Shown here piece by piece: positions 1-37,939 of a stretch of 37,939 nucleotides of DNA. The translations under genes and the position numbers were made by a program. The notes below the pieces were generated by a model. That model was not told the DNA's origin. It made no database searches and worked only from the letters and a program-made list of their open reading frames with translations. Origin of the DNA: Verrucomicrobia subdivision 6 bacterium (GTDB lineage: Bacteria; Verrucomicrobiota; Verrucomicrobiia; Methylacidiphilales; Verrucolacustridaceae); assembly GCA_945876115.1 (NCBI GenBank), contig CAMCNF010000005.1:1-37939 (forward strand). Reading direction: 5' to 3'. The stretch's first letter is position 1. Every line of letters begins with the position of its first letter.

Positions 1-618
1 ACCCCCTACTTCAGCCCCAGCATGGGCGAACTCATCTACGGCGACCTCAAATTCCAATCCTCCCTCATCGACGGAATCCCCGCCCCCAGCTCAAGTGGCA
101 CCGCCAGCGGCGACAAAATCCCCTACTGGTCCTACTTCACTAAACTGATCACCCCGAAAGAAACCAAAATCGTTAATCTCGGGAGCATGACGAGTGATCC
201 CGATCTCGGCATCTACGGCTGCTGCGCCTCCCTCGCCATCGGCAGCGTCGACAACTCTCGCCGCCTCCTCAAACCTAACGCCGACCAAGACACCACCATC
301 GGCGAAATCCTCACCAGCGATTCCCTCCTAAAACCCAAAACCGTCCTCCATATTTCCGACGGATTGATCCTGCAATTCGCTGGTGGGAAAGATTTCGACG
401 CCAACTACGCCACCACCCCAGGCCTGCTCCTCGCCTCCACTGATCCCGTTGCCCTCGACAGCATTGCCCTCGCCCGCTTCGAAAAAATGCGTGCCAACCC
501 AGGCGTCGGCGTACCCCCCATCCCCAAGATCGGTAACGTACCCCACATCGCAGGCGCCGCCCTCGTCGGTGCGGGCACCACCGACCCTAAACAAATGGAA
601 ATTCTCAAGGTAAAATAA
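1..618 (+). CDS. DUF362 domain-containing protein, 5'-truncated by the window edge
   Basis: Frame is open to base 1. C-terminal motif 'TTPGLLLASTDPVALDSIALARFEK...' is typical of DUF362 proteins. Stop TAA at 616-618. Confidence 0.65.
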   Translation, partial: TPYFSPSMGELIYGDLKFQSSLIDGIPAPSSSGTASGDKIPYWSYFTKLITPKETKIVNLGSMTSDPDLGIYGCCASLAIGSVDNSRRLLKPNADQDTTIGEILTSDSLLKPKTVLHISDGLILQFAGGKDFDANYATTPGLLLASTDPVALDSIALARFEKMRANPGVGVPPIPKIGNVPHIAGAALVGAGTTDPKQMEILKVK

Positions 619-629
619 AAACCAAAAAA

Positions 630-664
630 GGGATTAAGTTTTTTAGGGGTTAAGGGGTTCAGGG
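630..664 (-). repeat. Octamer repeat array, left flank of the four-helix-bundle gene
   Basis: GGGATTAA (630-637), then GGGGTTAA (646-653) and GGGGTTCA (654-661). These are reverse complements of the right-flank units. Confidence 0.75.
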
Positions 665-1011
665 TGGCGGACCGCTCGAATTAAGGCAGACAGGACTTTT
701 TCTGCTTCGATCTTTTCTGAGTACACCTCCACCTCAGGACTCCCTAAATAATTGAGCCGCGTGGCAAGGCTTGCTTGGTAATTTAATTCCCGCAGCGATC
801 CAAAGGCAATTTCCAGGAAGCGCAGATATTCCACTCGGCTTTCTCTTGTGCATCCTTCAACAATATTAGAAGGAACGGACACCGCCGCTCTTCTCATTTG
901 AGAAACCAGACCGTAAATCTCTTCTCGTGGAAATTGTTTTGTTACCTTGTAGGTCATCAGAGCAATCTCATCGGCTAAATCAAAAGCCCTTAACGTTCGA
1001 TGGTCTCGCAT
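643..1011 (-). CDS. Four helix bundle protein (S23 / 23S rRNA intervening-sequence protein family)
   Basis: 122 aa; 'FDLADEIALMTYKVTKQFPREEIYGLVSQMRRAAVSVPSNIVEGCTRES..EYLRFLEIAFGSLRELNYQ' is the characteristic S23/TIGR02436 pattern. Confidence 0.93.
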   Translation of the reverse strand: MRDHRTLRAFDLADEIALMTYKVTKQFPREEIYGLVSQMRRAAVSVPSNIVEGCTRESRVEYLRFLEIAFGSLRELNYQASLATRLNYLGSPEVEVYSEKIEAEKVLSALIRAVRHPEPLNP

Positions 1012-1032
1012 AAATAAGATTTTTCTTTTTTC

Positions 1033-1088
1033 TTAGTTCCTTAACCCCTTAACCCCTTAATCCCTTGGTTCCTTGGTTCCTTGGTTCC
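1033..1088 (+). repeat. Tandem 8-bp repeat array, right flank of the four-helix-bundle gene
   Basis: Seven contiguous 8-mers: TTAGTTCC, TTAACCCC x2, TTAATCCC, TTGGTTCC x3. Confidence 0.92.
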
Positions 1089-1098
1089 CTCCGCCCCC

Positions 1099-2475
1099 TC
1101 ATCCCCCAATCGCCTGCACCTCGATCCCAAACCGAAAACTCCCCACCCCCACCCCTCTCCACTCCAGCTTCGCTTTTACAACTCCTTGCCACACCCCAAG
1201 ACGCTCATCCCACTCCAGCAACATCTTTGGGCCCTCTGTCTCAGCACGAGCCGCCACCCCTTTCGGCAAAAGCACTAGCACTCCCTCCATCGAAAAAAGC
1301 GAAAATCTCGCCTCCGAAATCTCCGCCAGCAACGCACTCACCGACGGTACCGCCTTCCGTAAATACGGAGCCACATCCGCCATCAACTTTCTCCCCTCCT
1401 TATCATCTCCTCCCTCCAGTAATCCCTCTACCAACTCCACTCCCGCTGAAGCCACCCCCGTCAACCCGCCCAGCTCAGGCCGATCCGAGTGCAAAGAGAA
1501 CGAAAGTGTCAGCGGCAAAGCGTGCCGATCCGACTTCAACTTCGGCGCCACCGCCTGAAAAAGCTCCGCCTTGTCCCACGTCAAAATATCCCCTGCTATT
1601 GGCACGTTCGTCTCATAACGAAATCTTCCCACTCCGCTCGCCGCCTCACATCCCAACCACTTCATCCTTCGTAAATAATCACCCGAACGCACTGGACTCA
1701 GCCCCGCATCAGGCCGACTCATCCAACCCTCCTTCTTTTTTCGTGCCGAATCTTTCCTCACTCCGATCTCCACATCTTCCAGCACCAGCTCGGGTTGGGA
1801 TATCCGCACGCTAAATCCCCCCGCCTGATTCGTCGGCTCTCCCAAATCTTCCACCTCTAACTCCACCGCGAAAACCTCTTTTCCTTTTCTCTTAAACTCC
1901 ACCACCACTCGGTCCCCATGCGAAAGCCCTTTTTCCAGCACCCCAAAGAAACGGGCCTCCTCATCATCGTCCACCCCGCCCCGCAGAAACTTTAGCAACG
2001 CCGCCACCAATCCAAACGCAGGTGCGATCGGTCCAAGAAAAAGCCCCCAAACCGTTCCAGGCCCGGGAATTGCACCCGACAGCGCCTCCGCCACTCCAGC
2101 GGCCTTATCCAAAGCTCGACGCGACTCCTCATCCGACTCGGTTACCCCGACAGTAATTCCAACCCCTCCTGGATTCCGTCCCAGATAAGCTACGCGCCTT
2201 AGATACTTCTGATTCACTGGACCCACCCCACTGAATGGCAACACCGTGGACTGGCCAGCTAGCGTGAGTTCAATCACGCCCTCACGATTCGATCCAAGAT
2301 CACGGGAAACGAATGTTCGAGGATCCACCCGCACCTCTTTGAGGAATATAGCCAGAAGGTTTTTTGCTGGTATGGGCCCAACTGCACCTACCCCTGGAAT
2401 CACCCTCACCTTTGCGCCCGCACTAAAAAGGATACGATCAAGCCCCATCTGTTCATCCTTGGCTCCTCCCGCCAT
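1099..2475 (-). CDS. Hypothetical protein (458 aa)
   Basis: Long ORF starting MAGGAKDEQMGLDRILFSAG; no family recognised. Confidence 0.65.
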   Translation of the reverse strand: MAGGAKDEQMGLDRILFSAGAKVRVIPGVGAVGPIPAKNLLAIFLKEVRVDPRTFVSRDLGSNREGVIELTLAGQSTVLPFSGVGPVNQKYLRRVAYLGRNPGGVGITVGVTESDEESRRALDKAAGVAEALSGAIPGPGTVWGLFLGPIAPAFGLVAALLKFLRGGVDDDEEARFFGVLEKGLSHGDRVVVEFKRKGKEVFAVELEVEDLGEPTNQAGGFSVRISQPELVLEDVEIGVRKDSARKKKEGWMSRPDAGLSPVRSGDYLRRMKWLGCEAASGVGRFRYETNVPIAGDILTWDKAELFQAVAPKLKSDRHALPLTLSFSLHSDRPELGGLTGVASAGVELVEGLLEGGDDKEGRKLMADVAPYLRKAVPSVSALLAEISEARFSLFSMEGVLVLLPKGVAARAETEGPKMLLEWDERLGVWQGVVKAKLEWRGVGVGSFRFGIEVQAIGG

Positions 2476-2507
2476 AAATCAATCGAGTAGTTTTTTTAGG
2501 TTAGAGG

Positions 2508-2905
2508 GCACGTCTGCGTCTCTACCCCGACCGGAGTCGGGGCTGATTGGACCACTAAACCCATGCACCACATGGCGCGTCTGCGTCCCGCAAGTGCGGG
2601 AGCGGGCTGTCCCTAGCCCGCCTACGCTAGAAATTCAAAACCGTCCGCCGTCCCCTAGTAGCGCCCCGACCCGCGTCGGGGCCGATTGAATCACTCAACC
2701 GCTCAGGCCTAAACCGCTCTATCGGCCGATCGGGCCTACTTCGTTCCGCAAACTCGTTACTTCGAAGGCCAAGAGCCCATCGGCCCTAACAAAGTTTAGG
2801 TTTTGTTCCTTTCATCGAGGCGACCTCGGAGATGTCGCCCCTACCTAAGGCTTGAGCGCGGTCTCTCCGAGCACGCCTGCACTCAATCCGCAACTTCCCG
2901 CGCTC
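2508..2905. repeat. Intergenic cluster of modular hairpin repeats (cluster 1)
   Basis: CCCCGAC-CGGA-GTCGGGG (2525-2542); TCCCGC-AAGT-GCGGGA (2586-2601); GCGGGCT-GTCCCT-AGCCCGC (2602-2621); GCCCCGAC-CCGC-GTCGGGGC (2663-2682); GGCGACCTCGGAGATGTCGCC (2819-2839). Confidence 0.85.
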
Positions 2906-2951
2906 CCCCTGGAGGTACTGGAAGTCAGCGCATCAGGGAGGCCGGTCTTGA

Positions 2952-3284
2952 TTAAGAAATAAAGAATGCGTCGGTCCGCGGATCCTTGTTGAAGTTCTGA
3001 AGTGCGTCTGTGTGCTGTCGGACTGCCTGAAGAATTTTCTCCGTTCTACAGTTTCCTAAACGAATCCAAATAATCTTGGGTGGAGCCCCATGGATGAGAC
3101 TGAGCTCATAGAAATCCGCATCTTTGGAAACAATTACAAACTGATTGTCCTTTGCAAACGACCAAACCTTTTTATCTCCAGCAGCCCCAAGCATGAGTTC
3201 GTGCAGATGAGCCGAGCCCGGATAAACAGTCCGCAGTACAACCGCTAATGTCGGGGATAGATTTTGGTCGAAGAGAAGTTTCAC
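2952..3284 (-). CDS. DUF5615 family PIN-like protein (putative toxin)
   Basis: 'VKLLFDQNLSPTLA...GSAHLHELMLGAAGDKKVWSFAKDNQFVIVSKDADFYELSLIHGAPPKIIWIRLGNC' is DUF5615-like. A GTG start at 3284 overlaps the upstream stop (GTGA). Confidence 0.88.
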   Translation of the reverse strand: MKLLFDQNLSPTLAVVLRTVYPGSAHLHELMLGAAGDKKVWSFAKDNQFVIVSKDADFYELSLIHGAPPKIIWIRLGNCRTEKILQAVRQHTDALQNFNKDPRTDAFFIS

Positions 3285-3514
3285 GCCGCGACAGCGTAGT
3301 GGATCTTGCGACCATGATCTGCTGCAAAGGCGAGGCATGCACGCAAATCTTCCTCAGTCAGATAGGGAAAATCCTTAAGAATTTCTTGGTGGGTCATTCC
3401 GGATGCCAGATATTCCAAAATATCGTATACCGTCATCCGTAGTCCACGGACGCATGGCTGGCCACTCCGTTTTCCTGACTCAAAAGTGATTATCTTGCTG
3501 TAATCCACGACCAA
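3281..3514 (-). CDS. DUF433 domain-containing protein (putative antitoxin)
   Basis: 'ITFESGKRSGQPCVRGLRMTVYDILEYLASGMTHQEILKDFPYLTEEDLRACLAFAAD' is a classic DUF433 pattern; translationally coupled to the DUF5615 gene. Confidence 0.93.
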   Translation of the reverse strand: MVVDYSKIITFESGKRSGQPCVRGLRMTVYDILEYLASGMTHQEILKDFPYLTEEDLRACLAFAADHGRKIHYAVAA

Positions 3515-3580
3515 ATTCTGCTCCTAGGTCCTACTGTTGGCAAGCAACCAGAGGAGCGTAAGACGAAAACCACCCAGCGG

Positions 3581-3745
3581 TAGTGCCCCGACCCGCTTCG
3601 GGGCTGACTGAATCACTCAAACTCTACACCCTTAAACTCAGGTAGGGCGGGCTGTCCCTAGCACCCCTAGCTGAAGCGCTGAGAATACAATTTTGTACGC
3701 AGGCGACCTCGGAGATGTCGCCCCTACCTAAGGCTTGAACGTGGG
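3581..3745. repeat. Modular hairpin repeat cluster 2
   Basis: GCCCCGACCCGCTTCGGGGC (3585-3604), GGCGGGCTGTCCCTAGC (from 3646), GAGAATACAATTTTGTACGC (~3681-3700), GGCGACCTCGGAGATGTCGCC (3702-3722). Confidence 0.83.
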
Positions 3746-3775
3746 CCTAGGCTCGGCGTGCACCATCTAATCCGT

Positions 3776-4195
3776 TTATAAACAAGAAAAGCCCTCTTTG
3801 ATTGCCGCCCTCTTTAGGTTCTGATCCCCAGTGAGAAAATTCTGGTTTTGCGGGTGATTTCCACATGCGCCTAAAGCAGCCGCAAGCTGAAGCGAATCGG
3901 CCGAGCGCAACCCGTGGACCCGAATCAATCTCTTGGCCATTTCACGTATCGAATCGGCGGGTTGAATTTCAACCCATGAGTTTGACAAAAAAATGAGACG
4001 GGTTCTCGCTCGCTCAGTATTGATGGCATCTATTTCACTATTAGAGGAACGCCGAAATAAGGCGGATTCAACCTCCACAGATGTACCCCACCACACAACC
4101 ATCAAGGGATCTTGTTCCAGCTGTTTCGTCCGTTCGCTGGACGTTTCCTCCATCCACAAGAGGGGGGCGATCGCGGAGGTATCCCAGAATCTCAC
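3776..4195 (-). CDS. PIN domain (VapC-like) toxin
   Basis: 'MRFWDTSAIAPLL...SVEVESALFRR...RVHGLRSADSLQLAAALGACGN...FLTGDQNLKRAAIKEGF'; PIN acidic residues present. Confidence 0.9.
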   Translation of the reverse strand: MRFWDTSAIAPLLWMEETSSERTKQLEQDPLMVVWWGTSVEVESALFRRSSNSEIDAINTERARTRLIFLSNSWVEIQPADSIREMAKRLIRVHGLRSADSLQLAAALGACGNHPQNQNFLTGDQNLKRAAIKEGFSCL

Positions 4196-4476
4196 CGGCT
4201 TTGTTGTCGCTCATCAAGCACGGCGGCGGTCAAACTAGAACCTTGTGCTCTAGGCAAACGATTGAAAGCGGCGAGATCGAGTCTGCGACGCGGTGCTTTT
4301 CCCTCTCCTTGTTCGAGAGCGTTTCGTATTTCCTGTGGCCATGACGCAGAATCCACCGGCTCCAGGACAGCGACAACTTTACGGTGGTCGGTGATCAAGA
4401 CACTCTGACCAGCTTTCACCTTCTCCAAATAACCGCTTAATGAGTTCTTAACTTTAGACACACTAGCTTGAATCAT
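4192..4476 (-). CDS. Phd/YefM-type antitoxin
   Basis: 'MIQASVSKVKNSLSGYLEKVKAGQSVLITDHRKVVAVLEPV' is a Phd/YefM N-terminal pattern; ATGA overlap with the PIN toxin gene. Confidence 0.9.
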   Translation of the reverse strand: MIQASVSKVKNSLSGYLEKVKAGQSVLITDHRKVVAVLEPVDSASWPQEIRNALEQGEGKAPRRRLDLAAFNRLPRAQGSSLTAAVLDERQQSR

Positions 4477-4519
4477 GTGTCTATTGTGGCCTTTTTATAT
4501 CCAAAAGTCAACCCCTACA

Positions 4520-5073
4520 CCCCAGGACGCGTCTGGGTTTCTCCCCTCCAAACCACAGCACCGGTAGGGACGACCATCCCTTAGCCTTCGAAGTAACGTC
4601 GGCGGAACGTAGTAGGCTCGGTCGTCCTAGTTCTTTTCTAAACGGAAAAGAACGTAAACAAGCTTTGAGAATACAATTTTCTACCCAGGCGGCCTCGGAA
4701 ATGCCGCCCTTCCTCAGGCTGGAAGTCGAGGCGTTGAGAGTACATTTCTCTACGAAGTCGACCTAAAGCCGGAAGCTGAGGTAGGGCGGGCTGTCCCTAG
4801 CCCGCCTGCGCTCAATTCTGTGTGCCCAATCGCCCAGCTAGGCGGCCTCGGAGATGCCGCCCCTACCCAAGCTTCCAAGTTTAAAACCACATTGTTACTT
4901 TCTGACATTTCCACTTTTAGACTGTCCCAATTCGCCCTTTGCGTACCGCGTCTGCGCCCCGACCCGCGTCGGGGCTTTGCGGCCTTGGCGTGAGCAATCG
5001 GATCATGCGGGACGTAGTAGGGCAGCAGCCCTTCGAAGCTCCTCCGCGAAGCAGATTAGGAGCGTAGTAGGGG
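4520..5073. repeat. Modular hairpin repeat cluster 3
   Basis: GGACGACC (4568-4575) / GGTCGTCC (4620-4627) enclosing module E (4584-4617); GGCGGCCTCGGAAATGCCGCC (4688-4708); GGCGGGCT-GTCCCT-AGCCCGCC (4785-4806); GGCGGCCTCGGAGATGCCGCC (4841-4861); GCCCCGAC-CCGC-GTCGGGGC (4956-4975); module E variant (5028-5073). Confidence 0.83.
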
Positions 5074-5113
5074 GCGTAAGGGAGATTCTTAGCCACTCCT
5101 TCTGTAGAAAAAA

Positions 5114-5145
5114 CAAAGGGCGGATCCCGAAGGATCCGCCCTTTG
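5114..5145 (-). terminator. Rho-independent terminator with UUCG tetraloop, downstream of the PEP-CTERM gene
   Basis: Minus strand reads CAAAGGGCGGATCC-TTCG-GGATCCGCCCTTTG followed by TTTTTT: perfect 14-bp stem, C(UUCG)G loop, then a U-tract. Confidence 0.93.
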
Positions 5146-5172
5146 CCAACAAAGAAAGGTTAACTAACCGAC

Positions 5173-5811
5173 TTAGCTTTTCCGACGAGCGCGAAGCGCA
5201 ACCAATCCGGCCATTCCCAGCGCCAAGAGAGAAGCTGAGGAGGGTTCGGGGATGAGCGCTAGATTCGCTGAGTTCACTACACCATCTACTGCGTAAGCTC
5301 CCGCACCCAAGGTTAGGGAACCAAAGTACGCTATTGTCCCTACTTCTTGAATATCTACTCCAAAGGCCTCAGGAACATCGCCAGTAGGGTTAGCAGGAAT
5401 TACCCATGCTGTATTTGAAAAAACTCCCAATTCAGTTGAACTAGCAATTGTTGAAGCATTTCCCACGAGCATAGTTAGTGTTTTGCCCGCATAAGTATTT
5501 ACTCCAGTTGCAAGATCTGCAGTAGCTGATCTTAAACCAGCATAGCCGAATGTATTATCTACGCTAGAAGCTAGTAATGTCCAGTTCGACTGAAACTGAG
5601 AGGCAGTGGTCAGTCCTTGAAAATAGGTGCTTGAGAGTGCTGTGCTATAAACACCAATTTGGAACACACCCCCATCTGGCAGAACAGCACCAGTGCTCAA
5701 AGCAAAATTGTAAGAGTTGGCCGCTCCACCCGTTATGGATATAGCAGCATGTCCTGTGTTGAGAGATACAGCCAGAATCATTGCTCCGGCTAATTTTGTT
5801 ATTTTGTTCAT
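5173..5811 (-). CDS. PEP-CTERM sorting domain-containing protein
   Basis: N-terminal signal peptide; C-terminus 'LIPEPSSASLLALGMAGLVALRARRKS' (PEP motif, TM helix, basic tail). Confidence 0.93.
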   Translation of the reverse strand: MNKITKLAGAMILAVSLNTGHAAISITGGAANSYNFALSTGAVLPDGGVFQIGVYSTALSSTYFQGLTTASQFQSNWTLLASSVDNTFGYAGLRSATADLATGVNTYAGKTLTMLVGNASTIASSTELGVFSNTAWVIPANPTGDVPEAFGVDIQEVGTIAYFGSLTLGAGAYAVDGVVNSANLALIPEPSSASLLALGMAGLVALRARRKS

Positions 5812-5855
5812 ATTTTTTGTTCCTTCTTTGTTTATTGTTTATTTATCTATTTGCG

Positions 5856-6833
5856 TTACCAAGTTTTGTTTTGTGTCAAAACAGCTACCGTAGCTGCTTT
5901 TCGTTTTACTAGATAACCGCTGCTAATGTCTCTAGTTGAATCTGCTGTTGCACCAGCTGCAGTTTTCCATCCAGCGCCAACACCTGTCTTGTAATAAAAA
6001 ATATCTAGCGCACCAGTAGTTGGGTTGATTAGGTAGACGTTATCTGCTGCTGAAACGGTGCTGCCACCAGAGATTGATGGATAAAGAGCACTTAACGTTA
6101 ATCCCACAGGAGCACCGCTACACGCGGAGTTCATATTTTGAGTAAAGACCGCCTTAGTTTGTTGTGAAGCCACTTGTCCTACAGTCACAACCGAAACGAG
6201 GGCAGTTTGCTTCCTAGATACTATGATTGATTCGCCAGGGTAAACAATCGTTGCAGTAGCGTCAGTTCCGCTGCTGGTTTTCCAACCAGCGCCAACTCCT
6301 GTTTTGTAATAATAAATCTTAAGTGCTCCAGCTGCATCGACAAGATAAACATTATCTGCTGCTGAGACGGTGCTGCCTCCAGTAACAAGTAGCCCAGTGG
6401 TAGTTCCTAGAATATCAGTCAACTTAGTATGCGGAACAACTGAAACCGTTGTTCCCGCGGGAATGCTCGAGGACAAATCATCCGCGGTTGTTACTGATCC
6501 AGCCGTGAAGGCTGTGACGTCTGTAACATAACCTGCACCTGTCCCTGAATTTACGAGGAGGTAATGAGTTGGTACTCCCGAGACAGGCCCGATTGAGCCC
6601 GAGAGGCTTGCACCAGCGAGGGTAACCGTAGTACCAACTGCCGTGCCACCGCCTGTGAAAATGGTAGCCTTTGCTAAATTGTTAGGAACGAATGAGAGAA
6701 AGGATGCTCCTGCTCCTTTGCCTGCAATCGTGGACGTCTGGTACCCAACGATACCACTATTGACCGTGGTTTGTGCATTCACCGACATAGCGGCGAGAGC
6801 GAGAATTGCGAGCGAGAGGTTTAGTTTTTTCAT
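5856..6833 (-). CDS. TIGR02597-like secreted protein
   Basis: 'MKKLNLSLAILALAAMSVNAQTTVNSGIVGYQTSTIAGKGAGASFLSFVPNNL'. Signal peptide and overall pattern resemble the TIGR02597 family. Confidence 0.75.
   Translation of the reverse strand: MKKLNLSLAILALAAMSVNAQTTVNSGIVGYQTSTIAGKGAGASFLSFVPNNLAKATIFTGGGTAVGTTVTLAGASLSGSIGPVSGVPTHYLLVNSGTGAGYVTDVTAFTAGSVTTADDLSSSIPAGTTVSVVPHTKLTDILGTTTGLLVTGGSTVSAADNVYLVDAAGALKIYYYKTGVGAGWKTSSGTDATATIVYPGESIIVSRKQTALVSVVTVGQVASQQTKAVFTQNMNSACSGAPVGLTLSALYPSISGGSTVSAADNVYLINPTTGALDIFYYKTGVGAGWKTAAGATADSTRDISSGYLVKRKAATVAVLTQNKTW
5935..6385 (-). repeat. Internal duplication within the TIGR02597-like gene
   Basis: 'GGSTVSAADNVYLVDAAGALKIYYYKTGVGAGWKT' and 'GGSTVSAADNVYLINPTTGALDIFYYKTGVGAGWKT' repeat; the DNA copies lie about 300 bp apart. 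Confidence 0.85.
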
Positions 6834-7191
6834 ATTTGGTGTCTCCTTCATAAAGACAACATGCAACAGGTTATGTTCAAAATCAAGGGGAAATTTTTGC
6901 TTGCCATAAGATTGTCACATTTCCTTAACTAAGACTTTTTGCTAATGTAAGTCGTTACTGATTAGTGGTTTTAGTTTTTGTACCCCTTTCGTTTGCCAAT
7001 CGTGCTTAGAAAGTAAGTAAAATATTTTTTGGGCCTAACAATTTTTGTTGCCCAAAACAGCTGTTTCTTAGTCGGTGAGTTTTATGGCAGATCAAGCCTA
7101 CGCCCGGCCTTTACCACCGCGGAACCACCATCTTGCCCTAACAAAAAATTAATCTTCCGCTCCCCACCCGTTCGGAGCCACAATAGCCCTC

Positions 7192-8046
7192 GTGCCCTCC
7201 CCTCGCCTCTCCAAAAAAACAAAGAAAAATAAATCGAAAGTTTCCTCACCCTCCTCTTCTTCTTCCGTCCCCCTGCGTAGCCCGAGCGACGGCGCTCGGC
7301 CTCTCGACGACGACTACTCTCCCGCTCACCAGCACAATACTCGCCGCCTCCTCCTCAAACTTTCAGGCGAGACGCTAGCCGAATCTGGTAATCATCTTTC
7401 CACGGTCGTCACTCGCCGCCTCGCTCATCAGATCCGCGATATCCTTTCTCCTTCGCTCCAACTGGCCATCGTCATTGGTGGCGGCAACATCTGGCGGGGT
7501 GCCCCTGCCAGCGGCGAAGGTCGCATGGATCGCAATACCGCCGACTACATGGGCATGCTCGCCACCGTGATTAACTCCCTCGCCCTGCAAGACGCCCTCG
7601 AACACGCAGGCGTTGAAACCCGCGTCATGACCGCCATCGAAATGAATAATGTGGCCGAACCCTTTATCCGACGCCGAGCCCTCCGCCATCTAGAAAAAGG
7701 TCGTGTAGTCATCTTTGCCGCTGGCACTGGCCACCCCTTCTTTTCCACCGACACCACCGCCGCCCTTCGTGCCAGCGAGATCGGAGCCGATGCCCTCCTC
7801 AAGGCCACCAAGGTAGACGGAATCTACGATTCCGATCCCAAGACCAACCCCCGCGCTCAACGCTTTCAAACCATCACCTACGGAGACGCCCTACGCCGCC
7901 GCCTACAAATCATGGATTCCACTGCTTTCTCCCTCTGCATGGATAATAAAATTCCCATCGTAGTGTTCGACGTCTTCCGAGAGGGAAATCTGCGTGCCGC
8001 CGCCCAAGGTCGCCCCGTCGGAACCCGTGTCATCGCAGGCGACTAA
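7192..8046 (+). CDS. pyrH: UMP kinase with ~50-aa low-complexity N-terminal extension
   Basis: 'RRLLLKLSGETLAE...IVIGGGNIWRG...MDRNTADYMGMLATVINSLALQDALE...TGHPFFSTDTTAALRASEIGADALLKATKVDGIYDSDP'. Confidence 0.96.
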   Translation: MPSPRLSKKTKKNKSKVSSPSSSSSVPLRSPSDGARPLDDDYSPAHQHNTRRLLLKLSGETLAESGNHLSTVVTRRLAHQIRDILSPSLQLAIVIGGGNIWRGAPASGEGRMDRNTADYMGMLATVINSLALQDALEHAGVETRVMTAIEMNNVAEPFIRRRALRHLEKGRVVIFAAGTGHPFFSTDTTAALRASEIGADALLKATKVDGIYDSDPKTNPRAQRFQTITYGDALRRRLQIMDSTAFSLCMDNKIPIVVFDVFREGNLRAAAQGRPVGTRVIAGD

Positions 8047-8068
8047 AACACTCAACGCACACACACCA

Positions 8069-8180
8069 GGGCGCGTCTGCGTCTCTACCCCGACCGGCGT
8101 CGGGGCCGCATGTGCGGGAGCGGGCTGTCCCTAGCACGCCTAGCTAAGGCGTTGAAAGTACAGCTCTCTACGCAAGGAGT
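8069..8180. repeat. Modular hairpin repeat cluster 4
   Basis: CCCCGAC-CGGC-GTCGGGG (8088-8105), CCGCA-TG-TGCGG (8106-8117), GCGGGCTGTCCCTAGCACGC (8120-8139), GTTGAAAGTACAGCTCTCTACGC (~8151-8173). Confidence 0.83.
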
Positions 8181-8219
8181 GGATGTTGACGGAAGTTGAG
8201 GGGAAGATAGTTTATACCC

Positions 8220-8408
8220 ATGAGCGTGACAGAGATGGAAAAGGCCCTTGCGACGATGCCCGTCCAAGAAAAAAGAGAAGTGGCAGAATGGCTCTTAGGG
8301 CAAATCGAAGATCAGATTCCAAAAGACTTTTTTTTAGGTCTGCAACAGGCGCGTGAGGGCCAGACGCTCCTGATGGAGGGAGCTCTACAGAAGACGCCAC
8401 CCAGTTGA
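8220..8408 (+). CDS. Putative antitoxin (small acidic protein upstream of a RelE/ParE-like gene)
   Basis: 62 aa; stop overlaps the next start (TTGA). Position and size fit an antitoxin. Confidence 0.65.
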   Translation: MSVTEMEKALATMPVQEKREVAEWLLGQIEDQIPKDFFLGLQQAREGQTLLMEGALQKTPPS

Positions 8409-8677
8409 AGCGGGTCTTTCTTGCCACTGATTTGTTCTGGAAAAAGTTTTACGCCCTTAGTCCGTCGCAGAAGGATTCCGTTCGCCAAGCATGGAAAAAG
8501 TTTCAACTCGACCCATTCGAATCCTCCTTAGGCACCCATAAGATCCGGATTCTTTCTGCAAGAGCTGGCGAGCCTGTCTACTCGGTGGTAATTGAAAAAG
8601 ATTTGCGTGTTCTGTTTCTTCTCGTTGGGGAAAAGATAACAGCGTTCGAAATCGGGACGCATGAGGTTTACAGGTAA
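8405..8677 (+). CDS. RelE/ParE-superfamily-like toxin
   Basis: 'ATDLFWKKFYALSPSQKDSVRQAWKKFQLDPFESSLGTHKI...VYSVVIEKDLRVLFLLVGEKITAFEIGTHEVYR' matches the RelE/ParE fold pattern. Confidence 0.78.
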   Translation: MKRVFLATDLFWKKFYALSPSQKDSVRQAWKKFQLDPFESSLGTHKIRILSARAGEPVYSVVIEKDLRVLFLLVGEKITAFEIGTHEVYR

Positions 8678-8740
8678 GGATTGCAGTGGAGGAGGGGTCG
8701 GTGGTCGTGCCGCCGCGTCTTTGAATTTTACATTTTTGAT

Positions 8741-8774
8741 CCCACCCCGGGTCGGCGTCCCGCAACCGCGGGAT
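8741..8774. repeat. Modular hairpin repeat remnant (cluster 5)
   Basis: ACCCCGGGTCGGCG followed by TCCCGC-AACC-GCGGGA (8759-8774); same arms as 2586-2601 with a changed loop. Confidence 0.6.
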
Positions 8775-8864
8775 TCGCACATTCTAACATTCTGACCTCC
8801 GCACATTCCTACCCCCTCTTTCTTTCTTCCGAATTGCTTTCTTTCTTCCTACTCTTTCGAGCAT

Positions 8865-9146
8865 ATGTCGGCGCCCCAAATCAATATTTCTGATGTCGCC
8901 TCTCTGGCCCGCCTCACCCTTACCCCCGACGAAACGGCAAAGTTCTCCGCTCAACTCACCCAAATCCTCGGCCATATGGAAACCCTCAGCCAAATCGCCA
9001 CGGGCGCTGTCCCCGAGGTCACCCCCCCCGCCCAACCCGCCCTCCGCCAGGACATCCCCACCCCCAGCCTCTCCACCGAAGCCGCTCTCTCCAACACTCC
9101 CGCCCAAGCCAACGACCTCATCCTCGTTCCCAGAATCCTCGAATGA
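8865..9146 (+). CDS. gatC: Asp-tRNA(Asn)/Glu-tRNA(Gln) amidotransferase subunit C
   Basis: 'INISDVASLARLTLTPDETAKFSAQLTQILGHMETLSQIATG'. Confidence 0.95.
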   Translation: MSAPQINISDVASLARLTLTPDETAKFSAQLTQILGHMETLSQIATGAVPEVTPPAQPALRQDIPTPSLSTEAALSNTPAQANDLILVPRILE

Positions 9147-10582
9147 GCCTAGCCTACGAAACCATCGCCACGCTCCGGCGTCGTCTCCTCTCCGAGGAGA
9201 TTCATCCGCGCGATATCCTCAAGGATCTCTTCACCCAGATCGATGCCCGCGAAAAAACTCTCCACGCCTACACTTATCTCAATCGCGAAAGCGCCCGCGC
9301 CGCCGCTGAAAAAGCCGATCTCTCTCTTCCCCTCGGGGGCATCCCCATCGCCCTCAAAGATAATCTCAATGCCCTCGGCGATCCCTGCACCTGCGCTTCC
9401 AAGATTCTCGAGGGATACAAAGCCCCCTACGATGCCACCGCCGTCTCCCTCCTCCGTCAAGCGGGCTCCATTCTCCTTGGTCGCACCAATATGGACGAAT
9501 TTGCTATGGGCTCCTCCACTGAAAACTCCGCCCTCGGCCTCACCCGAAATCCCTGGGACCCCACTCGCATCCCAGGTGGCTCGTCAGGAGGTTCTGCCGC
9601 CGCCGTCGCGGGTCGTATCGCCCTCGCCGCCCTCGGTTCCGACACAGGCGGCTCCATCCGCCAACCCGCCGCCCTCTGCGGTTGCGTTGGACTGAAACCC
9701 ACCTATGGCCGCATCTCCCGCTACGGCCTCGTCGCCTTCGCCTCTTCCCTCGATCAGATTGGCCCTCTCACCCGCACGGTCGAGGATTCCGCTCTCCTTC
9801 TCTCCGTCCTCGCCGGCCACGACTCTCGCGATAACACCACCGATCTCCGACCCCCCGAAAAATTTCTCACCCAAAAAAATGGCTCCGTCCAAGGCCTACG
9901 CGTCGGACTGCCCAAAGAATATTTTCTCCCAGGAATGGATTCAGAAACCGAATCCGCTATCCGCGCCGCCGCCGATTGGTTCAAGAAAAACGGTGCCACT
10001 CTCGTCGACGTCTCCCTCCCCCACACTCCCACTGCCATCGCCGTCTACTACATCCTCGCCACTGCCGAGGCTTCCGCCAATCTCGCCCGCTTCGACGGAG
10101 TCCGCTACGGCCGACGCGCCACCGATGCTCGCGATGTTCTCGACCTCTATCATCGCACCCGCTCGGAAGGATTTGGAGCAGAAGTCAAACGCCGCATCAT
10201 CCTCGGCACCTTCGTCCTTAGCCAAGGCTATGCCGACGCCTACTATCGGCAGGCCCAAAAAGTCCGCGCTCTCCTCCGCCAAGATTTTGAAAAAGCCTTC
10301 ACCCAGTGTGATCTCCTTCTCACCCCCACCAGCCCCGAGCCCGCCTTCCCACTTGGCGAACGGACCCAAGATCCTCTCAAAATGTACCTCGCCGACGTTT
10401 TCACTATCTCGACCAATCTCGCAGGCAACGGAGCCATCTCGCTCCCCTGCGGTTTCACAAAATCAAATCTGCCCATCGGACTGCAGTTGATCGGTCCCCG
10501 TTTCGGAGAAGAAACCATCCTTCGCGCCGCCCACGCCTTCGAACAAGCCCACGACTTCTTTCAAAGGTTACCCCCCTCATGA
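9143..10582 (+). CDS. gatA: Asp-tRNA(Asn)/Glu-tRNA(Gln) amidotransferase subunit A
   Basis: Amidase signature 'GGSSGGSAAAVAGRIALAALGSDTGGSIRQPAALCGCVGLKPTYGRISRYGLVAFASSLDQIGP'; ATGA coupling with gatC and gatB. Confidence 0.98.
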   Translation: MSLAYETIATLRRRLLSEEIHPRDILKDLFTQIDAREKTLHAYTYLNRESARAAAEKADLSLPLGGIPIALKDNLNALGDPCTCASKILEGYKAPYDATAVSLLRQAGSILLGRTNMDEFAMGSSTENSALGLTRNPWDPTRIPGGSSGGSAAAVAGRIALAALGSDTGGSIRQPAALCGCVGLKPTYGRISRYGLVAFASSLDQIGPLTRTVEDSALLLSVLAGHDSRDNTTDLRPPEKFLTQKNGSVQGLRVGLPKEYFLPGMDSETESAIRAAADWFKKNGATLVDVSLPHTPTAIAVYYILATAEASANLARFDGVRYGRRATDARDVLDLYHRTRSEGFGAEVKRRIILGTFVLSQGYADAYYRQAQKVRALLRQDFEKAFTQCDLLLTPTSPEPAFPLGERTQDPLKMYLADVFTISTNLAGNGAISLPCGFTKSNLPIGLQLIGPRFGEETILRAAHAFEQAHDFFQRLPPS

Positions 10583-12039
10583 GTACCCCCGCCAAATGGG
10601 AAGCGGTCATCGGACTGGAAGTGCATGTGCAACTTCTCACCCAAACCAAAATGTTTTGCGGATGTACCAACCACTACGGGGATGCCCCCACCAGCCACGT
10701 CTGTCCCGTCTGCCTCGGCCTGCCAGGCAGTCTTCCCGTCCCCAACGAAGAGGCGATTCGTCTGACTCTTCTCACGGGGCTAATGCTCGGTTGCACCCTG
10801 GCCCCCGTGGCACGGTTTGATCGCAAAAACTATTTCTACCCCGATATGCCCAAGAATTATCAGATCAGTCAGTACGACGATCCCCTCTGCGCCGGCGGTC
10901 TAGTCCCCCTCGATCCCTTCCTTTTCCCCAAAGAAATCCAGGACACCGCCGAAGCCAAAGCAGGCCGCGCGATTCGCCTCACCCGCATCCACCTCGAAGA
11001 AGATGTCGCCAAATCTTTCCACTTTGAAGATCGCAGTGGAATCGATTTCAACCGGGCTGGCACTCCCCTGATGGAGATCGTTTCCGAAGCGGACCTCCGC
11101 ACCCCTGGCGAAGCCTTCTCCTTCCTCGGTTCCCTCCGCCAAGTTCTCCTCGCAGGCCACGTCAGCCATGCGGATATGGAAAAAGGCCAAATGCGCTGCG
11201 ACGTAAACGTTTCCGTACGGCCGATCGGCCAAAAAGAGTTTGGCACCAAAGTGGAGCTAAAGAATCTCAACTCTACCAGCGGAGTTCGTCGGGCCTTAAC
11301 CTACGAGATCGCTCGACAAATCACCGCCTGCGAAAAAGGCGAGTCCATCGCACACGAAACCCGCCGCTGGGATGATGAAGCTGGCGCCACCTTCACCATG
11401 CGGACCAAAGAAAAAGCCCACGACTACCGCTACTTCCCCGATCCCGATCTTCTTCCCGTCCGCACCGATCAAGGCTTATTGGAGGCGGCTCGCGCCCGCC
11501 TCCCTGAGCTTCCTAGCGTTCTGCAGTCGCGCCTCATCCAAGCCTTTGGGGTCACCGCCTACCAAGCCAGCGTCCTGGGTGCGGACCGCGCCCTTTGTTC
11601 CTACTTTGAAAAAGCGGCCGCTCAGGCCAAAAGCAAAGCCACCGTCGCCAACTGGATCCTTAACGACTTCCTCTCCACCCAGCCCGACCCCGCCACCACC
11701 CCCATCCTCCCCGAGTTTTTTGGCGAGCTCGCCGATCTCGTGGCCGACGGCACGATTAACAGCGCCCAAGCAAAAAAAGTCTTCGCCGAACTCATGGCCA
11801 ATCCCGCTTCACCCCGCGAGATCGTTAAACGGCTCGGCCTGGCCCAGATTTCCGATGCCTCCGCTCTTGGCACTTACTGCGACGAGGCCATCGCGGCTAA
11901 TCCGCGAAGCGTCGAGGACTACCGAGCAGGCAAGACCAACGCGATCAATGCGCTCAAGGGTTTCGTCATGAAAAAAAGTCAGGGCAAAGCCAATCCCCTT
12001 CAAGTGGACGAAATCTTAAAGGCAAAACTTTCCGCTTAG
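10579..12039 (+). CDS. gatB: Asp-tRNA(Asn)/Glu-tRNA(Gln) amidotransferase subunit B
   Basis: '[23 protein letters not shown]...[21 protein letters not shown]...[34 protein letters not shown]'. Confidence 0.98.
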
Positions 12040-12083
12040 ACGGTTGCCCTTTTTCCTTCCTTGGGCGATCTTTCCTCCCGGCC

Positions 12084-13784
12084 ATGATTTCCAACGAAGC
12101 CTACGTCCTCGAACTCCTGCAAAACTCCGGATCGGTCACCTTGGAGGATATGGTCGCCTGCCAGCAGGAAGCGGCGACCAACGGCCTTTCAACCCTCGAG
12201 AGCATCAGCAAACGGGGTCTACTCACCCAAGATCAGATTTTGGAAATCGTGGCCAAAGATTGCGGAATGGAATTCGAGGCCCTGATCGAGCACGTCGATG
12301 AAGATGTCCTCAGCACGATTCAGGCCAGCGACAGTCGCCGCTACCACGCTCTTCCCGTACGCCGTCTGCCCTCAGGCTTGCGCATCGCTATTTCCGATCC
12401 TCTCGATTTCGAGACTCTCGATGCCCTGCGCTACCTTTTGAAGACCGATCTCGAACCGGTGGTCGTGCCCCTGACCAGAATCGACGAGGCGATTGTTAAG
12501 TTCTTCGGCAAGAACGATGAATCTTTGCAAACCTTGATGGCCAACATGGATGGTAGTGAGCTGGAACTAAAAACTGGCGGAGGAGAAGAGAACGAAGAAA
12601 ACGCCGAGGGGGACGCCCCCATCATCCGGATGGTCTATGGACTCATTTTGGAAGCTCACCGCCTCCGAGCGAGTGACATCCATATCGAACCGCTCGAAAA
12701 AAGACTGCGCCTGCGCTATCGCATCGACGGGAATATGCAGGAAATGCGGGATCCACCCAAGCGGCTCCAATCGAGCATCATTAGCCGAATCAAAATCATG
12801 TCGAATATCAGTATCGCCGAGAAGCGCCTCCCCTTGGACGGGCGTATTTCTTTGGCCACGGTGGACGGTCCCACCCTCGATCTACGCGTCTCTACCGTCC
12901 CCACGATTCACGGAGAATCGGTCGTCATGCGAATTCTCGACAAAAAGAATCTGATGCTGGGCCTCCCCGAATTAGGTTTCTTTGCCGACGATCAACTTAT
13001 TCTCGAACGCGTGATTAACTACGCCGACGGAATCTTCTTAGTCACAGGGCCCACTGGATCGGGCAAGTCGACCACCCTCTATGCCTGCTTGAACATGATC
13101 AATAAGCCAGATCGGAAATTAATTACAGTGGAAGACCCAGTCGAGTATCAGTTGGCGGGCGTGAATCAGGTGGCGGTTAATACCGACATTGGCATGACCT
13201 TTGCCGCCGCTCTCCGTGCCATGCTCCGCCAAGCTCCCAACATTATCATGGTGGGAGAAATTCGAGACGTAGAAACCGCCTCCATTGCCATCAATGCCTC
13301 CCTCACGGGGCATTTGGTCTTTTCCAGTCTGCACACCAACGATGCCCCCAGCGCCATCACCCGCTTGGTCGATATGGGGGTAAAACCTTTTCTCGTTTCC
13401 TCCTCGATTCGCGCCGTCCTCGCCCAACGCCTCATCCGCAAAATCTGCCCCGATTGCAAACAGCCCTACACCCCCACGGATGTGGAGTTGCGCGCGCTCA
13501 ACCTTAGTACCTCCAATCTCGCAGAGGCCCGTTTTTCCAAGGGCCACGGATGCGATCGCTGTCGCGGCACTGGCTACCGAGGACGGGCAGGCATTTTTGA
13601 AATTTTCGTGGTGGATGACGAGATGCGCCACTTGATCAATGAAGGTGTTCCCGTTTCCAAGATTCGTCAACGAGCCCGCGATTTGGGCATGCGTACCTTG
13701 CGAGAAGACGGAATTCGCAAGGTGGTCTCTGGCATGACTACCCCAGAAGAGGTGATTTCCGCCACGATGTCGGATAAGGATTAA
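12084..13784 (+). CDS. PilB/GspE-family secretion/pilus assembly ATPase (copy 1)
   Basis: Walker A GPTGSGKSTT, 'IIMVGEIRD', 'LTGHLVFSSLHTNDA', and CPDC/CDRC zinc motif. Confidence 0.96.
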   Translation: MISNEAYVLELLQNSGSVTLEDMVACQQEAATNGLSTLESISKRGLLTQDQILEIVAKDCGMEFEALIEHVDEDVLSTIQASDSRRYHALPVRRLPSGLRIAISDPLDFETLDALRYLLKTDLEPVVVPLTRIDEAIVKFFGKNDESLQTLMANMDGSELELKTGGGEENEENAEGDAPIIRMVYGLILEAHRLRASDIHIEPLEKRLRLRYRIDGNMQEMRDPPKRLQSSIISRIKIMSNISIAEKRLPLDGRISLATVDGPTLDLRVSTVPTIHGESVVMRILDKKNLMLGLPELGFFADDQLILERVINYADGIFLVTGPTGSGKSTTLYACLNMINKPDRKLITVEDPVEYQLAGVNQVAVNTDIGMTFAAALRAMLRQAPNIIMVGEIRDVETASIAINASLTGHLVFSSLHTNDAPSAITRLVDMGVKPFLVSSSIRAVLAQRLIRKICPDCKQPYTPTDVELRALNLSTSNLAEARFSKGHGCDRCRGTGYRGRAGIFEIFVVDDEMRHLINEGVPVSKIRQRARDLGMRTLREDGIRKVVSGMTTPEEVISATMSDKD

Positions 13785-13787
13785 CTC

Positions 13788-15464
13788 ATGGACGCCCGCT
13801 TCCTCCTCCCCTTCCTTGAAGAGCAGACCATTCTCTCCACCGAACAGGCACGAGAAATTTCCGAGGAGCAAAATCGAACGGGCAAACCGATCGAAGCAAT
13901 TCTGGCCAATTTTGGCATTATTCAACTTCCTCAGATCCTCGAAAAGATTTCCGATAGCCTAGGCCTGCCCCTTATCGCGGATCTCACCGGACTCGACCTC
14001 AGTGCCGAACTGCTCGCCCGAATCCCGCCGCACACCGCCCGCAATTTAGGGGCTCTGCCTGTAGCGGGCGACGCTACCACTTTGACCGTAGCCTTGGCCG
14101 ATCCGCTCGCCACCCAAGCCTTGGAAGATCTGCGTTTCGCCACGGGCATGGAAATTGCTCAAGTCGTCGCCCCACCCGATCAAATTCAACCTCTTCTCGA
14201 CAAACACTACGGCTCAGCCGAGGTCAATATCGATGAACTGCTCAACGAATTGGAGAATGCTCCCGATAGCGCCCTGACCGCCGAGGGAGTTGACCTCAGC
14301 GAAGCGGGTAGCGCTCCGATCATCAAATATGTCAACACGATCATCGCTCGGGCGATTCACGCCAAGGCGAGTGACATCCATTTCGAACCTTTCGAAAAAG
14401 AATTTAAAATTCGCTATCGGGTCGACGGGGCTCTTTACGAGATGGCCCCGCCCCCACGGCGCCTAGCGGTTCCCCTTACTTCCAGAATTAAAGTCATGGC
14501 TAACTTAAACATTGCCGAGCGCCGCGTGCCTCAGGACGGTCGCATTCAAACTCTTCTCGCAGGTCGCCAAGTCGATTTGCGCGTCTCGACTCTGCCCACC
14601 CAGTACGGAGAAAGCGTCGTGCTCCGTATTCTCGATCGCACGGTGGTCAATCTAGATCTGGAGAAGTTAGGTATTCCAAAACACATTTTCGATTACATCT
14701 GCGAGACCGTGGAAAAACCCAACGGCATCTTTATCGTGACGGGTCCCACGGGTTCGGGCAAAACCACCACCCTCTACTCCTGCCTCGGACGGATCAATAC
14801 CATCGACACCAAAATTCTCACGGTCGAGGATCCAGTTGAATACGAATTGGAAGGCATCATCCAAGTTCCCGCCAACGAAGCCATCGGCTTGACCTTTGCC
14901 CGCGCCTTGCGTGCCTTCTTGCGGCAAGATCCTGATAAAATTCTTGTCGGAGAAACCCGCGACTTGGAAACCGCCCAGATCGCCATTCAAGCCAGCCTGA
15001 CGGGACACTTGGTCATGACCAGTCTGCACACCAACGATGCCGCTGGGGCGGTCACCCGCCTTCTGGATATGGGAGTAGAACCCTTCCTGATGTCCGCCAC
15101 CATGGAGGGCATTCTTGCCCAGCGTCTTCTCCGCCGAGTGTGCAAAGAGTGTCGCACTCCCTTTCCCCCTAAAGAGGATGTCCTCGCCCAGCTAGGCATG
15201 ACCGCCTCCGAGGTCGGAGACCGCCCCTTCTACTTCGGTAAAGGTTGCGAGATCTGCAACGGCACAGGCTACAAAGGTCGTGTGGGCATTTATGAGCTCC
15301 TCGACATCCGAGAACCCATTCGACAGTTGATCAATGAGCGTGCACCGTCAGTTGTTATTCGCCAAAAAGGAATTGAGCTCGGCATGACCACCCTACGCCA
15401 AGACGGCATCCGCAATCTTCTCGAAGGCAACACCAGCATCGAGGAAGTACTCAAGTACACCTAA
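13788..15464 (+). CDS. PilB/GspE-family secretion/pilus assembly ATPase (copy 2)
   Basis: Walker A GPTGSGKTTT, 'ILVGETRD', 'LTGHLVMTSLHTNDA', and CKEC/CEIC zinc motif. Confidence 0.96.
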   Translation: MDARFLLPFLEEQTILSTEQAREISEEQNRTGKPIEAILANFGIIQLPQILEKISDSLGLPLIADLTGLDLSAELLARIPPHTARNLGALPVAGDATTLTVALADPLATQALEDLRFATGMEIAQVVAPPDQIQPLLDKHYGSAEVNIDELLNELENAPDSALTAEGVDLSEAGSAPIIKYVNTIIARAIHAKASDIHFEPFEKEFKIRYRVDGALYEMAPPPRRLAVPLTSRIKVMANLNIAERRVPQDGRIQTLLAGRQVDLRVSTLPTQYGESVVLRILDRTVVNLDLEKLGIPKHIFDYICETVEKPNGIFIVTGPTGSGKTTTLYSCLGRINTIDTKILTVEDPVEYELEGIIQVPANEAIGLTFARALRAFLRQDPDKILVGETRDLETAQIAIQASLTGHLVMTSLHTNDAAGAVTRLLDMGVEPFLMSATMEGILAQRLLRRVCKECRTPFPPKEDVLAQLGMTASEVGDRPFYFGKGCEICNGTGYKGRVGIYELLDIREPIRQLINERAPSVVIRQKGIELGMTTLRQDGIRNLLEGNTSIEEVLKYT

Positions 15465-15469
15465 TCGCT

Positions 15470-16732
15470 ATGCCCCTCTTCGCCTACTCTGCGGTCGATG
15501 CCCAAGGAAAAACCCACCAGGGAACTCTTGAGGCCAATAATGCCGCAGATGCCGCCGCCGCCATCAAGAAAAAGGGGCAGTTTCCCACCAACATTTCCGA
15601 AACCGCCGCCGCCGCCTCAGGCAAAGCAGCCGGCAAGGGCTTTTCCTTTAAGTTTTCTTTGGGGGGCGGTGGAGGCACAGGCAAAGTTCCCGGCAAAACC
15701 CTAACCGTTTTCACCCGCCAGCTTTCTACATTGATTAGCGCGGGTCTGCCCCTCCTTCGCAGCCTGCGTACTTTGGGAAAACAGGAAAAAGATGCCAACC
15801 TTAAAAAGATTATGCTGGGCTTGTCCGAGTCGGTTGAGGGAGGCACAACTTTCTCCGAAGCTCTCTCCCAGCACCCCAAGGCCTTCAACAAATTATACGT
15901 CAACATGGTCAAGGCCGGTGAGCTGGGCGGTGTTCTCGAAATCGTCCTAACCCGCTTGGCAGAGTTCGCCGAAAAAAGTCAGCGGATCAAAGGCAAGGTC
16001 ACCTCCGCCATGGTCTATCCCCTCGTGGTCTTAACCATCGCCGTCGGCATCGTCACCTTCCTTATGCTTTTTATCGTGCCAAAATTTGAAGCTATCTTCA
16101 AAGACATGCTCGGAGGCAGACCCTTGCCCTTCATTACCCAGGTGATCATGGATCTCAGCCGATTCATTCAGGGGAATTTTCTTCTCATCGCGGGGGTTAT
16201 TATTGTCGCGGTCTTCGCCGCACGCTTTGCCATGAAGATGCCTGGGGTAGCCGCGGCTGTGGATAATTATAAACTCAAGATTCCCCTCTTCGGAGATATG
16301 TTGACCAAAACTTCCGTCGCACGATTCAGCCGCACCCTAGGCACCTTGGTTTCTTCCGGAGTCCCCATTCTTCAAGCCCTCAACATTACCCGCGATACCG
16401 CAGGCAATTTGCGTGTGAGTAAAGCGGTCGAAAGTATTCATGACAACGTCAAGGAGGGTGAATCGATGGTCACCCCCATGGAAGCGAGCGGTATTTTCCC
16501 TCCGATGGTCGTCTCCATGGTCCAAGTAGGCGAAGAAACAGGACAGCTGCCCGACATGTTAACCAAAGTTGCCGACGTTTTTGAAGAGGAGGTGGATAAC
16601 GCAGTCTCCGGCCTCACCTCCCTCCTTGAACCCGTCATGATCGTCCTCCTCGCCCTCGTTGTCGGTACGATCGTCGTCGCTCTCTTTCTTCCACTGATCA
16701 CTATCATCCAAGATTTGACCGGCGGCGCGTAG
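15470..16732 (+). CDS. PilC/GspF-family inner-membrane assembly protein
   Basis: 'FTRQLSTLISAGLPLLRSLRTLGKQ..', three TM segments, 'MVQVGEETGQLPDMLTKVADVFEEEVDNAVSGLTSLLEPVMIV'. Confidence 0.96.
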   Translation: MPLFAYSAVDAQGKTHQGTLEANNAADAAAAIKKKGQFPTNISETAAAASGKAAGKGFSFKFSLGGGGGTGKVPGKTLTVFTRQLSTLISAGLPLLRSLRTLGKQEKDANLKKIMLGLSESVEGGTTFSEALSQHPKAFNKLYVNMVKAGELGGVLEIVLTRLAEFAEKSQRIKGKVTSAMVYPLVVLTIAVGIVTFLMLFIVPKFEAIFKDMLGGRPLPFITQVIMDLSRFIQGNFLLIAGVIIVAVFAARFAMKMPGVAAAVDNYKLKIPLFGDMLTKTSVARFSRTLGTLVSSGVPILQALNITRDTAGNLRVSKAVESIHDNVKEGESMVTPMEASGIFPPMVVSMVQVGEETGQLPDMLTKVADVFEEEVDNAVSGLTSLLEPVMIVLLALVVGTIVVALFLPLITIIQDLTGGA

Positions 16733-16735
16733 TCG

Positions 16736-17440
16736 GTGCTCGGCGACTCCATCCTGGAAGTCGTGGTCTGCCGATTTCGGGAAGATCTCGCTTGGACCCG
16801 CAATCTGCCCCACGGCGTTCCCGTGACCGTCTATGACAAAACAGTTCCTCCCGATTCTCTTTGGCCTGGGGCTTTACCCTTACCTAACATCAGCCGAGAC
16901 GACTACGTCTGGTTACACCATCTATTCGAACGCTACCATGATCTGGCCGACCTGACCGTCTTCGCCCAAGGACGGCCTTTTGATCATGCCCCTGATCTTC
17001 ATCGGGTCATCCGTCAACTCGCTCGTGCCGACGAACCCGCCCCCGATTTCTGGTGGCTAGGATTTCTTTGGGAGACGGATAACGCCCGGGGCTATCCCTC
17101 GTTCGTGAACTGGACCAAGAATCCCACCCGACGAGAACTGGATCTCGAAAGTTTTTTTCAAGCCCTTTGGCAAGAACCTGCCCCCGAGGTCGTCCGCTAC
17201 GTGGGGGGAAGTCAGTTTGCCCTTTCCCGCTCGGCCGCTCACCGCCGTCCGCGGGAGTTTTATGCACGCGCTCGAGATATCTGCCTCAACTTTCCTGATG
17301 CCGCCCACTTCTTTGAAAGAACCTGGGATCGTGTCTTTCTCGCCCCCCCTCTCGATTCTGCCCTTTTCGGTCCTTCAGGCCTCCGCCTACTTAAACCCGT
17401 ACGACCCAAGACGCTCTCCCCTGAGTTTTCTAGGGAGTAG
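16736..17440 (+). CDS. DUF3431-like domain protein
   Basis: 'LEVVVCRFREDLAWTRNLPHGVPVTVYDK...DDYVWLHHLFERYHDLADLTVFAQGRPFDHAPDL' resembles DUF3431. Confidence 0.68.
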   Translation: MLGDSILEVVVCRFREDLAWTRNLPHGVPVTVYDKTVPPDSLWPGALPLPNISRDDYVWLHHLFERYHDLADLTVFAQGRPFDHAPDLHRVIRQLARADEPAPDFWWLGFLWETDNARGYPSFVNWTKNPTRRELDLESFFQALWQEPAPEVVRYVGGSQFALSRSAAHRRPREFYARARDICLNFPDAAHFFERTWDRVFLAPPLDSALFGPSGLRLLKPVRPKTLSPEFSRE

Positions 17441-18299
17441 TGGTTTCTGCCTTCGGCGGCGCCTTAGCCCCAATTCTCGACTGCAAGGTGGAGAGCCGTT
17501 CGCGCAGGCTGGAGGGAAGCATCACCGTTCCTCCCTGAGTATGAACTTCGCCCGCTTCGTTCCTTTTTAAATCAGGTGTATCCACTCCCTGCTGTCTCGA
17601 CTCCTCCCTCAATAAATTTCCGTCGGCATTAACCACCGTGATTCGATGAACTCCCGCCGCCGTGGCGTAAAGAAGATGCAGATGATTTTCCGAGTCAAAT
17701 TCTGCTTTGGGTTTACCCAAGGGAAGGTACGGTCCCAAGCGCCGCACGGGATAAACCAGATTCTGCTCGGGCACCTCCACCTTAAGGTAGAGCCCCACAT
17801 TCGGGTCCTCATAAAATTTAAGCAGAGAATAAATTCTCCGTTCCTTGCCATCCCCTCGGGGAACCGACCAGATCACCTCCCCTTTGCCGATTAGAAAATC
17901 GAGAGACTCGGTCAGCAACTTCTCTCCCGAGGGAAGATTTACCGAGGCTCTCGTCCGATATCCCCCCGTATCGCGAACCAGATAGTAAGGAGCCAGGTCA
18001 ACCGAAATGGCCGTGGACTCTCCCGCCTTCAAAACCTTGTCCGGAGGGCTCAGCGGGCGCTCAGGCGGAATCAGCATTCCATCGCGGGACTGCACAATCA
18101 TCTCCAGCCAAGGCTGACCCTTCACCTCAGTCAGACGAAGTTCCGTTGCTCCCTGATTTTTCAAGCGAACCGTGAATGGAATAGGAGAAAATTGCAAATA
18201 GGCCGTCTTCGCCGTCTCCAGCCTAACGTCAACTTGCGCCCAGCCCGCCGAGCATGCCAGACCGAGAAGGCAAAGGAGAACTCTCGTAAAGCAATTCAT
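17430..18299 (-). CDS. Hypothetical secreted protein (289 aa)
   Basis: Signal peptide 'MNCFTRVLLCLLGLACSAGWAQ'; no specific family recognised. Confidence 0.7.
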   Translation of the reverse strand: MNCFTRVLLCLLGLACSAGWAQVDVRLETAKTAYLQFSPIPFTVRLKNQGATELRLTEVKGQPWLEMIVQSRDGMLIPPERPLSPPDKVLKAGESTAISVDLAPYYLVRDTGGYRTRASVNLPSGEKLLTESLDFLIGKGEVIWSVPRGDGKERRIYSLLKFYEDPNVGLYLKVEVPEQNLVYPVRRLGPYLPLGKPKAEFDSENHLHLLYATAAGVHRITVVNADGNLLREESRQQGVDTPDLKRNEAGEVHTQGGTVMLPSSLRERLSTLQSRIGAKAPPKAETTTP

Positions 18300-18394
18300 A
18301 CGCTAGGCAATATGCGGGCGGGCCTAACCCCACGGCAAGAGGTAAGGCGCGGTCGGCCTTACGACCAACCGCGACACTCAGGAGGAAACTTTTC

Positions 18395-19264
18395 TTAGCT
18401 CGAAGCGAGAACCGTCTCTGGCACCACGGCATTTTCGGTCACCACAGCAGTTTCGATCGGCGCTTGAACTGTCAGGTTTGCAGAACCTTTCCGACTCGCG
18501 TCCAGACGAAGAGCGGCTTTCAGAGCTTTCTTCCAAGTGCCGTAGAAGTGCTTTTTGCAGGCCGCGGCAAAGAGTGAAGGATTAGCTTTCTTCACCTCGG
18601 GGGTGATGAGCTTCACTCCTTGTGCCTTCAACTCCAAGATGCCTTCTGCGACCGAGGCCTTCGTCCAACGCTTGCGACGGCGGATCTCATCATAATTGAT
18701 TCCTGCACTTTCCAACGCCCGACCCCAGTTACCGAAACGGCGCCGAGCGGTCGCGATAAGTTTGTTGGACGATTCATCCATCGACTTGGAGCTAAGATCT
18801 GCCCCTTCGGTTTGCAATCTGCGGATCTCTTCGAGAATTCCTTCCATATCCCAGCTACGATACCGGTAAATTTCTTCCGAGGCCAAACCCGCTGCCTCCA
18901 AGGCGGCCCGCCAATCGCCGAAATATTTGGGCCGGATCGCCGCATAAACCATGGAGTTGTGTTGGCTCAGGGCCATCGAACGGAAAGAAAGATCAAAGCC
19001 AAGTGCGGCTAAGTTCCGAATCTCTTCTACGATCACCTCTTTCGACCACTTCCGATACTTGCGAACCGCTTCATAGGAAATGCCCGCTGCCTCCACCGCC
19101 TTCTGCCAACTCCCGTAGTAACGGATCGATGCGGCCAAAAGCTCTTGATAGTTCAAACGAACATGATTGGCATAAAGGGCTTCGCCTTTTTCTTTCCACT
19201 GGCGAATTTCGGTAAGCACCCGCTCTGCACTCCAACGAAGATTTTTGCGTGATCTAATATTCAT
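18395..19264 (-). CDS. Protein of four homing-endonuclease-associated-type repeats; putative DNA-binding
   Basis: Repeat starts at W11, W73, W138 and W200, each 'W(S/T/D)...I..EI..L...G..L.......N..(L)..A....(F/Y)G.W..ALEAAGI.Y(D/E)E(I/V)R'. Confidence 0.75.
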   Translation of the reverse strand: MNIRSRKNLRWSAERVLTEIRQWKEKGEALYANHVRLNYQELLAASIRYYGSWQKAVEAAGISYEAVRKYRKWSKEVIVEEIRNLAALGFDLSFRSMALSQHNSMVYAAIRPKYFGDWRAALEAAGLASEEIYRYRSWDMEGILEEIRRLQTEGADLSSKSMDESSNKLIATARRRFGNWGRALESAGINYDEIRRRKRWTKASVAEGILELKAQGVKLITPEVKKANPSLFAAACKKHFYGTWKKALKAALRLDASRKGSANLTVQAPIETAVVTENAVVPETVLASS

Positions 19265-19353
19265 AGTTTTCTTTATAGACGGAAAAAACTATTTGTCAAG
19301 TCACAGAAAATTTGCGTATCTACATCCTTTTAATGATTATAGTTTTATATTAT

Positions 19354-20091
19354 TTAATCACCTCTAGACAGCCTCTTAGCCAGGGCGACTGGCAGACCGG
19401 CCTTGATAATTTTTGAGGCTGCTTTTTCCACATCGTAATCCACCCTTCGCAGCTCGACGATCTGCTCCTGAGAGTCGTATGTCACGTAAGCCGCCCGCCA
19501 ATCCCCATCTCGGGGTTGCCCCACCGACCCCACATTAAAAAGAAATTTACGGGCTACCTTCAACCGCTCGGGGTGCACATCGACTTTGCGAAATTCAACT
19601 GGGCGCACCTCTTTTTCTTTTAAGAAAACTGCAGGCCGATGGGTATGTCCGATAAAACAAAGATTGGTTTTTTGGTAGAAGAAACTCGTTTGTGCCTCAA
19701 GCCGAGTCGAGACATAGGCCCAATTTTCTGGGCCGTCCAGAGTGGCATGGGCCAAGGTCCACGCTGTTTCCCCATGTAACAAAGGCAGTCGTCGCAAATA
19801 ATTCAACTGGGCTGGGCTGAGTTTGCTTCGCGAAAAACTCAACGCCTCCTGCGCATCCTTCGAAAAAGTTTCTGGACTTTGGGAGTGAGTCACCAACTCA
19901 TCATGATTTCCTTTCACCACTGGACAACCCAAAGCTCGCACCACTTCCAGACACTCCGCAGGGTTCGCATTATAGCCAACCAAATCCCCAATGCAGAGGG
20001 GGTGAGTTACCTGCTGATCCTCCATATCCGCTAGCACCGCCTCCAAAGCTTCCAAATTCCCATGAACGTCGCCAAATATTCCGTATTTCAT
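19354..20091 (-). CDS. Metallophosphoesterase family protein
   Basis: 'MKYGIFGDVHGNLEALEAVL...CIGDLVGYNANP..C...VKGNHDE...CFIGHTHRPAVF..NVGSVGQPRDGD'. Confidence 0.93.
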   Translation of the reverse strand: MKYGIFGDVHGNLEALEAVLADMEDQQVTHPLCIGDLVGYNANPAECLEVVRALGCPVVKGNHDELVTHSQSPETFSKDAQEALSFSRSKLSPAQLNYLRRLPLLHGETAWTLAHATLDGPENWAYVSTRLEAQTSFFYQKTNLCFIGHTHRPAVFLKEKEVRPVEFRKVDVHPERLKVARKFLFNVGSVGQPRDGDWRAAYVTYDSQEQIVELRRVDYDVEKAASKIIKAGLPVALAKRLSRGD

Positions 20092-20858
20092 CTTATCTTC
20101 CCCACCTTTTTTTCCGCCGCCTCTTTCTCCAGTCGCGTAATCTCGCGTTCCACCACTTCAGGTCTACGGGCCTGGCTTGGTGCATCGCCCATCTCACGCC
20201 GTAAGTTTTTAAAATACTCTAGCGCCCCCTGCTTGTCCCCCGCTTTCTCTAAGGCGTAGCCAACAAACCGCTCCAAATAAGGAGGCGCATCCCCTTTGCT
20301 TAACGCTTCGCGGTAGCACCTAGCCGCCTCCTGATAATCTCCCAATCGTTGCCAATAAAGATCCCCCAATTTCTGAAAAAGAAGCGCCTTTTCTGGAACC
20401 GCCTTCGTTCCCCTCTCTAAAAGATCTCGCCCCGCCTCCACCCACCGCCGGGCCTCTATTTTCCGTTTCGTCTCACTGCTTTCCCCACTGTACTTTTCCG
20501 CCGCCACCGCCGCATTCCAGGCCAAATGCCAGGAGGCAGTATCCCAGAAAACCGCAACCCGCGGTTGCAACATCGTCGCCAACTCTAATGCACTTCTCAC
20601 TCGGACCCACTGCTGCTCTTCCCACGCCCCGTGAGCCTGCAACATCAGTGCATTTGCCGCCAGACCACGAAATCCTCCTAAGGCCGCCAAAGCCAGTCCT
20701 TGCCCTACTTTTTCGCGAATCGCCACCGTCGTCGGTCCGCTAAATCCGTAGGTCGCCTTCCTCTGATCTCGAGCCATCGCTTTTTCCCAAGGAATTTTGG
20801 CGCCGCCCCAAACCAGTAATAGGACCAACGCCCCAGCCACGGCCGCGATTGGCTTCAA
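20088..20858 (-). CDS. Tetratricopeptide-repeat protein, membrane-anchored
   Basis: N-terminal TM helix and TPR-like 'LFQKLGDLYWQRLGDYQEAARCYREAL...LERFVGYALEKAGDKQGALEYFKNL'. Confidence 0.75.
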   Translation of the reverse strand: MKPIAAVAGALVLLLVWGGAKIPWEKAMARDQRKATYGFSGPTTVAIREKVGQGLALAALGGFRGLAANALMLQAHGAWEEQQWVRVRSALELATMLQPRVAVFWDTASWHLAWNAAVAAEKYSGESSETKRKIEARRWVEAGRDLLERGTKAVPEKALLFQKLGDLYWQRLGDYQEAARCYREALSKGDAPPYLERFVGYALEKAGDKQGALEYFKNLRREMGDAPSQARRPEVVEREITRLEKEAAEKKVGKIR

Positions 20859-21700
20859 ATATCTCTCCCCTCAAACATGCAGGCCGCCGCCGCCAAAAGG
20901 ACCCCAATGTACAATCCCGAGTACCCCACCACCTCCAGCGTCGTTCGCCACACCACCACATTTCCCGCCACAATCTCGTCAATCAGATTATAAAGATTAA
21001 AATCAGGCACAAGCAGCGCCACCCCCGCTAAAAAAATCCTCACCGTCCAGCCAGCCACCTCCCCCGTCTCCAACCACTGCTCCCTCGCCACCGACTGCAA
21101 ATGCCCAATCAGATAGACCAAGAGTGTCATCGCCATGACAAAAGTTGTCGAAGTCGCGATCGTGCTGAAAAATACCGCCAAGGCAGCCACCACCGCCAAT
21201 TTTGCCCCCACTAATAAAACCGCTTGAAGTAAACGCGGATCCATCGCCTCCGCCCGAATCGCCGCCGCTGCCTCAGGGTCCAGCCCCTCAGCTCGCAAAA
21301 ACTGTCCTTCCTTCCAACCCAGAACCCCCCAAACCGCCAGCGCCATAATCACTACCATCAGGGCCAAATAAGCGGTCAGCCCGAAATATTTCCCCACAAC
21401 AAATTCCCATCTGCGTAGAGGACGACAAAGCGCCGTCAAAATCGTTCGCCTTTCAATCTCCCCAGGAATTAACTGGGCCGCCCCCAGAAGCCCTACCAAT
21501 AAACCCGTCAGGCTGATCGCCGCATACCCCAGATCCTTTAAAAACTTAAACTGTTCCTGAAAGGAAAACTCCGTGAAGTAATTCGCTCCGCCGATCAAAA
21601 CCAAAGCAAACACCAAAAGCACCGCAAAGACCTTCTGCCGTACCGCCTCCAGGAAGGTGTTTCCCGCCACCGCAGAAATTCTTCGTAAGCAGCCGATCAT
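20855..21700 (-). CDS. ABC transporter permease
   Basis: Multiple TM helices, 'AVAGNTFLEAVRQKVFAVLLVFALVLI...GEIERRTILTALCRPLRRWEFVVGKYFG'. Confidence 0.85.
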   Translation of the reverse strand: MIGCLRRISAVAGNTFLEAVRQKVFAVLLVFALVLIGGANYFTEFSFQEQFKFLKDLGYAAISLTGLLVGLLGAAQLIPGEIERRTILTALCRPLRRWEFVVGKYFGLTAYLALMVVIMALAVWGVLGWKEGQFLRAEGLDPEAAAAIRAEAMDPRLLQAVLLVGAKLAVVAALAVFFSTIATSTTFVMAMTLLVYLIGHLQSVAREQWLETGEVAGWTVRIFLAGVALLVPDFNLYNLIDEIVAGNVVVWRTTLEVVGYSGLYIGVLLAAAACMFEGRDI

Positions 21701-22551
21701 CGCCGCGTCTCCTCAGGCAAACTTCTCAGAAAATAATCTTCCAACCTCTCCCGCGGAGCCCCCTCTCGCACCACTTGCCCTCCCTTTTTCTTCAGCCACG
21801 CCAACAGCTCCTGCCGATCTCCCTCAGGCAGCCCCTGCACTTTCACTTCCCACTCGTTTTTCCTCGTCAGCAGATCCTCCAATCGACCTTCCCGTAGCTT
21901 TTTCCCGCGGTGTAAAATAATCACCCGATCCGCCACATCCTCCACCTGCTCCAATAGGTGACTCGAGAAAATCACCGTTTTTCCTCGGGCCTTCAGTTCG
22001 AGAATTAAATCTCGGATCTCTCGTGATCCTGCGGGATCAACCCCAGCGGTGGGCTCATCCAACATCAGAATTTCAGGATCCCCCACCAGCGCTCCTGCCA
22101 GGCCAGCGCGCTGCAACATTCCCTTCGAATAGGTGCGCAAGGGCCTTTTGCCCGCTTCTCCACCCAACCGAACCAGTTCGAGCAACTCCTTCACTCTCTT
22201 CTCCAATCCTGCCCCTCCCAAGCCACTCAACCTCCCATAATATCTCACCAGCTCCGCTCCACTCAAAAAAACAGGAAAATAAGGATTTTCTGGAAGAAAG
22301 CCGATCTGTCTTCGGGCCGCAATCGTTCCCGCACGGAATCCACACACCTCAGCTGACCCTGAAGTCGGCCGTAACAGGCCCAAAATCATTTTCATCGCCG
22401 TACTTTTCCCACTGCCATTGGGTCCAAGTAACCCAAAGACCTCCCCCCTCTGTACCTCCATTTCTAATCCTTCCAATGCTAGCACTCGGCCCCGAAACCA
22501 GCCCATAGAGAACTCCTTCCGCAAAAGGTGAGTATGAACGGCGGGGCTCAC
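21697..22551 (-). CDS. ABC transporter ATP-binding protein
   Basis: Walker A 'GLLGPNGSGKSTAMKMILGLLRPTSG', signature 'YSKGMLQRAGLAGALVGDPEILMLDEPTAGVDP'. Confidence 0.97.
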   Translation of the reverse strand: MSPAVHTHLLRKEFSMGWFRGRVLALEGLEMEVQRGEVFGLLGPNGSGKSTAMKMILGLLRPTSGSAEVCGFRAGTIAARRQIGFLPENPYFPVFLSGAELVRYYGRLSGLGGAGLEKRVKELLELVRLGGEAGKRPLRTYSKGMLQRAGLAGALVGDPEILMLDEPTAGVDPAGSREIRDLILELKARGKTVIFSSHLLEQVEDVADRVIILHRGKKLREGRLEDLLTRKNEWEVKVQGLPEGDRQELLAWLKKKGGQVVREGAPRERLEDYFLRSLPEETRR

Positions 22552-22814
22552 TGGATTTGAAAACCCTTGGTACCTGCAATGGCGTTGACCTCTTCCCCTA
22601 CCACCTCACGAATAAAACTCGCAAGATGACTTTCCCCAATCTCTTTTTCCATCGCCTCCACCTCGTCTCGATCTCCCTGTAAAAACACCTCCACCCGCCC
22701 ATCAGGCAAGTTCGCCGCATGGCCTGAGACCGTAAATCCTTCGGCTATCTGTCGGACACTGTATCGAAACCCGACTCCTTGGACCTTGCCTCGATATGCA
22801 ATTTTCTTCGCCAT
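22548..22814 (-). CDS. acyP: Acylphosphatase
   Basis: 'AYRGKVQGVGFRYSVRQIAEGFTVSGHAANLPDGRVEVFLQGDRDEVEAM'; start chosen at MAKK. Confidence 0.93.
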   Translation of the reverse strand: MAKKIAYRGKVQGVGFRYSVRQIAEGFTVSGHAANLPDGRVEVFLQGDRDEVEAMEKEIGESHLASFIREVVGEEVNAIAGTKGFQIQ

Positions 22815-22986
22815 CATTACCCATCTAATTTGCCTCCTCCGCCCAAAATCTTCAACCCCCACCCGCCCAAGAATTAACCCCACCCCCCCTAACATTCCCA
22901 CATTCTTGGGAATGTCTTAACCTCACTCAATCCCGAAACTCGCATATCCGACTCGACCAAAAATCGCCGCACCGCCACTCTTCTTT

Positions 22987-23760
22987 ATGCATCTTACTTT
23001 CCTCGGCACAGGCACTTCCCAAGGCGTCCCCATGCTCGCCTGTCACTGCCGCGTCTGCTCCTCCACCGACCCACGCGACCGTCGGTTCCGCTCATCCGTC
23101 TGGCTCGAAGACGAAAATCTCAGCGTCGTCATCGATACCTCACCCGATTTTCGTTCCCAAGCTCTCCGCGCCGCCATTCCCCACCTCGATGCCGTCGTCT
23201 ACACCCACAGCCACGCCGATCATATCGCCGGCTTCGACGATCTCCGCACCTACTCAGTCAAAAATGGAAACCGTATTCCCCTCTACGCCGATCCCTTCAC
23301 TCTCTCCCGCCTCGAAAAAGCCTTCGACTACGCTTTCGATCTCAAAATACGTAGCTCCGCCTACGTCTGCCCCGAACCACACCCCATCACCGGCCCGTTC
23401 ACCATCGGTTTCACCACTTTCGTCCCCCTGCCCGTCCCCCACGGCAGCATTACCACCACGGGATTCCGAATCGACTCCGCAGGCCGCCCTCGCGCTGCCT
23501 ACCTCCCCGACTGCGCCGCCGTTCCCCCACCCATCCGCGATCTCATTCGCAATATCCCTGTCCTTATCATCGATGGCCTCCGCGAAGAACCTCACCCCAC
23601 CCACCTCACAATCGCCCAAGCCATCGAAATCGCCCAAGACCTCAAAGCCCAACGCACCTGGCTCACCCACCTCACTCACAACACACTCCATGCAGAACGC
23701 GACGCCACCCTCCCCCCCAACATCCGCCTCGCCTACGATGGCCTCCAGATCGATCTCTGA
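22987..23760 (+). CDS. MBL-fold metallohydrolase (PhnP-like)
   Basis: 'LTFLGTGTSQGVPMLACHCRVCSSTDPRDRRFRSS...VIDTSPDFRSQ...DAVVYTHSHADHIAGFDDLR'. Confidence 0.94.
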   Translation: MHLTFLGTGTSQGVPMLACHCRVCSSTDPRDRRFRSSVWLEDENLSVVIDTSPDFRSQALRAAIPHLDAVVYTHSHADHIAGFDDLRTYSVKNGNRIPLYADPFTLSRLEKAFDYAFDLKIRSSAYVCPEPHPITGPFTIGFTTFVPLPVPHGSITTTGFRIDSAGRPRAAYLPDCAAVPPPIRDLIRNIPVLIIDGLREEPHPTHLTIAQAIEIAQDLKAQRTWLTHLTHNTLHAERDATLPPNIRLAYDGLQIDL

Positions 23761-23800
23761 ACTTTCTCCCCCACCGTCTCTCCCGCTAGGTTCATCCCCT

Positions 23801-25720
23801 ATGTTCCGCGAACTTTTCGCCTTCCTCCTGCTCCCCTGCCTCGCCCTCAACCTCGTCGCCGCCCCCGACCCTGATCCCACCGCCACTTCCAATACCCCCG
23901 ACCTCGCCGCCCACACTGTTGTCGTCTTCAACCGCGCCGATCCCGATTCACAATCCCTCGCCGAATTCTACGCCAAAGCCAGATCCATCCCCGCAGACCG
24001 AATTCTTAGCCTCGACGCCCCCCTCACCGAGGAAATTACCCGCGCCGAGTACGATTCAAAAATCCGTTTGCCACTAGAAGAAATCTTCACCTCCCGCGGT
24101 TGGCTTAAACGTACCGAAAACTTTCTCCCCAACCCCATTCTCGGTCTCCAAGGCTCCGTCCCCGTCCAGCAAGCCCAAGACAATCCCATCTGGATCATGG
24201 TTCTCATCCGCGGAATTCCCCTGAAAATCGCCGAAGATCCCACCCTCCTCGCTCCCGAGGCGCTCATGGCCCAGCTCCGCCCCAATGCCGCCGCCGTCGA
24301 TTCAGAACTCGCCCTCCTCCCCATCCAAGGACTCCCCCTCTACGGCCTCGTTGCCAACCCCTACTTCGCGGATAAACGTATCCGACCCTTCGGCCAATTC
24401 TTCGCCAACTACATGATCCTCGTCACCCGCCTCGACGGCCCAACCCCCGCCATCGTCCGCCGCATGATCCAAGATGCGGTCGATACCGAAAAAACCGAAC
24501 TCACCGGTCGCGCCTTCTTCGACCTCCGCTCCATCGAGAAAAAAGACGATCCCTACCGGATGGGCGATGACTGGATCGAACGCGCCTCTCTTCTTTTCCA
24601 AGCCCGCGGATTCGAAGTCGAAATCGACCGCCGTCCCGATGTCGTTTCCAAATATGCCCCCTGGGACCAAATCGCTTTCTACGCAGGTTGGTACACCCAA
24701 GATTGTCACGGCCCCTTCGAAATGCCCTCGGCCCGCTTCCGCCGAGGAGCCATCGCCTACCACATCCACTCCTTCAGCGCGGAAACTGTCCGCTCTGAAA
24801 CAAAAAACTGGGTCGGCCCTCTCCTCGCTCACGGAGCCACCGCCACCATGGGCGCAGTCTACGAGCCTTACCTCCGCTTCACCCCCGACATCAATCTCTT
24901 CGTTAGCTCTCTTCTCGCCGGCCTCTCCTTCGCAGAAGCCGCCTACCAATCCCAGCTCACCCTCTCTTGGATGGTCACCTTTGTCGGAGATCCCCTCTAC
25001 CGCCCCTTTCCGAGGAACTTTTACGAAAATCTCGACGCCGCTCAAACTTCTAACTCCCCCGATCTTCCCTGGTTCCGTCTCCGGAAAGCTCGCCTCCTCG
25101 CCAACGCTGGCTCCCTCTCCGAAACCCGTAGCGCCGTTACCCAACTCCTCGAAGACTTTCCCAAAAACGAAATCATCCTTGAGGGAAGCGCCGATATCTA
25201 TCGCGATCTCAACGAGAAAAAAGATGCCGTCCGCCTCTACGACGAGACCCTCGATCTCCTCGGAAAAAAAGAACCTCGCGACCGCCTCCGTATCCTCATG
25301 AAACTCGCCGATCTCTATCGCCGTGACGATAAGGCCAATCAAGCCATGGCCACCTACGAACAACTCATGCAGGAATTCCCCGATGCCGCCAAAGGCACTG
25401 GCCTCGGCGATCGCGCGCTCGCTCTCGCCTCAGGAGAAGGAATCTCCGAACTGCCCAGCGCCCTCGCCGCCTATAAAGATGAAGTCGAAGCCGCCCAACT
25501 CGCTGCCGCCGTCGCCAAAGCCGCCGCCCAACCTCCCGCCAACGTCCGCCCCGAAGCCACCGCCGCCGATCAAGCCGCCGTCGCTCAGGCCGCAGGCTCC
25601 CGCCCCAGCCTCCCCGATACCACCACCCCACCCCACGCCCCCACACCTCCCACCCCCACCCAACTCCCCAATCCAACCCCCGCCACCAACAACCTCACCG
25701 ACCCCAACACTCCAAAATAG
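23801..25720 (+). CDS. TIGR03790 family-like secreted protein with TPR-like C-terminus and Ala/Pro-rich tail
   Basis: Signal peptide from M at 23801; 'VVVFNRADPDSQSLAEFYAKARSIPADRILSLDAPLTEEITRAEYDSKIRLPLEEIF..RGW' is typical of the family. Confidence 0.82.
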   Translation: MFRELFAFLLLPCLALNLVAAPDPDPTATSNTPDLAAHTVVVFNRADPDSQSLAEFYAKARSIPADRILSLDAPLTEEITRAEYDSKIRLPLEEIFTSRGWLKRTENFLPNPILGLQGSVPVQQAQDNPIWIMVLIRGIPLKIAEDPTLLAPEALMAQLRPNAAAVDSELALLPIQGLPLYGLVANPYFADKRIRPFGQFFANYMILVTRLDGPTPAIVRRMIQDAVDTEKTELTGRAFFDLRSIEKKDDPYRMGDDWIERASLLFQARGFEVEIDRRPDVVSKYAPWDQIAFYAGWYTQDCHGPFEMPSARFRRGAIAYHIHSFSAETVRSETKNWVGPLLAHGATATMGAVYEPYLRFTPDINLFVSSLLAGLSFAEAAYQSQLTLSWMVTFVGDPLYRPFPRNFYENLDAAQTSNSPDLPWFRLRKARLLANAGSLSETRSAVTQLLEDFPKNEIILEGSADIYRDLNEKKDAVRLYDETLDLLGKKEPRDRLRILMKLADLYRRDDKANQAMATYEQLMQEFPDAAKGTGLGDRALALASGEGISELPSALAAYKDEVEAAQLAAAVAKAAAQPPANVRPEATAADQAAVAQAAGSRPSLPDTTTPPHAPTPPTPTQLPNPTPATNNLTDPNTPK

Positions 25721-25772
25721 ATTTCTCCTGCCCATCCCAATCTCCACCGCACCTGCTTTTTTTAGCCGAATC

Positions 25773-26372
25773 TCAAATCCTCCCCTTCGTACTTGGAACA
25801 CCCCTCACCCGCGGATCTCTTCGCACCGCTTCCTCCAATGCTCGGGCCAAACCCTTAAAAATCGCCTCGATCTGGTGGTGCACATCTCTCCCATAAAGAA
25901 TCTCCACATGCAGATTCATCCCCGACTGCACCGCCAACGATCGTAGAAACTCCTCCACCAACTGCGCCGGAAAAGTTCCTGCCCGCCCGCGCCGATTTAA
26001 CCCACGTAACTCCAAATAAGGTCTCCCACTCAGATCCACCGCCACTCGCGCCAACGTCTCATCCATCGGCACATGCGCACAACCATACCGTCGGATCCCC
26101 TCCTTCTTCCCTAAGGCTACCGCCAAAACCTGTCCCAAAACCAAACCCACATCCTCCACTGTGTGATGCAGGTCCACATCTAAATCCCCCTTCGCTTTCA
26201 CCTCTAGATCGAACAACCCATGCCTCGCAAAAAGATTCAGCATGTGATCAAAAAAAGGAATCCCCGTCTTCACCTTCGCCGTCCCTCTCCCATCCAAATT
26301 CAGCCGAACAGAAATCTCTGTCTCACTCGTCTTCCGAGTCTTCTGCGCTTGCCGTTTCCCTAATTTCTTCAT
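25773..26372 (-). CDS. hisB: Imidazoleglycerol-phosphate dehydratase
   Basis: '[45 protein letters not shown]...[12 protein letters not shown]'. Confidence 0.97.
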
Positions 26373-27631
26373 CGCAGCCTAGTTTCCACAGAATGAGCAT
26401 GGGCGTCGAGTCGCTCCAACCGCGCTAAAACCCCTACCGCCTTCGCCGATTTTCTCACCGCCGCCTCCCCGTACTCCACCACGCTCACCCGTTTCACAAA
26501 ATCCTCCACCCGCAACCCCGCAAAAGACCTCCCCGCACCTCCCGTCGGCAAAGTGTGGCTAGGTCCCGCCAGGTAATCCCCTAAGGCCACCGCCGAGTAG
26601 TTCCCTACAAAAACCGCCCCCGCACAACGGATTCCCACCGCAATTTTTTTTGCACCGCGACAGCACAAGGCAAGATGCTCTGGCGCGATCGCCTCCGCCC
26701 ACTCCACCGCCTGCCTTAAAGTCTGCGTTCGCACTAGTGTCGTTCCCTGCCGCAACACATCCCGCAGATACTTCGCCCGAGGTTGGCGCGCACTCTGACT
26801 TAAAACCTGCGCGAGCACCTCCCCCAGAATCCTCCTCGATGGGGTCAACAGATAGATCTGACTCCCCGGCCCATGCTCCGCCTGTGCCACCAAATCGGCC
26901 GCCACCCACTCAGGCCTGGACGACTCATCCGCCACCACCGCAATCTCACTCGGCCCAGGAAGAAGATCAATTCCTACTCTCCCAAAAACCTGCCTCTTCG
27001 CCTCCACCACCCACCCGCTCCCTGGACCACAGATCTTTTCCACCGGACGAATCGTCTCCGTCCCATAGGCCATCGCCGCAATCGCCTGCGCGCCTCCCAC
27101 CTGGTAAATCTCCGTCGCCCCCGCCTTCTGCAAGGCCCACCCCAACACCGGATGAACCGGCCCAGGTGTGCAGGCCACAATCTGCTTCACCCCCGCAACT
27201 CGGGCCAGTACCACCGTCATCAAAGCCGTCGAAACCAGTGGAGCCGTTCCCCCTGGCACATAAACCCCCACTCGACCTAAAGCAGGAAAGTTTTCCCCCG
27301 TCCGCGCACCCTGCCGATTTTGTCCCACCCACCCCTTCGGTCGAGTCCGCCTAGCAAACTCTGCAATATTTTTTTCCGCCAAGGCCAACGCTTTTCTCTC
27401 CTGCGCTAAAGGCGCTCGAAACCTTCCTCGAATTTTAAGTTCCGCTAAACGAATCGACTTTTGGGCAAAACGATTATGAATCCGGACCAAAGCCCGATCT
27501 CCGCCCCTTCGCACCTCCGTAATTATTTTTTCCACTGCCGCCCGTACTCGCCCGTCCGGTTCCGGAGTACGCGTCAACTCCGCCAACACCTTGGCCGCAT
27601 CTTTTCTCTTACTCGTGTCGACGATTCTCAT
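26369..27631 (-). CDS. hisD: Histidinol dehydrogenase
   Basis: '[21 protein letters not shown]...[40 protein letters not shown]...[15 protein letters not shown]'. Confidence 0.97.
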
Positions 27632-27638
27632 AAATAAA

Positions 27639-29270
27639 CTACTCCCACTCAATCGTGGCCGGTGGCTTGGAACTAATATCCAGCACCACCCGATTAATCC
27701 CCTTCACTTCGTTGCAGATCCGATTCGAAATCCGTCCCAACAGATCTCCAGGTAACCGCACCCAATCCGCCGTCATCCCATCCTTACTTTCCACCACCCG
27801 AATCGCCACCGCATTGTCGTAGGTTCGCTCATCCCCCATCACCCCCACACTCCGACAAGGCAAGAGCACCGCAAAACTTTGCCAAACCCGATAGTACCAT
27901 CCTGAGGCTTTCATCTCCTCCACTACGATCGCATCCGCTTCTCGCAAAATCGATAGTTTTTGCTCCTCGATCGCTCCCAAACAGCGGACCGCTAGCCCCG
28001 GCCCTGGGAACGGTTGCCGCCAAACCATCTCTTTCGGCAAACCCAGCACCGCCCCCACCTTGCGCACCTCATCTTTAAAAAGCTGCCGCAACGGTTCCAC
28101 CAAGCCCAACTTCATTCGCTTGGGCAAGCCTCCCACATTGTGATGACTCTTAATCAAAGACGCAGGATTGCCCGCAATCGGTACACTCTCAATCACGTCA
28201 GGATAAAGGGTTCCTTGGGCCAAGAATTGTGCCCCCCGCCCAATTTTTTTCGATGCTTCATCAAAAACCCGAATGAATTCCCGCCCAATAATCTTCCGCT
28301 TCCTTTCTGGATCTGCCACCCCACGCAATCTTCGCAAGAACCTCGCCCGCGCATCAATCACCGTCAGATTAAAATGCCGGTGCTTCCCAAAGATTCTCTT
28401 TACGCTGGCCACTTCATCTTTTCGTAACAACCCATTATCCACAAAAATACAACGCAATCGGTTCCCAATCGCCCGGTGCAATAACGCCGCCGCCACGCTC
28501 GAGTCCACCCCCCCACTTAACCCAAGAATCACCCGCCCCGTCCCCACCTGCTCCCGCACCTCCCCAATCGCCTTCTTTAAAAACGAGCCCATCGTCCAAT
28601 TGCCCTTACACTCACAGATTTTTATGAGAAAATTACTCAGAATCTTCTGGCCCTTCGGCGTGTGAGAAACCTCGGGATGAAATTGAAGTCCATAAATATC
28701 CCCCTTGCGCACCACCGCATAAGGACTGTTTTCCGTTGTGGCCACAGAAACAAAACCCCGCGGCAACCGAGTCACCCGATCTCCGTGACTATTCCAGATC
28801 TCCAGCCGATTCGGCAATCGATCCAGCAAAGGACACGCCCGCTTACGCCGCAAGATTCCCCTGCCATATTCCCGCCTCGTTCCCCGTGCCACCTGCCCCC
28901 CAAACTCCTTCACCAAAAGCTGCATACCATAGCAGATCCCCAAAATCGGGATTCCTAAATGAAATATCTTTCGATCCATCTTGGGCGCGTTTTTTCCGTA
29001 GACGCTGGCCGGACCTCCGCTCAAAACAATTCCCTTCGGCCGTAACCCCAATACTTTCTTTGCCGAAATCGTGTGAGGAACAATCTCCGAAAAAACTTTC
29101 GCTTCCCGAATTCGCCGAGCAATCACCTGGGTGTACTGCGATCCAAAATCAAGGATCAGCACACGCTCGGGAATCGAGGAAAGAGTCTTCGGTGGCTTCA
29201 AGCGTACTACTTCACCTCTTCCTTCAGAATCGTCAAGCCCCACTGCGTACTTCTTCACAAGATCTGCCAT
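27639..29270 (-). CDS. guaA: GMP synthase (glutamine-hydrolysing)
   Basis: '[20 protein letters not shown]...GICYGMQLL...[23 protein letters not shown]...[12 protein letters not shown]...C-terminal [20 protein letters not shown]'. Confidence 0.98.
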
Positions 29271-29332
29271 CGCTTATCTTTTTCCCCGCCCTGCGTATTG
29301 CCCATCCCTCAGCAATCCGCTTTAACTTCCTT

Positions 29333-30274
29333 GTGCCCCGCCCGCCCATCCGCGCCGCCGTCCTCGACCTCGGCTCCAACACCTTTAAACTCCTTCTCGC
29401 CGAACAGTCCGGCTCCACCCTCCGCCTCCATCACGAAAAAGCTTATCCCGTACGCCTCGGCCAAGGTGTCGCTCTCACCGGTAAAATCCAACCCGCTACC
29501 TCTCGACGCGCTCTTCGACTCCTCGCCCGCCTCCAACGCAAAATCCGCATTTTTCATCCAAGCAAAATCATCGCCGTCGCCACCGGCACTCTTCGCCTTG
29601 CCCGCAATCGCCAATCCTTCCTTCTTCCAGCCTCTCGCATCCTCGGTCGCAAGATTTCCCTCCTCACCGGCCACACCGAAGGTCGCCTCATCGCCCTCGC
29701 TGCACGCCAACTCTCCTCCACCCGCTCCCCCCGATTTCACATCGACCTCGGCGGCGGGAGCCTCGAAGTCATCGACTCCCGTCATCCCTCCCGCCCAACC
29801 ATCATCAGCCTCAATCTCGGTTGCGTCGCTATCCGCGACACTCTTCTCCCCCACCACCCTCCATCCCCTTTGGCCTGGCTCCACGCCACCACCCAAATTC
29901 AAAAAGCACTAAAGAAAATTCGCCGTCCCGCCCGCCCCACCCACGCCAGCTTTTCCGGCGGCACCGGCCACGCCTACGCCTGTCTTCTCCAAAGTCAAAA
30001 TATCAAAGCCCGCCGACTCGAGGGGTTTCGCCTTAAGCTCACCAAGCTCGATTCTCTCATTGATCAAATTCGCCCTCTCACCCTCTCCCGCCTCCGCCGC
30101 CTGCCCGGCATGCCATCCGATCGCGCCTCCGTCGCCCTCGCCGCATTTCTCGTCCTGCGCGAAACCATGGCCCGCCTTCAGCTCACTTCCGTCCAACTCA
30201 CCACCCACGGCTTGCGCTATGGAGTCTGGCTCGACCAGATCGCTCCCGTACCCCTGAAAAAGATTATCCGATGA
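29333..30274 (+). CDS. Ppx/GppA-family phosphatase (short form)
   Basis: 'AAVLDLGSNTFKLLLAEQ...AVATGTLRLARN...HIDLGGGSLEVID...SLNLGCVAIRD...SFSGGTGHAYA'; GTG start proposed at 29333. Confidence 0.9.
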   Translation: MPRPPIRAAVLDLGSNTFKLLLAEQSGSTLRLHHEKAYPVRLGQGVALTGKIQPATSRRALRLLARLQRKIRIFHPSKIIAVATGTLRLARNRQSFLLPASRILGRKISLLTGHTEGRLIALAARQLSSTRSPRFHIDLGGGSLEVIDSRHPSRPTIISLNLGCVAIRDTLLPHHPPSPLAWLHATTQIQKALKKIRRPARPTHASFSGGTGHAYACLLQSQNIKARRLEGFRLKLTKLDSLIDQIRPLTLSRLRRLPGMPSDRASVALAAFLVLRETMARLQLTSVQLTTHGLRYGVWLDQIAPVPLKKIIR

Positions 30275-30864
30275 TTCCATCTTCCCCCGCCATCCAAGAG
30301 GCTCTCGCCTTCATGAAAAAATTGGAACGCGAACCCGCTCACGTTCAGCACGTCACTCTCTGGGCGGCCTTTCTTTTCCGTGAACTCCAGAACTTCCACC
30401 AACTCTCCCCCACCGATGAGGAACTCCTCGTCATCGCCTCCCTCCTCCACGATACCGGTTGGTCCACCGCCACAGACGAAAAACCCCACCACAAGGAATC
30501 CGCTCGCCTCATCCGCGAACACCAATGGAAAAATCTTACGAAACAACAAATCACCATGGTCGCCCTCCTCGCCCGCTATCACCGCAAAAACCCTCCCTCC
30601 CCCCTCCATCAGCGTTACCAAAATTTACCCAAAGAACGCAAACACGCCCTTCACTATCTCGCTGGAATCCTCCGCGTCGCCGATGCCCTAGACCGCTCCC
30701 ACCGCCAAAACCTTCACCCCTGCAAACTCGAACTTCGACCCGGAGTCTGCCTCATTCAATCCAAGGGAACCGACCCCGAAGAAGCCATCTTCGGCCTCGA
30801 ACGCAAGGGTGACCTCTTTCAAAATGCCTTCTCCCTTCAACCTTTTCTCAAATTAGTCTCCTAG
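30271..30864 (+). CDS. HD-domain protein resembling the C-terminal domain of long-form Ppx/GppA
   Basis: 'HVQHVTLWAAFLFRELQNFHQLSPTDEELLVIASLLHDTGW...HHKESARLIRE..RVADALDRSHRQNL'; ATGA overlap with the Ppx gene. Confidence 0.88.
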   Translation: MIPSSPAIQEALAFMKKLEREPAHVQHVTLWAAFLFRELQNFHQLSPTDEELLVIASLLHDTGWSTATDEKPHHKESARLIREHQWKNLTKQQITMVALLARYHRKNPPSPLHQRYQNLPKERKHALHYLAGILRVADALDRSHRQNLHPCKLELRPGVCLIQSKGTDPEEAIFGLERKGDLFQNAFSLQPFLKLVS

Positions 30865-30906
30865 CAGGAATGGCACGCCGTTGCCGTTCTGCTTTAATGA
30901 CTTCCC

Positions 30907-32088
30907 ATGACTATGAAACGGTGGCGCCCTCAACTCATCGCCCTTGCCATCCTCCTCGCCTTCGTCGGCTTCTCCGCCAGTTATGTCCGCTACTTCGTCC
31001 GCGTCCGCACCCACAGCGTTATCGTCTTTTTTGTTCCTGGAGCTAGCCCCGAACTCCTCGCCCTCGCCCAGGCCCGCGACCCCAATCGCCGCCTCGCAGG
31101 CCTCGACCACGCCGACGGCATGGCCTTCGTCGAATCCCAATCCACCGATCACCTCACCGGCGACGCCGCCGCCCTCGCCTCCTTTCTCGCCACCGGCCAA
31201 CCCGGCCCCTCCGGTCGCCTCAGCCTTCGCTACGACGGAAAACCTGCCGATACCCTCCTTTATGAAGCCCAACGCAACGGTCGCGCCATCGGCATCATCT
31301 CCTCAGGCTCCATCACCTCCCCTGGCGTGGCCGCTTTTTACTCACACCAAGCCGATGCCTCGGTCTCCTCCACCATCGCTAATCAACTCCTCGACACCAC
31401 CCGCATCGACCTCATCTTCGGTGGCGGTCGCGAAGTTTTCACCGCCGAGAAACAGGCAGGCCACCGCAACCTCGAGCAGGAAGCCCAAAAGCTCGACTAC
31501 ACCCTCCTCTTCGATCGCGCCGGCCTCGAGAGCTTTCCCGCTTGGAATACCCGCAAAGCCTTCGGCCTTTTTGCCCCCGGCCCTCTTCCCCTCACCGCCG
31601 CCGCCGGCGAACCAGGCACCATCCGCCTCTCCGATCTCGTCCGCCGTGCCATCGAGACTCTCGCCTACAATCTTCTCGGCTACTTTCTTGTCATCGATCA
31701 CCCGCTCGTCGCCCTCGCCGCAGGCCAAAATCAAGCGGATCTCGCCGCACGCCAAATTCAGGAACTCGATCGGGCCGTCGATACCGCTCGCCAATACGCA
31801 GGCAAAAACACTCTGATCTTGATCTACTGCCCCTACTCCCTCGGCGGCTTCCAATTTCTCGATGCCCCTACCCTGGGAAACAAAAAAACCTCCGCCCGCC
31901 TCCCCTCCCTGTCCTGGCATAATGGCCCAGGCAAAAAAGGCTCCGATCCCGCCGCCATCTCCACCGGAAAACTGGGCGCACCCTCCGCAGGCTTCGGTTG
32001 GGTCGTCGCCTATGGCAAAGGCTCGGAAAAAATTCACGGCATCCTTAACCCAGGCGAACTCCACGCCATCCTCAGTCGCCAGCTCTGA
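30907..32088 (+). CDS. Alkaline-phosphatase-family protein, predicted catalytically inactive, membrane-anchored
   Basis: 'ESQSTDHLTGDAAALASFLATGQPG', 'IGIISSGSITSPGVAAFYSH', 'LIFGGGREVF', 'LGYFLVIDHPLVALAAGQNQA' follow the PF00245 layout but lack active-site residues. Confidence 0.78.
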   Translation: MTMKRWRPQLIALAILLAFVGFSASYVRYFVRVRTHSVIVFFVPGASPELLALAQARDPNRRLAGLDHADGMAFVESQSTDHLTGDAAALASFLATGQPGPSGRLSLRYDGKPADTLLYEAQRNGRAIGIISSGSITSPGVAAFYSHQADASVSSTIANQLLDTTRIDLIFGGGREVFTAEKQAGHRNLEQEAQKLDYTLLFDRAGLESFPAWNTRKAFGLFAPGPLPLTAAAGEPGTIRLSDLVRRAIETLAYNLLGYFLVIDHPLVALAAGQNQADLAARQIQELDRAVDTARQYAGKNTLILIYCPYSLGGFQFLDAPTLGNKKTSARLPSLSWHNGPGKKGSDPAAISTGKLGAPSAGFGWVVAYGKGSEKIHGILNPGELHAILSRQL

Positions 32089-32849
32089 ATCCTACCCAAA
32101 TCCGCGAAATCTTGGCCACCCACGGCCTGCGCCCCCTGCGCCAGCTCGGCCAGAACTTTCTCGTCGAACCCACCCTCGCCACCGTCATCGCCGCCGCCCT
32201 CCCCCCACCCAAACCCGAACCCATCCAAGAAATCGGCCCAGGCCTCGGCGCCCTCACCCGCGCCCTCCTCACCGCAGGCCACACCATCGAAGCGTTCGAA
32301 ATCGACCAAGGTCTCATCACCTGGCTTCGCCAATCCTTCCAAGACGAACCCCGCTTCCAACTCATCGAAGGAGATGCCCTCCAAACCCTCGCCCAACATC
32401 CACCCCGCTCCTTCGTCTGCGGCAATCTCCCCTACTCCATCTCCACCCCACTCCTCGTTCAACTCGCCCTCCGGTCTCCACCCCCCCAATCGATCGTCGT
32501 CACTCTCCAGAAAGAAGTCGCCGACCGCTTTGTCGCCCTTCCCCGCACCCCTGAGTACGGCGCCGTCACCATTCTCCTCCAAACCGTTTTCCTTCTCGAA
32601 AAAATTCGTACCCTTCCCCCTGAAGTCTTTTATCCTCGCCCCCAAATCGAGTCCGCCGTCTTGCGACTCACCTCTCGTCCCTCCATCCCTCATGATCTCA
32701 TTAACTTTTATGCTTTTGTAAAAAAAGGATTCTCCCAACGACGCAAACAACTTCAACGACTCCTTCCCGTCCCCCTCACCCAACGAGCCGAAGAACTCGA
32801 TCCTGCCGCATGGCACCAACTCTATGAACAGTACGGACGAAAAGTTTGA
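32085..32849 (+). CDS. rsmA: 16S rRNA (adenine1518/1519-N6) dimethyltransferase
   Basis: 'LNPTQIREILATHGLRPLRQLGQNFLVEPTLA...EIGPGLGALTRALL...CGNLPYSISTPLL...QKEVADR'. Probable CTG start at 32085; the track's TTG at 32112 loses the conserved N-terminus. Confidence 0.95.
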   Translation: MNPTQIREILATHGLRPLRQLGQNFLVEPTLATVIAAALPPPKPEPIQEIGPGLGALTRALLTAGHTIEAFEIDQGLITWLRQSFQDEPRFQLIEGDALQTLAQHPPRSFVCGNLPYSISTPLLVQLALRSPPPQSIVVTLQKEVADRFVALPRTPEYGAVTILLQTVFLLEKIRTLPPEVFYPRPQIESAVLRLTSRPSIPHDLINFYAFVKKGFSQRRKQLQRLLPVPLTQRAEELDPAAWHQLYEQYGRKV

Positions 32850-33333
32850 TCTCGTCGATCAGGAGGACCGTGTCATCGGCTCCGCCCTTCGCTCCCAGAT
32901 CCACGCCCAAGGCCTACTCCATCGTGCCGTTCACCTCTGGCTCTTTCATCCCGATGGCCGTCTCCTTCTCCAACGACGCTCCTTACAAAAAGACCGCGAA
33001 CCTGGTCGCTGGACCTCTAGCGTCAGTGGTCATGTCAACGCAGGAGAAACCTACGAAACCGCTATGCACCGCGAAATCCCCGAAGAGATTGGCATCCCCA
33101 CCTCCTCCTGCCTTGCCCTCACCCGCCTTCACTACATCCCCGCCTGCTCCGAAACCGATCAGGAGTTTGTCTGGCTTTACCGCGCCATCCACTCAGGCCC
33201 CTTTACCCCCGACCCTCATGAAGTCGCTGGCCTCACCTTTTTCTCCCCACAAGAAATCGATCAGCTCATTATCCGCCAACCCCAAAACTTCTCCACCTGC
33301 CTCCTTTTCCTTTGGCAAAAACACCACCCATGA
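32824..33333 (+). CDS. NUDIX hydrolase
   Basis: Complete Nudix box 'GHVNAGETYETAMHREIPEEIGI' and N-terminal 'FDLVDQEDRVIGSALRSQIHAQGLLHRAVHLWLF'. Confidence 0.93.
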   Translation: MNSTDEKFDLVDQEDRVIGSALRSQIHAQGLLHRAVHLWLFHPDGRLLLQRRSLQKDREPGRWTSSVSGHVNAGETYETAMHREIPEEIGIPTSSCLALTRLHYIPACSETDQEFVWLYRAIHSGPFTPDPHEVAGLTFFSPQEIDQLIIRQPQNFSTCLLFLWQKHHP

Positions 33334-34787
33334 AAACTCCTCTAACAGGTAAGTCCGCCGTCGTCATTGGCGCAGGTCTCGGCGGACTCGCTACCGCCCT
33401 CCGCCTCCAACAAGCCGGCGCCCGCGTCGCTCTTCTTGAAAAGAACCCCACCGTCGGAGGCAAGATCGCCGAACGACGCTCCCACGGATTCCGCTGGGAC
33501 CTCGGTCCTTCCCTTTTCACCATGCCCCACATTCTTGATCGCCTCTTCACCGATCTCGGCGAAGACCGTGCCAATTTCCTTACCCTCCAACCCCTTTCCC
33601 CCACCTGCCGCTACCGTTGGGCCGACGGCTATCAGTTCGACGAAAACGAATTTTTCTGGTCCCGACCCGACTCCGCCCGTCTCCTCCGCCACGCCCAAGG
33701 CCTCTACCAACTCTCCGCCACCGCCTTTCTCGAAAGCGATCCCTCCGAAATCTTCCGAAAGATCTTTAACCCCGCCCTCCTGCCCTTGCTTCGTTTCCTG
33801 CCTGGGATGAGCCCTTTCCAATCTCTCGCTGCCGCCTCGCGCCGATTCTATCGCGATCCCCACCTGCAACAGTTTCTTCAACGCTTCGCCACCTACAACG
33901 GAAGCGACCCCGAGCTCACTCCCGCCACCTTCGCCGTCATCCCCTACGTCCAAGCCAAATACGGCGGATGGTTCATTCAAGGAGGAATCCGTACCCTTGC
34001 CGATTCTCTCCTCGCCTTAGCCACCAAGCGCGGTATCGAAATCCAAACATCTTCCGAAGCTCAATCCATCGACTCCACCGGCGTCACCCTCACCTCAGGC
34101 AAGCGAATCCTCGCTGATCTCATCTTTCACAACGGGGATGTCCTCGCAGCCTATCAAAAACTCATCCGCCATCCCCGTGCCCCCCAGACCGCCGCCCAGA
34201 TGAGTCGCCCCACCCGCTCTATCTCCGGATTCGTCGTCCTCCTCGGCGTCAAAGGTAAGGATCCCTCTCTCGCTCATCACAATATCTTCTTTTCTGATAA
34301 CTACCCGCTCGAATTCAAACAACTCTTCCGAGAGAAACGTCCTGCCGAAAACCCCACGATCTACCTTTGCCTCAGCGCGCGCTCCCAACCCTCTGATGCC
34401 CCCGCCGATCACGACAACTATTTCCTCCTCGTCAATGCGCCTTCTAACACCACCTCTATCGATTGGACCCAAGAGGGCCCCAGCTACGCCGACCGCATTG
34501 TCCAGATTCTCGAGAACAAATTCCTCCCCAACCTCAAGTCTAAGATCGTCCACCAAGAGTTTCTCTCCCCTGCCGATTTCCAATCCCGCGATGGTGCCGT
34601 GGGCGGCGCACTTTACGGTTGGGCCTCACACGGCCCACTCCAGTCCTTTCTTCGTCCGCCTATCCGCTCTCCCCTTCTGCCCAATCTCTATTTCGTCGGC
34701 GGCACCACCCACCCAGGAGGTGGCCTCCCGCTCGTTCTTCTCTCTGCAGAAATCGCCGTTCGTCTAGCCCTTAAAAAATATTCTTAG
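33330..34787 (+). CDS. Phytoene desaturase-like FAD-dependent oxidoreductase
   Basis: 'SAVVIGAGLGGLATALRLQQAGARVALLEKNPTVGGKIAERRSHGFRWDLGPSLFTMP...YFVGGTTHPGGGLPLVLLSAEIA'. Confidence 0.93.
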   Translation: MKTPLTGKSAVVIGAGLGGLATALRLQQAGARVALLEKNPTVGGKIAERRSHGFRWDLGPSLFTMPHILDRLFTDLGEDRANFLTLQPLSPTCRYRWADGYQFDENEFFWSRPDSARLLRHAQGLYQLSATAFLESDPSEIFRKIFNPALLPLLRFLPGMSPFQSLAAASRRFYRDPHLQQFLQRFATYNGSDPELTPATFAVIPYVQAKYGGWFIQGGIRTLADSLLALATKRGIEIQTSSEAQSIDSTGVTLTSGKRILADLIFHNGDVLAAYQKLIRHPRAPQTAAQMSRPTRSISGFVVLLGVKGKDPSLAHHNIFFSDNYPLEFKQLFREKRPAENPTIYLCLSARSQPSDAPADHDNYFLLVNAPSNTTSIDWTQEGPSYADRIVQILENKFLPNLKSKIVHQEFLSPADFQSRDGAVGGALYGWASHGPLQSFLRPPIRSPLLPNLYFVGGTTHPGGGLPLVLLSAEIAVRLALKKYS

Positions 34788-34796
34788 ATGAATTCC

Positions 34797-35336
34797 TTAT
34801 TTTTCCTGCACCGGCAAATGAACCTCCGCCCTCTTTAAAAACCAGATCGTGAACGGGCTATTCCAATACACCGCATAGGCCTCCCCGCCCGCCTGGTACT
34901 TCGGCTGACTTTTCAGCCATTCCCGTAATTGTTGCGCATGCTTCTCAAAACTCTCCTTCGAATATCCGCCTCGAACCCCAATCGACGCCACCACCCTCTC
35001 GCCCACCCGCTTCCTCGTCACTCCATCCACCATTTGCAAATCACCGCGCTTGGCTGATTCTGAATCGAGATAAAAAGTCATCGTGCCAGGCCTCATTCCC
35101 GCTTCTACCGGGGTCGTCATCGGAACCTTGTTTTGCTGAATTGTCTGAAACAGCCGACGGAAAAGCCCGTTGTTTTCCGAAAAGTAGTCCCCCGAGCTAC
35201 GGGCTTGCAAAATCACTCCAGCCGGCAACGTCTTGATCTCACATACCCCCGCCCCCGTCATCGGGTAGGCCGACTCGTAGGCTTGCGATAATCCCGCCCA
35301 ACTCAGGAAGGAGAGAAAATAGATTGTGGCTTTCAT
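34797..35336 (-). CDS. SOUL-family heme-binding-like protein
   Basis: Signal peptide, 'FRRLFQTIQQNKVPMTTPVEAGM...MTFYLDSE...YWNSPFTIWFLKRAEVHLPV'. Confidence 0.85.
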   Translation of the reverse strand: MKATIYFLSFLSWAGLSQAYESAYPMTGAGVCEIKTLPAGVILQARSSGDYFSENNGLFRRLFQTIQQNKVPMTTPVEAGMRPGTMTFYLDSESAKRGDLQMVDGVTRKRVGERVVASIGVRGGYSKESFEKHAQQLREWLKSQPKYQAGGEAYAVYWNSPFTIWFLKRAEVHLPVQEK

Positions 35337-35770
35337 GCTTCCAAAGGATTGATCACTTCCAAAAAAGCAAATTTACGAAAATCCGCATCCGCGCTGTAGA
35401 TCCGATTGACCCCGTGTTGCCGTAGGAGGGTCGCGATGTGAGCATCCGAGACGCCGTTTCCACGTACGGCCAACTTTTCAGTGATTTGGGCAAAATCCGC
35501 CGCAAAACTTTCCTCTTCGCCCACCACCCGCACCCTCGGCCAGGCCAGAAGACTCCGTACATTGGCCCACGCTCGCAGCGGATCTAACGGATTACGGAAA
35601 ATGGAGGGATGGGTCACGATTCTCTGATAGCCACACAAAACTGGCCAAGTCAGACAAAAAAGATCTGGATCCTCCTCGCGACTCTTCAAGAAATCCAAGG
35701 CCTTCACTCGCTCCGGAGCAGCCTCATTGGAAGCAAATACCAGCAGGTTGACGTCGACAGAGTAACTCAC
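35333..35770 (-). CDS. PIN domain (VapC-like) toxin
   Basis: 'MSYSVDVNLLVFASNEAAPERVKALDFLKSREEDPDLFCLTWPVLCGYQRIVTHPSIF...VSDAHIATLLRQHGVNRIYSADADFRKF'. Confidence 0.92.
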   Translation of the reverse strand: MSYSVDVNLLVFASNEAAPERVKALDFLKSREEDPDLFCLTWPVLCGYQRIVTHPSIFRNPLDPLRAWANVRSLLAWPRVRVVGEEESFAADFAQITEKLAVRGNGVSDAHIATLLRQHGVNRIYSADADFRKFAFLEVINPLEA

Positions 35771-36006
35771 GCCTGACCCATGGCACGATAGAGGGCTTCC
35801 TTATCATGCAAATTCACCTTTGCCCCCATATCCTGAGAATGCCACTGCAGTCCGATCGGGACCTCCCTCAAGCTGCTCTTTTTCTTTTTCCCCAGACCCT
35901 CCGCCAAAATCTGTGAGGCCAACTCCCCCATCGTCCCACCCTGCTTTTTCTGCAAAGACCTCAGCTCTTCCAAAACTGGCCTCGCCAAATCCAATGTCGT
36001 CCTCAT
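35767..36006 (-). CDS. VapB/ribbon-helix-helix-like antitoxin
   Basis: 'MRTTLDLARPVLEELRSLQKKQGGTMGELASQILAEGL'; ATGA-type overlap with the PIN gene. Confidence 0.85.
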   Translation of the reverse strand: MRTTLDLARPVLEELRSLQKKQGGTMGELASQILAEGLGKKKKSSLREVPIGLQWHSQDMGAKVNLHDKEALYRAMGQA

Positions 36007-36057
36007 CCCAATACTATATTATCAAAACATCTGATGTCAATTTATGCGCATCACGCA

Positions 36058-37077
36058 TTAATCTCCAGGTTCCACCGTTCTCCCGCTTATCGGCCAAGGC
36101 AACGGACCCTCCAAAGGTCGGTGTGCCTCCAACAATCCCGTCCCTTCCTCTTTCGCTCGCGCATAACTCAACCGCAACATCTCCATCTTTGCGTCGATAT
36201 TATCAATGTGGTGCAAGAGAAAGGCTTCCGGCGTCTTCGGCGCCACCGGCGATCCAAACTCCTTCGTCCCATGGTGCGAAGCAATTAGATGCAACAGGTG
36301 ATCCCTCACCTCTTCCGAGGCGGGTTGCAATTCCCCCCAACTCGACCCCTCCGCCGCTTCCCCCTCCCGCCACAGCGCATTCGCCACCTCAATTCCCAGG
36401 GAAATATGACCCAGCAACTCCCCGCGACGACTCGGCACACTGGCAAATCCCTTCTCTCCCGTGTCGTTCTCCCAAAGCTTTCCTATGTCATGAAAAATCA
36501 CCCCCGCACAGAGCAAATCATTATCCACTTCCGCATAGAGCGGAGCCAACGCCCTAGCCACCCGCAACATCTGCGCCGTGTGATCCAATAATCCACCTCG
36601 CCTCGCGTGATGATTCTTTCGTGCGGCCGCCGCTCTTCGCCACTTCTCCGGATACTTCTCCAACGCCCGGTTGCAGACCCACCGTAAACGCGGATCTTCC
36701 ATCCCTTCGACCACCGCCAAGATCTCCTGGCCATACTTCTCCAGCTGAGCCCGCCTCTCTTCCCCCCCAAGAAAAAATTCCTCCTCCTCCGTAGCATTCA
36801 GCTTTCTTGCCGAAGGACTATCGACATTCGGCCCATAATCGCTTGGCCCAAACACCCCGGTCAGCTCCAAGCATGTCCGGACATCCGCAGAGCTAAAAAA
36901 AGTAAATGCGGGTGTCCCCGAAAAAAGATTCAGCCCCACCCGATCGGTCTCATCCGCGATCTCCACCCGTAAAAAGGGCTTCCCATTGCGAGCCGCCTGC
37001 TCGCGCCGAGAAATAAGCTGCGCCCGCACCGCTCCTTTCACCGGAGCCGTCAGTTTAAGAAATTCCCGCAGGGTCAT
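36058..37077 (-). CDS. HD-domain protein (YhaM-like 3'-5' exoribonuclease family)
   Basis: N-terminal OB-like segment, then 'NHHARRGGLLDHTAQMLRVARAL...AGVIFHDIGKLWE...LHLIASHHGTKEFGSPVAPKTPEAFLLHHIDNIDAKMEMLR'. Confidence 0.88.
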   Translation of the reverse strand: MTLREFLKLTAPVKGAVRAQLISRREQAARNGKPFLRVEIADETDRVGLNLFSGTPAFTFFSSADVRTCLELTGVFGPSDYGPNVDSPSARKLNATEEEEFFLGGEERRAQLEKYGQEILAVVEGMEDPRLRWVCNRALEKYPEKWRRAAAARKNHHARRGGLLDHTAQMLRVARALAPLYAEVDNDLLCAGVIFHDIGKLWENDTGEKGFASVPSRRGELLGHISLGIEVANALWREGEAAEGSSWGELQPASEEVRDHLLHLIASHHGTKEFGSPVAPKTPEAFLLHHIDNIDAKMEMLRLSYARAKEEGTGLLEAHRPLEGPLPWPISGRTVEPGD

Positions 37078-37098
37078 AGCCAGGACCCGCCGCCAACC

Positions 37099-37368
37099 TT
37101 AGGAAGTGCTGTCCTCGCTCGGATCCCGACCATTCTTCACCACCAACCATACCAGCCCAGTGGCAACCGAAGCCGGCGCCGCCAACATAAAGAGCACGCT
37201 CCAACCGAAACCCAGTCCAGTGGAGTTTAACCCCTTCGAAACAATCTTCGTCCCGTTCGCACTATCCTCTTTCGTAAAGCTGTCTTTACACGTCGGACAG
37301 CCTAAAGCGCTAGTTGCGTTGAACAACCAGACCGCCAAAAAGAGCGGAGCCAAGAGAAAAACTTTCAT
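37099..37368 (-). CDS. Small membrane protein with CPTCK motif
   Basis: Signal peptide, 'GCPTCKDSF', C-terminal TM helix 'WSVLFMLAAPASVATGLVWLVV'. Confidence 0.65.
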   Translation of the reverse strand: MKVFLLAPLFLAVWLFNATSALGCPTCKDSFTKEDSANGTKIVSKGLNSTGLGFGWSVLFMLAAPASVATGLVWLVVKNGRDPSEDSTS

Positions 37369-37456
37369 CTCCTAAGAATACAAGCGTACCCTCCCTCTCG
37401 CAAGTTCGTCTTGGACATGCCTCGACTTCCCTTGCCCTACTTTTTATCATTCGAGA

Positions 37457-37939
37457 GTGGATATTTCCTTAGCCCAAAAAGTTATCGCCCAAATCGGCGA
37501 AGCAAAACACCCTGCAATTCTCGCACATCTTCGGCCAGACGGAGATGCCTTCGGCAGTATTCTCGGCCTAGCCCACACCCTCCGAGAACGGGGAGCCCAA
37601 CCCCAAGTTTTTGTCGAGGGAGGCATCATCTCCATGTACCAGTTCCTCCCAGGGAGCGAGCTTGTCCAAGATCTCCCCGCTTCGCTCCCCGAAAATACCG
37701 ACTGCTTCATCGCTCTCGATACCTCCACCAGAGAACGATTAGGCCAAAAGACCATCTCGTGGACCCGCCCCGTGGATATCGTCATCGACCACCACATCAG
37801 CAACCCAGGATACGGAAAACACAACCTCATCATCGCCGATATCCCTTCCACCACAGGAGTCCTCTTTGAACTTTTCCAGATCGCAAAGTGGAAAATCACC
37901 TCCGCAGCCGCCACCTGCCTCTTCACCGGCCTCACCACC
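37457..37939 (+). CDS. DHH-family phosphoesterase (NrnA-like), 3'-truncated by the window edge; absent from the ORF track
   Basis: Manual translation from GTG 37457: VDISLAQKVIAQIGEAKHPAILAHLRPDGDAFGSILGLAHTLRERGAQ...DCFIALDTSTRERLG...VDIVIDHHISNPGYGKHNLIIADIPSTTGVLFEL. Confidence 0.92.
   Translation, partial: MDISLAQKVIAQIGEAKHPAILAHLRPDGDAFGSILGLAHTLRERGAQPQVFVEGGIISMYQFLPGSELVQDLPASLPENTDCFIALDTSTRERLGQKTISWTRPVDIVIDHHISNPGYGKHNLIIADIPSTTGVLFELFQIAKWKITSAAATCLFTGLTT

Follow-up and report, generated by a model that had tools for sequence, protein, structure and literature searches.

We infer, with a probability of roughly 0.85 to 0.9, that the gene at positions 30907..32088 (+) of the window, the whole 37,939-nucleotide stretch of DNA analysed here, encodes a non-catalytic, anciently repurposed pseudo-alkaline phosphatase (pseudo-AP), in which an alkaline phosphatase (AP) fold is carried on a membrane anchor. 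The protein combines what defines a pseudoenzyme, namely a homologous fold (as predicted), a missing catalytic motif, and retention by selection. The window belongs to a metagenome-assembled genome (MAG) of 1.7 Mb in 162 contigs (G000); most of the named relatives are MAGs of "Verrucomicrobia subdivision 6" from lakes, and one member, from a different family of the order, bears the label Methylacidiphilales.

The reading frame was open from the ATG to the TGA (393 aa), as the first-pass annotation of this DNA had stated. The product matched PF00245 with an E value of 1.3e-26 and 94 bits (curated cut-off, 24.4), scored 44.9 bits with the NCBIfam PhoA equivalog model against a cut-off of 540, and gave no match to sulfatase models in the domain search that returned PF00245. 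That annotation had also described a PF00245 layout with the key residues replaced, and the four substitutions it named were all present in a MAFFT alignment with E. coli PhoA. The metal motif around D51 (IGDGMG in APs) reads FFVPGAS (residues 41-47; 31027..31047, +), with D51 replaced by Pro; the former nucleophile motif reads DAAALASFLATG (residues 86-97; 31162..31197, +), with S102 replaced by Ala; the segment that holds E322, D327, K328, and H331 in PhoA reads DHPLVALAAGQNQ (residues 264-276; 31696..31734, +); and the former TADHETGG segment (D369 and H370) reads YCPYSLGG (residues 307-314; 31825..31848, +). For the second and the fourth of these, a phmmer alignment to the Vibrio AP (3e2d), independent of MAFFT, placed DAAALASFLATG opposite the nucleophile helix and YCPYSLGG opposite TADHETGS.

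Over the full set of positions (MAFFT versus E. coli PhoA, L062), D51/S102/D153/T155/R166/E322/D327/K328/H331/D369/H370/H412 turned out to be P/A/S/G/A/D/A/L/G/P/Y/P in the window protein. Nine essential residues are replaced, comprising the nucleophile Ser102, the phosphate clamp Arg166, and the Zn1, Zn2, and Mg ligands D51, E322, D327, H331, D369, H370, and H412; D101 (D86 of the window protein) is the only one of the aligned PhoA active-site positions that is retained. The original list of losses was right but somewhat understated, the additional ones being R166 to Ala, the Mg-site pair D153/T155 to Ser/Gly, and the third Zn1 ligand, H412, to Pro.

We then examined the predicted fold. The AlphaFold2 model of the window protein, built with 34 homologues, reached a pLDDT of 83.5 and a pTM of 0.82 and showed a helix at residues 6-31 and, after it, strands alternating with helices, with low confidence for residues 315-353. 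When the model was searched with Foldseek, alkaline phosphatases ranked first, the best match being the Antarctic TAB5 AP (2iuc; E value of 5.4e-23, TM score of 0.75 by query length). The model of a sister-clade member, L097 (pLDDT, 88.3), matched human ALPL with an E value of 6.1e-34 and a TM score of 0.83. A search of solved structures with the family profile returned alkaline phosphatases only and none of the pseudo-AP family itself. The AlphaFold/Foldseek check proposed earlier was thereby carried out, and the models strongly support the view that the fold has been kept and that it is that of an AP.

To place the protein among its relatives, genome contigs were scanned with a profile made from a 6-sequence alignment, loci of pseudo-AP homologues and of other PF00245 genes were fetched, and a tree of 134 proteins was constructed. 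Most congeners carried the gene, which also occurred in families f2-f9 of the order and in other families of the class. All 108 homologues with the residue loss, from 19 families, fell on one side of a single branch (SH-aLRT, 98); when the active-site segments were cut out of the alignment they still formed one group, with support dropping to 69. The pseudo members kept 0 to 3 of the nine essential residues, versus nine of nine in each of the 21 canonical APs compared, nearly all of which came from the same class. Retention differed between positions, with none of the 108 keeping H412, one keeping R166, 2 D327, 3 H331, 18 Ser102, and 57 D51. Conservation of the substituted positions in orthologues had been suggested as a check, and since the loss pattern is common to 108 homologues, it is more than chance.

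All 36 family members sampled matched PF00245 at an E value of 1e-5 or less (best, 1.8e-66). A search confined to one phylum, in which classes other than that of the window were sampled and not exhausted, showed a gap: family members had E values below 1e-100 and all came from the class, while the remaining hits lay at about 1e-50 to 1e-64. Twelve of the stronger hits from outside the class were checked as possible further pseudo-APs and discarded, as all of them keep the Zn ligands and the nucleophile and look like active APs. Because there is one clade with a shared loss, a gap in the phylum search, and ligands kept in the outsiders checked, catalysis would most simply have been lost once, before the families of the class diverged, provided that inheritance was vertical; the family-wise grouping in the tree, taken on its own and not against a species tree, suggests that it was. 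Of the earlier proposal of a repurposed protein, the repurposing stands, while the picture of a single operon case gives way to a class-wide family with, most simply, one origin. The gene was missing from several f2 genomes and from 10 near-complete genomes of two f8 genera, so that it is not indispensable everywhere.

Two further observations concern PF00245 proteins in other states. One pseudo member (L104:3998-5377(+), genome G316, family f43) keeps D51, Ser102, and Arg166 and has lost the Zn ligands, possibly an intermediate state. A separate PF00245 clade (L054:2821-4143(-), L055:2650-3975(+), L056:289-1653(-), L057:2953-4347(-), and L160:3989-5254(-)) keeps Ser102, Arg166, D51, D327, and D369 but has none of the His ligands left (H331 to Asn, H370 to Ser, and H412 to Asp) and also carries the replacements D153 to Glu and T155 to Gly; judging by these residues, the clade could represent an active AP whose metal site is all-oxygen.

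What the pseudo-AP clade conserves was determined column by column. The S102 column ranked 332nd of 412, among the more variable ones, and R166, H331, D369, H370, and H412 were variable as well. The most strongly conserved positions included glycines and alanines of structural type as well as F19, which lies in the anchor helix, and R126, Y259, G299, W337, G340, and P341. The clade's 55 best-conserved columns contained no His, Cys, Glu, Lys, Ser, or Thr. In about 82% of the members (weighted), a metal-ligand position, commonly 369, 327, or 331, is occupied by Lys or Arg, beside which the acids at 51 and 322 are mostly retained, and a basic side chain may thus stand in for the metal charge in most members. 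The subclade of the window protein has Pro at both 51 and 369 and no Lys or Arg substitute at the metal-ligand positions.

These data also bear on whether the protein could still be an enzyme, with an active site that has moved or works without metal and a substrate other than a phosphomonoester. D86 (D101), N275, and D288 are highly conserved in the clade and D51 is kept in 57 of the 108 members; moreover, pseudoenzymes can employ migrated residues (PMC10211241), and calls of inactivity made from sequence can be wrong, since YejM was at first called inactive and was later reported to have kept metal and to show Mg-dependent phosphatase activity (PMC7576196). However, canonical APs conserve D86, N275, and D288 just as strongly, and since none of these three positions provides a metal ligand there, the residues look structural; no nucleophile or set of metal ligands is invariant family-wide, and Pro occupies the D51 as well as the D369 position in the window clade. 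We consider such an enzyme unlikely.

The anchor turned out to be a property of the whole pseudo-AP clade. In the window protein, the N-terminal transmembrane helix (30922..30999, +) spans residues 6-31 of the model, with a hydrophobic core at about 10-27. It was found in all full-length members, and the match of canonical APs to the family profile begins only at about position 36, so that the membrane anchoring put forward in the first-pass annotation extends across the family. The charge bias around the helix was of the N-in type in 60 members, the reverse in 15, and equal in 33, the window protein itself being neutral. Judged from these charges, the AP domain would lie on the outer side of the membrane, probably in the periplasm.

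We next turned to the genomic neighbourhood. In the window, the pseudo-AP gene is preceded by a gene for a Ppx/GppA-type phosphatase (a 308-aa domain; 29348..30274, +) and one for an HD/Ppx-GppA domain III protein directly upstream (30271..30864, +), and is followed by ksgA/rsmA, encoding 16S rRNA adenine dimethyltransferase (TTG start; 32112..32849, +), by a NUDIX gene that overlaps the end of ksgA (32824..33333, +), and by a gene for an amine-oxidase/CrtI-like oxidoreductase. The gaps to the HD gene (42 nt) and to the TTG of ksgA (23 nt) bear out the tight operon noted previously. Three other features of the window were recorded: Ppx/GppA is split, with the catalytic domain (308 aa) and the HD domain III encoded by two adjacent, slightly overlapping genes (29348-30864, +); a gene for a SOUL heme-binding protein (PF04832; 34797-35336, -) follows the CrtI-like gene and is read from the other strand; and a VapBC-like pair (35333-36006, -) consists of a possible 79-aa antitoxin (35767-36006) whose gene overlaps that of a PIN-domain protein (35333-35770, PF01850).

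The pairing with ksgA is conserved in the order. A same-strand ksgA is the next downstream gene in 15 of 15 informative loci within the genus and in 21 of the 23 informative loci of the order outside it, mostly at a distance of 0-45 nt, and the upstream genes vary. The two exceptions are L024 (f8), where ksgA adjoins in inverted orientation, and L026 (f4), whose flank lacks it. Among loci from outside the order, none had ksgA in the flanks fetched. The ppx-HD pair immediately precedes the pseudo-AP gene in the genus and in some members of families f2, f5, and f7, and ppx neighbours are absent beside the gene in f3, f9, and all lineages outside the order. A divergent neighbour in f17, f30, and f40 is gpmI, whose product is itself an AP-superfamily enzyme (L084, L086, L089, L092, L093, L096, L109, L122, and L137), and a GDP-mannose-dehydratase-like gene adjoins in part of f43. 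Neighbours were clustered across the fetched loci in search of a conserved metabolic partner; besides ksgA in the order, gpmI, and the f43 gene, nothing consistent emerged. As no single partner is common to the whole family, the operon of the window is unfit for guessing the ligand.

The suggestion made at the outset, that the protein is a phosphate- or polyphosphate-binding accessory of the ppx-HD operon, draws on the position of the ppx-HD genes just before it in the genus and in some members of three families, and on the AP fold being a phosphate-binding one. It appears improbable, as lineages with gpmI or unrelated genes in place of ppx hold the same family, and R166 and all the Zn ligands, which bind phosphate in APs, are gone. 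A phosphate or polyphosphate ligand is thus not favoured by context, while some non-catalytic binding role is plausible. A functional link to KsgA and ribosome assembly could account for the close pairing in the order, maintained while the upstream genes differ; it is quite improbable, considering that no locus outside the order had ksgA in the fetched flanks, that the domain is probably across the membrane from KsgA, and that the pairing may reflect a shared operon only.

Alkaline phosphatases are dimers, which would allow the protein to be a heterodimer partner or regulator of an active AP paralogue. Many pseudoenzymes do regulate active relatives (PMC10211241). The copy number speaks against this possibility, as the pseudo-AP was the sole PF00245 protein in 14 of the 15 genomes checked, a count restricted to PF00245 within the AP superfamily; we therefore regard a function linked with an active PF00245 paralogue as very unlikely.

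To assess selection, pairwise dN/dS values (NG86) were determined for 17 sequences, including that of the window. The median was 0.115 for the pseudo-AP gene, 0.138 for ksgA, 0.162 for nudix, 0.205 for the HD gene, and 0.219 for ppx, and among the four closest relatives the pseudo-AP value ranged between 0.036 and 0.047. The pseudo-AP gene is the most constrained of the five operon genes and is under strong purifying selection. Of the 16 congeneric copies, 14 were fully open, one (L005) ended at a contig edge, and one (L007) had an in-frame TGA near the C terminus. Decay of a recently inactivated AP, which the loss of essential residues, the f8 and f2 genomes devoid of the gene, the TGA in L007, and a split copy in another family (L043, low coverage) might suggest, and which the first-pass annotation had already thought the lesser possibility, is rejected on the dN/dS values, the open congeneric copies, and a loss common to 19 families.

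We thus return to a repurposed, non-catalytic protein. Its AP-fold domain, tethered to the inner membrane by the N-terminal helix and most likely facing the periplasm, would lack a functional Zn/Zn/Mg site, a nucleophile, and the arginine that clamps phosphate. The family would have lost catalysis before the families of the class split and then been kept, mostly in a single copy per genome, with buried Lys or Arg replacing the metal charges in most members. The protein would act by binding an envelope ligand or partner, in a sensing or scaffolding capacity, as YejM/PbgA does with its AP-superfamily domain; by analogy, such a role is the leading candidate, though on balance doubtful. The fuller picture, in which a single ancient loss gave rise to class-wide membrane-anchored envelope sensors or scaffolds whose fold would stay intact without metal, Lys or Arg side chains having replaced the ions in the former metal site, is put forward tentatively.

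Databases still label these probable non-enzymes as phosphatases. The pseudo-APs exceed the AP cut-off of Pfam and are the sole hit in most of the genomes checked, so that surveys based on PF00245 may miscount them as phosphorus-scavenging capacity; one such survey used PF00245 at 1e-60 (PMC8812569), compared with 1.8e-66 for the best pseudo-AP member here.

PhoA is among the best studied enzymes, and we found no natural PhoA-type pseudoenzyme family described in the open-access literature searched, which is not proof of absence. The pseudo-APs are homologous to PhoA family members (E. coli PhoA, TAB5 AP, human ALPL) over most of the domain and share their predicted fold, but they are devoid of the Zn1, Zn2, and Mg ligands, Ser102, and Arg166 and have a conserved N-terminal anchor helix that canonical APs lack. 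They offer a natural series in which to ask how a two-metal active site can be dismantled while the fold persists. The hallmarks of YejM/PbgA (LapC) are LPS binding and control of LpxC turnover. It is an inner-membrane protein whose periplasmic AP-superfamily domain has been described as an LPS-sensing pseudo-hydrolase scaffold (PMC13125744), but that domain is arylsulfatase/LtaS-like and belongs to another family of the superfamily, and five membrane helices stand against the one N-terminal helix predicted for the window protein, making the likeness one of functional analogy and not of membership. The eukaryotic pseudophosphatases STYX and MK-STYX likewise present a dead phosphatase fold under selection (PMC10211241), theirs being the protein tyrosine phosphatase fold, which is unrelated to that of AP.
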